IMG/VR virus record: IMGVR_UViG_3300030430_005214
Coordinates: 1 to 64,000 of that record
Direction: 5' to 3' (one strand)
Origin: a virus
Length of the DNA stretch: 64,000 nucleotides
Below the pieces are notes generated by a model. That model made no database searches and had not been told where the DNA came from. It was given only the letters and a program-made list of their open reading frames with translations. Positions 1 to 64,000 of the stretch are shown piece by piece; positions within the stretch are counted from its first letter, which is position 1; the number at the start of each line of letters is the position of its first letter. Both the position numbers and the translations under genes were made by a program.

Positions 1-1071
1 TTTATCTTTTTGTCGCTCATTCAAGGAGATGCTATTTAAAATGCGGTTTTGGTAGAGCAGTTTAGCGTTAGACAAATTGCTCTCGTCTAACTTTTGCTTA
101 AGTTGCTCGATGACTGTGCCATACTTTTGTACTTTATTTTCTAACAACTGGACTTTGTTGTTCATTTTCTTTTGCTCTCTTAGGAGAGTTTTGTTTTCTT
201 TCTGGAGGAGTTTAGACTCGTTTTGAGTTTTCTTTTTAATGATGGCAGCTTGTAATTCATCAGGAAGATTCTTCTTTTGCTTGCCTTTAAGAGAAGGATG
301 ATCATCGTGTTTTTCGGTCTTTTCTTCTTCGATCTCTGCTTCCTCAAGTTCTTTTTTCTTCTCGTCCTCTTTTTCTTTTTTCTTTTTTGGTTTTTCTCTT
401 GTTAAATAATCCTCAAGTCCTGCCATTGCAGCAGCCTGTGCGCTATCGTATTCGAAGTGATCGCTCGCCATTCCTTCATCAAGATCAGGACCAAGCTCGT
501 CTTCTTCCTCGGAGAGAAGTTCAGCGATGATGTCGGCTAGATTAGCTTCATCAATTTCTATTTCCTCGTCTAGATCAAGATCTTCTTCCATTTGTTGTTT
601 CCCGGCCAAAGCGTCTGCGAGTGCTTCATCATCAATTTGAATTGTTGCTTCGTCTAGGTCATCTTCTTCTAGAAGGTCATCAAGATCTTCATCAAGCTCA
701 ATTTCTTCGTCAAGTTCGCCTTCCAGCTCTTCAAGCACCTCTTCGCGCTCTAACATATCTGCTGGATCTAGCGTGCCCTCTTCGATTTCTTGTGCCATCA
801 TTTCCTCTAGTTTATCAAGATTAATTTCTACGATGTCCTCTTCTTCTGCTAGCTGTGCGGCCGGCAATTGATCTACGATCTTACTGCCATTTTCATCAGC
901 AACCATCGCAGCGTCCTCTTCTTCCAAGGGCTCTTCTTGTTCTAAAATTGCATTAACAGCCTCTTTTATCTCAGACTGGTACTTCTCAATAACAGCTTCT
1001 TCAGCGGTTCTTTGAGCCGTTTCTTTTAGTTGTTCTGCATCAATAATGGCTTGTTCTAACATTGAGGACAT
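1..1071 (-). CDS. Prohead core scaffolding protein, gp22-like (partial, runs off the left edge)
   Basis: An open frame of 357 codons starts with ATG at 1071, behind a strong ribosome site (AAAAGGAGA, 1077-1085), and reaches base 1 without a stop. The protein is extremely acidic in its first half, with runs of Glu and Asp, then becomes Lys/Glu-rich and coiled-coil-like. The last visible residues include KLLYQNRIL and SLNERQ, a pattern I associate with the prohead core protein of T4-like phages. Position supports this: it follows the prohead protease, as gene 22 follows 21 in T4, and gp23 would be expected next. The scaffold fills the immature head and is cut up by the protease. The C-terminus is not visible. 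The call rests on composition, motif and gene order. Confidence 0.75.
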   Translation of the reverse strand, partial: MSSMLEQAIIDAEQLKETAQRTAEEAVIEKYQSEIKEAVNAILEQEEPLEEEDAAMVADENGSKIVDQLPAAQLAEEEDIVEINLDKLEEMMAQEIEEGTLDPADMLEREEVLEELEGELDEEIELDEDLDDLLEEDDLDEATIQIDDEALADALAGKQQMEEDLDLDEEIEIDEANLADIIAELLSEEEDELGPDLDEGMASDHFEYDSAQAAAMAGLEDYLTREKPKKKKEKEDEKKKELEEAEIEEEKTEKHDDHPSLKGKQKKNLPDELQAAIIKKKTQNESKLLQKENKTLLREQKKMNNKVQLLENKVQKYGTVIEQLKQKLDESNLSNAKLLYQNRILNSISLNERQKDK

Positions 1072-1076
1072 ACAAA

Positions 1077-1107
1077 TCTCCTTTTATAACTAACATTAAT
1101 TAGTTAT
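1077..1107 (-). promoter_or_regulatory. Ribosome binding site and AT-rich inverted repeat before the scaffold gene
   Basis: Between bS21 and the scaffold gene lies a perfect 8-bp inverted repeat (ATAACTAA / TTAGTTAT, 1086-1093 and 1100-1107, 6-base loop). It is immediately followed on the minus strand by the ribosome site AAAAGGAGA. It could be a weak mRNA hairpin that sets translation of this highly expressed gene, or part of a promoter or operator. It is not a terminator, having no GC stem or T tract. Confidence 0.4.
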
Positions 1108-1122
1108 TAAAATACTAAAAAC

Positions 1123-1365
1123 CTATTTTTGTCTTTGTTCTTCGCGTAGTTGGCGCTCTCGATTAAGTTTTTGAATAAGTCTTTTTTTTCTTAATTTCTC
1201 TCGGCGTCTTTTAATTGACGGTTTTTCATAGCGTTTTTTAGATAAAACTTTTTCAATAATTCTTTCGTTCTTTACTTTTTTAGTAAAACGTCTAATTAAT
1301 TTTTCTACGGGTTCGTCGCGATGTCTTGGTTTTACCTCGACGTTAATTGGTCTTTTGTTTCCCAT
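1123..1365 (-). CDS. rpsU: Ribosomal protein bS21 homolog
   Basis: An 80-residue, very basic protein. After a short leader it follows the bS21 pattern: a VEVK start strand, a basic helix (PVEKLIRRFTKKV), then the characteristic YEKP (residues 46-49), then a long Lys/Arg tail (KRRREKLRKK and onward). Bacterial bS21 is about 70 residues, so it is full length with a slightly longer tail. bS21 sits on the 30S subunit next to the anti-Shine-Dalgarno end of 16S rRNA and helps initiation. Phage copies are known, including in marine T4-like phages, and are thought to replace the host protein. It has its own ribosome site (GAGG before ATG) and lies between two head genes, which implies late expression with the capsid proteins. 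Confidence 0.85.
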   Translation of the reverse strand: MGNKRPINVEVKPRHRDEPVEKLIRRFTKKVKNERIIEKVLSKKRYEKPSIKRRREKLRKKRLIQKLNRERQLREEQRQK

Positions 1366-1373
1366 AATAACCT

Positions 1374-1793
1374 CTAAATCATTTTTGACCAGTCACGATT
1401 AGCAACTGCCATTATACCAGCGATATCTACACCGGGATCACTTGGTGCAACACCGCTCAATGCGCCTGCTTGACCATTGGAAGGATCTGCTGCTTCCTCT
1501 ATTGGCTCTGTCCCGCTAAAAACATCTACACCAAAACCGGCAGCGTCTAATAGTTTTCTTTTTTGTTCTTTCATCATTTCATATTTTTGTTCTTGCAACT
1601 CTTGACGTTGTTGTTGCATAAGTTTATTTTCTTGCATTACAGGTCTTTGTTGTATAGGAGATTGTTGTAGCGGCTGGATGCCTTTTACAACCTCTGAAAT
1701 AATGTTGGATAATAAACCTTTTTCTAGAAGTACTTCACTAATGCACTCTTCTACGATAGGCTTAATAACTCTTTTAAGTTGTGATTTTTTCAT
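1374..1793 (-). CDS. Hypothetical protein between prohead protease and bS21
   Basis: 139 residues, function not recognised. The basic, helical N-terminus (about 1-45) is followed by a Gln-rich stretch (about 47-75) that looks like a flexible or coiled-coil linker. An acidic, Ala/Gly/Pro-rich segment follows, and the protein ends WSKMI. It starts 1 base after the protease stop region with AAGG upstream. Its position between protease and scaffold suggests a head-assembly or internal head protein, perhaps a cleaved core component, but this is inference from context only. Confidence 0.7.
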   Translation of the reverse strand: MKKSQLKRVIKPIVEECISEVLLEKGLLSNIISEVVKGIQPLQQSPIQQRPVMQENKLMQQQRQELQEQKYEMMKEQKRKLLDAAGFGVDVFSGTEPIEEAADPSNGQAGALSGVAPSDPGVDIAGIMAVANRDWSKMI

Positions 1794-1794
1794 T

Positions 1795-2442
1795 TTAACC
1801 TTTTAAGATTTCATTTAGTGCGCGATTAATTCTATCGCCTTTTGTAAAAAATTCTTTTGACTTATTTTCAGACATTCGAAGCTTTATATCACCCTTGTGC
1901 GGTTCTAAAACATAAGCACCAGGAGATGAAGGTTCTGAAACAGCATCAAAACAAATAAGTTGTAAATCGTCCTGCACAACTTGAATAGAGTTTCCTTGTG
2001 CGTCACGACTTTCTTTTAGTGAGCCCATTGCTCTTGATGAAAAACCAAAAAGCACACCACTTTCGTAAAGACCTCGGAGGATATCCCCAGAGGGTGTTTT
2101 AAGAACTTTTATTGTTCCTAATACGCTGTCGCCATCCCAATACATTCTTGTAATCATATGGGATGCATTTTTAAGATTAATAACTGAGTCATCCGGATGA
2201 TCGCATTCGCCAATGGCTCTGTTTTCTCTAATCAACTTTTGATAATTTTCAACTTCTCTTTCCAGCACGTCGCGAGGATAAGTTCTGCCATTTCCATTTC
2301 TAACATTGCATTGTTGCAATTTTGCAGGAAACATAAGAAAGCCCTCAGAAAGCATTTTCTTTTCACTCTCATTTAAGAGATCGCGGCAGCCTCTATCATC
2401 GCATTTAAGTTCAAAAAATTCTCGTAAAAGTTGTTTAGCCAT
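1795..2442 (-). CDS. Prohead core protease, gp21-like
   Basis: 215 residues, the usual size for T4 gp21-type (S77 family) proteases, which cleave the scaffold and capsid proteins during head maturation. Conserved blocks are visible: NGRTYP near residue 51, GECDHP (79-83) with the likely catalytic His82, and GFSSRAMGSL (133-142) carrying the likely nucleophile (Ser135 or Ser136). The spacing between His and Ser matches the herpes-assemblin-like fold. The start ATG at 2442 has AAGG seven bases upstream. The preceding 100 bases contain two GC hairpins and a short ORF that overlaps this start by 8 bases. Gene order (portal, unknowns, protease, scaffold) agrees with T4. Confidence 0.88.
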   Translation of the reverse strand: MAKQLLREFFELKCDDRGCRDLLNESEKKMLSEGFLMFPAKLQQCNVRNGNGRTYPRDVLEREVENYQKLIRENRAIGECDHPDDSVINLKNASHMITRMYWDGDSVLGTIKVLKTPSGDILRGLYESGVLFGFSSRAMGSLKESRDAQGNSIQVVQDDLQLICFDAVSEPSSPGAYVLEPHKGDIKLRMSENKSKEFFTKGDRINRALNEILKG

Positions 2443-2542
2443 TGTTAATCCTTGTAGCGGGCGTTACCCGCCCGTCTATCGATCCGCTGCAACAGCGGCG
2501 AACAGGTTGTAATTTCCACTTTAAAGTCCACTCGTTACGCAT
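2435..2542 (-). CDS. Possible 35-residue leader ORF overlapping the protease start
   Basis: ATG at 2542 lies five bases after the AAGGAG that ends the upstream membrane-protein gene, and the frame runs 35 codons to TAA at 2435. It overlaps the protease start by 8 bases in another frame. The predicted peptide is basic, with Trp5 and Trp9, a CC pair and the end GRVTPATRINNG. The middle codons coincide with two GC-rich hairpins, so the base composition differs sharply from neighbouring DNA. It may be a real small protein, a leader peptide coupling protease translation, or chance. Comparison of synonymous changes in relatives would decide. Confidence 0.35.
   Translation of the reverse strand: MRNEWTLKWKLQPVRRCCSGSIDGRVTPATRINNG
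2458..2498 (-). repeat. Two adjacent GC-rich hairpins upstream of the prohead protease
   Basis: Perfect 6-bp stems: CGGGCG/CGCCCG at 2458-2474 with a 5-base loop, and CCGCTG/CAGCGG at 2484-2498 with a 3-base loop. They lie 16 to 56 bases ahead of the protease start codon. Neither is followed by a T tract on the minus strand, so they are not intrinsic terminators. In a genome this AT-rich two such stems in 41 bases are unlikely by chance. An RNA structure controlling translation or mRNA processing is possible. Confidence 0.6.
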
Positions 2543-2544
2543 TT

Positions 2545-2853
2545 TTACTCCTTTTGGTTTACTTTTAAACCAAAGTCATTAACAAGCATCGCTAATAAAT
2601 AACTTGTTCCAGAGGATAAACATCCCAAAAGAAAAGCATTTATTAAACTATAATCAAATGTAAATAGTTCTGTAAAAGGGTTTATGCTCCATAAAAACAC
2701 CCCGGCCCAAAAACCAAAGCACAGAGGGCATCTGTAAAGCTTTCCATAAAACCCTGCTTTATCCATTAATTGTCTGAATTTTTCAAATATAGAACCGTAG
2801 ACGACGATCATTGTTAGACCGTAAGCACATAAAACAAAATGTAATAAATTCAT
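2545..2853 (-). CDS. Small membrane protein with a CPLCFGFW motif
   Basis: 102 residues with at least three hydrophobic stretches: about 3-20, 45-57 and 68-90. Between the first and second is RCPLCFGFWAG (about 41-51), a Cys-x-x-Cys pair at the membrane surface that could bind metal or form a disulfide. I recall related CPxCxGFW membrane proteins in marine phages but know no function. It starts at the ATG next to the preceding gene's stop and lies inside the head operon, so a role in head assembly at the membrane (T4 proheads assemble there) is conceivable but unproven. Confidence 0.7.
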   Translation of the reverse strand: MNLLHFVLCAYGLTMIVVYGSIFEKFRQLMDKAGFYGKLYRCPLCFGFWAGVFLWSINPFTELFTFDYSLINAFLLGCLSSGTSYLLAMLVNDFGLKVNQKE

Positions 2854-3417
2854 TTATTCCTCGTAGTAGTAACCGACAAGACCATAGGCAGCGGTTGAAC
2901 CTGGATAAGTGTTCACCGTGCCCTGTCTTGGCTCGTGGGGGATTTTTCCTAGTCGGGTTGTATCCTCATCAGAGGGCTCTGTTAAAGTCTTATCAAAGCT
3001 ATTTTCATAGTCTCTGTAAGCTTTTACGCCAGGGGCCTCTTCATGTAGGAACTTCGCGATTGAGTAAACAGTAACGTCGATAGGGCTAATATCTTTTTGC
3101 TTTTCTTCAGGAATAAGAATAGTTCCCTCTAGAGATCCAAAAACATTACCACCTCTAACCATACCGGGATCAACGACACCATGTTTAGTAAGATATTCAA
3201 ACATTCTAGATTGTGTTGCATAAACATGATCACCGTAACGATCTTTAGAAAGAGCAAATACTTTATTTTTTGACGGAGAAACTAGAATATCAATATCTGG
3301 GTGGTCAAATATCATAATATCACCAGCCATGGTTTTTCTTGCTTTAAGTTCAACTACTGCATCTGGCTTATCTATTTTGATGCGGACTGGTTTTTTATTG
3401 TCGATTGTTATTTTCAT
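2854..3417 (-). CDS. Conserved-type hypothetical protein of the head operon
   Basis: 187 residues, family not recognised. The N-terminal 60 residues alternate Lys/Ile/Asp and look beta-rich; the rest is mixed, with a Gly/Tyr-rich end (YGLVGYYYEE). No membrane segment or catalytic motif is evident. It begins inside a TAATG junction with the upstream gene (1-base overlap), so it is translationally coupled to it. Its place between portal and protease corresponds to the T4 gene 67/68 position, but I see no sequence likeness to those core proteins. Confidence 0.7.
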   Translation of the reverse strand: MKITIDNKKPVRIKIDKPDAVVELKARKTMAGDIMIFDHPDIDILVSPSKNKVFALSKDRYGDHVYATQSRMFEYLTKHGVVDPGMVRGGNVFGSLEGTILIPEEKQKDISPIDVTVYSIAKFLHEEAPGVKAYRDYENSFDKTLTEPSDEDTTRLGKIPHEPRQGTVNTYPGSTAAYGLVGYYYEE

Positions 3418-4229
3418 TATGATAAAATCTCTTTTTCTAACTGTTGAATTTGTAAAACTTTATGAAGGGTTTCTTTGTTAATAGGCTCTTTACTGACATT
3501 AGATAAAATATCATAAATTTTCAGTAAGTTTTCCTTAATGGTTTTATCATTCTGTGTTTCTTCTAACTTTTGAGCTTCAATGACAACATTTTTTAATCGG
3601 CCGATCTCTTCACTTAAATAAAAGTTAAATTCCAAGCCGTTATCGGAAAAAGAAGAAATATAATTAGAAAGTAGTTGCTTTTGGCTTTCAAGTAGTGTAG
3701 AGTAAGAATCATTAAATCTTTTAGTAAAAGCCTTAACAACCAACGAAGACGCTCGTGGGGTTTCTGTTTTTTCTGCTGGTTTAGAGGTTAGGCGTTCTAC
3801 TATTTTTGTTTCTAAAAGAACTTTTGTTTTTGGTCCCCCAACGGATCCAAAAATCTGTGATATAGTAGCTAAGTATTTATAATTTGGAACAAAGTTGTTA
3901 AAGACACTTCTTGATAGTTCTTTATTTATTTTTGAAATAGTTGCACTTTGCTCTTTGAAAAGTTGTTTTTGGTCAACCATTGAATGTTGATGCTTTGTTT
4001 CTATTAAAACCTTTTCGGCTATTTTTTCTTGTAAATTATTATTTTCTAAAAGAGTTTTATATAATTCTAACTCTTTGCGAAGTTGTGTTTCTGGAGCAAA
4101 CGATTCTTTCATTATTTTTATAGCAACGTCTCTTTTGCTATTGTTTCTAGCTACTGATTGTTTAACAATTTCTCGTATCAGAGCCTCGTAGATAAAAGCA
4201 GTGTTTCTTTTCTTGTTATGCCTTGCCAT
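3417..4229 (-). CDS. Helical hypothetical protein downstream of portal
   Basis: 270 residues, rich in Lys, Glu and Leu and predicted almost entirely helical, with likely coiled coils about 45-110 and 185-265. The N-terminus is basic (MARHNKKRNTAFIYEAL). It starts directly after the portal stop (TAA then ATG) and ends in a TAATG overlap with the next gene. The position after portal and before protease, and the helical composition, would fit a prohead core component analogous to T4 gp67 or gp68, but no homology is visible. Function unknown. Confidence 0.72.
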   Translation of the reverse strand: MARHNKKRNTAFIYEALIREIVKQSVARNNSKRDVAIKIMKESFAPETQLRKELELYKTLLENNNLQEKIAEKVLIETKHQHSMVDQKQLFKEQSATISKINKELSRSVFNNFVPNYKYLATISQIFGSVGGPKTKVLLETKIVERLTSKPAEKTETPRASSLVVKAFTKRFNDSYSTLLESQKQLLSNYISSFSDNGLEFNFYLSEEIGRLKNVVIEAQKLEETQNDKTIKENLLKIYDILSNVSKEPINKETLHKVLQIQQLEKEILS

Positions 4230-6233
4230 TTAGTCTTGCTCCAAATCTTTAAAGATTTCTTTTATTTCATCTCTAACTTCGAAGATCTGTTTTTCTTCTT
4301 CTTCGTAATTAGTTGTTTTATTCTCAAAAATGCCTTTTCCTGTAGTCTTGAAAGAATCTAAGCCTAGCATTGTTGCCGCGTCTTTCGATAAGTTCATTCT
4401 TACTTGACGATCTGGCATTCTTGATATTTCATGTGAATGACTTGCCCTGTAAGAGCGCTTTCTAGCTCCCCCATCTCTTTTGTCAACTTTAACCGGAGTA
4501 TACATTTTGCCTTTTGAATTTGTAGTTGTAGTCTGACCAGTTTTTTTATTAACTATTTTATAATTTGTATCGTCGCGCTTTCCTGGCGGTTCTGCCGCAG
4601 GCTCCGCACCGGGTTCAGCGAGTAAAGGCGTGTCATCTGCTTCGGCAGCAGGCGGCTCTTCAGCTGGCGGTTCTGCGCCTAAACCTTCATCACCAAGACC
4701 TAGACCGCCGCCTTCGTCACCGCCGAGGTCTCCTAAGTCACCACCACCAATATCTCCAAGGCCGCCGACGCCGCCAGTGTCTGCTGTTTCTTCAGCTACT
4801 TTTTCTAGTGCTGTGGTGACTTGTCTATCGTAAAAAATCTCTCGCTGGTTTCGCAAGTATTCGTCTTCTGAAACATCAAATATGTTTTCAGCAATCCAAC
4901 GTTTTGAGAAATAACCCTCTGTTGCTTGAGAAGCCACACTAAACTTCGTATTCCAAGTTTCAAGCTCTTGTAGCTCAGAAATCTTTGAAGGATTGTTAAG
5001 TTTTAACTTAAAGTTAATTAAATCGTCACCGCGGTAGCCAAGAACGTAAAGATGAATGGTCGCTATTTTTTCTAATTCTGATATTATAGAACGTTGCATT
5101 CTTTGAACTGTTCTGGCAAAACGTATGTCTTTTTGAGCTAATGCACCCTTTTCTTCTTCGCCGCCATCACCTCTAATAAGATAAGATTGTGGTATCTTAA
5201 GAGCAGAAAACATTTTATCTCGTAGATACTTTACATCATCGATATCACCTGTAAAAGTGCCGCCGGGGAGCGATTGAATTTCAGTTTTTACTCCTCCGCG
5301 AACTGGAATGTAGTAATCTTCTTCAACAGACATCGGGTTATAACGAAGGTCAACTCGACCTGTATCAGCATCTACAACTTGATTTCTCTTCATAGATGTA
5401 ATAAATCGTTGCATAAAGTTTTCTATATCTTGCGGTGGAATATTACCAACATCAACATAAAATACTTTTCGCTCTGGCGAGCGGACGATACGATAGGCCA
5501 TCATTGCGTCTTCAAGAAGTGTTAGTTGTCTCCATATTCTACGAGCGGGATCTAGAACTGAAGTTCCATATGGTGCAAACTTATCGTTTCCTAAGATACG
5601 GAAATGAGCAACCTGCCAGTTTTCAAAAGTGACGCCGGCGCTATTCCACTGAAATTGCACATAATTTGGATTTTGTTTATCTTCACCTTCAAGTCTCTCG
5701 ATCTCTCTAGAAGGCAGGCCAATAACGTTTTTTATACCAAGGTGTGAATCAATATCCATGTAAAGATAAAAATCACCGTACTTACACATAGTTCTTGCCC
5801 AGCCAAAAAGATTAAACTCAATGTTAAGAACTTTATAGTAAAGCGTTTCTAATATTTGTTTTATTTCTTCATCATGACATTGTATCTTTAGCATTCTATT
5901 ATAAACGTTAAATGTTGTCATCTCATCAGCAAAGATATCTAGAGCAGAGGCGAGTTCTGGGGTATACTCCATTTGTTCAAAGTCGGCATAACGAACCAAG
6001 CGACTTTGTGTGCTCATGTTGTAGTTTGAAAAATTATCTAATGGGTTGTAACTGGATCGTTCAAATTTTTGACCGGCTACATCTTTAAAAGTGTTCGCAT
6101 ATTTATCAAGTCTTCTTCTGCGAAGCTGTCTAGTGTTTTGCGTTCTGTAATTAATAATTGGACCAGAAAATAAACGCGTTAATCTTTTAAAAAGTGGTGA
6201 TTCTGTATTTTTAGTATTTTCGTTTCCAGCCAT
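4230..6233 (-). CDS. Portal vertex protein, gp20-like
   Basis: 667 residues. The body (about 60-490) carries blocks typical of T4-like gp20: SALDIFADEMTT, a region around FGWARTMCKYGDFYLY, and near 350-400 IPQSYLIRGDGG followed by a helix rich in Arg and Gln. Twelve copies form the ring at the head vertex that initiates prohead assembly and through which DNA is packaged. From about residue 495 to 555 there is a low-complexity Gly/Asp/Leu then Pro/Glu/Ala segment, absent from T4 gp20, followed by a Lys-rich and then acidic tail ending at 667. T4 gp20 is about 520 residues, so the C-terminal 150 residues are an extension. It begins 3 bases after the terminase stop. Confidence 0.93.
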   Translation of the reverse strand: MAGNENTKNTESPLFKRLTRLFSGPIINYRTQNTRQLRRRRLDKYANTFKDVAGQKFERSSYNPLDNFSNYNMSTQSRLVRYADFEQMEYTPELASALDIFADEMTTFNVYNRMLKIQCHDEEIKQILETLYYKVLNIEFNLFGWARTMCKYGDFYLYMDIDSHLGIKNVIGLPSREIERLEGEDKQNPNYVQFQWNSAGVTFENWQVAHFRILGNDKFAPYGTSVLDPARRIWRQLTLLEDAMMAYRIVRSPERKVFYVDVGNIPPQDIENFMQRFITSMKRNQVVDADTGRVDLRYNPMSVEEDYYIPVRGGVKTEIQSLPGGTFTGDIDDVKYLRDKMFSALKIPQSYLIRGDGGEEEKGALAQKDIRFARTVQRMQRSIISELEKIATIHLYVLGYRGDDLINFKLKLNNPSKISELQELETWNTKFSVASQATEGYFSKRWIAENIFDVSEDEYLRNQREIFYDRQVTTALEKVAEETADTGGVGGLGDIGGGDLGDLGGDEGGGLGLGDEGLGAEPPAEEPPAAEADDTPLLAEPGAEPAAEPPGKRDDTNYKIVNKKTGQTTTTNSKGKMYTPVKVDKRDGGARKRSYRASHSHEISRMPDRQVRMNLSKDAATMLGLDSFKTTGKGIFENKTTNYEEEEKQIFEVRDEIKEIFKDLEQD

Positions 6234-6236
6234 TTT

Positions 6237-7814
6237 TTATCCTTTAAATATCCAAGAAAAATCTTTTCTTAATTTTTGTTCTTCTTCATATCTTTCATGT
6301 AAAGAAGCTTTATATTGACCAGGGGCTCTTGTATCTAAATTAGTTCTGCTGGTAGCTATGCTATTAATAAAAGCTTTTCTATATTCAACGTCTTTTTGAT
6401 TTTCTATAATAGCAGTATCTCTCACCCAACAGCCAATTGCAGCAGCCATTACTAAATCATCATTATAGCCCCGCTGTGCTTCTGGTCTTCCATTTCTCCA
6501 AATAAATGTATCTAATTCGTTTGCTAAACGTTTAGAATAAATAGTTAATACTTTATTTCTTATGAACTCTTCAAACTTTGCTATTATTAAAGGTCTTGTT
6601 TTGAGAGATGTAGTAAAACCAGGGACAACAGATGAATCCCCCAAAGCAGCATACTGTTCCACATACTGATGAGAACCTTTCTTGCTATGGTAAACATTTT
6701 TATACCCTTTTTCTAAAAGTTTTTCTAAAACACTGAAGCCAACGTTGTTGTTTTCCACCACTAACATTGCTTCTTTATATTCTAACCCAGTTGTGTAAAG
6801 TATTTCAGAAAAAAGATCTGAGGTCGGCTTACCTTTGTATTCTGCAACTATCTCCATCGTTTGAAGTTTAAAGACGTGAAAAGTACTTGAGTCTGCACCG
6901 TCACCTCTGGCGACGTCAGCAACTAATAAATAACTATGTCCTTCTTGTGCTTCTTCCCAAATCCAAGTATTTCTATCAAAACCTACTCTATATTTTGGCT
7001 CCACTAAACTTTCTTTTATTCTTAATATGTCATCTCCATGAATAACAGTATCTCCTGAAGTATTAAAGTTGCATTCATACTCTTGCGCGATTTGGCGCCT
7101 GGACATGTTTTTAGTCTCTGTTTTAAACCATTCGTCATCTCTATCGGGATGTACATCCCAAGGAAGATTTACAGGTAAAAATTCATTGTCGCCGCCTTCT
7201 GCTCCAACATATGTCTCATGAAACCAATCACCTACGCCATTCGGAGTTGATATGGCGATACAGCGCCCACCGGTAGAAATTGTAGGATAAAGACCGGTCC
7301 AGAGTTCATCAAGCCCATCAATGTGTGCGGCCTCATCAATAACTAACAATGATAGTGCTTCTGAACGACCAGCATCACCAGATGTAGATGATGCTTTAAC
7401 TTGACTTCCGTTTGTCAGTTCTATACTGTTTTTATTATCTACACTAAAATTCGCTATCTTTAGCCACGGAGGTAAGTTTTTTAAAATTGTTTTTACTTTT
7501 TTAACTAAGTTTGCTGCGGTCGCTAATTTTGTTGCAACGATGAGGACATTTTTATCACGATGAAAAAGCACAAGCCATGCGACATAAGCAGCAGTGATAG
7601 TTGAAATTCCTAACTGTCTTGCTTTGAGAACGACTATAAAGCGATGTAATGCAAGGTTTTCTACTAAATCTCCTTGAAAATCATAAGTTTTAAATGGAAT
7701 AAGACCTTTACCTGGGTGTGGTATTTTACAATAGGTGTTTATAAAATAGACGGGCTTCTTACCAGATTTTACAATCTCTTTTACTATCTTTTCTTTTGTG
7801 AGTTTGTAAGCCAT
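6237..7814 (-). CDS. Terminase large subunit, gp17-like
   Basis: 525 residues, a packaging ATPase plus headful nuclease. The ATPase domain has a Walker A-like ARQLGIST (65-72), Walker B LLVIDEAAH (156-164; Asp160, Glu161) and the coupling motif STPNG (189-193). The invariant GKT lysine of T4 (SRQLGKTT) is replaced by Ile; Lys64 just before the motif may serve, as in the deviant Walker A of lambda-type terminases. The RNase H-like nuclease is marked by VADVARGDGAD (298-308, Asp300), VVENNN (Glu354) and NDDLVMA (Asp452/Asp453). It begins in a TAATG overlap with the 180-residue gene upstream and is followed at once by the portal. Confidence 0.93.
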   Translation of the reverse strand: MAYKLTKEKIVKEIVKSGKKPVYFINTYCKIPHPGKGLIPFKTYDFQGDLVENLALHRFIVVLKARQLGISTITAAYVAWLVLFHRDKNVLIVATKLATAANLVKKVKTILKNLPPWLKIANFSVDNKNSIELTNGSQVKASSTSGDAGRSEALSLLVIDEAAHIDGLDELWTGLYPTISTGGRCIAISTPNGVGDWFHETYVGAEGGDNEFLPVNLPWDVHPDRDDEWFKTETKNMSRRQIAQEYECNFNTSGDTVIHGDDILRIKESLVEPKYRVGFDRNTWIWEEAQEGHSYLLVADVARGDGADSSTFHVFKLQTMEIVAEYKGKPTSDLFSEILYTTGLEYKEAMLVVENNNVGFSVLEKLLEKGYKNVYHSKKGSHQYVEQYAALGDSSVVPGFTTSLKTRPLIIAKFEEFIRNKVLTIYSKRLANELDTFIWRNGRPEAQRGYNDDLVMAAAIGCWVRDTAIIENQKDVEYRKAFINSIATSRTNLDTRAPGQYKASLHERYEEEQKLRKDFSWIFKG

Positions 7815-8356
7815 TAATCATTTGGTCTGGTGTCATTTTCGGGTCTTTTATCAGAAGACTGCTCAAGAAACTTTTTAAAGTTGTCTTCTAATCTATCCTC
7901 CGATGGTTCGGCAACTGGTGTCACATCTTTCATGTTACCCACCGTGTACACTTTTGAAGCTTGAACCCATGTTCTAATTTTAGACATGTTTTGTAATATC
8001 ATACTAACCGGGCCATCTTCAGTCAGGTTAAGAGTTTCACCACTAACATTCTTATATTCTTTTTTTAAAAACTTTGAAATGTCAGCAAACGTTTGCTCTA
8101 ATTCTTGATCCAAATTTGTATTGTGAAAAGATGATACGGGCATTTCTGACTGGTAGGATACGATGAGTTTTGGACCGCTCATACGAACTTTAAATCCGTC
8201 CATCACTCTAGAATCATTTAAGGCACAGCCTTTTTCTCGTTTTAATCCAATTGGATCGTCTTCTCCATCTACTCTAAATCGTCCATCTTGCGCACCATCA
8301 TAAGCATTTGCAGCCGCTTGGTTAATTCCTTTAATAATATCGTAAACTGTAGCCAT
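7814..8356 (-). CDS. Hypothetical protein immediately upstream of the large terminase
   Basis: 180 residues, soluble, family not recognised. The central part has beta-strand-like stretches (FKVRMSGPKLIVSYQS) followed by helices, and the end is hydrophilic and acidic. It is joined by TAATG overlaps both to the upstream zinc-ribbon gene and to the terminase, so the three are one translational unit. The T4 small terminase gp16 occupies this position, but gp16 is helical with a coiled coil and this protein does not look like it. A packaging role is possible from context only. Confidence 0.72.
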   Translation of the reverse strand: MATVYDIIKGINQAAANAYDGAQDGRFRVDGEDDPIGLKREKGCALNDSRVMDGFKVRMSGPKLIVSYQSEMPVSSFHNTNLDQELEQTFADISKFLKKEYKNVSGETLNLTEDGPVSMILQNMSKIRTWVQASKVYTVGNMKDVTPVAEPSEDRLEDNFKKFLEQSSDKRPENDTRPND

Positions 8357-8736
8357 TAATTTTGCTCCTTATCAGGTCGCCAGCCCTCTAGCCATCTTTC
8401 TTCTCTATCTTCTATCCATTGAATATAACAACTTTCGCAACATTCAAATTTATTCATGTAAAGATCATCTTTACCAGAGAAAGAATAAGTTTCGCAAACT
8501 GGGCAAACTCTATTTATATCTTTATTAATTAGGTTTCTGGTAATGAAAAAGCCGTCTTCATTTATTTTGTCTTCAGCTTCTTTGGATTGTTCAGAATAAA
8601 ATTGTTTCAAATCTTCTAAATATTGTTTTTCTTTTTCATCATCCCAGCCAGACTTTGGATTAACAATTGATTCTTTTCCAAACTTTTTAGACATTGCTTT
8701 TTCTATTTTTGCAATTTTATTTAGATCTTTTTTCAT
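8356..8736 (-). CDS. Zinc-ribbon hypothetical protein, first gene of the head/packaging operon
   Basis: 126 residues. The N-terminal half is helical and Lys/Glu-rich. The C-terminal half holds a likely zinc ribbon: CPVC (about 78-81) and CCESC (about 99-103), followed by a Trp/Arg/Glu-rich end. This four-cysteine arrangement suggests nucleic-acid or protein binding. It is the first gene after the intrinsic terminator at 8789-8817, with AAGG before the ATG, so it probably opens a new transcription unit containing terminase and portal. Function unknown. Confidence 0.72.
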   Translation of the reverse strand: MKKDLNKIAKIEKAMSKKFGKESIVNPKSGWDDEKEKQYLEDLKQFYSEQSKEAEDKINEDGFFITRNLINKDINRVCPVCETYSFSGKDDLYMNKFECCESCYIQWIEDREERWLEGWRPDKEQN

Positions 8737-8775
8737 TTATAACCTTATAGAAATAAACATCATTGTAACACTATA

Positions 8776-8783
8776 ATAAATAG
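8776..8783 (-). promoter_or_regulatory. Candidate promoter element CTATTTAT ahead of the head operon
   Basis: On the coding strand the gap after the terminator holds CTATTTAT, 39 bases before the start of the first head-operon gene. The same octamer lies in two other gaps that look like transcription-unit boundaries (11708-11715 and 23468-23475). The T4 late consensus TATAAATA reads in the opposite sense, so this is not simply a T4 late promoter. Assignment is tentative. Confidence 0.3.
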
Positions 8784-8788
8784 TTTTT

Positions 8789-8817
8789 AAAAAAAAAGGG
8801 AGGTCCGAAAACCTCCC
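8789..8817 (-). terminator. Intrinsic terminator after the long S74 tail fibre gene
   Basis: A perfect 7-bp stem GGGAGGT/ACCTCCC (8798-8804 and 8811-8817) with a 6-base loop is followed on the minus strand by a run of nine or more T (plus-strand A run 8789-8797). It begins 28 bases after the fibre stop codon at 8846. It is the only clear intrinsic terminator I find and separates the fibre/lysis block from the head operon. Confidence 0.9.
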
Positions 8818-8845
8818 CCAGAGAACTTATATTATAAGTAAAAGA

Positions 8846-11647
8846 TTACTTGTTCTCTAACTGCTTCTTAAGTGAAGCGATCTGTGCAGACTGCTCTTGG
8901 ATAGCAGAAACAAGGATTGCGGAGAGACGACCGTAATCGACACCGTAGAGTCCTTCTTCCGAACCGTGAACAGCTTGTGGTATGACTTGCTTAAGCTCTT
9001 GCGCCATGAAACCGAAGTCTCTGGAGCCGTCCTTCTTCCAAGTAAAGTTAACAGCCTTAAGGTTGTTAACAGTCTCAAGACCGTTCTGGATAGCAGAAAC
9101 ATCAGTCTTAAGTCTTTCATCGGAGTAAGTTACGAAAGCTGCAGCACGAACTTTATTCTTGTTGTTTGAACCGTCAGCAACATCAACTGCAAACTCAGAG
9201 GTAGCATCACCACCTATGGTTACGTGTGCAGCACCAGAAGCATCGGTAAACTTAAGAGTATGATCGGCCGCGGTGTACTTTAACAACTCGTTGGCTGCAG
9301 CACCGTGGAAAGAAACATCTTTACCGGAACCATCAGCACCGAAAACACTTGTGTCATTAAAGTGAAGACCAGCAGAACCACCGTCAAATCTAACTACGTT
9401 AGCAGCAGATATGAACGAGATGCTACCATCATCGTCATCACCAAAAACAAGAGCTTGATCATCAGCGACAAGACCACCTTGGCTTAAAACAAGTTCTTTA
9501 CCAGCAGTAATCTCTTCTTGGCCATCTGTAGTGACAAATTTCAAGTAAGAGGTTGCGCCCTCTAAAACATCAAGCGCAGCTGCGCGGTTGTCTGTAAGTG
9601 AAATAACCACATCGTTGGCGTCGGCTGCAATAGTATCAAGTAAAATACGACCAACATTAGTGATGTTACCATCATTAACATCCAATGAAGTGAAGCTACC
9701 TGCGCCAGCTTCAATACCATATGTTAAACCGCCGCCGCCAGTAAGACTTAGAGATCCACTCATTCGAATACCATTGGCAGTCGAACCGGAAATCTCAAAC
9801 ACATCAGATGCACTGATGTATCCTAAAGAGCCAGATGCGCCAGCATCAGCCTCGTCGGTGCAAAACTTAAACTTCTGATCGTCGTCCATATTTGCGCCTG
9901 CTTGGAACTCAAACTCTTTCTTAGCGAAGATACCTTCGCCGCCATTGGTAGTTTCAAACTGTAAGTATACGTTTGAACCTTCTTTGATCTCTAGAGCAGC
10001 GGAGCGGTTATCTGTCATGACAAGATCAATATCGTTGCCATCAGCAGAAATGCTGTCCAGAGCAATGTCGCCAACGTTAGTAATGTTGCCATCGCCAACG
10101 CTTAGTGAAGTTACGCTAGTAGCTTGGAAGCTAGCTTGACCAGCTTCAATGCCATACGTTCCGCCACCGCCACCGGTGAGACTTAAAGAGCCACTTACGC
10201 GAACACCATTAGCAGCAGAACCAGAAATTAGTAATACATCAGAAGCTGAGACGTATGATAAAGAACCTGAAGCGCCACTTCCGGCTTCATCAGTAGCAAA
10301 TTGTAGTTCTTTGTCATCAAAAACAAGACCACCTTCCTGAAGTTCTACCTCTTTCTTGACTGTGATGCCTTCTTCGCCATTAGCTGTGCTAAATACCATA
10401 TATTGGTTAGAGCCTTCCTTGATTTCAAGAGCGGTTGCGCTATTGTCCGTGAGACTAAGATCGATATCTGTGCCATCAGCAGAAATGCTGTCAAGCGCGA
10501 TGTCACCAACATTTGTGATGTTACCATCGGTAACGCTTAATGAAGTAACAGTTGAAGCACCGGCGCTGAATGTACCAACACCAGTAATGTTTTGACTGTT
10601 TGCATCAAGTGCCTCACCAAGTTGATCGATAAAAGCTTGACCATCAATGTAAAGATTCTTGTACTGCGCCGCGGCTGCACCTAAATCAACATCATTGTTG
10701 GTTTCCGGACGTAGTACGCCGTCTTGCAAACGAACCTGAGTTGTACCACCGATGTTAAGGTCAAGGGCAGTATTTGCGTGGTCATAAAGAACAGAAGCAA
10801 CAGTATCACTTCCACCAGAACCACCAATCTGTAAACCACCACCAGTGGCTGCAGCCGAAGCTGAACCAGATGCGGCCAAGATTAATTTATCAACAACCTC
10901 TAGAGTTGTCTCAGTGCGTGTTACGCTATTAATTTCATTAACATCAAGAACGTCAATTTGAGCGTAAGTAGCGGTTAAGTGAGTAATGGTGCCAATTGCT
11001 TTATTTGCATCAAGAACTAATGCCTTGTTTGCAGCGGCCGTACCATTGGTAATGCCATCAAGCTTCTCAAGGTCAGTCTCATCCATATCGGCAGAACCGA
11101 TGATAAAAGAGCCTTCTGCTGTGACGTTACGGAAGCCAGAAGCGTCTTTGCTAGCGTCGACGACAACAGCTTTATTAGCAGCAACAGTACCATTGGTGAT
11201 ACCGTCAAGCTTTTCAAGATCAGTCTCATCCATATCAGCGGAACCAATGATGAACGAGCCGCCTGCTGTGACATTGCCAGTTGAAGTAATGTGACGGAAG
11301 CCAGAGGCGTCCTTATTGCTATCAACAACAACAGCTTTATTAGCTGCGACAGTGCCATCAGTAATGCCATCTAGTTTTTCAAGATCAGTCTCATTGAGAT
11401 CAGCATTTCCAATAACAAATGAAGAACCAGCTGTGACTGAACCATTAAACACACCATTTCCTAAGAATGTTGCGTCAGAAGATCCAGAAACGGTACCAGC
11501 TGCTTTGGTACCAACGTTAAAGTGAATTAACTCGGCTGTATCAGAGCCGGAAAGATAAATTGAACCAGAATTTTCTGGTTGTGTGCCTGTAAAATTTTGT
11601 AGGTCAATAAACTTACCATACTCAGTTACAGTTGCGGGACTAGACAT
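8846..11647 (-). CDS. Tail fibre with repeated modules and C-terminal S74 chaperone domain
   Basis: 933 residues rich in Gly, Ser, Ala, Asp and Thr, as in trimeric beta-structured fibres. Residues 76-222 contain three copies of a 45-residue unit with TDLEKLDGIT at its core. Residues 368-760 contain three copies of a 110-145-residue unit each opening DGNITNVG. Residues 841-933 are an intramolecular chaperone (peptidase S74) starting YSDERLKTD; Ser842 with Lys847 should mediate self-cleavage after trimer folding, as in phage endosialidases and T5 L-shaped fibre. The end is coiled-coil. It has a strong ribosome site (AAGGAGG) and an intrinsic terminator behind it. By eye its GC is clearly above its neighbours, fitting modular exchange. 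Host recognition is the likely role. Confidence 0.88.
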   Translation of the reverse strand: MSSPATVTEYGKFIDLQNFTGTQPENSGSIYLSGSDTAELIHFNVGTKAAGTVSGSSDATFLGNGVFNGSVTAGSSFVIGNADLNETDLEKLDGITDGTVAANKAVVVDSNKDASGFRHITSTGNVTAGGSFIIGSADMDETDLEKLDGITNGTVAANKAVVVDASKDASGFRNVTAEGSFIIGSADMDETDLEKLDGITNGTAAANKALVLDANKAIGTITHLTATYAQIDVLDVNEINSVTRTETTLEVVDKLILAASGSASAAATGGGLQIGGSGGSDTVASVLYDHANTALDLNIGGTTQVRLQDGVLRPETNNDVDLGAAAAQYKNLYIDGQAFIDQLGEALDANSQNITGVGTFSAGASTVTSLSVTDGNITNVGDIALDSISADGTDIDLSLTDNSATALEIKEGSNQYMVFSTANGEEGITVKKEVELQEGGLVFDDKELQFATDEAGSGASGSLSYVSASDVLLISGSAANGVRVSGSLSLTGGGGGTYGIEAGQASFQATSVTSLSVGDGNITNVGDIALDSISADGNDIDLVMTDNRSAALEIKEGSNVYLQFETTNGGEGIFAKKEFEFQAGANMDDDQKFKFCTDEADAGASGSLGYISASDVFEISGSTANGIRMSGSLSLTGGGGLTYGIEAGAGSFTSLDVNDGNITNVGRILLDTIAADANDVVISLTDNRAAALDVLEGATSYLKFVTTDGQEEITAGKELVLSQGGLVADDQALVFGDDDDGSISFISAANVVRFDGGSAGLHFNDTSVFGADGSGKDVSFHGAAANELLKYTAADHTLKFTDASGAAHVTIGGDATSEFAVDVADGSNNKNKVRAAAFVTYSDERLKTDVSAIQNGLETVNNLKAVNFTWKKDGSRDFGFMAQELKQVIPQAVHGSEEGLYGVDYGRLSAILVSAIQEQSAQIASLKKQLENK
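9368..10546 (-). repeat. Three long in-frame repeats in the tail fibre gene
   Basis: Three tandem units correspond to residues 368-503, 513-648 and 652-760 of the fibre. Each opens with DGNITNVG and contains a LEIKEGS-like block (diverged to LDVLEGA in the third) and an ISGS-like block; the first two also carry GSLSLTGGGG. The first two copies are closest; the third is diverged and shortened. They look like fibre shaft modules and are prone to recombination. Confidence 0.8.
10975..11422 (-). repeat. Three short in-frame repeats near the fibre N-terminus
   Basis: Units of about 45 codons (residues 76-125, 131-177 and 180-222) share IGxADxxETDLEKLDGIT and AANKAxVxD. The second and third are nearly identical in their first half. 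They lie between the short N-terminal attachment part and the rest of the shaft. Confidence 0.8.
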
Positions 11648-11677
11648 ATTTTAAAATCCTCCTTGTAAGTCTAAATG

Positions 11678-11702
11678 CCGGGTGGTACAAAATCGCACCC
11701 GG
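11678..11702 (-). repeat. GC-rich hairpin in the leader of the long fibre gene
   Basis: A perfect 7-bp inverted repeat (CCGGGTG at 11678-11684, CACCCGG at 11696-11702, 11-base loop) lies 31 bases upstream of the fibre start. There is no T tract after it, so it is probably not a terminator. It may protect or be a processing site in the mRNA between the two fibre genes. Confidence 0.5.
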
Positions 11703-11707
11703 GTTAG

Positions 11708-11715
11708 ATAAATAG
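11708..11715 (-). promoter_or_regulatory. Candidate promoter element CTATTTAT between the two fibre genes
   Basis: The coding strand reads CTATTTAT five bases after the stop of the short fibre gene and about 60 bases before the start of the long one. It is the same octamer as at 8776-8783 and 23468-23475. With the hairpin behind it, this gap is a plausible separate transcription start for the long fibre. Tentative. Confidence 0.3.
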
Positions 11716-11719
11716 ACTT

Positions 11720-12691
11720 CTAAGTCGGTTCAGTCCCTTGTTTTAAACACTTTATTTCGTCTATTAAATTATCTATTTGATTTTGTTGAAATTTAATTCC
11801 TTCAAGGAGGATAGGTATAATACGAGTATAGTCCATACTCATGGCTTGAGGAGAATTTTCGGAGTTATTTCTGTCCCATTCTACAATAATAGGTAGTTCT
11901 CTACCCACCTCTTCGGCAATAAACCCATAATCTTTTTGATCATTTTTTTTCCACGTAAATGTAACGCCGCGAAGGTTTTGTATGGTTTTTATAGGATTAT
12001 CAATAACTTCGACGTCTTTCTTAAAGCGTTGCGAAGAATAGGTCATATAGGCGTTTGCTTTGATTTTTCCACTATTATCTGCTACATCTGGTAGTGTTAT
12101 GCCGTGAGTTACGCCACCAATTGGTATGCCAATGCCGAGTTTTTGATCTACATGCACTGCAGACCCGGATATAACTACACCGCTTGTTGAGCCAGATATT
12201 TCTAAATAGTTTTTTGAGGCCGCGGCAAATGTAATGTGTGAGTCATTATCATCTCCAAAAAAAAGTTTAACATCATCTCCGAACTTCATGCTGGGTGATG
12301 TGCCATCTGATCCGGGCACCATTTCTAGCGCTCCACCGATCTTAAGAGGAGAGCCACCTTCTAATTGACCATCTATTTGTACTATCGTACCTGATAAGGA
12401 TATGCCAGCTGCAGATCCTGATATTACTAAAAAATTTTCTCCGGCCTCATCATATTCTATAAACGAATCATCATCAGTACCGAATATCAATCTTGTATCA
12501 TCAGCTATTTTTAAATTTGTATCATCAAAAGTAAATGGAGTGATTGCGCCGAAACTACCGCCATTATTAAATTGTATTTGATTATCTGATCCGGCTGGAT
12601 TGGCAGCAACGCTACTATCAGATGTTACGTCCTCGATAATAGCATCTAGCTTTCTTCTAGAATACCTGCCAATTGTGGCGCGGCGTCCCAT
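11720..12691 (-). CDS. Short tail fibre protein with S74 chaperone domain
   Basis: 323 residues. A basic N-terminus (MGRRATIGRYSRRKL) is followed by a beta-rich shaft with two similar units, each with a FGxDDDS-like and an ISGSxxGxxxSG block (about 66-104 and 143-177). From about 217 comes an S74 intramolecular chaperone: YSSQRFKKD, where Ser219 and Lys224 align with Ser842 and Lys847 of the longer fibre, then TFTWKKNDQKDYGFIAEEVG and a coiled-coil end. It should self-cleave after trimerisation. It starts in a TAATG overlap with the upstream lysis-type gene. It resembles the long fibre's end but is much shorter; the two may form one fibre or serve different receptors. Confidence 0.85.
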   Translation of the reverse strand: MGRRATIGRYSRRKLDAIIEDVTSDSSVAANPAGSDNQIQFNNGGSFGAITPFTFDDTNLKIADDTRLIFGTDDDSFIEYDEAGENFLVISGSAAGISLSGTIVQIDGQLEGGSPLKIGGALEMVPGSDGTSPSMKFGDDVKLFFGDDNDSHITFAAASKNYLEISGSTSGVVISGSAVHVDQKLGIGIPIGGVTHGITLPDVADNSGKIKANAYMTYSSQRFKKDVEVIDNPIKTIQNLRGVTFTWKKNDQKDYGFIAEEVGRELPIIVEWDRNNSENSPQAMSMDYTRIIPILLEGIKFQQNQIDNLIDEIKCLKQGTEPT

Positions 12692-13152
12692 TACCTACCA
12701 GTTCCTGCGTCCACCGCATAAACAACAGCAATGGTTAAACCAATGCCAACTATAACACCACCGACTGCCCACCAAGTCGTATAGTCTTCTTTACCCGCTG
12801 CTAAATCGGAAAGCCTTTTTATTTCATCGTCCTTAATATTCATTAAGGATGTATGTTTTTCTTGTAGGGCATCCAAGCTGGCTTTTTGAGATTGTATGGT
12901 TAGGTCTAATTTTGCTTTTTGTTTGCCCAATTCATACTGTAGTTTTAGTTCCCATTGTTCTTCAAAGTGTTTTTTATCTGAAAATATTCTTGCTGCGGCA
13001 ATGTTATCTAACAATACACCAGTATAAGGTGCGTGCTCACCTTTAGCCAATCCAGTTATCTTGCCTTTTGGAATGGGAGTATCTTCTGCAAAGCATACAG
13101 GTGCGTATACTAACGAAAAACAAACAATTAAAGATATTATTTTACTCCACAT
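12691..13152 (-). CDS. Exported membrane-anchored coiled-coil protein (spanin-like)
   Basis: 153 residues. The N-terminus is a signal peptide (basic start, hydrophobic 5-20, likely cut after PVCFA at 22). The middle (about 58-120) is a charged helix suited to a coiled coil, and 126-147 is a transmembrane segment rich in Gly, Val and Ile. A protein with signal, periplasmic helix and C-terminal membrane anchor, next to a holin-like and an Rz-like gene, suggests the third part of a lysis cassette, perhaps an outer or single-chain spanin. A canonical lipobox is not seen, although Cys20 lies close to the cleavage region, so the call is uncertain. It overlaps the upstream gene by 11 bases. Confidence 0.5.
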   Translation of the reverse strand: MWSKIISLIVCFSLVYAPVCFAEDTPIPKGKITGLAKGEHAPYTGVLLDNIAAARIFSDKKHFEEQWELKLQYELGKQKAKLDLTIQSQKASLDALQEKHTSLMNIKDDEIKRLSDLAAGKEDYTTWWAVGGVIVGIGLTIAVVYAVDAGTGR

Positions 13153-13546
13153 AATCTATTCCATACCTCTCAGCTAAAATTTTTGCCAGATCATCTGGTC
13201 TATCGTTAAACTCTTTTACTATCTTTTTTATCTCTTTCTTCTTTTTAGTATCTAGCTTCATGTTTTTTTCTTCGTAGTCTTTTTCTAGCTGAGTTAGAAC
13301 ATTATCATAATTTTTTAATATTTGATCTCTTGCCTCTATTTCTTTTTTATGAACCTCTTCTATTGTTTTTATTTGACTCTCATAGCTTTTAGAACGAATT
13401 TCTAAAACCTTTAAAGCTCCTGCTTTATCTTTAAACAAAAACCAAAGGACTAATGTATAAATAATAACAGCTGGTACATACCAATTGTGTCTGAGCCAAG
13501 CCCAGGTTTTTTTCAAAGTTGATTTTAAAGTCAATAAAGTTAACAT
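13142..13546 (-). CDS. Rz-like inner-membrane spanin candidate
   Basis: 134 residues if started at the ATG at 13546, which lies in a TAATG overlap with the holin-like gene; the same frame could begin six codons earlier at 13564. A single hydrophobic segment (about residues 25-40 of this start) is followed by a long charged coiled coil of Lys/Glu (about 45-120). This N-in, C-out layout is that of inner-membrane spanins such as lambda Rz, which fuse the membranes in the last step of lysis. Neighbours (holin-like before, exported protein after) support this. Spanins are recognised by layout rather than sequence, so this is an inference. Confidence 0.55.
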   Translation of the reverse strand: MLTLLTLKSTLKKTWAWLRHNWYVPAVIIYTLVLWFLFKDKAGALKVLEIRSKSYESQIKTIEEVHKKEIEARDQILKNYDNVLTQLEKDYEEKNMKLDTKKKKEIKKIVKEFNDRPDDLAKILAERYGIDYVE

Positions 13547-13764
13547 TATTTTCCATGCTTCCATGTTGCTGCTATGTCCGCGATACCTTGGATACCAATA
13601 TAAGCAAGTGAAACAGCCACCCAGTCTTCACTGGTTAGGGCACCACCTACTAACATAAAATAAGTAGCAGTCATCCAGACCATAAGCTTTCTTGAAAGCA
13701 ATCTTCCTATTGTTTTATCTAAAAAAGGTTTAACTTGTTTAGCTTGTTCTTTAACTTCTGTCAT
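13546..13764 (-). CDS. Holin-like small membrane protein
   Basis: 72 residues with a charged N-terminal helix (1-25), two hydrophobic segments (about 28-42 and 47-65) separated by a short turn with TSEDW, and a basic end (TWKHGK). Size, two membrane spans and charged tail match class II phage holins, which make the pore that times lysis. It has GGAG eight bases before ATG and heads a three-gene block with two spanin-like genes. No endolysin gene is adjacent. An alternative is a structural membrane protein of another role. Confidence 0.6.
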   Translation of the reverse strand: MTEVKEQAKQVKPFLDKTIGRLLSRKLMVWMTATYFMLVGGALTSEDWVAVSLAYIGIQGIADIAATWKHGK

Positions 13765-13778
13765 TTTTATTCTCCATG

Positions 13779-15101
13779 CTATCCATTCCCTTCGTTTCCA
13801 GCATCTACTTTATAGGCCGTGTCTCGTTGTCGAATGTTTGCTGGACCAGGTATGGTTATAAAATATGGCGCTTGTCTATTTGCACGAGTGACGCCAAATC
13901 TTCTTGTTGATAATTTGTTTTCTGTCCTCCGTATGGTAAAATCACTAGCTAGTGTTCTAGAAAAAGACTCGGTTCCATCGGTGCTTGTAAACGGGTCTGA
14001 TGATATAAATTGATAAGCACCAATGTCATAAGGCGCAGATCTAGAAGTGCCATCAAAATCAACCGTTACGGCAGCTATTGTTTTACCGGTGCCAATACAG
14101 GGCGAGCCTGATTGCAACTTAAGGCCCCCGGCACGGCCAGTGGGACTAGATGCATCGACAAAAAGAGGATCAGATCCTGAACCGGTTATGTGCCCACCGC
14201 CATCAGTGGCTCCGGCGCCGGTGTTATCTTGTATCGCGCCCTTTCCTGAAGCACTTCCAAAGCTTCCATTAACGCAGTTATTTGAATACGAGACTCTCCC
14301 ATCTATTCCCACTAAATTCGTATCAACATTTTGTGGACCGCCTGAAACACTGGCGGTGGTAATATTTTTAATAATTATATTCTCAACAACTCCCATCCTG
14401 ACGACTTCTACACCAGTAACTCTATCCACTAAAAGTGTGCAGTTTCTAATAATAGTATCCGCAGTAGCATTGTCGCCCATAGAAATATATTCTTGCGTAG
14501 TGTGAGAGGCGGTGTTGTGAAAAATACAATTTTGAATTACCATATTTTCTGAACCGACTATGCTATCGATAATCTTATCATTACACCCATCTCTTATTTC
14601 ACATCGATCTAACAGGTTGGGTGTGCCGGAAGTCGCAGGCGCAGGATCTACAAAGATTGGCGATCCATTCATGTTTTGAAATATGCAGTCAGTATATTGC
14701 ACAGTTGGGGCGCCACCACCAGCGGTGGTGGTTTTGACAATGGTATTATCGGTAGTTCTAAAGTCATCAAAAGTGATACCTTGAAAAGTTATAGTTTCCC
14801 CTGGAGACATACCGACACCACTAAAACCAGTTTTCGTCACTGCACTTGAAGCTCTTGCACCAGTGCCAGCAAATATTGGAGTTTGACCATCTGCGGCAAC
14901 AAAACTAAGACTTTCAGATAAAATCATTCTGCCGCCATGGGCATCAAGACCCGGCTGATAAGTATTAGAATCTAATATTTTAATCGTGTCGTTTTCACTG
15001 GCTCTACGAAAAGCAGCAAAAATTGTTGCCACCGGAGCGCCTTCCGATGTGCCTGAATTGCTATTATCTCCTGAACCAGATGAAACAAATATTGTAGCCA
15101 T
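13779..15101 (-). CDS. Right-handed beta-helix tail protein (tailspike-like)
   Basis: 440 residues, rich in Gly, Thr, Ser and Asp. The N-terminus (ATIFVSSGSGDNSNSGTSEGAPVATIFAA) is the start seen in DUF1565/pectate-lyase-like repeats, and residues about 40-365 show regular coils with Ile/Val/Asn steps (such as VIQNCIFHN, TIIRNCTLLV, NIIIKNITT) typical of a right-handed beta-helix. It ends in a basic tail. Such proteins are tailspikes or fibre components that bind, and sometimes cut, surface polysaccharide. No catalytic residues can be assigned. It starts just after the SbcD-SbcC fusion gene, with GAGG upstream, and precedes the lysis block. Confidence 0.72.
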   Translation of the reverse strand: MATIFVSSGSGDNSNSGTSEGAPVATIFAAFRRASENDTIKILDSNTYQPGLDAHGGRMILSESLSFVAADGQTPIFAGTGARASSAVTKTGFSGVGMSPGETITFQGITFDDFRTTDNTIVKTTTAGGGAPTVQYTDCIFQNMNGSPIFVDPAPATSGTPNLLDRCEIRDGCNDKIIDSIVGSENMVIQNCIFHNTASHTTQEYISMGDNATADTIIRNCTLLVDRVTGVEVVRMGVVENIIIKNITTASVSGGPQNVDTNLVGIDGRVSYSNNCVNGSFGSASGKGAIQDNTGAGATDGGGHITGSGSDPLFVDASSPTGRAGGLKLQSGSPCIGTGKTIAAVTVDFDGTSRSAPYDIGAYQFISSDPFTSTDGTESFSRTLASDFTIRRTENKLSTRRFGVTRANRQAPYFITIPGPANIRQRDTAYKVDAGNEGNG

Positions 15102-15109
15102 TTAGAACC

Positions 15110-18100
15110 TCAAATCATAATGTGCGCGAACCCCTCTTTTTTATCTATTGTGATTTGCTGGTCCACACAATCTTTAAGATGGTCAAGATGTGATATCAAA
15201 ATGACCGTTTTAAAGTATGTCTTAATTAGTTCTAAAATTGAAATAAAACCATCCATATTCTCGGCATCTAACGCAGTCCCTGGTTCATCAAGAATAAAGA
15301 TGTTGGACTTTGGAAGAGATGAGACGGATAGAAGGGCAAGCCGGATTGCCATGGCAGCTAGTGTCTTTTCCGCGCCTGAGCCCATTTCTATTGGTCGTCT
15401 ATCATACTTTGGATGCTTAATAAAAATATTAAGTCTTTTTTCTTCTGCCTCAAAGAATATCTCAAAGTCGACAACATTAGCTAAGATACGAGACATTTCA
15501 TCATTGATAATAGGCAATTTCTTTTTAATGATGTCATAAGCTATGCCATTGGGGTGCATACACTTCATTAGCAGGTCAAAAGCTGTAATCTCATTTTGCA
15601 GATTGTGCAGCCATTCTTTCTTTTCTTGTAATGTTTGCACTTGTTGTGCTAATGAGCCATTTTCTCTATGTAAGCCTAATAACTCAGTGCGGCATTTATC
15701 TATACTTTTCTGTTTCTTGGCTATGTCTTTGGTTACATTTGTTAACTGCAGGATAAAAGTTTCCTTATTCTCAATAAGACTTTTATTTTTATTATAATCA
15801 TCAATCAGTATATTGATACGCTGTAATTCGTTTTGTGCTGAAAGTGCAGAGTTTTCCCATTTGCCTTTTTCAAGATCTGTTTTCAAAACAACTCGTTCAG
15901 CTTCTCTTCTTTTCTCCATTAGTTTTTTATAGTTTTCCAAATGAGAATTTATTTTTTCTTCATTTGATCTATTTAAAAGTCTTTCTGCTTTTTCTTTTTC
16001 ATTGTTTATTGATTGAACTTGGCCCACAAGATCAACGAGTGTTTCTTTCGAGCAATGCGCATCTTTAATAAACTTGCAAGATTTAAACTTGTCTCCGCAT
16101 GGAACCTCACCAAGAAGTTTAACTTTTTTCTCATTTAGTTCTTTAAGTTTTTCAGCATTTTCTAGTTCTGTTACAAGATTGCTTATTTTAAGAAGTTTTT
16201 CATCTATTTCGTCTTTTTGATTTTTAACAGAGACAACATCAAATGAAGCTTCAAACTTCGCTATTTTATCTAAAAGTTCGTTTTTTTCAGCAAGTATTAT
16301 ATTGCAATTATCGACATTGGAATTGTATGTAGATATATCTTGTTCTTGTTTATTTCTATCTTTTAAAACTTCGCATATATCAACCACTTCTGCTGGAATA
16401 GAATCTATCTTTGTTTCCAAATCTTTTTTGTCGAGCTGCAAAGACATTAGCTCTTCATTTAAGCTTTCACACATTTCGTTTTGTTCAGTAATTTTATTTT
16501 CAGAAAACATCATTTGTTTTTCTATTTCATATATCTCACTGTCATAATCTATATCTTCTGCTTTGCGGAGTGCGCCTCGAAGATCTGCAGCTTCATCCTT
16601 AATGAGTTTGTACTTTCTTTCAAAAAACTGAAGATCAAGAAACTTTGCTAGCGCCTCTTTTCTTTTTGTAGAACCCTCATTGATGAAACGAAGAGAATCT
16701 ATCTGTGATGACATGGAGGTCATTAAAAAGTCATCAACATTTCCAAAATGATTTCTAATGATAGCATCAGTTTCATTTCTAGTTGTGCCGTTTAGAATAG
16801 TCTCTTCATCGGTAACAAGATCTCTTACTTTAAACAAAATATCTGTTTTTGCTTCTAGTGTTTCTTCGCCTTTTAGCTTTTTAACATACTTTTCGCTTTT
16901 ACGATCTATTGTATATCGCTTGTGTCCAACATCAATAGTGACTATTCCATCAGCTTCCTCTTTGTTTTGGTTGATAATATTGAGATTTTTGCGTTCGTTT
17001 TTGCTTGTAGAATTAAAAACAGTATACAACATACTGTCAATAACGGAAGACTTACCAGAAAAGTTTTTACCAAAAATACCAACAATACCATTTAACTTAT
17101 CAAAATCTATGGAGTTGCCTTCACCATAATTAAATAAGTTATTCCAATGCATTGTACGTAAGTTCCAGTTAATGTTTCGCTGAACATCTTCTTTCTCTGC
17201 TAAGGTAGCATTACATTTGCGATTTAACTTAAAGACTGCTTCTAGCTGTTCATCTGTAGGTTCAAAGTCTTTAAGATATTCTTTGATAAGCTTTTCTTGT
17301 ACGGTAACGTCGCGTAGGTTTTCTTCTACATCATCAGTTGCCAAGTCCTCTACGTTACCTCGCTGGCCAGCCGAGCGATTAAGATATCCAATACTCTCTG
17401 GTTTAAATTTGTGTTTAGCTGCATCCATAGCACGTTTCATTGTACTGACGGGTAAACTGTTTTCTGATACTAACCGTATTCGAGCACCAAGGGGGCACTC
17501 AACATTCTTGGGTAGGCGCCCAGTTCTTGTCAAATTGATAGTGACAAAAGGTTTTGGATTTGGAATTACGACGTGCTTAACCGTAAAGTTTTCTTTGTCT
17601 TGAATATCCCATATAAGAAAACCTTTATCATTCGTCTCTCCGAAGTTCTGCTGAACAGTAGAACCTGGATACCGGATCTTTCCTGCGTCGTCTAGTGCTT
17701 GATTTGTTTTATGGATGTCGCCTAAAAAGGCGTAGTCGAATTCGTCAAAGATCGATATCTCGTTTTCTCCGTGCTGCATTGTCCAGCCGACATCCGTGCG
17801 GCAATTTGAAATAGACCCGTGATACAAACCAATGTTAATAACATTATAGTCGGTAGGATCTCTCCAATTATCTCTATCAAATACGCTAAGAACGTTGAGA
17901 CATATTTCTTCATTTATTTTTACCTCTCCGCTATTCTTCAATAAGAAGAGGTTTGGAAGATCCAAAGCTTCAACTATTGGAGTAATAGCATCTTCTCGGC
18001 TACTATTTTTCAAGTTGCCGTCATGGTTTCCAAGTATTATATAGGTCGGTGCAACAGAATTTAACCCACTTAGGAATTCTGAGCACAGTTTTACAAACTC

Positions 18101-18268
18101 TGGAGAGATGTTTGTCTTGGAGTGTGCAATGTCTCCGCAGTGAACAATGTAATCCACCTTCTCTTCACGTAAATGCTCGAAAAGCTTAGAGAAAACCTCA
18201 CGATATTCTGTGTGGTATTTTAGATTTTTTATGTGCGTGTCTGCGATATGGGCGATTTTATAGCTCAT
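15110..18268 (-). CDS. Fused SbcD (Mre11-like nuclease) and SbcC (Rad50-like ATPase), gp47-gp46 fusion
   Basis: 1052 residues in one frame. Residues 1-240 are a calcineurin-type nuclease: HIADTH (Asp10, His12), HCGDIAH (Asp46), GNHD (80-83), YHG (His150), GDIHK (Asp184, His186). A link of about 120 residues follows. Residues 370-1052 form an SMC-like ATPase: Walker A GKNFSGKSS (400-408), two long coiled coils either side of a Cys-containing hook (C724, C731, C739), signature GSGAEKT (963-969), Walker B FILDEP (991-996) and His1027. In T4 gp47 and gp46 are separate proteins that resect DNA ends for recombination-dependent replication. Here one polypeptide makes both, in 1:1 ratio. The start at 18268 overlaps the primase end by 11 bases and has GGAG upstream. 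Confidence 0.93.
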   Translation of the reverse strand: MSYKIAHIADTHIKNLKYHTEYREVFSKLFEHLREEKVDYIVHCGDIAHSKTNISPEFVKLCSEFLSGLNSVAPTYIILGNHDGNLKNSSREDAITPIVEALDLPNLFLLKNSGEVKINEEICLNVLSVFDRDNWRDPTDYNVINIGLYHGSISNCRTDVGWTMQHGENEISIFDEFDYAFLGDIHKTNQALDDAGKIRYPGSTVQQNFGETNDKGFLIWDIQDKENFTVKHVVIPNPKPFVTINLTRTGRLPKNVECPLGARIRLVSENSLPVSTMKRAMDAAKHKFKPESIGYLNRSAGQRGNVEDLATDDVEENLRDVTVQEKLIKEYLKDFEPTDEQLEAVFKLNRKCNATLAEKEDVQRNINWNLRTMHWNNLFNYGEGNSIDFDKLNGIVGIFGKNFSGKSSVIDSMLYTVFNSTSKNERKNLNIINQNKEEADGIVTIDVGHKRYTIDRKSEKYVKKLKGEETLEAKTDILFKVRDLVTDEETILNGTTRNETDAIIRNHFGNVDDFLMTSMSSQIDSLRFINEGSTKRKEALAKFLDLQFFERKYKLIKDEAADLRGALRKAEDIDYDSEIYEIEKQMMFSENKITEQNEMCESLNEELMSLQLDKKDLETKIDSIPAEVVDICEVLKDRNKQEQDISTYNSNVDNCNIILAEKNELLDKIAKFEASFDVVSVKNQKDEIDEKLLKISNLVTELENAEKLKELNEKKVKLLGEVPCGDKFKSCKFIKDAHCSKETLVDLVGQVQSINNEKEKAERLLNRSNEEKINSHLENYKKLMEKRREAERVVLKTDLEKGKWENSALSAQNELQRINILIDDYNKNKSLIENKETFILQLTNVTKDIAKKQKSIDKCRTELLGLHRENGSLAQQVQTLQEKKEWLHNLQNEITAFDLLMKCMHPNGIAYDIIKKKLPIINDEMSRILANVVDFEIFFEAEEKRLNIFIKHPKYDRRPIEMGSGAEKTLAAMAIRLALLSVSSLPKSNIFILDEPGTALDAENMDGFISILELIKTYFKTVILISHLDHLKDCVDQQITIDKKEGFAHIMI

Positions 18269-19184
18269 TCATACTCCAATAAATATTAAATATACTTTCT
18301 AGATCGATCCGTGATGCCTCTTGTTTTAATTCCTCTGCCTCTGTTTTCGTAATAGATCCGATGTCTTCTATTTCAGAAGTGTCCAATTTATAGACATCTA
18401 ATCCATACTCAAGAAGCAAAGATATAATTTTCATTGATTTATTTAAGGCATCTTCGTCTAAACCAATGTAAACTTTTGTTTGTTTTTCAACAATCTTTTT
18501 AAATAACTTTGTTGTTTCTTTTAGGGTCGATCCCAATATAGGAATAGAATTTTTCATCTTTATAGAATCAAATGGACCTTCTACTAAAGTTATTGGCTCA
18601 TTCCAGTTAATCAAAAGATCATTAAAAATAATATTTTTTGACGCTGGAGGGTTTTTATAAGACAACCAATCACCACTATATGACCTAGCTGTAAAATAAT
18701 TACAATTACCCTCATCGTCAAAGGACGGTATTATTATACGCTTTTTATACTTTCCTGTCAAGCAAAATCCTATCTTGTGATACAATATATCTTTTTGTCC
18801 AATACCTCTAGACCACAAATAAGATATAGCCTCATTAGCAGCAGCAGGTAAATCTTTTTTTGCTAAACACATATATTCCGAGGGCAGCTTGACAGGCGGC
18901 AGCTTTTCTTCTGGTTGATTAAAAATCAAATCCATTGTAGAAAAATCGACTTCTTGATCTAGAAGCGCCCAATCGTGACGGTCATCTATTGTTCCAAAGC
19001 GTTTTATAAGATAAGATATTGCACCTTTTGTATCACAAACCCAACACTTAAAAAAACCTTTGGTCACATTGACTGATAGTTTCTTTTTATGGTGTTTACA
19101 AAAGGGACAATGATAAAGTGTTTCATCTCTTGAATCATATCCAGACCCAAGGACTTCTCGTAATATATTTTTTTTATTTCTCAT
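18258..19184 (-). CDS. DNA primase, DnaG-type with zinc ribbon and TOPRIM domain
   Basis: 308 residues. The zinc ribbon has HCPFC (Cys26, Cys29) and CWVC (Cys47, Cys50). A central domain (about 100-185) follows, then a TOPRIM fold: TLVEGPFDSIK (199-209; Glu202, Asp206) and GLDEDA (241-246; Asp243, Asp245). It should make RNA primers for lagging-strand synthesis; T4 gp61 is the functional counterpart and similar in size (342). The C-terminal helicase-binding domain of DnaG is absent, as expected for phage. The start forms an ATGA overlap with the YkuK-like gene, and its end overlaps the SbcD-SbcC start, so all four recombination/replication genes are coupled. Confidence 0.88.
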   Translation of the reverse strand: MRNKKNILREVLGSGYDSRDETLYHCPFCKHHKKKLSVNVTKGFFKCWVCDTKGAISYLIKRFGTIDDRHDWALLDQEVDFSTMDLIFNQPEEKLPPVKLPSEYMCLAKKDLPAAANEAISYLWSRGIGQKDILYHKIGFCLTGKYKKRIIIPSFDDEGNCNYFTARSYSGDWLSYKNPPASKNIIFNDLLINWNEPITLVEGPFDSIKMKNSIPILGSTLKETTKLFKKIVEKQTKVYIGLDEDALNKSMKIISLLLEYGLDVYKLDTSEIEDIGSITKTEAEELKQEASRIDLESIFNIYWSMNEL

Positions 19185-19642
19185 TTGGAATGTTTGTCTG
19201 CGACTACTGAAGCTGCAAAAGAATCAGGCTTGATTTTACAAGCAAATCCAGATCCAACTGCGTAGCCTACTAGCATTTTAGCCATAGGTGAGGTTCTATT
19301 ATTACATTCTTCTGGTGAAATGTCAATATGTATTTCTACATTTGTTGATGGACACAGTTCTGTTATTTTCATGGCCATGTTTATTGATTTCTCTGCTTCT
19401 TTAAGAATGCGATTGTAAAATCTATCAGGGTCATTATACTTTTCTATTTTATAAAAGTAAAGACCTCCTTTCTGATTTTCTGCACCAATAAGGACGATGG
19501 TGGTTGTAAATGTGCATTTTCCCGTTTTTACATGAGAATCTGTGCCTACAATTACTTGTCCTTTGTTCTTATTATGAGATTTAATTTTTTGTGTAATGTC
19601 GAAAAAGTTTATGGATTTACCTGCGCCGGTAGTCCAGTTCAT
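19181..19642 (-). CDS. YkuK-family (DUF458) RNase H-like protein
   Basis: 153 residues, close to the whole length of Bacillus YkuK. Family blocks are VIVGTDSH (about 30-37), the HIDIS strand (105-109), an RTSPMAK region, and the C-terminal KIKPDSFAASVVADKHSK (136-153). The family has a predicted RNase H fold with Asp residues at the ends of strands; its substrate is not established to my knowledge. Here it is fused in operon terms (ATGA overlaps on both sides) with a RuvC-like resolvase and a primase, which suggests a nucleic-acid role such as RNA primer removal or junction processing. That function is inference; family membership is clear. Confidence 0.85.
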   Translation of the reverse strand: MNWTTGAGKSINFFDITQKIKSHNKNKGQVIVGTDSHVKTGKCTFTTTIVLIGAENQKGGLYFYKIEKYNDPDRFYNRILKEAEKSINMAMKITELCPSTNVEIHIDISPEECNNRTSPMAKMLVGYAVGSGFACKIKPDSFAASVVADKHSK

Positions 19643-20151
19643 TTAAGCCCTGCCTTTGCTACTACTATTGCATCAGCAATATCAAAATATTTTGGTCGGG
19701 GATTACCCTTGTGAGTATATTCTACACTAAAATCAGGGCAGTTGTCAAGCACCCATTGTAATATTTGTTTCTTTGTATCTTTACCCTTTTGAACTTTTAT
19801 TTCATTAAGTTTTCGCGCTTGCTGGGCAGTAAAGTAGATTGGTTGATGCTTGAACGTCTCATAACATATCCAAGAGATTGTACCATTAAACTTTTGCAAA
19901 GCTGCCATAGTTTTTGCCGTTGAACCTCCGGATCCAAAAAACATAAAAGGTTTCTCTATAAATACTTTCTGAATTGGGTATTGAACTTTTATTTCTTGCA
20001 GTCCATCTTTGACGTGCTGAACTTTGTCAAAAAAAGTTTCAAACTTATTTTTATTTCTTGTATCCCAAACTCCAGAGCGAATTATCTCTCCTTCTCCGTC
20101 CAAGATACAAAAACCAGTTATGCTGGTGCTTATATCTAATCCTAATATCAT
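19639..20151 (-). CDS. RuvC-like Holliday junction resolvase
   Basis: 170 residues with the RuvC/RNase H acidic set: GLDIS (Asp6), FIEKPF (Glu66), and YFDIADAI (Asp157, Asp160). Length and spacing match RuvC (about 170). It would cut four-way junctions and branched DNA before packaging, a task done in T4 by the unrelated endonuclease VII (gp49). It has AAAGGAAA before ATG and overlaps the YkuK-like gene by 4 bases (ATGA). A glycine-rich insertion GSGGSTAK (73-80) follows the second motif, as in many phage RuvC-like proteins. Confidence 0.85.
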   Translation of the reverse strand: MILGLDISTSITGFCILDGEGEIIRSGVWDTRNKNKFETFFDKVQHVKDGLQEIKVQYPIQKVFIEKPFMFFGSGGSTAKTMAALQKFNGTISWICYETFKHQPIYFTAQQARKLNEIKVQKGKDTKKQILQWVLDNCPDFSVEYTHKGNPRPKYFDIADAIVVAKAGLK

Positions 20152-20164
20152 ATGGTGGTTTCCT

Positions 20165-21346
20165 TTAGATGTCTAATTTTAACTTAAAAGTGAAATCTCT
20201 TTCAGCTGTTTTTTTAATTGGAGTGGCCACATTCGCTATAGCTATGAGATTCTTTTTTTCATCGTATATACCTATTTTGTTTATAAACGTCTGGTGTTTG
20301 AATTTTTTTTCATAATTATGAAAAGAAGAGCTAACTGTGTTTATTAAAGGTATATCTTTATTTTCAGTATACTGGTTACTTGATGTTATTGGCGACATCG
20401 TAGAGGCCGATAAATAATTTAAATATGTTTTATTTGTAGAAAAGTTCAACTCATTTTTATTGGCATGAGCAAACATGGTTAGAGTTTGAACTTTTTTTAT
20501 GCCATTGAATTCTATAGAAAAACTGGCAGATGGAGATACGGTTGCGCTTGCATCATTAGCACCCGCTGCAAAAGTAATCCAGCTTGGTCTTTCAGCAGAG
20601 CCTGCGCCAAGGTTATAAGTTCTTGCATCTAAATCCCAACTGCCTGTTAAAAGAAAGACGCCTTCGTTATAAAGAACTACACCAGCTGTTTTGTTTGAAC
20701 CGTTAGTTTGGGCAAGAATAGTACCCGTTGTTTGTATTAATTGTCCGTTATGATACAGATCTTGGGCTCTTGCAATTAAAGTTCCAGATATAAAAAACTT
20801 TAAATCTACAGTTCCGCGATCAATCGTGGTGCCATAAAAAATTGACGGGACATAAATAAGCGATATCTCTTGTATAGATTTATCACCCAAATTTGAAGAG
20901 AAAGCATAATGAGGGCTAAGTGACGTGTAATAGTTTAAAGTGTTTTTTAATGCCAAAACATGAGAACCAGTAGGGTTATTTATGCCATGATTAGCAGCAA
21001 ATCTTTCTCTAGAGATACTAGCTGATAAAGGGTAAGAGCCACTTATTTGATCTCCATATTCAAAAATGGAATTATAATCAGCTTTACTTATACCTTGCGG
21101 CACTTCAAAACTTCCATCTTTCGTTATAAAAGGAAAAATTAAAGAGTTTTCTGGCCTGTCAACATTAATTTCATATAAATTGGTGTGACCCACAGGAACG
21201 TGTGTGATATTATCAGTAAAAGCACCGCTAATAGCATTCCGTTTATTTAGATATACCTTACTATCATTGACGTCAAATTGAACCAAGGGTTTGGTTTCTA
21301 ATGTGTTATAAAACACATCATTTTTTGTAAATTTATAGTAAGGCAT
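20165..21346 (-). CDS. Tail or baseplate structural protein, paralog of its upstream neighbour
   Basis: 393 residues, beta-rich (Ser, Thr, Asn, Gly), no known family recognised. The last 80 residues (a hydrophobic INKIGIYDEKKNLIAIAN strand pair, then PIKKT and FKLKLDI) match the end of the next protein upstream (21350-22465: VGLYSSDNELLAVAK, PLKKT, LRVRLDY). The shared end looks like an assembly domain. The variable front may be displayed. It lies among giant tail proteins, so a virion role is likely. There is little space for its ribosome site (TAAAAA before ATG). Confidence 0.7.
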   Translation of the reverse strand: MPYYKFTKNDVFYNTLETKPLVQFDVNDSKVYLNKRNAISGAFTDNITHVPVGHTNLYEINVDRPENSLIFPFITKDGSFEVPQGISKADYNSIFEYGDQISGSYPLSASISRERFAANHGINNPTGSHVLALKNTLNYYTSLSPHYAFSSNLGDKSIQEISLIYVPSIFYGTTIDRGTVDLKFFISGTLIARAQDLYHNGQLIQTTGTILAQTNGSNKTAGVVLYNEGVFLLTGSWDLDARTYNLGAGSAERPSWITFAAGANDASATVSPSASFSIEFNGIKKVQTLTMFAHANKNELNFSTNKTYLNYLSASTMSPITSSNQYTENKDIPLINTVSSSFHNYEKKFKHQTFINKIGIYDEKKNLIAIANVATPIKKTAERDFTFKLKLDI

Positions 21347-21349
21347 TTT

Positions 21350-22465
21350 TTAATAGTCTAGTCTAACTCTTAGCGTCAGTTCGCTCGATGGTGTTTTCTT
21401 CAGAGGCTCTGAAAGCTTGGCTACAGCCAATAATTCATTATCAGAAGAATATAAGCCGACTGTCGTTACATATGAAACAGGATCAGCTAGTGGATTATTA
21501 CCTTTAACAACAATCTCCGATGATTGGAGATAAGTTGGATTTGCTGAATAATTAAATTCTGTATTGTTTGCACGACAGAAATAAATTGTAGAGTTTAATT
21601 CTGTTGTGTTGTTAAAATCAATATCATCATAAGCAAATCTCAAATGGTTTCCTATCTCGTCAATTGTTCCAGATCTAAACAGATGCATTACAGAACCAGT
21701 GTTGATTGTAGACGCAGCAGAAGCTGTTGTGTGAGTTGGCGCAAAGCCTGAGACGATAGATGAAGTCAAAACAGCCACGCCAGCTTGATAATAAATATGA
21801 CCTAGAACTGGGTTTGTGACATCACTAGGGGGATTTGAACTAGATCTAATAAGCCCATATTCGCCGGCTGGTGAATCTGTTAGATAGGTTGTTTGGGCAT
21901 TGTAATCACCAAGTGTTATTGGGCCGTTGCGCGTCTGATGGCTGCTAGATGGGGTAATCATCAGGTCGCCGCAGTCTGAAAAGAAATTAAATCTAAAGGA
22001 ATCTTTTTTAATTTCATCTTTGCCCAAAAGTCTAGCAAAATTAATAAAAAAGCAAGAGTCCATTTTCGTAGCTTCAGTTGCCGCACCAGATGGAGTAAAT
22101 ATTTGAATTTTTCCATTTACATCATAGCCAACGAGGACTTGAGCAAACTGATTATAAACATTAAGTTTCTTTTGATCTTGAACTGAAATTATGTCATGCG
22201 TTCGACCAGCAGCCGTTTCGGAGCCAGTAAATGAAAAAGCAGACCCAGAGGCGTACCCTGCAGTTATATCAAAAATATGGTTTGCAGAGGAACTTAAAAA
22301 AGGATAGTCATAGACTGCTTCATACATGCCATGAACAAAGTATTTTACATTTTCATCATTATACGTGCCCGAAACTATTGTGCCTGTAATCGGAATTGCC
22401 TCATGAAGAAGTGTTCTTGTGCTTGCCACGTCCTCTGGTAAAAGTGTCTTGAATGAATTAGCCAT
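21350..22465 (-). CDS. Tail or baseplate structural protein with shared C-terminal module
   Basis: 371 residues, beta-rich, with Ser/Thr/Ala/Gly stretches and a DDIDFNNTTELN segment. The final 60 residues repeat the module seen at the end of the following gene product (VGLYSSDNELLAVAK, EPLKKT, LRVRLDY). I recall such ends in structural proteins of uncultured marine phages, without function. GGGGAAAA before ATG serves as ribosome site. Probably part of the tail or baseplate. Confidence 0.7.
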   Translation of the reverse strand: MANSFKTLLPEDVASTRTLLHEAIPITGTIVSGTYNDENVKYFVHGMYEAVYDYPFLSSSANHIFDITAGYASGSAFSFTGSETAAGRTHDIISVQDQKKLNVYNQFAQVLVGYDVNGKIQIFTPSGAATEATKMDSCFFINFARLLGKDEIKKDSFRFNFFSDCGDLMITPSSSHQTRNGPITLGDYNAQTTYLTDSPAGEYGLIRSSSNPPSDVTNPVLGHIYYQAGVAVLTSSIVSGFAPTHTTASAASTINTGSVMHLFRSGTIDEIGNHLRFAYDDIDFNNTTELNSTIYFCRANNTEFNYSANPTYLQSSEIVVKGNNPLADPVSYVTTVGLYSSDNELLAVAKLSEPLKKTPSSELTLRVRLDY

Positions 22466-22482
22466 TATTTTCCCCTAGTTTA

Positions 22483-23448
22483 TTAAGTTGTTAGTTTTGC
22501 AAAAGTTACCGGTACATCAATGTGATATCCCGTTGTCACACCGGTGACTTTAATTGTTGTATTAATAAGTTTATAATTTTTTGTATCTAAAGTAGCAGTG
22601 CTACCAATTGTATCAAAAAGGTGATCGCTATGTTTTAAATTTGAACTAGCCATTACACCAAATCTCAATCTAGTTCCGCGAGGCCCAGCTATAACTTCAT
22701 AATCTGGAGTTGTTGCAGCCCCAGGTTCGCCGCCGACACCTTCTAAGGGGCCGGTTTTACATAAAGTTACATAACTTCCAACATTTCGAGTAACATAATA
22801 AGTTGCTATTTGATCATCATCAACAAAAGAAAAAGAGCCAATAGTGCCGCCGGCGGCGGCATCAGTAATCGTGCCCAATCGATTATCTATCTCTATTATA
22901 TATTGTTGCTCAAGTAGTTCTGCATTTAATTGATTATCTGGATTTAGCTTTGTCGTGGTTAAACCTTGATCTACTCTAATGTGATTATCGGTGGCGCCAG
23001 TTGCTTTATTTCCTTTAAGAAATTTTCCACCAATGGTGGTATCAGTATTAAGTTCATCCTCTGTATCGCTATTAACCGATATCAAAAACGAGTTACTAGA
23101 AAGAGCCGTAGTGGGTGTCCTTACTGTTAGAGGTTGATTGGTATTTTCATTAAGCACCAACTGCGGTAAATACAAAAGATTATTATTTGTTAGAGTTATT
23201 AATCGACTTTTTAAACTTGAACGATTATTCGTAAAGGCTTCTAGAATTGGTGTTTGTAATATTTCTAAATCAAAATACGCAGAGCCGCTAGTGTGATTTG
23301 GATTATAACTACCATAATTAATTTCGTCGTCACCAAAAGCGTATTTAGTCACTTTAAAAGTGCCATCGCCCCTTGCCAATCTTTGTCGGCCGGCGTCAGT
23401 AAGTACAGCGTCTAATATAATATCGCCTGAATTGTCTAGAAAAGCCAT
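22483..23448 (-). CDS. Tail or baseplate structural protein with a DIILDAVLTDAGRQ N-terminal module
   Basis: 321 residues. The N-terminus (about 8-45: IILDAVLTDAGRQRLARG then KYAFGDDEINY) matches the start of the 387-residue protein at 30851-32014 (VIDVQLTSYGKQLLSRG then YYAFSDDNVLY), so both carry the same module. The pattern is common in marine phage structural proteins of unknown role. The rest is beta-rich. It starts after a 79-base gap holding two palindromes and a candidate promoter, with AAAAGGAG upstream, so it may head its own transcript. Confidence 0.72.
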   Translation of the reverse strand: MAFLDNSGDIILDAVLTDAGRQRLARGDGTFKVTKYAFGDDEINYGSYNPNHTSGSAYFDLEILQTPILEAFTNNRSSLKSRLITLTNNNLLYLPQLVLNENTNQPLTVRTPTTALSSNSFLISVNSDTEDELNTDTTIGGKFLKGNKATGATDNHIRVDQGLTTTKLNPDNQLNAELLEQQYIIEIDNRLGTITDAAAGGTIGSFSFVDDDQIATYYVTRNVGSYVTLCKTGPLEGVGGEPGAATTPDYEVIAGPRGTRLRFGVMASSNLKHSDHLFDTIGSTATLDTKNYKLINTTIKVTGVTTGYHIDVPVTFAKLTT

Positions 23449-23527
23449 ATATAACTCCTTTTATTCTATAAATAGTTAGTAACTTAAGTTAATTTTGTTT
23501 ATCGATAAAACTAATAGTCGTATCTGT
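23449..23527 (-). promoter_or_regulatory. Intergenic region with two 12-bp palindromes and a CTATTTAT element
   Basis: This 79-base gap contains perfect palindromes TTTATCGATAAA (23498-23509) and TAACTTAAGTTA (23480-23491), then CTATTTATAG (23466-23475), then AAAAGGAG before the start of the next gene. The order palindrome, palindrome, promoter-like word and ribosome site suggests an operator-promoter region for genes 23448 to 20165 and perhaps beyond. No GC hairpin with T tract is present, so the upstream transcript is not visibly terminated. Confidence 0.45.
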
Positions 23528-26500
23528 TTATAAATCATCCGACGTGATTACTTTTGCCTTCTCATTATATTGTGAAGCTGCGTCGTCTGTATTTATAAAA
23601 TTTGATTTAGACTCTATCTTATCTTTATCTTTGTCAATTAGATCCATACCAAGAGATTGTTTTTCCGTGTCTATTTGTTTACTTAAATATCTCTCGCTTA
23701 TATTTTTCTTAAAATCTAAATTAATATCTATCTTTTTACCTGTTTGTTTGGATGTAATTCTTATCTTATATTTTCTAAGCGGACCTTCTTGAAATAAACG
23801 ATCTATATCGGTGTTGAAGAATGTTTTTCTATATGATATATTTGTTTTATTTATATCATCTCTGTTTGTATACAACCTGGTATCGTCGGCCAATCTTATT
23901 TTTAAATATTTTTTAAAAGTTTTTTCTCTTACCAACCCCTTTCGTGCTTCAGAAAAACTATAAACCTTTAAAACCATGTATGGAGGAAAACCACCTTCTT
24001 TAACAATTCTTAGTTTGTATATTGCAGTTGGATTAGAAAAGTTGCCATGTATATCTTCAAATCTTGCAAAGTAATAATAATCTATATTTGGCGACAAGAT
24101 ACTTTCAAATCCAGAACTTTGCTCATTATTTATTTGTGCTATGGGTTGATTAACAAAATCAGTCCAGCTCGTAGGCATTCTATCTGTCCGATATATTTTA
24201 AAAGTGCCGGCAAAATCATCTGTTCTATATAAGACGCGTCTTTTGAGCGAGCCTCTATCTATCTCAAGATCTGATTGGCTCTCATAATACTTAATTATTT
24301 GCTCTGTGTCTTCCGGAAAAACCTGCACTGGAAATAATTTTCTTTCCCCATAATTTACATTTAACAATATCAACACTTTATCATCAACATCTTTATAAGG
24401 ATAAAATGTCATTTCTGGTGGCAATGGAGGTTTGTCCATTAATTTTGTTATTTTTTGAGTTCCAAATGACACGTTATTGTAATAAGGCGCTCTTACGATA
24501 ATTGGTTTTGGAGTTCCACCCACTGGTTGATCTTGTTCGGGGAGCACGAAGCTGGGGGAAGGGAAGCCGGTGCCGTCATCAGCGACATTTTGCAGTGACA
24601 GAGCTTTTTCATCTAAAGAGAATTCTGGTCCAGATTGAGTAGTGGCATCATTAACTCTTCCCAACTCTGAAGTATATTCTGTGCCGACAACTAAAGAAAT
24701 AGAGTAAACTTCGTACGTGTAATCTTTTTCGTAAAACACTTGAGTGTCAATATAGGATAGTGGACTGTCGCCAACACAAGGTATAAAAAAGCTTTGTAGT
24801 ATTGTTTTTTGGCCATTTGCACTTGAGCTTTTGACAATTTCAAAGCCCAACATCTCTGAATAACATTTGTCGCCATTTTTTATCCCTGCGTATGGTAATG
24901 TTTTGTTTTTAGAATAATTTTTTATCGTATCACCTAAAAGAAGTACATTATATGCCGAAGCAAAACCCCCATCTACTTGTGGCATTACAACTGAATTAGA
25001 AGCAAATTTAACTAAGCTATTGTCAAGGAGATAGTTTTTATATTTTTGCGTGTCAAGCACCATGGAGTTTACATCTAGAACTTGCATTGTAGAAGCAAAA
25101 AGATTAGTTCCACTACCGTCTCCATCGTCGGATGAAAAACCAGAAAACGTATGTAGGGCACCCTTTCGATAATCTATGCCGCCTGGAGCGGGTCTGCCCA
25201 AAACATCTACCGCTCTATCACCAAAATAGTTACAAATAAAACTCATGAACATGTCTAGAAAGTTTTGTTGTTGCAGTTTGTTGATTAAATTTGAATTTAT
25301 ACGCGGTAGCTCTATTTTATTATAATAAGGAAAGATTTTCTTAATTGCATCGACATCTTTAGTAATTTTTTGAACGTTATTTCCAAAACTTATATTTCTA
25401 TTTCTATAAACATTAAGAAAGTTTTGTGCGACCTCACCAGTAAAATTGGCACTTTGAGGGGCCAACTGACTTGGATCACTTGAGGCATTTGAAAATCCAT
25501 AGTATCTTTCAAAAGTTAGTTCTTCATCTAAAACACCATTTAAAGCTTCAGGATTTAAACCAAAAGGTGTTATTTTTATTAAATCTGAGTAATACTTTGA
25601 TAATTTGTTTTGTTTTTTAGAATTTAAAAAAGAATAATAAGTATAGGCATTTGGCAGCTGCCACTCAGTAGAAACGTTTGAAGGAAAGTCTTCAGCATAA
25701 CGCTTATAATAATTATACGAAGAACCAACCTTTACGAAATTAAAATCACTATAAGGCAACATATCTGCCACCAATTCCGTGTTCACAGATCTGTTTAAGT
25801 CTGTAACAAAGTAAATATGTCTTGGGATTGCATTTGGATTTGTGGCGATAGGATAGAGTAACCTTTGTAACAATATAAGAAGATTATTTGTATATTGCTC
25901 TGATTTTTCCGTTTCAAATATCAAATAGTTAAGTTGTGTCGGGCTAGGTGGAGAGGGTATCGCATCTTTTGTTGTTAAGGAATTGCTATTTGCATCAAAC
26001 CCAAATATTACCTTATTTAACCCACCCAGAAACGGGTTCACAATACCATCTGAGGAGTTATCTAACAATCCATCAAAATTAAGATTTATGCCGTCACCAG
26101 CTAAAAAGTTTGAAAGGGCCAGGAATTCTTGGTTTTCAATATTGTTGTTTAGTTTGCTATACAAAACATTATTGTTTTTAATTTGTTGACTCAAAACACC
26201 GGGTTCAGCAAATTGAAAATAAAAATCTAAATCAAATAGATTTTTAAGGTACAGAAAATTGTCACTTTCGCTTAAGCCTGTCTTAGTGTATTTTATCTGT
26301 AAGTTATTGTCTATATAAAATCTTTGACTAGTGATGTATCTAAACATATCAGGCAGATAAGTGCCCAAAGATCCAAAGTTTTTTGCTGTTGTATTATAAG
26401 GTTCGGTTTGTTGTTGATATCTAGCGTCTTCCAATTGAGAATATATGGTTTCATTTGCTTTTACAAAATTAATTTTGTCAAGTTTTTCTTCTGTTTTTGT

Positions 26501-26629
26501 TTTTATTGCTTGACTTTCACCTATAAATTTTTGAGTTCCAGAGTCATCCAAACGTTCATTAAATCGATTGGCGACCGGACTTAAATCTAATTTATCAAAG
26601 TTATCAAATATTGTGTACTTGTCTAACAT
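23528..26629 (-). CDS. Large tail/baseplate protein with fibronectin-like segment
   Basis: 1033 residues, rich in Asn, Tyr, Phe, Lys and Asp. The first 650 residues are not recognised. Around 740-880 there is a pattern of fibronectin type III-like domains: PPLPPEMTFYPY at the start, FKIYRTDRM in the middle, and YYYFARFEDIHGNFSNPTA near the end. A charged C-terminus follows. Such domains occur in tail proteins exposed to the cell surface. The start ATG follows the upstream stop directly (TAA then ATG). Function is inferred only as virion structural. Confidence 0.72.
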   Translation of the reverse strand: MLDKYTIFDNFDKLDLSPVANRFNERLDDSGTQKFIGESQAIKTKTEEKLDKINFVKANETIYSQLEDARYQQQTEPYNTTAKNFGSLGTYLPDMFRYITSQRFYIDNNLQIKYTKTGLSESDNFLYLKNLFDLDFYFQFAEPGVLSQQIKNNNVLYSKLNNNIENQEFLALSNFLAGDGINLNFDGLLDNSSDGIVNPFLGGLNKVIFGFDANSNSLTTKDAIPSPPSPTQLNYLIFETEKSEQYTNNLLILLQRLLYPIATNPNAIPRHIYFVTDLNRSVNTELVADMLPYSDFNFVKVGSSYNYYKRYAEDFPSNVSTEWQLPNAYTYYSFLNSKKQNKLSKYYSDLIKITPFGLNPEALNGVLDEELTFERYYGFSNASSDPSQLAPQSANFTGEVAQNFLNVYRNRNISFGNNVQKITKDVDAIKKIFPYYNKIELPRINSNLINKLQQQNFLDMFMSFICNYFGDRAVDVLGRPAPGGIDYRKGALHTFSGFSSDDGDGSGTNLFASTMQVLDVNSMVLDTQKYKNYLLDNSLVKFASNSVVMPQVDGGFASAYNVLLLGDTIKNYSKNKTLPYAGIKNGDKCYSEMLGFEIVKSSSANGQKTILQSFFIPCVGDSPLSYIDTQVFYEKDYTYEVYSISLVVGTEYTSELGRVNDATTQSGPEFSLDEKALSLQNVADDGTGFPSPSFVLPEQDQPVGGTPKPIIVRAPYYNNVSFGTQKITKLMDKPPLPPEMTFYPYKDVDDKVLILLNVNYGERKLFPVQVFPEDTEQIIKYYESQSDLEIDRGSLKRRVLYRTDDFAGTFKIYRTDRMPTSWTDFVNQPIAQINNEQSSGFESILSPNIDYYYFARFEDIHGNFSNPTAIYKLRIVKEGGFPPYMVLKVYSFSEARKGLVREKTFKKYLKIRLADDTRLYTNRDDINKTNISYRKTFFNTDIDRLFQEGPLRKYKIRITSKQTGKKIDINLDFKKNISERYLSKQIDTEKQSLGMDLIDKDKDKIESKSNFINTDDAASQYNEKAKVITSDDL

Positions 26630-27007
26630 TTAGTATCCGCTTCCTCCACCAATTGGTGTCCCCGAAGGCAGACCTGTGGCACTATCGGCGGGGGATCCCA
26701 TGACCTCTAATCCAGCGTTTTCGGCGGCAGGTGCACCAATCGCTTCATTACCTTGAAACCCCGATGTATCAATTGGGCCAATACCAGGGCCGTAATCAGG
26801 TTCGGCTTGTTGTGCACTAATGATTTCATCGCCTGTAAAGTCTGATGTATCCAATGGGCCTGGTAAATTACCACCTGGAAACAAAGGAGGAGACGTTTCA
26901 ACTGGTAGCCCTGGTAGCTTAAAATAAACAATCCCCTGGTTATCAGACAATAATTGTGTTGAATCTAAAAGGAGTGTGTAGCTATTATTAAGATAGAATT
27001 GATTCAA
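26630..27007 (-). CDS. Short Gly/Pro-rich protein with repeated TSGFxGxEAIG motif (TTG start)
   Basis: 125 residues, starting at TTG (27007) behind AAGGA. The first 30 residues are hydrophobic and beta-like. The rest is low-complexity Gly, Pro, Ala and Asp, apparently disordered. It contains DTSDFTGDEI (53-62) and DTSGFQGNEAIGAPA (80-94), and the adjacent 1268-residue protein carries STSGFEGDEAIGVPA near its C-terminus. The shared linear motif suggests common docking or a duplicated linker. It ends GGGSGY. No family is recognised. Reality as a gene is supported by tight packing with the next gene (stop then ATG). Confidence 0.6.
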   Translation of the reverse strand: MNQFYLNNSYTLLLDSTQLLSDNQGIVYFKLPGLPVETSPPLFPGGNLPGPLDTSDFTGDEIISAQQAEPDYGPGIGPIDTSGFQGNEAIGAPAAENAGLEVMGSPADSATGLPSGTPIGGGSGY

Positions 27008-27044
27008 TTTAATATTCCTTATAGTTAATTAGTAACTAATCTTT
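27008..27044 (-). promoter_or_regulatory. Short gap with inverted repeat TAGTTA/TAACTA
   Basis: On the coding strand this 37-base gap reads TAGTTA, five bases, TAACTA, then TAAGGAA as ribosome site for the TTG start. The repeat resembles the one before the scaffold gene (1086-1107). It may be a weak hairpin or a protein site. Confidence 0.3.
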
Positions 27045-30000
27045 TTAGTATGGCCCAGTTGGTGATGTTCTAGGTAACTGTACCTGCTCTTTAACACCGG
27101 TCATAGGTGATTTTACTGCCTGTTGATTTTTAATAACTTTTTTAATTATTTCTATTTCTGTTTTTGGATCCAATTGGGCGCCTCGTGTAGCTGGAACTCC
27201 AATCGCTTCGTCCCCTTCAAATCCTGATGTACTAACCGCGGTCGGCGTACCCGGTAATTCGACTGCTCGGGCTGTTCTAGCTTCTGCTACAGCAGCCTGG
27301 ATTGCTTCTTGTTCTAATCTAAATTCAGAATTAGAGCTAGCTACCGCAGGATTTTGATTTACATTGTTTAACTCATCAATAGCATCTCGGGTTCTTCCGT
27401 CAAGTAGTTGATCAACCAATGATAAATCTGTTGGGGCGCCGATCAAAAACAGTTCATTTAAATTATAAAAATCTTTAAATAAATTTATAACTTTTTCATC
27501 AAATAGTGGTGTTATGTCTTCACCCTCAAACAGCACTATTTTGCAAAGAAGTTGTTGACCTGGGAGTAAAGAATTTAATACCCCAGGTGTTAGCTCTCTA
27601 AAGTCCATTGCCTTAATAAAATTATTGTTGTTTTGTGTAAAAAATGAAAACTTTGACGGTCGATTTGCGAATGCACCAATATCTCTTTGTTTAAACCCAT
27701 GTAAATAATGCACTTTTGCAAAAATATTTAAGTAATAAGAATATGTATCATAATGCTCAAATAAAGCATTTTTAGTTATTAAAGAAAAGATATAATAAAG
27801 CAAATAGTTTCTAACCACTGAAGGCTGGATAAGATTTGCCACGTTTGCGGTTGAAAATACATTTGTTGTGTGGGGGACATTTTTGTTTGCCGTGTTAAAT
27901 TCCGTATCTAAAATAATTTCATCACTAACTAATTGCGCATAAGTTTGATTTAAATATTTTAAGCTTCTTCTTTGGTAAACATTAGTATTTATTAAATTTA
28001 CTAAAGATATAGCAGTATTATATGGATAATCTTCAAATGGGCCACCGGTCCATTCATAATCTTTTGAATCTACAGAACCATAAGCTAGAGTTTCTGCATC
28101 TGATTTGCCTGGAGCCCCCATTGCTTCTGGAAGTGATATTACAAATGGCGAACCAAAGTTATCAAGAACTCCTTGTGTGCTATTGCCAATTACACTTGAA
28201 GGAATTTCATCTTTATCGTAAGCTAATTTATCTTGAAGATAATTTGTAACCGTCTCTTGTTTTAAAGGAAATTTAATGCCAAATGTTCCTAAAATCTCTG
28301 GTATCAAAACTGACTTTGGGGTATTTGTTATGTTTTGTATTAATTTATTTCTTATCGCTCTCAAGTAATTATTGTCAAAATTTGTTTCATCTGTTTTTTC
28401 GTATTTTAATATAGATGGAGCAAACATATTCATAAACGAGTAACTATAATCATTATCTTTTCCAACCAAGTCTTTGCCTTCAAGTGTTAAATAATTCATC
28501 GTTTCATTACCTTTGACCAGTTGCTTGTACGAATCGACTGAAATAGGCTTTAAGGGGGATGAGGAAATATTCTCCAGAGCCGGCATGGGCTCAACCCAAT
28601 CAAAAGCATTTTTTGTTTTTGATAAATCTAAAACATTTTTAAACTCGTGTTCATATTCTACAACAAAAACACTTTTATTTTTAACATTTGTCGATTGAAT
28701 ATAATCTTTGTCTGTAAAACCAGAACTTTTTTTAACAACCTGTTCGGTAGAATACAACGTTAACAAATCTTCAGTTCTAGCTCTTATTATATCCAACAAA
28801 GATCTAGTTTTTTCTATTAACTCAGGTGTTGTCACTGATAAAGTTAATGATGATCGAATGAAATTTCTGATATTGTCTATTAAGGAGAAATAGTTTTGCT
28901 CAGTTCCGGTGAAAAAATATGAATTAATTATGACTAAATATGTACTAAGACTATCTAGCAAACTTGCACCAGTCGGGTCGACTATAGGAAAAGCAGAATT
29001 CACACTATCTGGTAATTCACTTTGTTTGTCGAAAGAGAAAGACAAAGGCACCAGTGGATTTACACTACCATTGATAGTTTGTTGGACAAAAGTTGGATTT
29101 AATTCTTTTTGAAACCTATCATAGATAGCGACAAACTTACCAGTTAATGGGTCTGGGATCATAAAGTTTGTTTTTTGAGACAACTCGTCCAAATTCGCAA
29201 TTATAGTTCTAAGCTGCTCTAATCTATCATTTAAATAAGACATCACAGGGTCTTTATACTTTAGTTTTATCTTATAAGCATACTTGCCATTATCTTTTAT
29301 CGCATCAATTTGACCGTCAAAAAATTCGTATAAGCACGTAGTATTATTTTCATTGCCAGCCGGCGTAAAAGTTTTAGAGGTTTTATTAACAAAAACCATT
29401 GGATTAGTTATGTTTGAGCCATTATTATCTTGTTCGCTTAAAACTATATGTTTTTGATCATTTGGTGCGATTATTAGCACGTCACTGGTTTTTGTTCTTT
29501 TATTAATTCTAATAATTTGAAAACTAATAATATCAATATTTTGTATAATTGCATCGTATAATTCAATACCCAAAGATTTTAAGCCCACCACTTTATCTAA
29601 AAAATTTGGCACTTTCGTTGTATATTTCAAAAGACTTTCTTTATCAATTGAAAAGAATAATGCTGGCGATCTATATTCCGAACTTAAAACTTGGCTGCCG
29701 CTACTAAGTTGAGTTTTTTTCTGTCCAGTTCTAATAGAATATTTTAGTTCAGATACTATAGCTTTGTTTTTTATAAAATCATCAATCAACTTATTCTTTT
29801 TTTGTCCAGTGTATAAAACATTAGAACTAGCAGCTAAAATGGCCTCGTATATAGATGACTTATATGAAAACAAATCCTCAAATGCATTCATACCTCTAAA
29901 ATCAATAATTTTACTATTTCCTCGAACGATATATCTTAAAAAGGGGTGAGGTATTGTGTTGTCATGCTGAGCGCCTGCCATGGCTCGAAACTCTCCAAAA

Positions 30001-30851
30001 TTTGGACTATTTTGATTTGTTTCTTTATGAAAGTGTATCGGACCAGTCCAAATATCATCGGGTGCCCCATATAAATAATTAACTTGTTGATTTCTATCAG
30101 TTGGCACGTTGGGTAATATAGATTCGCCTGTGGCTGGATCAATTAAATCTAAGTTTGTTGGTATTTCAGTTTTTGAAAGTATTTGCTCTTGGCCGTTATG
30201 TTTGAATGTTGTATCGATAATAAAATATCCCGTTCGGGTCACAATCTGTTGATTGTCAAAAATAATCTCTGATCCAATTGAATTTTCAACAAAGCCGGCC
30301 AATTGATTTCCAAAATCTGCAGCTAAATAATAAATAAATCCTAGAAAGTCTGGTGTAGTGGTAGACGGTAAAATAAAATCACTTTGAACTGGAATTGTCA
30401 ACATTCTTTGTTGCTTATCTTGAAATGATTTTGGGCTGACTATAGAGATATAATCTTGTATTTTTTTTCCATTAAAAAAGTTTTTTAATTCAACGTGAAA
30501 AGCCTTTGTTGCATTTTGACTAATGTATTGTTTTTTTTCTGCTTCAGATAATTTTACAAAATCTGTCATCTCCTGTTTGGATAATATAGGAATATAAAAT
30601 AAAGAAGATTGAGTTAAGATATTTTTCAAACTTACATTTATTGTAAAATTATTTGGTGAATAACTTGCAAGCGCTTTAATATAAAAATCCAATGTTATTC
30701 TTATTCTGTCTTGCCCAGATTGCAAGTCTTCATCTGGATTATCGTAATATAAATCAACTTGGCTTTTGTTTTGAAAATTGTTTTTATTAGTACTTTCTAA
30801 AATAATACTTTTTAAAAATGGCTTTGGAGCACTGGTAAGACCCTTTAACAT
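27045..30851 (-). CDS. Giant tail/baseplate protein, 1268 residues
   Basis: I place the start at ATG 30851, which forms a TGATG overlap with the upstream stop; the frame also allows TTG two codons earlier. The protein is Lys/Asn/Ile/Tyr-rich, with no recognised domain, and mostly mixed alpha/beta. Its last 110 residues are Ala/Gln/Pro-rich and probably flexible, and hold STSGFEGDEAIG from about residue 1207, the motif repeated in the next protein. Neighbours are all virion-type genes. No signal peptide or membrane segment is evident. Role inferred as baseplate or adhesin structure. Confidence 0.7.
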   Translation of the reverse strand: MLKGLTSAPKPFLKSIILESTNKNNFQNKSQVDLYYDNPDEDLQSGQDRIRITLDFYIKALASYSPNNFTINVSLKNILTQSSLFYIPILSKQEMTDFVKLSEAEKKQYISQNATKAFHVELKNFFNGKKIQDYISIVSPKSFQDKQQRMLTIPVQSDFILPSTTTPDFLGFIYYLAADFGNQLAGFVENSIGSEIIFDNQQIVTRTGYFIIDTTFKHNGQEQILSKTEIPTNLDLIDPATGESILPNVPTDRNQQVNYLYGAPDDIWTGPIHFHKETNQNSPNFGEFRAMAGAQHDNTIPHPFLRYIVRGNSKIIDFRGMNAFEDLFSYKSSIYEAILAASSNVLYTGQKKNKLIDDFIKNKAIVSELKYSIRTGQKKTQLSSGSQVLSSEYRSPALFFSIDKESLLKYTTKVPNFLDKVVGLKSLGIELYDAIIQNIDIISFQIIRINKRTKTSDVLIIAPNDQKHIVLSEQDNNGSNITNPMVFVNKTSKTFTPAGNENNTTCLYEFFDGQIDAIKDNGKYAYKIKLKYKDPVMSYLNDRLEQLRTIIANLDELSQKTNFMIPDPLTGKFVAIYDRFQKELNPTFVQQTINGSVNPLVPLSFSFDKQSELPDSVNSAFPIVDPTGASLLDSLSTYLVIINSYFFTGTEQNYFSLIDNIRNFIRSSLTLSVTTPELIEKTRSLLDIIRARTEDLLTLYSTEQVVKKSSGFTDKDYIQSTNVKNKSVFVVEYEHEFKNVLDLSKTKNAFDWVEPMPALENISSSPLKPISVDSYKQLVKGNETMNYLTLEGKDLVGKDNDYSYSFMNMFAPSILKYEKTDETNFDNNYLRAIRNKLIQNITNTPKSVLIPEILGTFGIKFPLKQETVTNYLQDKLAYDKDEIPSSVIGNSTQGVLDNFGSPFVISLPEAMGAPGKSDAETLAYGSVDSKDYEWTGGPFEDYPYNTAISLVNLINTNVYQRRSLKYLNQTYAQLVSDEIILDTEFNTANKNVPHTTNVFSTANVANLIQPSVVRNYLLYYIFSLITKNALFEHYDTYSYYLNIFAKVHYLHGFKQRDIGAFANRPSKFSFFTQNNNNFIKAMDFRELTPGVLNSLLPGQQLLCKIVLFEGEDITPLFDEKVINLFKDFYNLNELFLIGAPTDLSLVDQLLDGRTRDAIDELNNVNQNPAVASSNSEFRLEQEAIQAAVAEARTARAVELPGTPTAVSTSGFEGDEAIGVPATRGAQLDPKTEIEIIKKVIKNQQAVKSPMTGVKEQVQLPRTSPTGPY

Positions 30852-32014
30852 CAGCAAACTTCTCCCGGCTCAACCTCTGGTAATGCGGTGTAAGGATCAA
30901 TGCTGATATCTTCCTCTTCTACAAAACCGTCACAATCATAAACGTTACTCATATAAATGTTTTGAGATTTAAGTCTCTTATCTCTACCTATTAAATAACA
31001 TGCTAAAGTAGCATTGATTTGGCCATCTGTTTCTATATTAAAAACACTCTCGACCGCAGTTTTTGATATGTCTGGACTTTTCATTACAAACGAGTTGGTC
31101 AGATCATCAGTTTCATCCATAAAATACATCTTTTCTAGTTCTTCTTCCTCTTCACCGTTTTCATTTGTTTTTGTTGTTACTTCATAAACTTCTATCATAA
31201 AATTTTCATTTAAAAAATCAACATTTTGCTCCTCTAGCGATAAGAATAAATAATCTTTTATAACAAAAAAATTACCACCTTCGGCAGAAACTTTTTCAAA
31301 ATGAAAGCCGCTTTGGTCTTCGCTTTGCACTTCTCCATCTAGACTGATTGCGCTAGCGTTTTTACCCAGGCCATCAAAAAAGTTTACCGGTTGAGAGAGT
31401 GTCTCAAATGGATTGTATTTTTCATCCATCCTATAAGCAACATCTTTAAGTTGGCAATTTATTTGTGGAACGTTTGTAAAAACATCTTTTTTCTTATAGT
31501 ATGGAGCAGAACTAGAAATCTCACCTTGATAAAATAATGTGTTAAAAGCTGGACTAAGGTTGTTTAGAAATGGTTTTGTACCAATTAAATTTTCTAAAAG
31601 CTTCTCAGATTCAGCAAAGCTGTTTTTTACTTTTATTTTTTGAACCTCTTCGACATATTCTTGTATCGTAGAAGTCTCTAGAACACCAGCTATAACTTCG
31701 TCAATTATAATTGGCTTACCAGAATTAAAATCTTTTAAAAGGTTTGTCTCGGCAAATGAGTTAAATATGGCTCTCTCTGTGCCTACCTTTCTATGTAAAG
31801 CTTTAAGTCTGGGTGTTTCTTCTTGAATTCTTTGTTCAATGTAAGATTGTGAATCGTCTTTACCGGAGCCAATCGCCCAAGTTCCGTCATAAAGCACATT
31901 GTCATCTGAAAAAGCATAATAGACTGGCTTAAACAGCCCTCTAGATAAAAGCTGCTTTCCGTAGCTTGTTAACTGAACATCTATCACATCCTGCTTTTTA
32001 TTAAAAAATTCCAT
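30851..32014 (-). CDS. Structural protein with VIDVQLTSYGKQLLSRG N-terminal module
   Basis: 387 residues. Residues 8-45 carry the module VIDVQLTSYGKQLLSRG followed by YYAFSDDNVLY, shared with the 321-residue protein at 22483-23448 and, as I recall, with structural proteins of other marine phages. The remainder is acidic and Phe/Asn-rich, ending in a very acidic tail (EEEDISIDPYTALPEVEPGEVC). It is coupled to the 1268-residue gene by TGATG. Virion assembly role likely, precise role unknown. Confidence 0.72.
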   Translation of the reverse strand: MEFFNKKQDVIDVQLTSYGKQLLSRGLFKPVYYAFSDDNVLYDGTWAIGSGKDDSQSYIEQRIQEETPRLKALHRKVGTERAIFNSFAETNLLKDFNSGKPIIIDEVIAGVLETSTIQEYVEEVQKIKVKNSFAESEKLLENLIGTKPFLNNLSPAFNTLFYQGEISSSAPYYKKKDVFTNVPQINCQLKDVAYRMDEKYNPFETLSQPVNFFDGLGKNASAISLDGEVQSEDQSGFHFEKVSAEGGNFFVIKDYLFLSLEEQNVDFLNENFMIEVYEVTTKTNENGEEEEELEKMYFMDETDDLTNSFVMKSPDISKTAVESVFNIETDGQINATLACYLIGRDKRLKSQNIYMSNVYDCDGFVEEEDISIDPYTALPEVEPGEVC

Positions 32015-32022
32015 TAAATTTG

Positions 32023-35000
32023 TTATTCCTCTTCATTATAAGTAGGATTAAATGTAGTTATTGAGTTTAGTTTTGCTAATTCGATTAAAGAGAAAAAGTC
32101 ATAAGGCCAATTGTAAGAATATAAAAAGTCATTTGCCTGCTGTGGTCCTAAGTCTTTTCTAATATACTCTGTTCCGTTAAGATTGATTTTACCAACCATA
32201 GAGTTGTAATTCATTGCCGCTCTTTTTTTAACTTTAAAAACAGCCCATCTTGTTTTAGTTGAATCAAAGAATTCGTTTAGTCCCTTTTTGGGGGCAAAAT
32301 AAGGGTGATATGGAATTTTAACGTCAGTCGCCGGCTGTCTTCCCTGCGCTTTTGTTGTAGGCATTAAATGCAAGCTTGTTTCGCTTTTAACTTTCAGCGC
32401 TTTCCTAGCAAAAGTTGGCTCAACGTTTTGCCACATATTTTGCAAATCTTTCTGTGTGAGATTAATAGAATATTCAATCATAAACATCACAAATGGGCTC
32501 ACCTTATCATTATGTAGAAAGTCTAAGTGAGGTGGTATTACATACTTTCTCATTAGCGACATCAAATCATATAACTCTTTACTTTCATCCAACACTGAAG
32601 GAGATTTCTCTTTAATTTCATTAAATGTTCTTATGTTCAGCGTTGTTAATGGATCAAAACGGTCATCAATAGACTTGTATAGATTACTTTTAACTAAATT
32701 AAATTGTTCTTTATCTATGTGGTAGAATTCAGTTTGATTTATGATCTCATTATATTTGAAAGGTATTGCAATAATAGCCTCACTAAATTCTCTTTGCGTC
32801 GTAGGTGCCGCAATATTTGATATACTTAAATCACCGCTTGAATTTAGCTTGCCCACTTTACTAAATTGTGTTGTATCTATGTTTAGCAATCGAGCCAAGT
32901 CTTTAAGCCCTGGATAATCGGCCGCTACGTTGTTATTGGTTATAAATTTTCCATTAGGTCCTTCGGCCTGCAATTTAATCCCATTATCTCTTTCTGGTAT
33001 TTCGCCGTATTGATGCCACATTCCTTTGGCAACATTACCAGAAATAAAACTAGTTTGTGGAGAGGCGTTTGTAAAATCTAAAACTGGACATTCCCATCTT
33101 GGCTTAAATGCCACCAGCTGTTTTTTTGCTGTTGCACCATCTTCAGTTTGAAATTCTTGTTTTGTTTCATATAAAACGTGATTTGGATTTTCATCCCCCA
33201 AGAATAATGATGCAGAAAGCTGCATTTTATATCTGTGATTAGTTGTCTTATAAGCATTCAAGAGTGCAGTGGCATAGTTCCCAACGGTTGGATATGAAAA
33301 AGTGGGTAATCTGTTATATGAATATGAGGCAGTTGCAAATATTTCCTCTCTGGTGGTAACACCTTCTTTTAAGTTAGCAAATATTTGCACTGTGCCAAAC
33401 CCATTGTAATAGGCCGGCGTGAACGGATCAAAAGCAGAACCAGTAATGCCAAAATCACTATTAATTGGACCCATCTTAAAAGCACTAGTACGGTCTTGTT
33501 TACCAAATTCACCAGTTTCGACTGGTGGGCCAAAAGAGGAACCATATAAAAACGGATCAATATTAAAACCAGTAATAGCTCTATCGTACATTGTGACAGA
33601 AGCGGTGTTTACTTGCAAACTACTAGTTATATCAGCATTGCCAACTACATAGTCGTATGGGGAGACCCGCATTATTGCGTCTTGTTCCAAATAATCCGCA
33701 ACATTTTTAATATTCATAGAGTTCATTAAATTGAGATACATTGTGTACGTGCCATCTTCTGGTATTATTATCTCAGCGTCAACTTCGTTATCTTGATTGG
33801 ATCTAATCATAGCTTGCTGATTTGCGCCGCGGCCAATAAACAAGTTCATCGTCTCAGCCAAAAAGTTACTCATAGCAAAAGTATGATCATCTTTTACATT
33901 GACGATAGACGCAGTAGAGTCCAAAGCTAAATCTGGGTCAACTTCAGCGTCATAAATTCTAATATTTTTTGGTTGCACTAAATCCCCAAAGGGAATTCTT
34001 GTATCAAAATTACCACTTATCGCATGGCCCCAACAGAGACTAGGAGTGGCAGTAAAACCACCTTCATTAGTAAAAACTGGGTAGTCAACTGCAATGCCAG
34101 ACTTAATTGAATTGAACAATATCCCTGGCGCAAAGAAAGGCTGCGCCGCCGTTCTAACATTTTTTTCAGTGCCGAACAGATCCGCAGTTAAAGATTGGAA
34201 AAAGATTTTACCCAGCTGTGTTGTTCTCTCTGATGGATAAAAACCATCATATGGTAAAAACTTTAATATAGCCTCGCAAGTTAGTTTATGCTTGGTTGTT
34301 CTAAGCTTGGTATCGGTAGGTACATCGGCAACGCCTCTTTGGTCTTCGAAATCTTCTTCTACAAGTTTAAAATAATCATAGAAGTCACTAAACACATATC
34401 TGTTTAAAAATTCTTCTGTCGTTGCAAAATTATCTGTACCTGTTAAAGAAAGCAAACCGAATTGTATTTGTAGATCTTTTGACATGTTCATGGATACATC
34501 AAAGAACCCAGCGGGGCTGTAAGAGTCATACTGTAAATTATTAGCATTAGCTATAAACCTACTCATATAATCGCTAATAATAAACTCTGGGAGGACTGTG
34601 CCATCTTTTAAATTTCTAAACCCTTCTTCAGCGTACTGATCGTAGTTATCATAAAACGGTTTATGGTCATTGCTGGAAGTTGCCTCCCAGAACGTGTCGC
34701 CAACTGAGGCACTGTACCTTGCTATAGCAGAAGCACTTTGTAAAGTTGCGAATGTAGGGAAATAATATAAATCTGCCTCTCTTGCACGTAACTCTGCTGG
34801 TGCCGACGACGGAAATTCATCCTTGTCTTGATAAATTAATTTGATTCTTCTATTATAGTTTATGGTCGCAACAACATCACTACCAGTTTGATAATGAAAC
34901 AAGGAATAACAATTTTGTAATTCGCCTACGCCATCTTGCTGTGTCATGCCACCCTTATATGGAACAAACTCAGCGTTTTCAGCAAAATCATCGTGAGAGT

Positions 35001-38000
35001 CTAGTTTCCAAATACTAGAGGTTAATATTCCTTGTTCTCTTGAATTGGGCAAAAGATTTTCTGTTCTATGTTCTCTAGTATCTCTCCAAAACTTATTTAC
35101 AAAATTAAGTCTTTTCCTAGTGCCAGAAAGATAAGTATACAAGCCTTTTGGATAAATTGTTTCAGCATATGATACTTCCGCTATATCTTTAATATTATTT
35201 TCATTCAAATAGTTTAAAAATGCCGCGTACGGAGAGTAACTTTTGTTAAACAACAATTCCGGTCTAATTGGTATGATGTTGTCTAGATGCCTACCTGAGT
35301 ATTGTCGTGAAAGTTTAGACTCTTTTGTGTGATCTGTAAAATGTTTTTCAATATTACCCAAGCTGCTTAAAGCGACAGTAATACTTCTTTCCTCTCCTGT
35401 TTTAAATTTATAAATAAGAGGCTTATATTTCGATGTTACAGGTGGCTCAGTAAAGTTTTTAACTAATGAAGGTGGACGCTCAGGATCTTTTACACCAATA
35501 ACTCGCTCTAAATATCCAATTTGATTATGATTTTTTTGATGTCTTACAATTGGATGATTATCTTTTCTGTAAAGCTTCCAGTTTGCCCCGCCATATGGAC
35601 CCTGACGGTTTAGGAGTATAGAGTTTAAATATGGTGTTAGCGCGGGATTAAACACTGTATTTATTAAAGAACCAACAATGTCATTGTTATAACCGCCATA
35701 AAATATGCCAAATGGGTCCGGGGTTAATCCTAAGCTTAACAGTAGCTGTTGGCCGACGATGTTATTATCCGGATCGAATTCGTCTCGCACGATTGTGTTC
35801 AACCCTACAAAATCAATTTCATAGAAAGTGGTTGTTGCTGCTTCTTTGGTAGTAGGAAATCGTATGTTAGTTTGATTTGGAACTATTTGACCACCGACAT
35901 CACTAGAACTTACAAATACTAAATCAGAAGAAGCAAAATCACCCCTGCTAGTGTCTTTTTTCTCATAATCAAATAAAGCAGAACCAGTATAATTTTGTAT
36001 TAAGCTGGCTGTAATCCAAGCATACTGTACATCTGTTTGTGGAATAGCATGTTGTACGTGAAAGTTATCATATTTAACTGTTTGCTCAAAAGGATCATCT
36101 CGGCGCCGGCCAAGCGACTCGCCAAATGTAATCGCTGGTCGACCATTTCTATTAACCTTATGAAACGAGCCAGTACCGCTATAATCTTCAAAATTCACAG
36201 TTGAAAATCCACCAGGGTATGGTGCGAAGCCGGCTTCATCATAAGCAGCGACTGTAAATTGATCACTAAAGAAACCAAATTGATTAGAATGATCAGAATA
36301 TAATTCATTTAGAACAGTTCGAACAGGTAAATTTCTAAATGGCATCGCATTATACACACTAAATTCTGCAGCTGCGATGTCTAACATACCCTCTGTCATA
36401 GTGCTAACATCACCTGGTGCAGAGAAGCGATTTACAATAATTGCTTTATTAGATCCAGTCAAGTCTCTTCTTACCAAAGGAAAATCAATAACACCAGAGA
36501 CAAAAGCCGAGTCGCGAGAACTTATCTCAGTTGGCAAATTTCCCTCAGACTCTACTAGATAACGATTGTTTAATGAGCGGCCATTAGTCATAACAATTTC
36601 ATAAGTCTCTGAATAATTACCTATTTTTGTAACGCCGTTTGCGTCAGTCGCTTGGTCTTCTGTTTCAACAGGAGCTGTTAATTGTTTAATATTTTTAATG
36701 TTTACCGGGCGTTTTGCATACTCTTCACGGAAATACACAGACTTTGGATTTTCCGGTGCGATATTAAGCAAATCTATCCCTTCTGCAGATCCAGTTATGC
36801 GCCAGCCCTCTAGTCTCTCACCTTCGCTATCAGGAGGATCATTATCAGGGGTAAAATTTGTCATTACGTGACGATATGCTCGACCACCGACATATTTTTC
36901 TGTAAACGGACCTTGCATCGGAACATCGCCAAAAGGACCATAACTATCATGGTGTAAGTTTGTGATGGCTAAGTTGATTTGAAAGTCTGCAATCGGGGCC
37001 ATAGCAGCTTCGTTTTTGATAGAAGAGCTATACAGTCCAAATGGAAACACCAAATCACCTTTAAAAACATTACTAAAATCATCACCCCCATCAATAACCG
37101 AAGCAACTGAAAATTTGTATTTTCTTTTGCCCCTATTTAATTCTAAATTATCGTCGCAATCTTTAAAAGATTCAAGCTTTGAATCAGGAGGTTCAATAGA
37201 AATTAATCCTCCCTCTCCTGGTGTGGATTGTGTTGGTCGCTTTCTTATAGAATCCCAAAAACCAACTTTTTTATTCTGATAGGCGTTTCCACCACCATGA
37301 ATGTCTGGCTGGTTTATACCCTTTACCTTATATGGTCTAGCTAGTCTTCTAGTGACATATGTTGACCCTTGATACGTCTCAGATGTTTTAACGTTGTAAA
37401 GCGTTGGAGCTGTCGCATTTGTTTCGTTAACAATGGAATCTAATTGAGTTTGTCGATTTATGTCAACATTGGAATCACCAGAAGATATTATTGGGTTTGC
37501 TCGCTCTGATCTCTCTTTAAACCAAGTGCAATTATCAGCTTCGTCATTTGTTATTGGTGCATGACCCTCTTTCCATGGGTAACTTAGTTCATTAACTCCA
37601 AGTATTATCCCATCTGGTTCACTTTTTACGTCTTTTACAAGGGAATACTTATTTGTAAATTTACTTCTATCACCTAAAACAAAATTTTCAATAACTGTTG
37701 ATATACCATCTTCAAAAGTTAACATAGACATTGGTATTAATTTAACCAAATATCTAGACACGGCATAATCAATAAACTTAAAGTATTCTACGTACTTATC
37801 AAAATCGTAATCATTTGCAACCTTTTCAAAGAAAAGATCTGCTGCTTTTTTAAGTTCTTTATATTCTCCACGATAAGCATTTACCGGAGTTCCAATCATA
37901 TTGTTAAACCAAACAACAGAACCAAACATGTTTAACATTTCCTCTGAAATATCTTGGAAAAGGTTCTTTTCTATTGAAAGATGATAGGTTGTTGGTCTGG

Positions 38001-41000
38001 TATTTCTATTAAAAAACTCGTCATCTTCGGAAAGAATTCTTGTTAAATTAGAATCCATTAAAACTTCAGGTACTTGAGGTTGAAATGTTGATCGTTCTAG
38101 AGACTCAACGGCCTCTTTTGATGACGCAAGGAAGAAACTTCCAGAAGCAGTGTGTCTTCTGGACACTAAGCCACTAAACCATCCATATCTATTATCACTA
38201 AGTGAGCCAGAAGAAACATCCTCGACCGCGAACTCTCCGTTTGAATCTGAACCGGTTACACTTGTAAAGTCCCAAAGCAAAGCTAATGTATGAGCTTGAG
38301 GTACGTACTTATCATTAATGCTATTTTGATATAAAAATGCATTTTGTGTTGGCCTTTCTGCGCCGAAATTACCTAGTTTTATGTTGTGATTGTCTATAGT
38401 GCCAGTTGGTAAACTAGCATACCACGCACGACAAGACTCTATTTTAGTATCGGCAAAGTCAACTATACTTCCAGTAAAGTTATTTCTATGCGCTCCAACA
38501 AACACGCGCTTAGGGCTAGATAATATTTTTCGACCAGAATCATTACTGATCGTACCAGTGACTAAAAATTCTTGGGCCTTATAGTCAGCTATATGATTTA
38601 CACCATAAAAACGAACAGTGTAGCCGGACTCTTCGGATCCGCTCACTTGATTTATTGACTCTATTTTTGTTGGCGCGACAGTAACAGAAACCGTCCACAG
38701 CTGATCGTCATATACGTCGTCAAAGATAGAAGACGTCATCTCTGGTATAAGTCCACCGGTAGTGCTGCTTAATTTAAAGTATGCATTAGATGAAAACTTA
38801 TCGTCTTTAACTATTGAAACTTGAAAGTTGGCATAATCATTTGTATCCCATGTTAAATCGTTTTCAACATATGGATCGGCGGTGTGTACACCAAATAAAC
38901 TAGTTTGCTTATGAAGCGGATATAAGTTGGCTGCCGTGCCTTGATAGCTCTCTTTAACCGTAGCATAATCAGCTATAGACACTCGATTAGGTAAAATCGC
39001 GTTTGCTTCTAAGGTAAAAGCTAACCCTACACCCTCAAAAGTTCCATCTGTAACGCCTGTTCCTGAAAGAAAAGACGTTGAATCATTATCAATTTTATAT
39101 TGGAAGATTGACGCATCATTGTTGCCTATTTTGTTAAAATTAGCATAGTTTTTCTTTTTCGTAATTAATCTGAGATTGTCCTCTAGTTTATATACCGTCT
39201 CATTGCCATACAGATTAATTTTTAATACATTGTCACCAATTCCAAAACACCTTAAAAGGTTTCTAAATGACTTTTCACTACCTTTTGTTTTATAGATATA
39301 ATTTAAGTTATTGTATATATTTTGATAAATAATGTTTTTTACTTCTTGTAAGTTTTTTTCAAACTTAATTTCTTCATCTCTATTATCAAACTTTTCCAGT
39401 AACGTTGCGTCAACAAATATCTCCGGTGCGACAAAACCAACAGACTCAAGAGACTTCTTGTTAAAAGGAGGCGGCGTGGCCTCACCACTATAATATTTTA
39501 TATTATTTAACTCTGGTAGTTTTTCTAAAAGTATTGAAGTTTCGTCAAAATAACTTGAAACAACTTGTAATAGATTTAACAGTTGGTTTCCGTCTAAATT
39601 ATCTCTTTCTGTTTCACTTTGTTCTAAAATCCAACCGGGCATATATGATTTTAAAGAATTTGCATTAGTGTCGTCATATATGCTGCCGCTTTTTGACATT
39701 CTAGACAAATAACTTAAAACATCCGGGTGGAAATCATAAACGATTGGATCTTTAAATTCTATTGTACTAGCAGAAGATTCTAATATAGCAGAGCCAATTT
39801 CTCTAGATCCTGCAGGATTATAACCCGTCCAAGAACCATTGCTTACTCGACCGGAGTAATCTAAAACAGTGGAATCAACGGATGTATTTTCTGTGATACC
39901 CTCATTAAATTTAAAGTAAACACCAAGGTCTGTATTCGATATGTCAGTATTTGTACCTCCACCAACCTGATCAAACCAGCGAGTTTGTATCTGTTTTGAT
40001 GTTCTCCATCGTTTCCAATATCTAAATTCATCAATTGAGCCTGAAAATGGCGACCAACCGCGGTCGCCGCGAGCGGCTGTACCATCATAAAATTCTGCTG
40101 CTTGCGCGCCAATTGTAGAAACGATTGCGCCGGAGACATAGCCAACTGGGAAAACTCCGGTTGAAGAATCGTTATATTCTCCGTCGACAAACAAATCAAA
40201 AAGTGTCTGATTTCCCTCAGTTTTCATTCTAATCGCGTAATGGTGCCAATTTCCATCTGCGATAGAAGAAGTCGTCAGCGTAGGGGAACCCATATATAAT
40301 CTTATATTATTTGTGCTTCCCGAGGCATAACTTACAAAAAAGGCTTGATTGTTGACATTAGCGGCCGTGCCAGTGGTGGCAAGAGCTATCGACAGACGAC
40401 CGTAATTATCACTAGTATGTGTTGTGCCGGTTACATGAGCGTCAACAATAAATTCAAAATATTCTTGGTCAGGAACATAAGCATCTTTCTTAAGCCAAAA
40501 TTCTACGGTATTACCTTTATTTCCATCAATTAAAAGATTATTTTCTCTATTATCATCCAAATCATATATGTTGGCATCTTTACGATAAACAACATTATCT
40601 GTAACTTGGTTATAATATAGGCTATTTCCCGATCCGGCGTGTGGGCCACCTTTTGCTAATATATACTCAAAACCCTCGGTCAGATAATTTACAGGAGGAA
40701 AAAACCCACCTTCGGCACCTGCAGTAGCGGCTCCCGTCAAAAAATTGGCATATCCAGTTGTTCTTGGATATCCATTTTCAAAAAGGTACAAATCTATAAG
40801 AGAAGAGGATACTTCCCAAAGAACTTTTTCTTTTAGTGATCCATCGTAAGGGTAGGTGTCGTGAATTCGTTTAATTGAATCTTCATAGTATTTTTCTGCT
40901 AATCCAAAACGAGCAAAGAAAGCAGGACTATCAAAATTTTCAATCGCTTCAAATCTTGCATTTCTTTTATTGATTGCAGCTGCATAATCAAAAGATTCAA

Positions 41001-41082
41001 TCTCACCTTTGAAATCATTCTTTGATAAAGGTTCTTCTGATTTTAAGTTCTTTTGCTCTTTAAATAAATCTTTTAAGGACAT
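32023..41082 (-). CDS. Giant 3019-residue tail protein with laminin-G/concanavalin-like domains
   Basis: The largest gene in the window. Residues about 185-395 form a concanavalin A/LamG-like lectin domain (NTVEFWLKKD, then DGNWHHYAIRM, DLFVDGEYND, GSIDEFRYW). A second, weaker one lies about 770-930 (LWTVSVTV, then FVGAHRNNFTGSIVDF, KIESCRAW). The remaining 2000 residues are not recognised and are rich in Tyr, Asn, Phe and Asp. Lectin folds suggest sugar binding on the host surface, so this is probably a large adhesin or distal tail/baseplate component. It follows the DNRLRE-type protein after one base and is on the same transcript as the baseplate wedge genes. Confidence 0.8.
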   Translation of the reverse strand: MSLKDLFKEQKNLKSEEPLSKNDFKGEIESFDYAAAINKRNARFEAIENFDSPAFFARFGLAEKYYEDSIKRIHDTYPYDGSLKEKVLWEVSSSLIDLYLFENGYPRTTGYANFLTGAATAGAEGGFFPPVNYLTEGFEYILAKGGPHAGSGNSLYYNQVTDNVVYRKDANIYDLDDNRENNLLIDGNKGNTVEFWLKKDAYVPDQEYFEFIVDAHVTGTTHTSDNYGRLSIALATTGTAANVNNQAFFVSYASGSTNNIRLYMGSPTLTTSSIADGNWHHYAIRMKTEGNQTLFDLFVDGEYNDSSTGVFPVGYVSGAIVSTIGAQAAEFYDGTAARGDRGWSPFSGSIDEFRYWKRWRTSKQIQTRWFDQVGGGTNTDISNTDLGVYFKFNEGITENTSVDSTVLDYSGRVSNGSWTGYNPAGSREIGSAILESSASTIEFKDPIVYDFHPDVLSYLSRMSKSGSIYDDTNANSLKSYMPGWILEQSETERDNLDGNQLLNLLQVVSSYFDETSILLEKLPELNNIKYYSGEATPPPFNKKSLESVGFVAPEIFVDATLLEKFDNRDEEIKFEKNLQEVKNIIYQNIYNNLNYIYKTKGSEKSFRNLLRCFGIGDNVLKINLYGNETVYKLEDNLRLITKKKNYANFNKIGNNDASIFQYKIDNDSTSFLSGTGVTDGTFEGVGLAFTLEANAILPNRVSIADYATVKESYQGTAANLYPLHKQTSLFGVHTADPYVENDLTWDTNDYANFQVSIVKDDKFSSNAYFKLSSTTGGLIPEMTSSIFDDVYDDQLWTVSVTVAPTKIESINQVSGSEESGYTVRFYGVNHIADYKAQEFLVTGTISNDSGRKILSSPKRVFVGAHRNNFTGSIVDFADTKIESCRAWYASLPTGTIDNHNIKLGNFGAERPTQNAFLYQNSINDKYVPQAHTLALLWDFTSVTGSDSNGEFAVEDVSSGSLSDNRYGWFSGLVSRRHTASGSFFLASSKEAVESLERSTFQPQVPEVLMDSNLTRILSEDDEFFNRNTRPTTYHLSIEKNLFQDISEEMLNMFGSVVWFNNMIGTPVNAYRGEYKELKKAADLFFEKVANDYDFDKYVEYFKFIDYAVSRYLVKLIPMSMLTFEDGISTVIENFVLGDRSKFTNKYSLVKDVKSEPDGIILGVNELSYPWKEGHAPITNDEADNCTWFKERSERANPIISSGDSNVDINRQTQLDSIVNETNATAPTLYNVKTSETYQGSTYVTRRLARPYKVKGINQPDIHGGGNAYQNKKVGFWDSIRKRPTQSTPGEGGLISIEPPDSKLESFKDCDDNLELNRGKRKYKFSVASVIDGGDDFSNVFKGDLVFPFGLYSSSIKNEAAMAPIADFQINLAITNLHHDSYGPFGDVPMQGPFTEKYVGGRAYRHVMTNFTPDNDPPDSEGERLEGWRITGSAEGIDLLNIAPENPKSVYFREEYAKRPVNIKNIKQLTAPVETEDQATDANGVTKIGNYSETYEIVMTNGRSLNNRYLVESEGNLPTEISSRDSAFVSGVIDFPLVRRDLTGSNKAIIVNRFSAPGDVSTMTEGMLDIAAAEFSVYNAMPFRNLPVRTVLNELYSDHSNQFGFFSDQFTVAAYDEAGFAPYPGGFSTVNFEDYSGTGSFHKVNRNGRPAITFGESLGRRRDDPFEQTVKYDNFHVQHAIPQTDVQYAWITASLIQNYTGSALFDYEKKDTSRGDFASSDLVFVSSSDVGGQIVPNQTNIRFPTTKEAATTTFYEIDFVGLNTIVRDEFDPDNNIVGQQLLLSLGLTPDPFGIFYGGYNNDIVGSLINTVFNPALTPYLNSILLNRQGPYGGANWKLYRKDNHPIVRHQKNHNQIGYLERVIGVKDPERPPSLVKNFTEPPVTSKYKPLIYKFKTGEERSITVALSSLGNIEKHFTDHTKESKLSRQYSGRHLDNIIPIRPELLFNKSYSPYAAFLNYLNENNIKDIAEVSYAETIYPKGLYTYLSGTRKRLNFVNKFWRDTREHRTENLLPNSREQGILTSSIWKLDSHDDFAENAEFVPYKGGMTQQDGVGELQNCYSLFHYQTGSDVVATINYNRRIKLIYQDKDEFPSSAPAELRAREADLYYFPTFATLQSASAIARYSASVGDTFWEATSSNDHKPFYDNYDQYAEEGFRNLKDGTVLPEFIISDYMSRFIANANNLQYDSYSPAGFFDVSMNMSKDLQIQFGLLSLTGTDNFATTEEFLNRYVFSDFYDYFKLVEEDFEDQRGVADVPTDTKLRTTKHKLTCEAILKFLPYDGFYPSERTTQLGKIFFQSLTADLFGTEKNVRTAAQPFFAPGILFNSIKSGIAVDYPVFTNEGGFTATPSLCWGHAISGNFDTRIPFGDLVQPKNIRIYDAEVDPDLALDSTASIVNVKDDHTFAMSNFLAETMNLFIGRGANQQAMIRSNQDNEVDAEIIIPEDGTYTMYLNLMNSMNIKNVADYLEQDAIMRVSPYDYVVGNADITSSLQVNTASVTMYDRAITGFNIDPFLYGSSFGPPVETGEFGKQDRTSAFKMGPINSDFGITGSAFDPFTPAYYNGFGTVQIFANLKEGVTTREEIFATASYSYNRLPTFSYPTVGNYATALLNAYKTTNHRYKMQLSASLFLGDENPNHVLYETKQEFQTEDGATAKKQLVAFKPRWECPVLDFTNASPQTSFISGNVAKGMWHQYGEIPERDNGIKLQAEGPNGKFITNNNVAADYPGLKDLARLLNIDTTQFSKVGKLNSSGDLSISNIAAPTTQREFSEAIIAIPFKYNEIINQTEFYHIDKEQFNLVKSNLYKSIDDRFDPLTTLNIRTFNEIKEKSPSVLDESKELYDLMSLMRKYVIPPHLDFLHNDKVSPFVMFMIEYSINLTQKDLQNMWQNVEPTFARKALKVKSETSLHLMPTTKAQGRQPATDVKIPYHPYFAPKKGLNEFFDSTKTRWAVFKVKKRAAMNYNSMVGKINLNGTEYIRKDLGPQQANDFLYSYNWPYDFFSLIELAKLNSITTFNPTYNEEE

Positions 41083-41083
41083 A

Positions 41084-42943
41084 TTATTCTACTCTAAACC
41101 TAAACCTTTCTGGTTGCTGAACATAGCTTCCATTGATTAAATAAGCAAAACTTAGCTCATAAACCGTGTCCGTATCAAACAAGTCCATTTCTAAATCAAA
41201 GTAGCTGCCACTCGCATCATAAGACAATCGAGTATGGTTTATAGAACCAGTCCCAAAAGGAACAACTTCTAGATTATCGTTTACTCTAGTGAACCGATAG
41301 TAAGTATTATCAATTATACTTGTTTCTATTTTATTATTCGCTACTGTATAAATAGTTGGGGACCAATCTTTTTGACGAGTATAAAGTCTAAATCTAACCT
41401 TTTCATTTTTAGAATAAGTAGAACGTAGATTGATGACTTTAGAAACATATTTTTGATCAAAATTGTAATTTTGACTGCCAAACGTTTTTACTTTTATCGC
41501 TGAACCAGTGTGGTATTCAATTCCTCCGCTATGCCAAACATCAAATATGGTTGTTATGCTAGCAGAATCGTATGCAAACGAGCAAGAATATATACCAGTT
41601 TCTACGTGAGAAGCTGTTATGTTAATCATAGTGGCGTCATTGGCAACACCCCCGCCGACTGGTAAGGATAGCGGACTTCCAATAGGGGTAGTTGAACCAC
41701 TGTATATATTTACATTCAACACTTGAACACCAGAATTTTCACCCAAATCAGGAATATCTTTTAATTGTCCTTTGACAACATTATAAAGATATAGGTTCAT
41801 TAAGTTATCTGGACCGGTAACAAGCGATGAGCTTAAAAAGAAATCTCCTCGATTATCTTTTTTGCTATCATCCCAACGGGCTTCAATAATCGGGCGCTTA
41901 TGAAAAAATTGTGAACCTCTTGCAAAAAACTTTTTAGTGTAAAATGAATTATTTGCCGTTTCATTTGAACCTGTAAGGCGTACACCAAAGCCAAAATTTG
42001 ACAGGCCAGCGCTGGCTGGTCCTTTTATCCAATCTTCAACTAGATGACTTACATCTAGTTCTAAATTTTCAAAACCTGTGTCAAATGCTTGAGTGAAGGT
42101 GTACTCCTCACTGTCAACATAGCTACCACCTTCAACGTTAGAACCGCTAGTGAAGTTGTTGACAACAAAAGCACCCATACCTGAGTCTTGTGCGTTCGTT
42201 TTATTACCTGCAGTGCCAGGAGTATTTTGGGTAATAAGAACATTGTTGCCTGTTTTCGATGCAGTGAAACCAATATTTGTGCCGGCATTAATCCGTGCAA
42301 TGATTTGATCTGCGGTGGCTCCTGCATCACCGCCAGCCATGCCGTCGATACCAATATTGACAGTAGTACCAGGAGTATATGCTGTAGTGTTTGCCGATAC
42401 GTTTACACCTGTTACAAACCCATATGTTGTTGAGGTACCGGCTGCGTCAGTCAATGTAAATGTACCTGCAGTCAGCAGCTCTTTCACCACGGTTTCAATT
42501 GTCGCGGTGGCTTTGCCGGTGATGTCTGCCCAAGGCGTGTCACTTGAAGCAGAGAGATAATTTGATGCATCTTCATCTAAATATTCTTCCATATCTAAAC
42601 CAAGACCTTCATTCCAAGATTGAGATATTGGCTGGACTACAAGTGTATAATTTTTTGGAGTTGTTTGTGTATGTTCTGCATTATACATCTTTAAAAAGAA
42701 ATTAACGCTACCGGAGGCCGGTATTTTTTTCGCGGTGCGATCTGAATTAATTTCAGTAACGTCAAATTCAATAAGAATACGTGACAGTTCAGAAGATGAA
42801 GTTGTAGCCTGAGCATATATGCTAAACACCTCCAATGTGTCTGACTGGCCCATGTTTCCAGCAGTGCCGCGGGTTCGTAAATTCGCCTTAAAAGCATTTG
42901 TAATTGTATTGTCTTTTGTAGCATAATATCTTTTTATTGCCAT
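41084..42943 (-). CDS. Baseplate-associated DNRLRE-like protein with an inserted domain
   Basis: 619 residues. Residues 1-140 and about 275-345 together form a DNRLRE-type beta-sandwich (RILIEFDVTEI, SWNEGLGLDMEEY, LDVSHLVEDWIKG, NFGFGVRLTGSNE). Between them, at about 143-272, sits an extra Thr/Gly/Ala-rich domain (FTLTDAAGTSTTYGF, TADQIIARINAG, NVLITQNTPGTAGN) of a kind found in tail fibres. The split suggests insertion of a mobile domain into an older scaffold. The C-terminal 270 residues are beta-rich. It starts in TAATG after the gp6-like gene. DNRLRE domains occur in cell-surface adhesins, so a link between baseplate and adhesin is plausible. Confidence 0.7.
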   Translation of the reverse strand: MAIKRYYATKDNTITNAFKANLRTRGTAGNMGQSDTLEVFSIYAQATTSSSELSRILIEFDVTEINSDRTAKKIPASGSVNFFLKMYNAEHTQTTPKNYTLVVQPISQSWNEGLGLDMEEYLDEDASNYLSASSDTPWADITGKATATIETVVKELLTAGTFTLTDAAGTSTTYGFVTGVNVSANTTAYTPGTTVNIGIDGMAGGDAGATADQIIARINAGTNIGFTASKTGNNVLITQNTPGTAGNKTNAQDSGMGAFVVNNFTSGSNVEGGSYVDSEEYTFTQAFDTGFENLELDVSHLVEDWIKGPASAGLSNFGFGVRLTGSNETANNSFYTKKFFARGSQFFHKRPIIEARWDDSKKDNRGDFFLSSSLVTGPDNLMNLYLYNVVKGQLKDIPDLGENSGVQVLNVNIYSGSTTPIGSPLSLPVGGGVANDATMINITASHVETGIYSCSFAYDSASITTIFDVWHSGGIEYHTGSAIKVKTFGSQNYNFDQKYVSKVINLRSTYSKNEKVRFRLYTRQKDWSPTIYTVANNKIETSIIDNTYYRFTRVNDNLEVVPFGTGSINHTRLSYDASGSYFDLEMDLFDTDTVYELSFAYLINGSYVQQPERFRFRVE

Positions 42944-44745
42944 TAGATCACTTCCCCATTAATATCAACAGTCGGGAATTTAATTTCAAAAACAGTATTT
43001 TCAGGAGCAATTAAATATCTACCATCCTTTGAAATCATTTCATCATAGGATACAGAGTACGAAGAGTATCCAAAGCCTTCTTTTTGTGTTACAGTAACCA
43101 ACTTGGTGTCGACAACAGATGGTATATTGTTCAATAATTTATAAACATCTGTAATTTTAAAAGGCTCTCCAATATCGTAATATCGATCTGAATAAAACAA
43201 AGCTAGAGTGTTGATACATTCAGTAATAACATCAAACTTATTAACATTAGCAAACGAGACAACTTCAAAATCAATTTGTAAATTTATTATTCTTCCATCT
43301 AATATATCAACAGTGTCACCAATCATTTTATATTGATTAATCCAATTTCTTAAATTTTGTTTAACAATATTATTTGTAGTCGTAAATTGATTTGTGCTAT
43401 TGAGTGACAAAACATATAAATTTAAATTTTTTCCGTTAAAACTAGTTTGATCTCTAATGATATTAGCTCTTTTTATTTGGCCAAAGTTTGATGGCATATT
43501 ATAACAAAGAGAAATATAATCATCTTTTGTTACTGCTCTATATTGTGATGAGTATGCGCCTTTTGCTCTTGCCTTTACTTCATCGATATCTGGACGTTGA
43601 CTGTTTGATCCACCATTAATTTGTTTTTCGTTTGTTAATTCTAGACTATCTCTAACTAAACTAATTTCAGCTGGACTAAGAGAAATTTCATCAATAAAAG
43701 AAAAATTAGCACCGACAGGGTTTACTATGGTATCAACTGGGGCATTAACCGACACTGATGTATTTCTTCTATATACAACAGTTAAAACCGTGTTACTTGG
43801 TGCAATCCCAAGTTTGGTTGTTTTTGTTAATACTGTTGGGTCAAAAGACTTTTCAGTTATGTGGTCTTTTCCAAATATATCTAGCGCCATAGTGGTTGGA
43901 TCTAAAAACTTCTCTTCATTGTCTTCAGTTCCATAGCCAAACTGAAGCTCTGCGCCGTAAAGGGTCGGTTCTGCGGTAAATCGTCTTGGTACCGATATTG
44001 GCTTATATATGTTCTTTGCAAAGCTCTTGTTATCATTTGTATTTAGTACCGGCACATATACAACGTCTTGAGTTAAATAATCCACCTCGTAATAATTGTT
44101 TCCCTTGGTATCAAAAACAGAAACAATTTCTGTTAGGTTGCTATCAAAAAGATCTATTTTAAGAAATCTTCTGTAGTCTCCAATATTAAAAGTTTTACTT
44201 TGCAATTCGCCTGAAACTACCACGCCTTTTGCTTTTAAAGCAAATCTAGTGGGAGATGTTCCGGCTGGGTTTGATGCGGCAACTAAAATGGAATCTTCAG
44301 TTTGTGAAAAGTCTATATCCTCTATTAAAGTAAACAAGCTTCCATTCTGTGAAGAAAATGTAGAATTTTTTCTCAATATTGGCGCATAATTATAATCTGG
44401 CGCGGCACCATTACCAACGGCGGGTACCGTGACAAAAAAACTAACTTCGCCAAAAGCTGATGCATTTGGTCTATATTTATATCCATACTGCTTTACGAGT
44501 TTTAATATATTGGAAAACTCTAATGAAGTTTCTAAATATGCTTCGTTGGCTTGGTAATCAGTATAAAATGATACTATATCGCCAACATAGGCTACCATAT
44601 CTAAAAGCAAAGAGCCAAAAGATGCTTCATTAAAATCTCTAAAAGTTTCCGGGTAGTATTTTTGAGCGTAGTTTATTAAATCTCTTTTAATGCTAGCAAA
44701 ATCTCTAGAAGAATAATTAATTATCGGTTTTTTTATCTCAGGCAT
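42943..44745 (-). CDS. Baseplate wedge protein, gp6/J-like
   Basis: 600 residues. The N-terminus carries the signature of baseplate J/gp6 proteins: INYSSRDFASIKRDLINYA (9-27), FNEASFGSLLLDMVAYVGD (38-56), FYTDYQANEAYLETS (60-74) and YKYRPNASAFGEV. The middle has RAKGAYSSQYRAVTKDDY and NMPSNFGQIKRANI, typical of the conserved J core. In T4, gp6 dimers make the inner ring of the baseplate that opens on contraction. It follows the gp25-like gene, as wedge genes do in many myophages, and ends in TAATG with the next gene. Confidence 0.88.
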   Translation of the reverse strand: MPEIKKPIINYSSRDFASIKRDLINYAQKYYPETFRDFNEASFGSLLLDMVAYVGDIVSFYTDYQANEAYLETSLEFSNILKLVKQYGYKYRPNASAFGEVSFFVTVPAVGNGAAPDYNYAPILRKNSTFSSQNGSLFTLIEDIDFSQTEDSILVAASNPAGTSPTRFALKAKGVVVSGELQSKTFNIGDYRRFLKIDLFDSNLTEIVSVFDTKGNNYYEVDYLTQDVVYVPVLNTNDNKSFAKNIYKPISVPRRFTAEPTLYGAELQFGYGTEDNEEKFLDPTTMALDIFGKDHITEKSFDPTVLTKTTKLGIAPSNTVLTVVYRRNTSVSVNAPVDTIVNPVGANFSFIDEISLSPAEISLVRDSLELTNEKQINGGSNSQRPDIDEVKARAKGAYSSQYRAVTKDDYISLCYNMPSNFGQIKRANIIRDQTSFNGKNLNLYVLSLNSTNQFTTTNNIVKQNLRNWINQYKMIGDTVDILDGRIINLQIDFEVVSFANVNKFDVITECINTLALFYSDRYYDIGEPFKITDVYKLLNNIPSVVDTKLVTVTQKEGFGYSSYSVSYDEMISKDGRYLIAPENTVFEIKFPTVDINGEVI

Positions 44746-44758
44746 CCTTGTGTTTTCC

Positions 44759-45130
44759 TTATAATTCTATGCTTAAAGTTAAATTGCTTAAACTAACAGA
44801 AGGCACGGAATAAAAAATTCTCACGGCTAAAATTTGCTCACTGTCTCCATGAAACTCCAGGTCATCTATGTTGATAAAAGGCATATATGTGTTCACCTGC
44901 TCATTTATCTTTTCGGCAATTTCTGATTGTGTGGATAATTCATTGCTCTCAAACAAATAGTTTCTTAATCCAACTCCAAAATCTGGTATCATAACTCTTT
45001 CACCAGGCGCCGTCAAAACTAGATTTTTAAAGTTTTGTTGTATGTTTTGCGCTAAAGTTTTTGTCAAAGAGTAAAAACCGTCAGTATCATCTCTTTGTAA
45101 TGGTATAACCGGTGATATTCCAAAAGCCAT
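44759..45130 (-). CDS. Baseplate wedge protein, gp25-like (W/lysozyme-like fold)
   Basis: 123 residues, the usual size. The key block LTAPGERVMIPDFGVGLRNY (39-58) is diagnostic of gp25/GPW proteins, with the conserved GER and DFG-L turn, followed by LFE. gp25 joins the sheath to the baseplate wedge. AAGAGGG lies upstream of ATG, within a 42-base gap that also holds a CTCTTAAGAG palindrome. Its product should pair with the gp6-like protein encoded next. Confidence 0.93.
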   Translation of the reverse strand: MAFGISPVIPLQRDDTDGFYSLTKTLAQNIQQNFKNLVLTAPGERVMIPDFGVGLRNYLFESNELSTQSEIAEKINEQVNTYMPFINIDDLEFHGDSEQILAVRIFYSVPSVSLSNLTLSIEL

Positions 45131-45138
45131 TTAAAACC

Positions 45139-45148
45139 CTCTTAAGAG
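45139..45148 (-). promoter_or_regulatory. CTCTTAAGAG palindrome overlapping the gp25 ribosome site
   Basis: A perfect 10-bp palindrome sits 9 bases before the gp25 start and contains its ribosome site AAGAG. It may be chance in AT-rich DNA or a protein-binding or mRNA-folding site. No promoter is clear in this gap. Confidence 0.25.
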
Positions 45149-45172
45149 TAATTAGATAAGTCAAATATTTTA

Positions 45173-48100
45173 TTAACTATCCTCTTCATCTTCATTACCT
45201 GATTGGTAAGAGTTAATCAGTGTGTTAATCAAGTCAGGAGAAATAATATTAGTTTCATTACCACCAAAGTTACTACTTTGTACAATTTGGTTGATCAAAT
45301 CTAAGTTGACAGCACCCGATTCCGATCCTTGATATTGTTGTAAATAATTTTCAAAGAATTTACTTTGTTGTCCAATCTTATCAAGACAAGGTGCTAAAGG
45401 TGGTTGTTTTTGTTCTTCTACAGGCCCTTGTTCATCACCATCTTTATCTTGATTTATTAATTTAGCAGCGATGCCGAACGGTGTCAGTGGACCAGGAAGC
45501 AACCATGGCGTTTGCCAAGTCGGATCGACTATGTTTGCAAACGCTGATAAAAATCCCTTTAAAAGACCCAAGCCTATTTGCCCTGCGGCCTCACCAATTT
45601 CATCTAATGTTACAACGTCTTTAGCGCGGGTAGGATGATAGATATCGCCATTTGCAGCGGCAGCTGCTGACAATAAAATATTAAGAGAATTTTTAATTGA
45701 TGGATTAAAATTTGTTTCCATTTTGGGATAATTGGTCTCAACAAATATTTTATGTAGCAAAGAGATTATAGTTGTTTGCTCTTTAAGGAAAACAGATTTT
45801 AAAAGTTTTTCAAATGTTTCTCTATTTTCTTGGCCGGCATACAACATTATGATAAACAAATCAAAAATATTCATCTTATTATCTATAAAAACAGGAACCA
45901 AGTCTTTATTAACAGCCAATCCACCGCGTATTGCACGATATTTAATTGGAAATTGAAGAAAGTAAAACTCAGAAAGCCCACCTACACCTGGTATAGATTC
46001 GACCAGGGCTTTTCGATAACCTAAATGGTTTTCTGGATCACCGGCGCCGAATGAGTAGCCATCACCCAGAATAGTGCCATCCATGGCATATTTTCTATTT
46101 GGACCAGTAGGACTATAAGGTAAAGGATCGGAATAAGGAAATACAAATTGATCCTCAAATTTAGCAGGTTTAAACTTTTCATTTAGCTTATAGCCTATTT
46201 TTTCTACGTCATCGTCATTGTACTCTGCCCAACCGAAATTATATTCCCACTTTAATTGTATGTAAGGTCTTATTCCTGTGGCCCAATCGCCATTATCCAA
46301 AAATGATGATCCAGCTGCTTCTCCAGATACATCAAAAATCTTTTGTAGGTGCGCCTTGACTAAAATATTGTATTCTTGCCTAGTCAAGAATTGATTTGAT
46401 TCAGGAATATTTTTACTTAGAAATAAAGGATATTTTATTTGATTTTGAGAGCTTATAGGGCCTAAATCATTGTCATCAGTCACCGTACCCAACGACCCAA
46501 AGCTTGGTTCACCAATAAATTGATCCGCTATAGATTGAAAAGATTTTAAAGATGCTTCCGTTAAAGCATTCGAAATTAATTCTTTATTTTGATGACCATC
46601 AATAAATAAAGCATCAAGAATATCGGTTAAAGAAAGAAACTCACTGCCCGCAAAAGGGTCATCCAGTGATTTGCCAACATTCCACCAAATATTATTAAGA
46701 TAAGAGACTTTCTCTATCGTATTAACAGAGCTTTTAGAAAAATTTGAATAGCTTTTAAGTTTATAAAAATAACTATATATATCATTTTTATTATTTGAAA
46801 ATACAAATTCATTAATGTTATTCGTGTTTAGTATCACACTAGCATCAAGACCATCGATGTTATAAAAATTTTCATCAAAATAATACCCTGCTTTGTCAAT
46901 TTTTATAAAAAAGTCAAACCAGGTCAGTTCCTGCTTAATTGGTTGTTTCAATTCAAAGAAGGGAAGTTGAAGGGTGCTTGATTTTCTTTCATGTCCAATT
47001 TTTTCTTCTATGAGTGTTTTTTGTTTTGTATAAGCAGTTAATGGCCCAAGAAGAGGAGTTGGAGCAGTGTTTTCAAATACAGAATTATAAAATTCGGCAG
47101 ATATTTGACCAGTAAGATCAGCTATTTTTGTTTCTATTCTGGTTACAGTATTAAATTCGTAAATATCAGAAATCTTTTGAGAATATAACCACTGAAAGAA
47201 GTTTCTGCCTTTAACATATATAACATTGTCAATTGTTGTTGAAATATTAAATAGTGGTTTTTGTTCCAGTAAGCTACCTTCGAGGAGTGCTTTTAGATCT
47301 TGCATGAATATGTTTTCATTACGAATGAGCTGAAAAAATTCTCCTGTTCTAGAATTTAATTCTGGGTTTACATAATGTGAATTTGGATTATTAATAAATA
47401 ATGTATCAATTGTTAGATTATTTAATTGGTTTGTTGTTTCTGTATCTAAAAGTTCATTTTGAATGTCAAAAATATCTTTTGACTGCAATATATTAAGACT
47501 ATCGTTATCAACTGGGTAAGTAAATCTTCCTAATAAACTTTCAACATCGCTTAAATAAGTTTTTCCAAAAACAGACATGTCAACAAAACCGAACAATGAA
47601 CTTTTCGAAAAAGAAGTATACCAGTTAAGATTATCCAAATTAGCAAAAAAGTTATCTTCAAAATTATATTTAAAAAACCAATACATTAAATCAAACCCGA
47701 CGTCCGGATTTAAATTAGTATATTGGAATATTGGACTAGAGGCGTCTTCGTTGTCTAAGTTATCTATAAACTCAATTATTTGCGGAAACAACATAAATAA
47801 TCTCGTATCATACAAAAACATTTTTAATTTTTTTTTGTAGTTGTCGGTGCCGATACCGGGTTCAACATATTTACCTAAGAACAACAAAAACGTTTCAATG
47901 AGTTGTTTTAACTGTGGGTCGGAAAAGAAATTTGTTTTTGGCTTAATTTCAATATATTTTTCTAAAATTAAACCATCTTTAGGTATTGTTTCTATTCCCG
48001 GTTGTTTATCCGTGGCTGTAAAATTATAATTAAGCTCCGGAGCTAAATCCGATGCGGCGGCTAAAAAGTAATTAAAAGAATTTTGTTCGCCAACTACGGC

Positions 48101-51100
48101 CAAAGGATAAGTGCTAATATTTCCTTTAAAAGAAATTTTCGTTTTACCATCATTTATTGGAAGATAATCGTTTATTAAAGCATCAACTTGATCTATTCTA
48201 TCTGCTTTTTTAATCGGTGGTGGCGCTGCTTCATCACTGATAATTTCAAATTCTGAGCTAGCCTCAGATGCGTTTTCGGCTAAGAGTTGATATTCTGATT
48301 TATCAAAAAGAATTTCTTCTTCACTAAAAGTGTTTGCAAATAAAGAAGAAAATTCACTTTTAATAAATGCTATCTGTGAGTCAATTTCAAATTGCAATGC
48401 AAATTCATCTGTTAGTGCTTCATTCTGAAATAAAATTCTTGTAATTTCAGTTATAAACTTTTTTAAAATTTGATCATAAAAATCTTCAAATTTATAATAA
48501 TCTGATTCAAATCTTTGATTTAAAGAGTTTATTATTTCAGATCTTAAAATTTGTTCATAAATACTTTTTGGGACATTAGAATTAAAAAATCCAAAGCCGC
48601 GGGGGAACACACTAAAAACAAAAATTGATTTTAAGAATTCTTTTATTGTAATACTTCTAATAAAAGCGTCAGTAGCTACTTTTACAACTGCAACATTTAT
48701 AGGAGTTTCTGTTGCTGAATTCGGAGACAAGCAGACTAGTCTTTGAGAAAGCTTTACAACCTGATCTATAAACGCACTTTTATTCATAAAGCCTAAAAAG
48801 CATGTAGACTCTGTGCCGCCGGCACTTGTAATTGAATTGATGTTTTTATTAAGATTAAGTTTTTCCCAATTTTCTCTCTCGTATAATCCTAATTTAAAAG
48901 TATCTAAAGCTAAATCAAAAAACATTCCATTTATAATTTTAGAATAAAAATCATTTTTTAAAGAAAGCTCACAAACTTTTTGTTTAACAATCTCATTGTA
49001 TTTTGGTTGATTAATTACACCTGTATCGTATTTAAATAAAATCTCCTGGGCTGTTTCTCCAGATTCAAAATATTGATTTTCTTTATAACTTGCTAAAGTG
49101 AAGACGGAGCCGCCGGCGTCTGCTTCTTCGGTGGCGTCCTCATCGACGTTTTGAATATGATACGCAAAATCAGTAATATTTCCAGCAGAAGAATAAACAA
49201 AATTAATACCCCTTTTTATATTAAAATTGTCAGGTTCACTTTCAAAATTAAAAACGAGGCCCGGGCCGGTGAGAGCGCTTTGACCTTGAAATCTTATTTG
49301 ATTATTGTTGAATGCCTCTAAATAAGATGTATATACTTTTGAACCGACAATATTTCGACTTTTTTGAATTTCTGTTAAACTGTCAAGGTTGTCTTCAATA
49401 AATTGCTCTGTCGATACAAAAGTTCCGGGTTGGACATCTCTAAATCCATCTATTCCTTTTTCAATATCTTCAAAAATAATTTTATAGTTAGATATATCAC
49501 CTTCAAATAATGTATCTAAATTTCCAAAAACAGAGTCTGCTAAAATTTTAGCATTACTTATCTCCAATTCAGTTAATTTAGCGCTACCATCCTCACACGG
49601 ATCTAAAGGTCTATTTTCTTTAAAAAGATTATTGATATCAGGTATAAGATTTCCTAATATAAGAGTTTTAAGCGCTTTGTTTGCAGCTAGAGCATCTTTT
49701 ACACCATCGGGGTCAATTCCATTGCTAAACACATCTGCTAGTGTTGTTTCATCTAAACCCATACATATTTCAAATAATTTTGATTTTTGATCATTAAAAT
49801 CTTTTGCCGCTTCTGCACAAAAAGAAAAATCAAAATCTTTGTTTATGAATGAAAAAAGTTCTTTTATACCTTGAATATTTCCATAGTATGCTAAAAAATC
49901 TGTGTCTTGAAGAAAACTTAACTCACTTATCAATCCAATTGCTGCTTCGTATAATCTTGGACCGGCTGTTTGATCTATCATTGAACAAATCTGTCTAATG
50001 GAAAAATTAGCAGATATAAGATCCAGAATTTGCTTATATATATCAGGTGTTATAGTATCGTCAATTTTTTTGGCTTCTTTATAGGATTTACTATTATCAA
50101 TGGAGCCGATTTTTCCGCCAGTTTTTGACTTTGAGTCGATTATAAAATTAGATAAATCGATTGCACCGAATGGGTCAAATGGTGTATTTACAAGCTCTTC
50201 TTCGGAACAAAATTCTGTAATTTTACCTATAGTGTAGAATATGCCACTTAAAATCAAATCCCTTGCCAAATTTAAACCTATCTGTTTAAATTGTTCTAAC
50301 AATTCTTCAAAAATGTCTCTTACAGGATAATCTGTTCTTAAGAACATTTGCATTTTTCTTTTAAACGCTTTACCTACAGAAGCTGCATTATCTTCAAAAA
50401 ACTCTCCAACCTCCTTGGCATCTCTAAAAAGCTGATATATAAAATATATAACTGCTGGTACGGTGCCGTAAATAGCTAAACACAGATAGTATCTTTTTGT
50501 TCCGTCTTCGGCGCTAAATATTTCATTAATATATTCGTCAAAAGTCTCTACTCCAAATTCTTCAAACTTTTTAAGAGTAATCCATGGCGAAGTATCTCGC
50601 TTTTGCAGCTCTTCTAATGTGGCAATTATTTGCTTAAACTTGATTAAATTTATGTCAAATATATTTTTTCGGCTTTGAAGATCTTGAGCCATGTAATTTT
50701 CAGGAAAAAGAAATGCTGTCCCGTCAGAGTTTAAATAATCTTGCGGAACTGCAACACCAGATTTTAAATTGCTGTATATTTGTCCACTAATGTTATTAAG
50801 ATTATTTATGGTTTCTGCAATCGATTCATTACCAGCTAATGTTCCGGGTGAGCCAAGCGAGCCAAATAATTGATTAGCAGCATAACTGCTCTTGACTTCT
50901 GCCTTTTCAGCTTGTGTTAAATGCGGACAAACAATAATTAATCTAGGTATAATATCCTCCATTAATGAACGATATATAAATGCTTGATCCTCTCCGTTGT
51001 TCTTTGCAGCCGTTAGACTACTTATTTGTGAGGTTAAAGATCCAATTTGTGTATTATAATATTTATCTAGATTTACTAAATTTTCTGGCGGCGTTTGGCC

Positions 51101-52984
51101 AGGAATGTCTGTAAATACTTTATTTTTATCATTTTGTACATTTTGATTGTCTACAAGTTTATCTCTTCTATCTATTAAGCTTTTAATTCTGTCATCAATT
51201 GTACTTCTCCCAAAAGTACTTTCTAAAGACTTTCCTAATTGATCATTAAGTTGTGCTGGGCTTAACCCTGATGACGCACCTACAGCATCAATCACTGCTT
51301 CGTATGAAATTAACATTCTACTTATAAAGCTTTTCATCAGCGGACCCGTCGTCCAAGAATAGCTTTGATCTGCATCTTTTAAAATATCTGTCGTATTTTG
51401 TATTGATCTTGATATTATATCTTCGCCCCACTTTACTTGTGGATCTAATATTTTGTTGAAGTAGATATCACCCAATTCTTTTGCTAAATCTTTGGCGATT
51501 CCATCGTCCATTTCTTCTAAGCCTTGAACTATTGCCTCTTTGTGATCATCGAATGCTTTCAAAATATCTTTACATATGATATCTAATAATTCATCTACAG
51601 GAATTAATTTTAAAAGACATTTTACCGATAAAGATATTAATGAGTCGACATCGATATAATTCAAAAGCTGTTCATAGTAGTCTTCTACGCTATTAATTTC
51701 TTGAAATTTTCCTGCAATAAAAGAGTCACCAAGTAAATCTCCGATAGCTTCATATTGCTTAGACATTTCTTGTTGCATTTGGTCTTTAAATGCGTCATTA
51801 AATCTTTCACCTGTTGGGAAATAATTTTTATAATATTCATCATCTAGTAATCTAACATCTCCTAAAATAAAGCTTTCTATTAATGCCTGTGTGACTTCAT
51901 TGACAACTATGCTACTTCTGGGAAACAAGTATTTATTCAAAAACATTTTCGTTTCATCAGCATTGACAAAGACACTTGAATTAACTGGGCCGCCTTGTGG
52001 GGCAGTGGCTTTCTCATTTAGCTGAAAGTTGAGATTATACCTGTTATATATTTTGGACAGATTAAACACTAATGAGTTTAATGTACTGTCGTTAAAGTAA
52101 GAGGGAGTGCTTGTCGTTGAATCCACAAGAAGAACCGATAGACTTCCTGGGCGATCGGCCGGTAATTGCGCTAGGCCCCCAGAGCCCGCAGCTGCATCGG
52201 CACGCTTAGATAGAAAAATTTTTTCAAATTTATAGTCATCTAAAGAAAATTCAATTTTTACATAGTCATTTACAATATCTGCATTCACCTTCCCACCAGA
52301 AGTTGTATAGTCATTAACTATTCCAACAACAGCATCGTTTAAAGATCTTATTTGCGTAGCTAAATAATTTAAGTTAATTGGTCTATCAAGCGTTATATTA
52401 TAATAGTCAATTTTTTGTTTTAGTAGCTGCATGACGCGAGATGCGACATACGACATTAATTTTAAATCAGCTATTTTATATACAACAAATCTTTTGTCGA
52501 CCCCCGTTAGCCCGGAAACAATAGAAATATTAGAAGTAGATATACCCTTGGGTAAGTTGCCGGCGACAGTAGTGCCCGGAGAATTCAACTTTGAAGCTGT
52601 TTTTGTAGAAAGGAGACCTGGGTTCATCGATTGAAGTACGTCTCCTCTCATAAAAAAGTAAAACGTTGCTCCCGGGCCATTTATGGGGTCGCCCTTAAGA
52701 CCGTCAGTTGTAAAGAAATCTCGGGGTTCTTGACCATCTGGTGGGTTATTGTCGACATACACTATTTTATTTTTATCGAGAAAGTCTTTTAAAAACTTGT
52801 TTTCGAGAACGCCAAGGGAACCAGGCGCAATGTTTTCACCAAAAAAATTACATGTATTGCGAAAACCGCCATTAGTTTTGTAAAAAATTAATTTGTTATA
52901 ATATTTTTTGGCTAATTTTCCGGCTTGAAACTCTTTGATTAGCTCTTTTTGTTTTTGTTTTGGTTCTATTATTATGTTGCTCAT
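45173..52984 (-). CDS. Giant 2603-residue baseplate-region protein, function unknown
   Basis: A continuous frame of 2603 codons with a ribosome site (AAAAGGC) before ATG. The protein is rich in Asn, Asp, Phe, Lys and Ile. Long helical regions (about 590-800, SLTSQISSLTAAK and similar) alternate with beta segments. One clear hydrophobic segment lies at about 835-856 (YYLCLAIYGTVPAVIYFIYQLF), suited to a membrane span. The C-terminal end has LLKGFLSAFANI and an acidic terminus. It sits just upstream of gp25 and gp6 and downstream of the peptidase-like gene. It could be a baseplate hub or central-spike organiser, but no family is recognised. Confidence 0.72.
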   Translation of the reverse strand: MSNIIIEPKQKQKELIKEFQAGKLAKKYYNKLIFYKTNGGFRNTCNFFGENIAPGSLGVLENKFLKDFLDKNKIVYVDNNPPDGQEPRDFFTTDGLKGDPINGPGATFYFFMRGDVLQSMNPGLLSTKTASKLNSPGTTVAGNLPKGISTSNISIVSGLTGVDKRFVVYKIADLKLMSYVASRVMQLLKQKIDYYNITLDRPINLNYLATQIRSLNDAVVGIVNDYTTSGGKVNADIVNDYVKIEFSLDDYKFEKIFLSKRADAAAGSGGLAQLPADRPGSLSVLLVDSTTSTPSYFNDSTLNSLVFNLSKIYNRYNLNFQLNEKATAPQGGPVNSSVFVNADETKMFLNKYLFPRSSIVVNEVTQALIESFILGDVRLLDDEYYKNYFPTGERFNDAFKDQMQQEMSKQYEAIGDLLGDSFIAGKFQEINSVEDYYEQLLNYIDVDSLISLSVKCLLKLIPVDELLDIICKDILKAFDDHKEAIVQGLEEMDDGIAKDLAKELGDIYFNKILDPQVKWGEDIISRSIQNTTDILKDADQSYSWTTGPLMKSFISRMLISYEAVIDAVGASSGLSPAQLNDQLGKSLESTFGRSTIDDRIKSLIDRRDKLVDNQNVQNDKNKVFTDIPGQTPPENLVNLDKYYNTQIGSLTSQISSLTAAKNNGEDQAFIYRSLMEDIIPRLIIVCPHLTQAEKAEVKSSYAANQLFGSLGSPGTLAGNESIAETINNLNNISGQIYSNLKSGVAVPQDYLNSDGTAFLFPENYMAQDLQSRKNIFDINLIKFKQIIATLEELQKRDTSPWITLKKFEEFGVETFDEYINEIFSAEDGTKRYYLCLAIYGTVPAVIYFIYQLFRDAKEVGEFFEDNAASVGKAFKRKMQMFLRTDYPVRDIFEELLEQFKQIGLNLARDLILSGIFYTIGKITEFCSEEELVNTPFDPFGAIDLSNFIIDSKSKTGGKIGSIDNSKSYKEAKKIDDTITPDIYKQILDLISANFSIRQICSMIDQTAGPRLYEAAIGLISELSFLQDTDFLAYYGNIQGIKELFSFINKDFDFSFCAEAAKDFNDQKSKLFEICMGLDETTLADVFSNGIDPDGVKDALAANKALKTLILGNLIPDINNLFKENRPLDPCEDGSAKLTELEISNAKILADSVFGNLDTLFEGDISNYKIIFEDIEKGIDGFRDVQPGTFVSTEQFIEDNLDSLTEIQKSRNIVGSKVYTSYLEAFNNNQIRFQGQSALTGPGLVFNFESEPDNFNIKRGINFVYSSAGNITDFAYHIQNVDEDATEEADAGGSVFTLASYKENQYFESGETAQEILFKYDTGVINQPKYNEIVKQKVCELSLKNDFYSKIINGMFFDLALDTFKLGLYERENWEKLNLNKNINSITSAGGTESTCFLGFMNKSAFIDQVVKLSQRLVCLSPNSATETPINVAVVKVATDAFIRSITIKEFLKSIFVFSVFPRGFGFFNSNVPKSIYEQILRSEIINSLNQRFESDYYKFEDFYDQILKKFITEITRILFQNEALTDEFALQFEIDSQIAFIKSEFSSLFANTFSEEEILFDKSEYQLLAENASEASSEFEIISDEAAPPPIKKADRIDQVDALINDYLPINDGKTKISFKGNISTYPLAVVGEQNSFNYFLAAASDLAPELNYNFTATDKQPGIETIPKDGLILEKYIEIKPKTNFFSDPQLKQLIETFLLFLGKYVEPGIGTDNYKKKLKMFLYDTRLFMLFPQIIEFIDNLDNEDASSPIFQYTNLNPDVGFDLMYWFFKYNFEDNFFANLDNLNWYTSFSKSSLFGFVDMSVFGKTYLSDVESLLGRFTYPVDNDSLNILQSKDIFDIQNELLDTETTNQLNNLTIDTLFINNPNSHYVNPELNSRTGEFFQLIRNENIFMQDLKALLEGSLLEQKPLFNISTTIDNVIYVKGRNFFQWLYSQKISDIYEFNTVTRIETKIADLTGQISAEFYNSVFENTAPTPLLGPLTAYTKQKTLIEEKIGHERKSSTLQLPFFELKQPIKQELTWFDFFIKIDKAGYYFDENFYNIDGLDASVILNTNNINEFVFSNNKNDIYSYFYKLKSYSNFSKSSVNTIEKVSYLNNIWWNVGKSLDDPFAGSEFLSLTDILDALFIDGHQNKELISNALTEASLKSFQSIADQFIGEPSFGSLGTVTDDNDLGPISSQNQIKYPLFLSKNIPESNQFLTRQEYNILVKAHLQKIFDVSGEAAGSSFLDNGDWATGIRPYIQLKWEYNFGWAEYNDDDVEKIGYKLNEKFKPAKFEDQFVFPYSDPLPYSPTGPNRKYAMDGTILGDGYSFGAGDPENHLGYRKALVESIPGVGGLSEFYFLQFPIKYRAIRGGLAVNKDLVPVFIDNKMNIFDLFIIMLYAGQENRETFEKLLKSVFLKEQTTIISLLHKIFVETNYPKMETNFNPSIKNSLNILLSAAAAANGDIYHPTRAKDVVTLDEIGEAAGQIGLGLLKGFLSAFANIVDPTWQTPWLLPGPLTPFGIAAKLINQDKDGDEQGPVEEQKQPPLAPCLDKIGQQSKFFENYLQQYQGSESGAVNLDLINQIVQSSNFGGNETNIISPDLINTLINSYQSGNEDEEDS

Positions 52985-53010
52985 TGTTGCCTTTTAAGTG
53001 ATTAAAATAA

Positions 53011-54738
53011 TTAGTTTGTTCTGTTTTTCTCGCTTAATATTTTATATGATCCCAATTTACTAAAAGCAGCAGTATCATTATTTATTCTGTTTTGACCAGC
53101 AGCTTTACAACCTGTCGTTTGTATCATGTTGTTCAGCATGGCGTCTCTGCCAGCGTTTACAACTTCAGGAGAAGTGTAATTTTTCCCTCCACCAAGAGCT
53201 AAAGGATTAGTGCCATTCGTAGACATAAAACCAATCAAAATAGCAAACGGGTCATAGTGTGTGTGTTGGGCTAAAGCAGCGTTAAATTTAAATTGTGATT
53301 GAAGAAAATCTAACAGAATAGCTGAGACTTCGCCTACACTTTTAGACAATCCCTCTAAGTAAGTTGTTAGATTATCTCCTTTTACCAGTGGTTGCAAATC
53401 TTGATCTTCATTACCAGCGATTAAATCAATTCCAAACTTAGAATATTGTTCTCCACCTCTAGAATTTGTTTTATCCGTTCCTGTGATCAATCTTATACCA
53501 GACGTTCTAGACATAAGAACTACATCGTCAGCTTTTACTGCCGCGACTGATATTCCCTGTCTTGTTTCAGTTGGACTAAACTCTTTAATTTTGCTTATAA
53601 CTTTTGAATACGTTCCGCCGGCAACCCTTAATAAGTTATCAACATCGGACTTTTGAGATAGGTAAACATATGCAGCATCTCCAATTAAATCATTTGGCTT
53701 CACAACTGGTGCTGGAGGGCCGGCCTGTCCTTCTGGTAGTTGTTCCATTATAATATTGTCGGGTGATCTACCAGCAAACATATATACGGCGCCGGATTTG
53801 GTATGCCCTCTTAATTTATAAAATTCATCTCTCGTTGCGATGATACCAGAGTTATTTTTACTTTGCAATACAGCATCTCCAGGCTTTGCATCCAAAGGGG
53901 GCACTGGTTCAATAAGGCGACCGCCACCGATGCCATTAAGATATCCCAGCTTAAGCTCTTCGGCTGTCTCATATATTCTTTGATCTTCTGCGGATAGACC
54001 AGACAAATCGAAAGCTGGAACTTTATTCAAAGACTTTGGCTTATTTATTGCCGGCATATCACCAGGCGATGCACCTTGATTAATCGATGCAGGTCCTGAA
54101 TTTATCTGACTTTCATTATAACCAATTTGACTCGGCTGATTACCAACAAGACCTAAATTTGCCTCTAGATTACCCGCTATAGAAACTCCAGATGCGATTG
54201 ATTCATAACTATCAATCTCTATCTCGTCTTCAATTTCATCTTCGTTTTCATCAGTGGCGCCATGCTCCCCTCCAGAAAGCTGTTCATCTAGACTATCGAG
54301 AAAACCCTCTGGGGCGGCCGACTCATATTTTTCTAGATCTTTTTGTTGTTCAGCAACAATGGCATCGATTTCGTTTTCTAATGCATTTGCATTTTGACTT
54401 AAAATAACATCTATAACACTTGTATTTTCTTGCGAAGTGAGATTTGCAAGTTCTTTGCGAAAATATAAATTAACCTTTTCGTAATCTATTTTGCTTTTAT
54501 CTATATTTAAAAAGTAAAAAACTATATTTGCATTATATTCATCTTTGGTTGTATTAAGTATCGGATCAGGATCATTAAAATAAACATCTGCTGATGTTTC
54601 AAGCTCTGCGCTGTCTTTAGGTATCGTGTAAACTTTTTCAGTTTTACTATATTCGCCCTTTAATATCTTTAGTGTAGATATTGTTAAAGAAGGCTGCCCA
54701 CCATCTAATTGTGACGCAAAAGCTTGTAAAAATCTCAT
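53011..54738 (-). CDS. Baseplate structural protein, hub/needle-like
   Basis: 575 residues. The first 200 are acidic with Gln/Glu/Ser-rich stretches. The C-terminal half shows short beta repeats with Gly turns (LEPVPPLDAKPGDAV-type loop, GIIATRDEFYKL, GDAAYVYLSQKSDVD, VVLMSRTSGIRLITG, FGIDLIAGN) and ends with a conserved-looking AALAQHTHYDP. The pattern of GDxVL and SRTSGIRLI strands recalls OB-fold or spike proteins of baseplates. It overlaps the peptidase-like gene start by 4 bases (ATGA) and precedes the 2603-residue gene. A hub or spike role is inferred. Confidence 0.65.
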   Translation of the reverse strand: MRFLQAFASQLDGGQPSLTISTLKILKGEYSKTEKVYTIPKDSAELETSADVYFNDPDPILNTTKDEYNANIVFYFLNIDKSKIDYEKVNLYFRKELANLTSQENTSVIDVILSQNANALENEIDAIVAEQQKDLEKYESAAPEGFLDSLDEQLSGGEHGATDENEDEIEDEIEIDSYESIASGVSIAGNLEANLGLVGNQPSQIGYNESQINSGPASINQGASPGDMPAINKPKSLNKVPAFDLSGLSAEDQRIYETAEELKLGYLNGIGGGRLIEPVPPLDAKPGDAVLQSKNNSGIIATRDEFYKLRGHTKSGAVYMFAGRSPDNIIMEQLPEGQAGPPAPVVKPNDLIGDAAYVYLSQKSDVDNLLRVAGGTYSKVISKIKEFSPTETRQGISVAAVKADDVVLMSRTSGIRLITGTDKTNSRGGEQYSKFGIDLIAGNEDQDLQPLVKGDNLTTYLEGLSKSVGEVSAILLDFLQSQFKFNAALAQHTHYDPFAILIGFMSTNGTNPLALGGGKNYTSPEVVNAGRDAMLNNMIQTTGCKAAGQNRINNDTAAFSKLGSYKILSEKNRTN

Positions 54739-56258
54739 TTATCTAATCCCAATTCCTTTACAATATCTTCGCCCTCTACTCCTAAAACCTGCAGTATGTT
54801 TGGGACCCTCTCGTCGACTTCATGAAGAAAATTATCAAAAGGCATTTGACGAACCCTTTTCTTACTGTTTGCAATCTTTGGTTTTCTTTTCTGAAAAAGT
54901 GCCTTTGATCTTCCAATGTAATTTGCAACATTTGCCAACTCATCAACGCCTTTTCTATTAAAATTTTTGCTTTTAAGTGTTCTCAAAGCCAGATCAACGC
55001 GCCAGCCAGAATATGGTGTGCCTTTATTGCTGGACGTAGTTATTCCTCGTGCAACGTAACCTTTCTTTGGCGCAACATTGTGTTTACTTTCCTTTACGGT
55101 TCTTCCGCTGCATAGGTCGTCTGAGCCATCACCATTTAAATCCATATCAAGATAAAATATACCTCGTTTCTGGTTTCCTTGTTTTTTGCGGCCGAGCACG
55201 GTGGCTACGCCAAAATAACCTTCAAAATCATAATGCACGTTCGCTGATGAGCCAGGACAGCAGCCGCCTTTTGAAGTACTACCAGCCTGATCAAGTCTTG
55301 GACCAGTAATACCTACAGGCTTAGTAGATCTTGGTCGCGGTATACATGATGCAGTCTGTCCAGTTTCATCCCCTGTGGCTGCCACATTAGTCGATAAATT
55401 GAGATACATCCCAAGTTTAGCACGAGGGAGCCTACCCTCATTAACAAGCAGCGCTATGGAATTGTGATATTGTAGGACTGGTATAATATATTTTCTTCCA
55501 TTGTAAGTGCATTCCACCATCGAATCAGAAGCAATACCGTAACCATGATTACCTTTATCTGGGCTTTGTCCGGGATATCCGCGAGAATAAGAAGTAACCA
55601 CAACTTTAGGATTACTAATGTGTGGACTTAATTGCCAATATCTTGTAACAACCTCACAAAACGCAGCTTGCAATCTAGCAAAATGTTTCTTTGCTAAAAT
55701 AAATTCTTCTTCAGTAAAATTCTTTCTAATGTGTTTTTGTATTTCAGGCTTGCCTCCTCTTTTATAACCTGTGCCGCCGCCTCGTGGGTCAATTTTTCCA
55801 CCGCGCAGATTATCAGGCACTGGGAGTGGCTGTCCTTTATCGTTGTACTTTAACAGACCTTCATCAACCATATATTTTCTTTTTAAGCCGATTGGAAAAG
55901 ATTTTTCTACGTCTTTTATAAATTTATCGTATTGTGCTCTAGACATTCTAAAATAATCAGTTGGATTTTTAACATCGTATGCATTGGAAAGTTTATTGAT
56001 TTGTTTTTTTAACTTTCTAATCTTTCTCTGGATTTTTCTTTTTTGCTTCTTATCAAAAGGGGGATCAGTGGAATTAGGATCGTTTGTGCCAGCAGACAGT
56101 ATACTTTCTTGTGCAGCTAAATCTTTTTTTATCTCATTAACTTTGTCAGAATAGGTGGCTATAAAGTCAATAGCGTGACCAGAATCAAATTGAGATTGAG
56201 AACTTGTGTTGATTGGTTCTGATACTGGATCAAATGGTTTATGTACAAAGTTACTCAT
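54735..56258 (-). CDS. Baseplate protein with M15-like peptidase domain
   Basis: 507 residues. After a Lys/Gln-rich helical N-terminus (1-110), residues about 185-350 look like a peptidoglycan D,D-peptidase domain: NHGYGIASD (237-245) gives His238 and Asp245 as zinc ligands in the M15 pattern HxxGxAxD, and NVHYDFEG (340-347) supplies His342 as a possible third ligand. DMDLNGDGSDD (371-381) is a calcium-binding loop of EF-hand type. A baseplate peptidase would replace the gp5 lysozyme used by T4 to pierce the wall. It has AAGGAAA before ATG and couples to the next gene by ATGA. The M15 assignment is moderate; catalytic activity is unproved. Confidence 0.6.
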   Translation of the reverse strand: MSNFVHKPFDPVSEPINTSSQSQFDSGHAIDFIATYSDKVNEIKKDLAAQESILSAGTNDPNSTDPPFDKKQKRKIQRKIRKLKKQINKLSNAYDVKNPTDYFRMSRAQYDKFIKDVEKSFPIGLKRKYMVDEGLLKYNDKGQPLPVPDNLRGGKIDPRGGGTGYKRGGKPEIQKHIRKNFTEEEFILAKKHFARLQAAFCEVVTRYWQLSPHISNPKVVVTSYSRGYPGQSPDKGNHGYGIASDSMVECTYNGRKYIIPVLQYHNSIALLVNEGRLPRAKLGMYLNLSTNVAATGDETGQTASCIPRPRSTKPVGITGPRLDQAGSTSKGGCCPGSSANVHYDFEGYFGVATVLGRKKQGNQKRGIFYLDMDLNGDGSDDLCSGRTVKESKHNVAPKKGYVARGITTSSNKGTPYSGWRVDLALRTLKSKNFNRKGVDELANVANYIGRSKALFQKRKPKIANSKKRVRQMPFDNFLHEVDERVPNILQVLGVEGEDIVKELGLDK

Positions 56259-56294
56259 ATTGTTTCCTTTAAACTATATCGACTATCAATTTTA

Positions 56295-56747
56295 TTACGG
56301 ATTGTGTCGAACAGCGACGATTTTCGGCTCAGTAAAATTGTCTATATTTCCAAAAGTTACAGTAATTTTTGTTCCTGCTAAGAGTATGTCTCCTGCGCTT
56401 TTTAATATACTCATTGGGCCTGTAAAAGTAGGATGCATTACTATAGATGCCATGTCGTTCGCGCCTAGCGGTACAGGGATTAAATTATGTAATTCTGGTA
56501 TTCTTGCTTTTACTCTAAATTCGTTTCTAACGATATCTTGTTGAGTTTGTATAAAGTGAACTAACACCACAGCGTTAAAATTTTGTTGTTTGCTAAGTTT
56601 ATCTTTAGTGTATGTTCTTTCAATCGCTTCAAATAATTGATCTTCTGCGGTTTTAAGTAAATTAATTTCAACCACTTCATTATCTGATGGTTCTATTAAT
56701 GCTGGGTTTGGGGCATCACTAAACTCGGCAAATGGATCAAAAGACAT
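56295..56747 (-). CDS. Hypothetical baseplate-region protein with an OB-like segment
   Basis: 150 residues. The N-terminus is acidic. The middle (about 70-110) includes RVKARIPELHNLIPVPLG, a strand-turn pattern like the RIPEIH block of gp5-type OB domains, followed by beta strands (KITVTFGNIDNF, PKIVAV). It may form an N-terminal piece of the baseplate hub, split from the peptidase encoded next. It starts in TAATG after the preceding gene. Confidence 0.55.
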   Translation of the reverse strand: MSFDPFAEFSDAPNPALIEPSDNEVVEINLLKTAEDQLFEAIERTYTKDKLSKQQNFNAVVLVHFIQTQQDIVRNEFRVKARIPELHNLIPVPLGANDMASIVMHPTFTGPMSILKSAGDILLAGTKITVTFGNIDNFTEPKIVAVRHNP

Positions 56748-57043
56748 TATTTTTCTCCTTGAATTACATCAAAAAGCGACTTTTTGTCCTCTTCCGATAG
56801 TTCAACACTAGTATCGGCTTTCTTAGCCATAATGGACGTAAGTTTTACCAATTGTTCATTAGATCGCTGTAAGGTTTCCACATATTTAGCTGCAATAAAA
56901 CCCAAGTCTTTGTGAGTTTCTTGCCCGTTAGTGATTTCTGCAAAAACTTGTGTTAGCAAGGTAGAGGTAATATCTCTATCATCTCTAATATTCGCAATTG
57001 CTTCTTGAATATAATTTTCTAAATCTTTTATTGATCGTCCCAT
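56747..57043 (-). CDS. Small helical hypothetical protein after the late sigma gene
   Basis: 98 residues, almost wholly helical (DLENYIQEAIANI, YVETLQRSNEQLVKLTSIMAKK) with a short acidic end. It overlaps the sigma gene by 16 bases and its stop lies in TAATG with the next gene. I think similar small proteins occur next to gp55 in marine T4-like phages but know no function. A chaperone for baseplate assembly or a transcription partner is possible. Confidence 0.65.
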   Translation of the reverse strand: MGRSIKDLENYIQEAIANIRDDRDITSTLLTQVFAEITNGQETHKDLGFIAAKYVETLQRSNEQLVKLTSIMAKKADTSVELSEEDKKSLFDVIQGEK

Positions 57044-57726
57044 CCCTTTTTAAACTCCGCATAACGTTTTCTTACTTTATTAAGAGAGCTTACAACTTGC
57101 TTGGTATTTAGCCCGGTAATTTCTCTAATATACAAGTAAATAGCTTTTTTGTTAAAAATTTCTATGTTATTAGCCTCATTGAAAAGAATTTCAATAGCTT
57201 GAATAGTTTTAACTTCGTTTTCTCTAAGAGGCATTTTTTTCCAAGATTCTATTTCTTTGCTAAGGTGCAAAAAGAATTCGTGTTTGTTGCGGTCTTCAAT
57301 GTAGGTATTACGAACAACTAGCTGCTGTATTGAAGGTGTGTTTGATGTATCAGAGTGGGTTAGAAAGTACTCTTCTAGGTGGGTTTCTCTTTTTGCTTTT
57401 TTTGATGTCTTTTTTACTTCAGCGATAAACCAATTTTTTGAAACAACGCTAAAGTAAGTAAATGCTTTTGACCCTTTGTCCGGATCAAAGTTATTAAGAA
57501 CTGTTATAAGCCAATTTTTACAATCATCTTTAAGAGAATCAATGTTAGGAAGAGATGTAAATTTATAAGTATAAACAATTTTATCTACCATTTCATCAAA
57601 AACTGGGCCAATAAACTCTTTATAAAGATCATTGCGTCGTTTGGGATCTTGTGTTTGACAATATTCTACTATTGCATCTTGATGTTCTTTTCTAAAATAA
57701 TGGTTTTTAGTTCTCTTCCTCGGCAT
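57028..57726 (-). CDS. Late-transcription sigma factor, gp55-like
   Basis: 232 residues, longer than T4 gp55 (185). The sigma region 2-like core lies about 35-110: DEMVDKIVYTYKF, then LITVLNNFDPDKGSKAFTYF (74-92) and VVSKNWFIAEVKK (94-106), resembling the helix that melts the -10 region. T4 gp55 directs host RNA polymerase to late promoters with help from gp33 and the clamp gp45, neither found in this window. It probably drives the virion genes here. The start ATG is in an overlap of 20 bases with the small membrane gene upstream. Confidence 0.82.
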   Translation of the reverse strand: MPRKRTKNHYFRKEHQDAIVEYCQTQDPKRRNDLYKEFIGPVFDEMVDKIVYTYKFTSLPNIDSLKDDCKNWLITVLNNFDPDKGSKAFTYFSVVSKNWFIAEVKKTSKKAKRETHLEEYFLTHSDTSNTPSIQQLVVRNTYIEDRNKHEFFLHLSKEIESWKKMPLRENEVKTIQAIEILFNEANNIEIFNKKAIYLYIREITGLNTKQVVSSLNKVRKRYAEFKKGWDDQ

Positions 57727-57994
57727 ATTCTTCCTCTTGTCTTAAGACACGTTGAAAACTTTGGCATTCCTCAACAAGTGCCTTTGAGTGACGAAGCAAA
57801 TTTGCTAAAGTTTCATCTCCATAAAAGCGCTCAAGTCCATTAACAATGTCAATGTGATCTCTATATTCTTCTAATGTTTCACTAAAAGTATCTAATTCAT
57901 CTTGAAAAGTTAAGAATCTTTTTAAAAGTTGAATAACATACCAAATAAAAACAAAGTTAAGAATAATTGAAAGAGCCAAGAAAAGTTGTGTCAT
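57707..57994 (-). CDS. Small membrane protein with N-terminal anchor and acidic helix
   Basis: 95 residues. A hydrophobic anchor (TQLFLALSIILNFVFIWYVI, 2-21) precedes a charged helix (about 27-70) and an acidic end (EEEYAEEEN). The block YGDETLANLLRHSKALVEE (58-76) resembles a conserved sequence in cyanophage T4-likes. It overlaps the zinc-ribbon gene by ATGA and the sigma gene by 20 bases. Role unknown. Confidence 0.72.
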   Translation of the reverse strand: MTQLFLALSIILNFVFIWYVIQLLKRFLTFQDELDTFSETLEEYRDHIDIVNGLERFYGDETLANLLRHSKALVEECQSFQRVLRQEEEYAEEEN

Positions 57995-58239
57995 CTGCTA
58001 TTATCTAGTTCCTTTATTTGGTTTTTAAGGTCCTCTTTAGAGCTTTCAATAAACTCTTTAGTTAAATCACCAGTTTTTTTCTTTTTTGTTTGTTTATTAG
58101 TATTATATGAGAAGTTACTAGGCTTCCGTCCAATGTTTCTTGAAGAACACCATGGGCATTCTTCTATTGTCTCAGACATTAAGTGATTTTCTTTCCACTC
58201 CCCTAAACAATCTCCACACTGATAAACATATATCGGCAA
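57991..58239 (-). CDS. FmdB-like zinc-ribbon protein (TTG start)
   Basis: 82 residues. Start is TTG at 58239 behind AAGGAG at seven bases, giving MPIYVYQC, the usual start of FmdB-type zinc ribbons. CGDC (about 8-11) and CPWC (28-31) make the four-cysteine zinc site. A Lys-rich helical tail follows. The family is called regulatory but lacks a known activity. It lies two genes upstream of the late sigma factor, so a transcription role is an option. Confidence 0.75.
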   Translation of the reverse strand: MPIYVYQCGDCLGEWKENHLMSETIEECPWCSSRNIGRKPSNFSYNTNKQTKKKKTGDLTKEFIESSKEDLKNQIKELDNSR

Positions 58240-58250
58240 TTTTTATCTCC

Positions 58251-58472
58251 TTATTCTGGTTGATCGCAAACAACATCCCAGTCAGCTGTTGTTTCTTCAT
58301 TAAGTTTAACCAATGGCGGGTTCAGTACAACCAAACCCTCTGGTGAACTAGTCATCTTAAACCCCTCTAAAACAGGTACAATATCAGATTGTTCTAATAA
58401 AGATTTTTGTAATGCCATCATAAGTGCACCGATGGCCTGTTTCGATAGGTTTGTGTGTTGTATTTCAGTCAT
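58251..58472 (-). CDS. Small conserved-type hypothetical protein
   Basis: 73 residues, with AATAAGGAGA before ATG. An amphipathic helix (KQAIGALMMALQKSLLEQ, 11-28) followed by DIVPVLEGF and short strands. I recall similar small proteins near gp55 in marine T4-like phages. No function is known to me. Confidence 0.7.
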   Translation of the reverse strand: MTEIQHTNLSKQAIGALMMALQKSLLEQSDIVPVLEGFKMTSSPEGLVVLNPPLVKLNEETTADWDVVCDQPE

Positions 58473-58481
58473 ATTTTCTCC

Positions 58482-59321
58482 TTATTCTTCGCTAATTGCG
58501 CGACCTTTAAGTTGTTCCCAATCTCGTTCGGGTCTAACCTCTAAATTTTTACCCCAAGTAGATTTTAATACCATCGGGTTTACATCAACTTTTTCAGCAA
58601 AGCTGATTAGAGCGTTAACATCTTTTGGAAAACAAGAACCTCCAAAGCCGAACTTACCGTCTGGACCTGGGGAGCTAAAATGAGTTCTCCCTATTCTTTG
58701 ATCGTAAAGACCATACTCTACTACTTTATCATAATCTACGTTAATTTTTTCACATATTTGTCTAATTTCATTAGAAAAACTAACTTTTGTGGCCAAAAAG
58801 CAGTTAGTAAAATACTTTACCATTTCTGCAGTGTTTGAACCAGTCTTTATAATAGATGCTGATGGATAGCATTTTCTATAGAGATTTTTCACTTTTGTTG
58901 TTCCTGGTCTTGGGCCTCCGATGATAACTCTATTTTGATTTTTAAAATCATCAATAAAGTTTGCCTCCGTTAGAAACTCAGGGTTAAAAATAACTTGTAA
59001 GTTTTGGCACTCCTTGTTAAATTTTTCTGTTGTTCCGGGTAAAACGGTTGACTTTATAACAGCAATATTGTTATTGTTAAAAGAATTTAATTTATAGATT
59101 GTGTTTGAAACTATTGATAAATCACATTCTCCATTTTTTCTCATCGGTGTTGGCAAACAAACAAATATTATTTCTGCTTTTTCGCTTAATTCTTCTAAAG
59201 AGTTGCAAGTTGATTGTTTAAATTTATCATAAGTTTCAATATTAACAAAATTTTTAAAGCCTTCTCGTATCGCCGTGCCGACAAAACCTTGTCCGATTAC
59301 CCCAATAGTATTATTGTCCAC
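58482..59321 (-). CDS. UDP-sugar 6-dehydrogenase, WbpA/Ugd family, short form (GTG start)
   Basis: 279 residues, GTG start at 59321 with GAGGAG upstream. N-terminal NAD fold: VIGQGFVG (8-15), KSTVLPGTT (90-98). Central domain: FNPEFLTEA (112-120), MVKYFTN (167-173; Lys169) and GFGGSCFPKD (225-234) with the catalytic Cys230. It would oxidise the C6 of a UDP-hexose (glucose or GlcNAc) to the uronic acid. Usual members are 390-450 residues; the C-terminal UDP-binding domain is absent, so the protein ends about 45 residues after the catalytic Cys. It is the last gene of the sugar operon, overlapping the epimerase by 11 bases. Confidence 0.88.
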   Translation of the reverse strand: MDNNTIGVIGQGFVGTAIREGFKNFVNIETYDKFKQSTCNSLEELSEKAEIIFVCLPTPMRKNGECDLSIVSNTIYKLNSFNNNNIAVIKSTVLPGTTEKFNKECQNLQVIFNPEFLTEANFIDDFKNQNRVIIGGPRPGTTKVKNLYRKCYPSASIIKTGSNTAEMVKYFTNCFLATKVSFSNEIRQICEKINVDYDKVVEYGLYDQRIGRTHFSSPGPDGKFGFGGSCFPKDVNALISFAEKVDVNPMVLKSTWGKNLEVRPERDWEQLKGRAISEE

Positions 59322-60174
59322 CTTTCAACTCCTCAAAACAATTGTTTATTCCTGCTTGGATTCCAACTTTAGCTTTCCACCCAAGATCTCTTAAAGGACC
59401 AATATCTGCCTTGGTTAACATAACATCGCCTTTTCTATTCTCAACATAATCAAATTTTAAATCAGGAAAATGATTTTGAATTATTTGTTTAATTTCATTT
59501 AACGAAATATTGCTACCGGTGCCGACATCAAAGTTTTGTCCACAAAAATCTTGTGTATACTCCATTGCAAAGATATTTGCACTAACAACATCAGATACAT
59601 GCACCATATCTCTTCTTTGCTCTCCATCGCCAGTAATATAAGGTGTTTTGTTTTCTCTTATTGTTTTCATCCAACTAGCAATAGCGGTTGCATAAGGTCC
59701 ATCTGCTTTCTGATCTTCTGAATATACATTAAAGTATCGTAAAGACACTGTATCAACGCCGTATAAGTCAGCGTACAGTTTACATTCCATTTCCGAAACC
59801 AGCTTTTGTAGTGCATATGGACTTGCAGGGCCGCTGCCGTTTCCAACCACCGAAGAAGAGCTGGAATAGATAACTCTTTTTGCGCCCATATGCTTGGCAA
59901 AGTTTAAAACATTGCTAGCCGCTAGTACATTGTTTTCCATGGTCAGTATCGGATTTTCAACACTATACGCCACGCGGGGAAAACAAGCTAAATGAAAAAT
60001 GTATTCTGGTTTAAAATTAAAATAAGCCGGATGAAATTTTTCTCTTAAATCATTCAGGATATTATGATCTTCAACAAGATCGATGCCCATGACTTCGTGA
60101 CCCAAATCTTTTAACTTTTTATACAAGTGAGAGCCAATATACCCTTTGTGTCCCGTTACTAAACATTTAGCCAT
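59311..60174 (-). CDS. NAD-dependent sugar epimerase (extended SDR, GalE/WbpP-like)
   Basis: 287 residues. NAD motif GHKGYIG (8-14), SSSSSV (104-109) and the SDR catalytic pair in SPYALQK (118-124; Tyr120, Lys124). LRYFNVYSEDQ (145-155) and a C-terminal MVHVSDV fit the UDP-glucose/UDP-GlcNAc 4-epimerase group. Family members are usually 310-340 residues, so it is slightly short. It would interconvert UDP-glucose/galactose type sugars, or 4-epimerise the GlcNAc derivative feeding the uronic acid route. The exact substrate cannot be fixed from sequence. It is packed between the aminotransferase and the dehydrogenase. Confidence 0.88.
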   Translation of the reverse strand: MAKCLVTGHKGYIGSHLYKKLKDLGHEVMGIDLVEDHNILNDLREKFHPAYFNFKPEYIFHLACFPRVAYSVENPILTMENNVLAASNVLNFAKHMGAKRVIYSSSSSVVGNGSGPASPYALQKLVSEMECKLYADLYGVDTVSLRYFNVYSEDQKADGPYATAIASWMKTIRENKTPYITGDGEQRRDMVHVSDVVSANIFAMEYTQDFCGQNFDVGTGSNISLNEIKQIIQNHFPDLKFDYVENRKGDVMLTKADIGPLRDLGWKAKVGIQAGINNCFEELKGGQ

Positions 60175-60175
60175 T

Positions 60176-60979
60176 TTATTTCCTCTCTCTAATACTTTTT
60201 GCTACTTGTTCTGAAATTGGACAATCTCCAGTAATGCCAAGTTTTTTATATATCGGCTGGTCGTATACAACTCTTGGATAGTGTCCTTTTTCGGGTCCTC
60301 TTAATCCTAACTCTGCTTTTACACCAGTCATATGTAATTTCATTTGTTCTAGAGCCATCAAGCACAAGGGCTCTGCTAGTCTAAAATTAAAGCCTATATA
60401 TTCGTGATTATATTTTCCTACTTGACCTTGATCGCATATAGATCTAATTTTCTTATGATCAAGTTTCGATCCTTTTGGGATGCATATCATTCCACCTTCA
60501 AACGTAGATATGTTTTTGGTTTTGTAAAAAGAAAACGTTCCACAATCAGCCAGCATTCCTGCAAATTTACCACAATGACATTCGGCACCAAAAGCTTGAG
60601 CCGTATCTTCAATAACAACAAGGTCATGTTTTTTTGCGATCTCGTTTATTTTCTCCATTTCACACACCCTACCGTATAGGTGAACTGGTATGATTGCTTT
60701 TGTTTTGGGAGTTATTGCAGCCTCTATTTTTTTAGGATCTAACAAATATGTGTTTGGGTCTATATCGACGAATACTGGTTTTGCACCAGCAATTAATATT
60801 GCATTACTAGTGGCTATAAAAGTAAAAGGAGTTGTGATTACTTCATCTCCTGGTTGTAAATCTAGTGACCACAAAGGAGCGATTAGGGCTGCTGTGCCAT
60901 TATTGACAGCTATACAATCTTCTAGATCAAATCTCTCTTTTACATATTCTTCAAATATATTTCTAATAACTACCGGCAT
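60176..60979 (-). CDS. DegT/DnrJ/EryC1-type PLP aminotransferase, compact form
   Basis: 267 residues against 360-390 for the family. Conserved parts: NNGTAALIAPLWSL (26-39), GDEVITTPFTF (44-54), VHLYGR (99-104), EDTAQAFGAE (124-133), and SFYKTKNISTFEGG (150-163) with the PLP lysine, probably Lys155. After LEQMK (210-214) the sequence jumps to a family-like end (HYPRVVYDQPIYKKLG, then CPISEQVAKSI), so about 80-100 residues of the small domain and the last 30 residues are missing. The N-terminus also starts about 25 residues late, directly after the preceding stop. It should transaminate the 3-keto-sugar (as WbpE), but these losses put activity in question. Confidence 0.85.
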   Translation of the reverse strand: MPVVIRNIFEEYVKERFDLEDCIAVNNGTAALIAPLWSLDLQPGDEVITTPFTFIATSNAILIAGAKPVFVDIDPNTYLLDPKKIEAAITPKTKAIIPVHLYGRVCEMEKINEIAKKHDLVVIEDTAQAFGAECHCGKFAGMLADCGTFSFYKTKNISTFEGGMICIPKGSKLDHKKIRSICDQGQVGKYNHEYIGFNFRLAEPLCLMALEQMKLHMTGVKAELGLRGPEKGHYPRVVYDQPIYKKLGITGDCPISEQVAKSIRERK

Positions 60980-60980
60980 T

Positions 60981-61460
60981 TTAACCTCTTAAAATTTTTG
61001 CTGGGTTTCCTACGACTACTGTATCTGGTGGGACGTTCTTTGTTACAACAGAACCGGCGCCAACTAAAGATCTTTCACCGATTACATTGCCACAGACTAT
61101 AGTGGAATTAGCGCCAACACTACAACCCTCTTTAAATAATGTTTTTCTAAATCGATCTTTCCAATCACCAGTTGCTGTTGGTCTTATGTCGTTTGTTGTA
61201 ACCACATTTGGTCCGATAAAAACATTATTCTCTATTGTGACGCCTTCATATATTATTGAGTTGTTTTGTATTTTTACATTATCTCCAATAATGACATTAT
61301 TGCCTATATGTACGCCCTCTCCAATTATACAATTATTTCCTATTTTTGCACCACTCATAACATGAGAGAATGCCCATATTTTTGTATTCTCTCCAATTTG
61401 CGCGCCACTATCAAGTATTGAAGTTTCATGTAAAAAGTATTTTTTTTCCGCTGTAGGCAT
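60981..61460 (-). CDS. Sugar N-acetyltransferase, WbpD/WlbB-like left-handed beta-helix
   Basis: 159 residues built of hexapeptide repeats (IGENTKIWAFSHV, IGNNCIIGEGVHIG, IGDNVKIQ, IENNVFIGPNVV, and so on) ending with GAGSVVTKNVPPDTVVVGNPAK (134-155), typical of acetyltransferases. The loop after DIRPTATGDWKDRF and NTKIWAFSHV matches WbpD-type enzymes, which acetylate the 3-amino group of UDP-GlcNAc3NA. Position directly before the aminotransferase fits that order. The ATG at 61460 has no clear ribosome site; AAAGAG sits before an out-of-frame ATG, so expression may be weak or coupled. Confidence 0.82.
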   Translation of the reverse strand: MPTAEKKYFLHETSILDSGAQIGENTKIWAFSHVMSGAKIGNNCIIGEGVHIGNNVIIGDNVKIQNNSIIYEGVTIENNVFIGPNVVTTNDIRPTATGDWKDRFRKTLFKEGCSVGANSTIVCGNVIGERSLVGAGSVVTKNVPPDTVVVGNPAKILRG

Positions 61461-61491
61461 TAAACAATTGTAACATGACGCTCTTTAAAAT

Positions 61492-62214
61492 TTAAATTTC
61501 CCAAATTATTTTTTTATGCTTTTTCTTTTTAAATCTTTTTATTTTTAAATGTTCAAAGTAGCAATCTTTATGAGCAAACATTTTATATTTTCCATCTTTA
61601 ACAATTCTATAGCTTATTTGGTGATCAGAGGCTCCTCCGGTGCTGCGGTTCCCGTAAGTATATAATCCATATTCTTGCAGGACATGTCTTTTAAATGACG
61701 TTAAAGAAAAGCCAATTCCATAAGTTTCGAAAATATCCTCTTCTATATTTTCCATTAAATACTTACGTGTATATTTTGCATGATCAATATTTTCTTCATG
61801 TGGGTACCATGGATAATCTGTTTTTCTAGGAGATTTGGTTGGACCTCTTAATGTTAGTTTATTACCCCATTTAGCAGGTAAAACATTAATTTGTTTCGAA
61901 TTGGGATTTAAATTGCAATACCCGGTTAGCACATCATATTTTTTATTGTTATTTACAATTACATCAATATTTTTTTGATTTATAATCACATCATCAGATA
62001 TTAATATGTAGTTTTGATATATTGGTGCTACATCTAAGTCGCTTCCGTTTTTGCTAATATTTTCGCCATTCACTATTTTCATAATGGATGATAAGGCATC
62101 CCTTTCATTAAACCCACTTATCCAAACTTTTGGAATGGCCACGCTTTTAAGAGAATCTACACAGACCTTTTCATCTCTTGGGTTTAAAATTACTAAAAGA
62201 TCTTTATTTGACAT
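61492..62214 (-). CDS. Glycosyltransferase-like protein (GT-A type, family uncertain)
   Basis: 240 residues, ATG at 62214 with AAGGAG. A nucleotide-sugar-type beginning (LLVILNPRDEK), then ILISDDVIINQ (70-80), where Asp74-Asp75 may be the metal site, and a C-terminal acceptor-like region (GASDHQISYRIVKDGKYKMFAHKDCYFEHLK region, about 195-225) as in GT2-like enzymes. Short for a family-2 enzyme and highly basic at the end (KKKKHKK). It would transfer a sugar made by the surrounding enzymes. Donor and acceptor unknown. Confidence 0.6.
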   Translation of the reverse strand: MSNKDLLVILNPRDEKVCVDSLKSVAIPKVWISGFNERDALSSIMKIVNGENISKNGSDLDVAPIYQNYILISDDVIINQKNIDVIVNNNKKYDVLTGYCNLNPNSKQINVLPAKWGNKLTLRGPTKSPRKTDYPWYPHEENIDHAKYTRKYLMENIEEDIFETYGIGFSLTSFKRHVLQEYGLYTYGNRSTGGASDHQISYRIVKDGKYKMFAHKDCYFEHLKIKRFKKKKHKKIIWEI

Positions 62215-62221
62215 GAGTTCG

Positions 62222-62260
62222 CTCCTTAATTAGCATTAGCCTATTAGCTAATTAATTAGC
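62222..62260 (-). repeat. Four GCTAAT repeats and a 14-bp palindrome before the glycosyltransferase gene
   Basis: On the coding strand this stretch has four GCTAAT words in 39 bases, ending in the ribosome site AAGGAG. The first is part of the perfect palindrome GCTAATTAATTAGC (62247-62260), which overlaps the stop of the small ORF upstream. It may be an operator, a promoter part or a slippage-born repeat. Confidence 0.45.
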
Positions 62261-62403
62261 GATGATGAAGCAGTTATATCCTCTAATCTTACAGTTTCTG
62301 GGAAATGTTTTTCTATGTTATTCGTATAATCAAACCTTGTTTGTCTAACAAAGTTATTAAAACTTTTATAATTAGCTTGATTTATAAAATTAATTTTCAC
62401 CAT
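62248..62403 (-). CDS. Possible 51-residue protein coupled to the glycosyltransferase
   Basis: ATG at 62403 lies in TGATG overlap with the upstream glycosyltransferase stop and runs 51 codons to TAG at 62248. The peptide is Asn/Phe/Thr-rich (MVKINFINQANYKSFNNFVR, then ETVRLEDITASSS). Without it a 188-base gap would be left in a packed operon. It may be a small real protein or the remnant of a longer gene, since the sequence resembles the start of an enzyme cut short. No family recognised. Confidence 0.5.
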   Translation of the reverse strand: MVKINFINQANYKSFNNFVRQTRFDYTNNIEKHFPETVRLEDITASSSLIN

Positions 62404-63236
62404 CAAACCTCATATTCATACTTTGAAAAAAAGTTAACCTTTTCTAAATATTTTTTATTTTTCCATTTTGTATGTCCTTTTGCAAACCATATTTTATTAT
62501 TATCGCCAAATAAGGTATCACAATAGGGATTTAAATCTCTAGGAGTGTTTATGGCAGTTTCCATTTTTATTTTTACGTTGTTTTCCATTTGATAATTAAT
62601 TACAGATTTAACAAAATAGTTCATATCTGAAAATGTTTTGTTCATTGAGTCAGTGTTTTCTATTAATTTTATCCAACGATTGATAATATCAATACACACT
62701 TGATTCTTTCTCATTGCATGTGTTCCCAATAGAACAACTTTACCAGTTGTTGTTTTTAGTATATCATCAATACTGTTACCTTGTTCAACTAACATTTGTA
62801 CATCGTTTATACCACAAACTTTTTTTGGCTCAAGTGAAAATATATTATTTTTAGAGCGTTCTAAAAAAACAAAATCATTATGATCTAAGTGTTCTTCAAT
62901 GTAATTTAGATTATCGAACACAATGCCGTTGGCGCCAAAAGTACAAAGCTTTCCACTTTTACTATTTTTTAAAAGTTCAAGGAAAAGTCTTGGCCTATAG
63001 TTTCTGTAAAATTCTATTTTGTTATGAACATTGAAATTATTATTTTCTGAACTAGTTCTGATAAAATTTATTTTTGTATCTTTAGAAAACTTATTTTTTA
63101 CATTATAAAAGTCTTTATCAGTAAAGTCAAGTAAATTAAAGTGTATTAAGTTTTTATTCCCATGATATCTAATGCTTCTTATTAAAGCATTTGCAAATTT
63201 AAAATACTTTGGGTCGCACCAAGTTAAGATCTCCAT
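62403..63236 (-). CDS. Glycosyltransferase-like protein, GT8-like layout
   Basis: 277 residues from ATG 63236, which lies in a TAATG overlap with the oxidoreductase stop; the open frame extends 15 codons further upstream, but that would overlap it. The protein has a Rossmann-like start (EILTWCDPKYFKFANALIRS), RPRLFLELLK (81-90), then CTFGANGIVFDNL (98-110). That position normally carries a DxD metal motif; here it reads GAN, lacking both aspartates. The helical C-terminal part is unremarkable. It probably adds a sugar to a glycan, unless inactive. Confidence 0.6.
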   Translation of the reverse strand: MEILTWCDPKYFKFANALIRSIRYHGNKNLIHFNLLDFTDKDFYNVKNKFSKDTKINFIRTSSENNNFNVHNKIEFYRNYRPRLFLELLKNSKSGKLCTFGANGIVFDNLNYIEEHLDHNDFVFLERSKNNIFSLEPKKVCGINDVQMLVEQGNSIDDILKTTTGKVVLLGTHAMRKNQVCIDIINRWIKLIENTDSMNKTFSDMNYFVKSVINYQMENNVKIKMETAINTPRDLNPYCDTLFGDNNKIWFAKGHTKWKNKKYLEKVNFFSKYEYEV

Positions 63237-64000
63237 TATGAAACCATCTCTAAGGCCGACAAAGCATGAACAATATGACATCCTGTTGGTTGTTCACCCC
63301 TCACAAACTTTACAAAACTATGCAATTCTTCATAAAGAGGTTCGCTTTTTTCTACAGGCACTGCTTCACATTCACCGGTGTATGAAATATATTGTATTTC
63401 TTGCTTAATATAATCTAGAAAATATTTACCTTCGTTACATATTAATTCAAGTGTTCTAATTTTTTCTGGTTCAACCCAAGAAGCTTCAGACAGCAGTATT
63501 GTATTTTGATCGTTTTTATATTTACAGATTAAAGTTGCGTAATCGGTTTTATTATCATCTCTGGTTTTATTAGTGTATAAAGAGTGATCATCAAATTTAG
63601 AATCAATAAGATAATTAGCAACATCTGCATCGTGCACTAATAAATCTAAATTGACATAATCAGATGAGCGAGCAACAAAGTTCCCCAATCTTCTAGTTCT
63701 TATTAAATTAATACCGGTAATTTTTTTTTCGTCAATCATTGATTTTAATTTTTGTACAGCAGGATTAAATCTTTCAATGTGCCCAACAAATATATTTTTA
63801 GAGTATACCAGTAACTTTAGTGCTTTTATTCTATCATCGTCAATTGGCTTTTCTATAAAAAGTTTTAAATTTTTATTAATTTTTAACAATTCTAAAGATA
63901 TATCAACGTGTTTGTCACTTGGTGCACAAATCAATACCGCATCTAATTCGTTTATTTGATCCAAAAAAAGTTCTTTATCATTATATTTTTCTATATTGGG
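63236..64000 (-). CDS. Gfo/Idh/MocA-family oxidoreductase, WbpB/WlbA-like (partial, right edge)
   Basis: The open frame reaches base 64000 with no start needed; 254 residues are visible. It lacks the N-terminal GxGxxG but has DAVLICAPSDKHVDISLELL (about 18-37) and LFIEKPI with the family EKP motif, then VGHIERFNPAV and a C-terminal domain. These enzymes oxidise sugars with NAD; in the diacetamido-uronate route WbpB oxidises the 3-hydroxyl of UDP-GlcNAcA before transamination. The neighbouring aminotransferase, acetyltransferase and dehydrogenase make this reading likely. It ends at TAATG with the glycosyltransferase. Confidence 0.82.
   Translation of the reverse strand, partial: PNIEKYNDKELFLDQINELDAVLICAPSDKHVDISLELLKINKNLKLFIEKPIDDDRIKALKLLVYSKNIFVGHIERFNPAVQKLKSMIDEKKITGINLIRTRRLGNFVARSSDYVNLDLLVHDADVANYLIDSKFDDHSLYTNKTRDDNKTDYATLICKYKNDQNTILLSEASWVEPEKIRTLELICNEGKYFLDYIKQEIQYISYTGECEAVPVEKSEPLYEELHSFVKFVRGEQPTGCHIVHALSALEMVS

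Follow-up and report, generated by a model that had tools for sequence, protein, structure and literature searches.

A predicted single-chain SbcD-SbcC (Mre11-Rad50) enzyme of the R555-like fused kind in a tailed phage

The locus and its genomic setting

The stretch of DNA analysed here (the window) comprises 64,000 nucleotides, namely positions 1 to 64,000 of the IMG/VR virus record IMGVR_UViG_3300030430_005214, which is 104,242 bases long. The genes and signals around the gene under study are the following, in window coordinates:

15110..18268, minus strand: fused SbcD-SbcC (Mre11-Rad50) gene, 1052 aa (open reading frame, Pfam, PHROG, AlphaFold2 model, PDB matches)
18274..18277, minus strand: GGAG, which probably serves the fused gene as ribosome-binding site (sequence)
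18258..19184, minus strand: primase-like gene adjoining the fused gene on its upstream side and overlapping its start (PHROG_47, E 1.7e-39)
19181..19642, minus strand: RNase H-like gene (PF04308) of the same operon, with 4-nt overlaps (Pfam; found in only 5 loci)
19639..20151, minus strand: RuvC-like Holliday junction resolvase gene of the same operon (PHROG_159)

The fused gene starts with an ATG, with the GGAG lying 6-9 nt upstream, and short overlaps connect the successive RuvC-like, RNase H-like, primase-like and SbcDC genes. Among the 90 related loci with enough sequence, a primase relative is found upstream in 86 and RuvC in 81. Portal, large terminase and baseplate wedge proteins are present, which makes it probable that the phage is contractile-tailed; no RecA-family gene was detected in the 104-kb record, itself a fragment, and the same record holds neither a second copy of the fusion nor a second AAA_23/SbcC-type ATPase. 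Elsewhere in the window (58482-60979) lie genes resembling those of UDP-glucose dehydrogenase and an aminotransferase, which suggest sugar metabolism or the modification of surface sugars.

A single open reading frame

The Pfam families Metallophos (residues 4-99) and Metallophos_2 (4-224) cover the N-terminal part of the protein and AAA_23/SMC_N (375-1043) the remainder, while the PHROG models for SbcD and SbcC extend over residues 2-347 and 186-1047, respectively. At the level of sequence and predicted structure, it is confirmed that the 1052-codon gene encodes both enzymes in full in one chain, the SbcD/Mre11 nuclease preceding the SbcC/Rad50 ATPase; the single-chain fusion described in an earlier note on this DNA is genuine, and the 1:1 stoichiometry also put forward there holds as a trivial consequence of it.

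Scans of IMG/VR returned 35 loci with the protein as query and, with an alignment as query, the best 80 of 584 confirmed relatives. Of the loci retrieved, 103 carry one open frame reaching from residue 10 or earlier to residue 1040 or later. The conservation counts given below rest on 95 distinct full-length aligned proteins, whose identity to the window protein is in many cases 47-55% and mostly about 50%. That a sequencing or assembly error might have erased a stop codon, the real phage having two genes as T4 and related cyanophages do, can be given next to no credence, because the 103 loci, coming from many independent assemblies and often only about 50% identical, all keep one open frame; moreover, the junction has neither a conserved start codon nor a ribosome-binding site. 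Across the 145-codon junction the other two frames contain 8 and 15 stops.

An internal start could in principle add a separate SbcC chain to the full fusion, and an ATG is indeed present at residue 373, close to the start of the Rad50 fold. This position, however, is ATG/Met in 10 of the 95 relatives and any start codon in 18, is not preceded by a Shine-Dalgarno sequence, and already lies within the first Rad50 strand of the AlphaFold2 model, and synonymous sites at 340-380 display no excess conservation; separate proteins from such a start are therefore very unlikely on sequence grounds.

Outside IMG/VR, no full-length fused relative was found in the plasmid collection, the best match being a split Vibrio pair, and genome contigs yielded four good relatives, all on contigs labelled as metagenome-assembled genomes; these, at least the short contigs, are probably binned phage. 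The relative from Vibrio phage 1.031.O, used as query, retrieved no IMG/VR loci.

The nuclease and the segment that follows it

The N-terminal third of the protein is composed of the following parts:

17564..18268, minus strand: Mre11/SbcD nuclease domain, residues 1-235 (Pfam, conservation, structure alignment)
17369..17560, minus strand: Mre11 capping domain, residues 237-300 (AlphaFold2 model; VIA alignment to Mre11/SbcD chains through about residue 300)
17192..17314, minus strand: Rad50-binding helix-loop-helix, residues 319-359, with helices 321-335 and 339-359 (alignment to the T4 gp47 C-terminus, AlphaFold2, VIA)
17171..17191, minus strand: actual linker, residues 360-366 (helix-loop-helix ends at 359, Rad50 fold begins at 366-368)

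The metallophosphatase nuclease has its conserved ligands, with one His replaced by Asp: D10, H12, D46, H49, N81, H82, H150, D184 and H186 are identical in 95/95 relatives, one metal ligand of motif V being an Asp where His is usual (GDIH instead of GHxH) and invariant in the family. The nuclease and ATPase motifs reported in the earlier note are thus present and conserved, except for this one ligand. In a first sample the motif-V Asp occurred in 12/12 fused and 0/8 split proteins; a strict link between fusion and the Asp was nevertheless rejected, since the fusions of YerA41, PAU and Carin-5 keep GHIH. The invariant Asp may imply a use of metal that differs from that of the textbook enzymes.

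Structural inferences rely on two AlphaFold2 monomer models, one for the whole chain (pLDDT 77.5) and one for residues 1-368 (pLDDT 81.8). The latter aligns by VIA with Mre11/SbcD chains at Z ~20-24, and in the predicted structure the nuclease extends to about residue 235 and the capping domain from 237 to 300, a poorly predicted stretch (300-314) preceding the two helices 321-335 and 339-359. In sequence these helices align with the C-terminus of T4 gp47 and of related proteins; with several chains whose C-terminal part has been solved (3tho_B, 6s85_B, 7yzp_B, 7yzo_A, 6s6v_A) the range aligned by VIA reaches model residues 357-368, in some cases at high rmsd, the helices being hinged. When the full model is aligned with solved Rad50 chains (Z ~26), their residue 1 falls on model residue 366-368. 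The two domains are indeed separated, as had been noted, by about 130 residues rather than about 120 (the nuclease fold ends at about 235 and the Rad50 fold begins at about 367), and judged from sequence alignment and models this interval consists of the capping domain and the C-terminal helix-loop-helix that are usual for Mre11, leaving a true linker of about 7 residues.

In Mre11 the C-terminal helix-loop-helix normally grips the base of the Rad50 coiled coil. The mechanism proposed in the earlier note, according to which the linker takes the place of this docking and the covalent connection alone joins nuclease and ATPase, has in its favour that the two are covalently joined; it is very improbable, and is unsupported, because the segment in question contains a normal capping domain and a conserved, confidently predicted helix-loop-helix that matches gp47 and full Mre11 chains. 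The helix-loop-helix is also kept in most of the fusions described by Yoshida et al. (PMC3175470). Mutual information between the helix-loop-helix and the coiled-coil base was not enriched, a result that carries no information given an alignment of about 67 effective sequences.

The ATPase, the coiled coil and the hook

The remainder of the chain, read from the N-terminal lobe onwards, comprises:

16631..17170, minus strand: Rad50/SbcC ATPase N-lobe, residues 367-546, with Walker A GKNFSGKS (400-407) and Q-loop Q522 (Pfam, structure alignment, conservation)
15479..16630, minus strand: coiled coil, residues 547-930, its two arms, each some 175-195 residues long, flanking the hook (AlphaFold2 secondary structure)
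16061..16105, minus strand: hook apex PCGDKFKSCKFI, residues 722-736, with C724 and C731 (Cx6C, not CxxC) (sequence, conservation in relatives)
15113..15478, minus strand: Rad50/SbcC C-lobe, residues 931-1052, with signature GSGAEKT 963-969, Walker B IFILDEP, D-loop and H1027 (Pfam, structure alignment, conservation)

All the elements of an ABC/SMC ATPase (Walker A, Q-loop, signature, Walker B, D-loop and H-loop) are in place; G400, K406, Q522, S964, G965, E967, K968, D994, E995, D1001 and H1027 are identical in all 95 relatives, residue 407 is Ser in 94 and Thr in one, and position 966 is Ala or Ser. The ABC/SMC part also matches the PADLOC profile of the Lamassu protein LmuB (E 1.5e-20, residues 368-1036), which speaks for a defence-type SMC protein instead of an enzyme of replication or recombination. 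Such an assignment has very little to recommend it: the match is limited to the shared ABC/SMC part, and LmuB is an SMC protein with LmuA/LmuC partners and no Mre11 nuclease of its own, whereas the window protein possesses an entire Mre11 nuclease, capping domain and helix-loop-helix included, and is encoded among primase, RNase H-like and RuvC genes.

The coiled coil is present and its apex departs from the CxxC zinc hook of SbcCD enzymes, the two cysteines being arranged as C724-x6-C731. In Rad50 hooks the CxxC motif is highly conserved (PMC9569753), and a search of the literature for spacing variants such as Cx6C or Cx7C found none. Two cysteines occur in all 95 relatives, with Cx6C in 71, Cx7C in 17 and CxxC in 7; the Cx6C and Cx7C proteins (88/95) display the pattern PCGxxFxxCxFI, and the ordinary CxxC hook is found in Microcystis phage Mel-JY01 and in a 484-kb phage. 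Because the spacing varies inside one family whose CxxC members are otherwise alike, the Cx6C apex is treated as a variant hook and not as a reason for excluding the protein from SbcCD; since all the relatives retain two cysteines, a modified clasp is plausible, and the joining of hooks may differ from that of textbook enzymes. A more far-reaching and rather doubtful proposal is that the marine fused family combines a new hook geometry (the Cx6C/Cx7C apex of most members acting as a wider zinc clasp or a redox switch) with the invariant Asp for a metal-binding His, in which case both end tethering and metal use could differ from those of known Mre11-Rad50.

Relationship to known systems

Fusions of this type are not new, contrary to what the earlier note implied: Mimivirus R555 and twelve further Mre11/Rad50 fusions from bacteria, plasmids, eukaryotes and Bacillus phage 0305phi8-36 were reported by Yoshida, Claverie and Ogata in 2011 (PMC3175470), and many sequenced phages can now be added. 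Most of the 2011 fusions retain the capping and helix-loop-helix regions and a short linker, and metagenomes were taken to show that aquatic viruses, phages among them, abound in R555-like sequences, with scaffolds carrying phage primase genes (PMC3175470). As far as sequence can tell, the window gene fits this fused kind closely: both domains lie in one open frame, nuclease N-terminal and ATPase C-terminal, the capping domain is kept, and the helix-loop-helix is retained up to residue 359, with the Rad50 fold following at 366-368. R555 is reported to have His for the third Asp of GDxxD and Asp for His206 (PMC3175470); by this published description, both substitutions are invariant in the window family (GDIAH, GDIHK). 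The window protein differs from the R555 kind in its setting, a tailed phage with portal, terminase and baseplate wedge, in its linker of about 7 residues against the 9-12 estimated for the 2011 fusions (PMC3175470), and in its Cx6C hook.

With T4 gp47/gp46 and the cyanophage homologues the window protein shares the same domains in the same order and a phage recombination setting, and the C-terminal helix-loop-helix of gp47 aligns with window residues 319-356. The T4 and cyanophage proteins are, however, encoded by two genes and have GHxH in motif V; a related cyanophage-type SbcC (locus L040) has a CxxC hook (CPTC) where the window protein has Cx6C, and T4 gp46 is shorter (560 aa).

Among other sequenced phages, fused genes were recognised by length, full-length matches and domain scans in Microcystis phage Mel-JY01, an uncultured 735-kb phage, Rhizobium RHph_TM61, Tenacibaculum pT24 and Xanthomonas phiXF1, and by length and full-length matches in Escherichia IME392, Vibrio 1.031.O, Acinetobacter vB_AbaM_3098, Thermus phiLo, Chryseobacterium MA9V-1, Sphingomonas PAU and Cobetia Carin-5; T4, cyanophages, Cr30, SIOphi and a Moorella phage have the two-gene form. 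The Mel-JY01 protein (WWT39521.1), annotated only as an AAA domain protein, is fused, 30% identical to the window protein over 99% of the length and likewise has a primase-like gene just upstream, differing in its CxxC-type hook. In RHph_TM61, phiXF1, pT24 and PAU a metallophosphatase and an SMC/ABC part are also joined in one chain, very distant from the window protein, and PAU keeps GHIH where the window protein has GDIH.

The origin of the phage fusions is complicated by a conflict between the two parts of the protein: the nuclease tree allows one fusion change (support 60/39) and the ATPase tree needs two, both with long branches, so that a single origin was not upheld. The ATPase tree, by placing RHph_TM61 and phiXF1 among the two-gene proteins, favours more than one fusion event among phages.

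Several loci display departures from the simple fused arrangement. In the 484-kb phage (LR756508.1; L038, 4500-5640) an insert just after the GDIHKRQK motif interrupts the fused SbcDC gene and carries a 305-aa zinc-finger ORF, possibly homing-endonuclease-like; the insert is probably an intron or an intein. In Rhizobium phage RHph_TM39 (MN988559.1, ~90967-91689) about 720 bases split the fused gene in its nuclease part, and the annotation gives two genes; near-identical sister phages are without the split. In Yersinia phage YerA41 (L133, 1405-4442) the fusion comprises the nuclease and the greater part of the ATPase, the final ATPase lobe being encoded by an overlapping ORF of its own, either by frameshift or by a natural split, Yersinia phage GN1 (L134) having one gene where YerA41 has two ORFs. 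At locus L044 (8150-8359), a partial second C-terminal ATPase lobe (LDEPGTALDAENMDGF...) directly follows a complete fused gene.

Proposed function and significance

The reading we prefer, with a probability of roughly 0.9, is that the gene provides the phage with an Mre11-Rad50 (SbcCD) enzyme of its own, made as a single polypeptide and belonging to the R555-like fused kind abundant in marine phages, which acts in end processing as an M2R2 complex. This role is likely because of what is established for Mre11-Rad50 and T4 gp46/47, as summarised in PMC3175470, the domains being described in PMC13402864. Two chains would dimerise via their nuclease domains and their ATP-sandwiched heads, forming a normal M2R2 complex in which, to judge from the monomer predictions, the helix-loop-helix would still dock on the base of the coiled coil of its own or of the partner chain; ATP binding and hydrolysis would gate Mn-dependent cleavage at DNA ends, and the ends so made could serve recombination-dependent replication and DNA degradation, as with T4 gp46/47. 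The fusion itself would mainly secure co-expression, equal amounts and joint inheritance.

The fusion is thus real, conserved and functional-looking, of a kind known since 2011 and mostly ordinary; its less ordinary points are mainly the variant hook and the Asp of motif V. Long contigs confirm here the inference that Yoshida et al. drew in 2011 from short metagenomic sequences, namely that single-chain Mre11-Rad50 is common in marine phages. A well-conserved family of 95 proteins that could be expressed as one chain may ease structural work on Mre11-Rad50, and its hook variant provides a natural test of the importance of CxxC geometry.

Follow-up and report, generated by a model that had tools for sequence, protein, structure and literature searches.

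The window analysed here, a stretch of 64,000 nucleotides comprising bases 1-64000 of a 104,242-base (104-kb) IMG/VR virus record, belongs to a large tailed phage, as indicated by the terminase, portal and tail genes of the record. It carries a Gfo/Idh oxidase, a compact DegT aminotransferase and a WbpD/WlbB-like acetyltransferase that together are a real functional unit. We propose that the oxidase would act on C3 of UDP-GlcNAc, that the aminotransferase would place an amino group on the carbon so oxidized, and that the hexapeptide enzyme would acetylate the new amine to yield UDP-2,3-diacetamido-2,3-dideoxy-D-glucose, a neutral product. A short dehydrogenase and the neighboring SDR protein would constitute a second unit, probably converting UDP-glucose to UDP-glucuronate and its 4-epimer, and glycosyltransferases encoded in the same cassette would transfer the sugars, within the host cytoplasm, onto an acceptor of phage or host origin, either a virion protein or a host surface precursor. 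The substrates, stereochemistry, acceptor and biological role in this scheme are those suggested by enzyme families, gene linkage, conservation and subfamily placement, and we assign the explanation as a whole a probability of roughly 0.6.

The genes between positions 58482 and 64000 form one nearly contiguous operon on the minus strand, and a plausible ribosome-binding site and a 50-codon open reading frame occupy the sole larger intergenic gap. In transcription order they encode a Gfo/Idh/MocA oxidoreductase of probable UDP-GlcNAc 3-dehydrogenase (GnnA/archaeal) type (63236..64000 in the window, 63236-64108 and 290 aa in the complete record; PF01408), possible glycosyltransferases of 292 aa (62403..63281) and 240 aa (61492..62214), the hexapeptide N-acetyltransferase (60981..61460; PF00132), the compact DegT/DnrJ/EryC1/StrS aminotransferase (60176..60979; PF01041, 259 bits), an SDR epimerase resembling GalE, WbpP and UDP-GlcA 4-epimerase (59311..60174; PF01370), and a short UDP-glucose 6-dehydrogenase-like protein (58482..59321; PF00984/PF03721). 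All of these Pfam matches are far above chance, and they bear out an initial annotation of this DNA in placing four enzyme families in one coupled gene set and in recognizing an SDR epimerase. That annotation also described the 292-aa and 240-aa products as glycosyltransferase-like, a label that rests on weak motifs, and neither protein matches any Pfam, PHROG or NCBIfam family. A PDB search with the 240-aa protein gave no match, and one relative of it adjoins the compact aminotransferase in another locus (L014). The annotation overlooked that two of the enzymes, the aminotransferase with 267 aa and the dehydrogenase with 279 aa, are shortened. The window end at 64000 cuts the Gfo/Idh gene and with it the operon, and the remaining sequence of the record was analysed as well.

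Close cellular relatives of the aminotransferase usually have 360-380 residues (about 370), and alignment with them reveals that the phage protein is missing ~40 N-terminal residues, a ~60-residue block before the HYP motif and ~27 C-terminal residues, the latter two losses leaving its C-terminal small domain incomplete. Full copies of this short form occur in about 25 further IMG/VR contigs (72-86% identity), which led us to reject a frameshift or assembly error as its source, and a 527-kb phage contig encodes it with 56% identity. We could score 79 of the 80 nearest cellular relatives, of which 78 are longer (316-568 aa). In the single exception, L170, the genes are arranged as in phage loci L027 and L028 and the oxidase sequence is shared with a phage locus, so that mis-binning of a phage contig is the most probable explanation. 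On these grounds we rejected a cellular origin of the compact protein, for which L170 was the sole case, and none of the 79 scored relatives is a compact form in a clearly cellular genome. In isolated phages, relatives of the protein all fall below 60% identity, and those with annotation that we inspected are full length.

The genes that accompany the compact aminotransferase are strongly nonrandom. A Gfo/Idh gene is found within three genes of it in 19 of 26 deduplicated loci, versus 5.9 expected (a count reached in 0 of 2000 within-locus permutations), and a hexapeptide gene is nearby in 7 of the 26, versus 2.9 expected (15 of 2000 permutations). Full-length DegT proteins of the same loci have an SDR partner (52 of 69, versus 35 expected) and exhibit no pairing with Gfo/Idh. 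When all 28 compact-DegT loci are considered, a hexapeptide enzyme adjoins in 10, a formyltransferase is adjacent or one gene off in 5, no locus has both, and 13 have neither nearby; acetyl- and formyltransferase thus appear to be two alternative acylations of the new amine. This partner pattern is the one expected of an oxidation-amination-acylation module acting at one carbon. The nearest cellular relatives of the aminotransferase lie beside Gfo/Idh genes in 34 of 79 cases and beside hexapeptide genes in 20 of 79.

The complete oxidase scores 175 bits against NF040723, the UDP-GlcNAc 3-dehydrogenase family, for which the curated cut-off is 450, and its next best family is IolG at 67. For comparison, the chain of 7bvj, which we take to be GnnA, scores 155 against NF040723, and the WlbA-type enzyme L180 (531 bits against 3q2k) reaches 110 and has its best match in a different family. 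We likewise took the archaeal UDP-GlcNAc 3-dehydrogenases to have the substrates generally ascribed to them. The initial annotation had classed the oxidase as WbpB type, with the proviso that a grouping elsewhere in a tree would break the pathway it envisioned, and our tree places the protein elsewhere. Forcing it into the WlbA clade makes the best tree 73 log units worse, a placement rejected by the AU test (p=4.1e-6), and WlbA was not found among the PDB matches of the window oxidase. Its sequence carries the lysine of FIEKP and the histidine of VHDAD. Several cellular Gfo/Idh genes on the GnnA-like side of the tree (L210, L212, L213 and L228) adjoin UDP-HexNAc dehydrogenases, so some enzymes on this side may use UDP-GlcNAcA. 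Since the window oxidase sits on a long branch and has tree neighbors with an adjacent dehydrogenase, the comparison makes UDP-GlcNAc the likelier substrate, short of proof. No close relatives of this oxidase were found in IMG/VR, only more distant ones, which lie beside the aminotransferase.

Alternatively, the module might act on a hexose other than GlcNAc and produce a 3-amino-3-deoxy sugar nucleotide that would be N-acetylated in some phages and N-formylated in others. Such a scheme would agree with the formyltransferases that stand in for the acetyltransferase at some loci, with a second, divergent Gfo/Idh clade that partners the compact aminotransferase in other phages, and with the top PDB matches of the aminotransferase, which include both 4- and 3-aminotransferases (perosamine synthase, QdtB and WbpE). 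However, among named families the oxidase fits UDP-GlcNAc 3-dehydrogenase best, and the acetyltransferase is nearest WlbB (top PDB match 3mqg, 146 bits, 47% identity over 146 aa), and we consider a different hexose unlikely. The WlbB match also makes a WbpD-type label reasonable for the acetyltransferase. For the aminotransferase, the WbpE-type label given initially is reasonable insofar as the two proteins share ancestry (3nu7, 150 bits), although perosamine synthase gives the stronger match (171 bits) and the phage protein is compact.

The dehydrogenase had been called WbpA type, a description that its sequence contradicts. The NAD-binding and central domains are present, the UDP-binding domain PF03720 is absent, and a search across the whole record found no separately coded PF03720 domain. 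Scores for AglM (154) and TuaD (141) far exceed those for WecC (55) and an archaeal UDP-ManNAc dehydrogenase (61 bits), whereas the dehydrogenase of a true WlbA operon gives the reverse order (WecC 250, AglM 164, TuaD 112), and in cellular loci that combine Gfo/Idh and DegT genes the dehydrogenases favor the UDP-HexNAc class over the UDP-glucose class. The short protein is a conserved viral family, with relatives in 80 loci that are short in 77; the catalytic Cys230 and its neighbors are invariant in 34 aligned sequences, and a confident structure model corresponds to the two leading domains of a UDP-glucose dehydrogenase. An SDR gene adjoins it in 40 of 75 cases, versus 22 expected. The compact aminotransferase was not found in any of the 40 dehydrogenase records, in which longer reading frames gave at most weak or partial matches to it, and 17 of 28 compact-DegT records lack the short dehydrogenase; the records are fragments and such absences are soft, although several of the 40 are longer than 130 kb. 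The dehydrogenase is most readily assigned to the UDP-glucose class and to a unit separate from the three-gene module. Because it is of this class, lacks the UDP-binding domain, lies beside an SDR gene and is independent of the module, a neutral UDP-2,3-diacetamido-2,3-dideoxyglucose and a separate UDP-uronic acid would be the likelier products.

These observations bear directly on the route originally envisaged, wherein the four enzymes act in series to make acidic UDP-GlcNAc3NAcA as in the Wbp pathway. The four families do share one operon, and UGDH, Gfo/Idh, hexapeptide and DegT genes also occur together in cellular operons, for example L228 and L180. Nevertheless, the class and missing domain of the dehydrogenase, the position of the oxidase outside WlbA, and the lack of linkage between dehydrogenase and compact aminotransferase in related viruses make this series quite improbable. 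What survives of the original claim is the linkage of C3 oxidation, transamination and N-acetylation, and with it phage synthesis of a 2,3-diamino sugar nucleotide; for the acidic product we found no support. A WbpI-type 2-epimerase, which the initial annotation proposed to look for beyond position 64000, is absent from the whole 104-kb record. The presence of the dehydrogenase and the three-gene module in one operon of the window is a point against the two-unit explanation that we prefer.

Several features indicate that the compact aminotransferase would be catalytic. The PLP lysine K154 together with D124 and Q127 is invariant in 25 sequences, the HYP...QP.Y loop is retained, and the entire protein is under strong purifying selection, with pairwise dN of 0.10-0.16 and dS that exceeds 2 or is saturated. 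An AlphaFold model (pLDDT 82, pTM 0.85; low confidence in the lysine loop) structurally matches perosamine synthase, WbpE and QdtB, and 8y96 as well. It is very doubtful that the protein is no catalyst by itself and serves as a regulatory or complementing partner of the full-length DegT (390 aa, record 69768-70940), since, despite the ~100 missing residues, the uncertain lysine loop of the model and the existence of hetero-oligomeric DegT pairs such as 8y96, its catalytic residues are nearly invariant, selection acts on its whole length and several loci have no other DegT within ~10 kb.

More broadly, and at somewhat less than even odds, phages may possess a nucleotide-sugar aminotransferase that they themselves evolved to a minimal size of ~267 residues. 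Such an enzyme would dispense with most of the C-terminal domain of its cellular relatives and form the core of interchangeable 3-amino-sugar modules (N-acetyl in some phages, N-formyl in others), carried in serotype-like cassettes that decorate virions or host surfaces. Known systems resemble parts of this arrangement. The Wbp pathway of Pseudomonas and Bordetella proceeds through WbpA, WbpB, WbpE and WbpD (PMC10622841), and the phage genes share with it Gfo/Idh oxidation at C3, DegT amination and hexapeptide N-acetylation, with an aminotransferase near WbpE and an acetyltransferase near WlbB. In contrast to that pathway, the phage oxidase falls outside the WlbA clade, the dehydrogenase is of the UDP-glucose class, lacks the C-terminal domain and is unlinked, there is no WbpI, and the aminotransferase is ~100 residues shorter. 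GnnA and GnnB of Acidithiobacillus convert UDP-GlcNAc in two steps (PMC8036547). With these enzymes and the archaeal UDP-GlcNAc 3-dehydrogenase cluster, the phage module has in common the probable oxidase class, the partner aminotransferase and a presumed start from UDP-GlcNAc without prior C6 oxidation. It differs from GnnA/GnnB in being a phage operon with a compact aminotransferase and an additional N-acetyltransferase. An N-acetyltransferase is known from archaeal UDP-GlcNAc 3-dehydrogenase clusters also.

Metagenomic surveys have listed gnnA and wbpE as viral auxiliary metabolic genes (PMC12783922) and have reported a viral wbpD (PMC13211439); these are the same enzyme types, but the passages on them list single genes and mention no linkage, compact form or subfamily placement. 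Glycan or LPS clusters of cyanophages and pelagiphages likewise combine nucleotide-sugar enzymes, DegT proteins and glycosyltransferases in one phage region, although their gene content differs and their aminotransferases are full length. In the open-access literature we found no description of so short an aminotransferase, of its stable association with Gfo/Idh, or of the alternation of acetyl- and formyltransferases. The present analysis corrects an attractive pathway claim and narrows the choice of assays. Moreover, a compact, strongly conserved, virus-specific aminotransferase could reveal the smallest DegT fold that still supports catalysis. The swappable glycan locus, which is organized in the manner of a bacterial O-antigen locus, prompts a further question that can be tested, namely which molecules these phages decorate with sugars.

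The sugar genes extend on the minus strand from 58482 to ~76606 of the record (~76.6 kb) with no clear break, amounting to ~20 genes in ~18 kb. In relatives, one side is flanked by PhoH, a PD-(D/E)XK nuclease and two GT4 proteins, and the other by a 73-aa protein, a Zn-ribbon protein, a 95-aa protein, a sigma-like protein and a 98-aa protein. On the latter side the conserved flank begins here with the 73-aa protein (58251..58472, minus strand), which has the same position in L015, L016 and L036, followed by the Zn-ribbon protein (57991..58239, minus strand; PF09723 slightly below cut-off), the order being kept in relatives. Between these constant flanks the sugar genes differ from relative to relative, and the whole cluster is a variable, swappable glycan-biosynthesis cassette between conserved phage genes. 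A simple hydropathy scan predicted no membrane protein (exporter, flippase or polymerase) in the cassette, so either host machinery would have to export or polymerize the glycan, or its acceptor would be cytoplasmic, such as a virion protein.

The initial annotation also proposed to look beyond position 64000 for further transferases, and the cluster does encode them there. Two GT4 glycosyltransferases (record 75.3-76.6 and 74.1-75.3 kb), recognized by family matches, come first in transcription order, all on the minus strand, and are followed by the GT2 protein, a GT4-like protein, a CMP-sugar transferase and the full-length DegT. A possible GT42-like protein upstream had no match in a PDB search. 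Next are an AroB-related cyclase (TIGR04425, 438 bits, cut-off 400), a GmhA-like SIS isomerase, a protein without assigned family, a second CMP-sugar transferase, a KdsA (Kdo-8-P synthase) homologue, a small HAD-like protein, another protein without assigned family and an FkbM methyltransferase, after which the Gfo/Idh gene opens the final stretch described above. Kdo-like and cyclitol-like modules are present upstream within the cluster.

A single phage cluster, at 63.2-76.6 kb of the record, combines Kdo-like and cyclitol-like modules. Upstream of the window end, this part of the operon (L002:9237-20000 and L003:65-2607, in two stretches of the same record) carries one KdsA homologue, two CMP-sugar transferases, an SIS isomerase and a small HAD-like protein. 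It also encodes a DegT aminotransferase of full length and a cyclase related to AroB (TIGR04425). Two proteins encoded there (L002:10972-11685 and L002:13411-14112) resemble GT42 sialyltransferases by eye; one of the two gave only a weak MptE-like match, under its cut-off, and had no match in the PDB. Within the window, an ORF of about 50 codons with a GTG start (62250-62400, minus strand) separates the two unassigned glycosyltransferase-like genes.

Among loci with relatives of the compact DegT aminotransferase, L012 has a formyltransferase (L012:9287-9997) adjoining or close to the compact DegT gene, and the hexapeptide acetyltransferase is missing. A formyltransferase is similarly placed, again without the acetyltransferase, in L011, L013, L015 and L146. 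The gene order of phage loci L027 and L028 recurs, with an identical Gfo/Idh oxidase sequence, in a 10.9-kb contig labelled Alphaproteobacteria MAG LLD_269 (L170); this contig probably comes from a phage and was assigned to the bacterial genome during binning.

Elsewhere in the record, a phage adenylosuccinate synthetase of 336 aa (L003:12065-13075), shorter than cellular PurA, retains the GDCGKGK motif and scores up to 279 bits with PurA models versus 139 with PurZ. The phage genome also bears a lipoprotein-like protein (L003:13118-14986) with a VWA domain and MopE-type metal-binding repeats.
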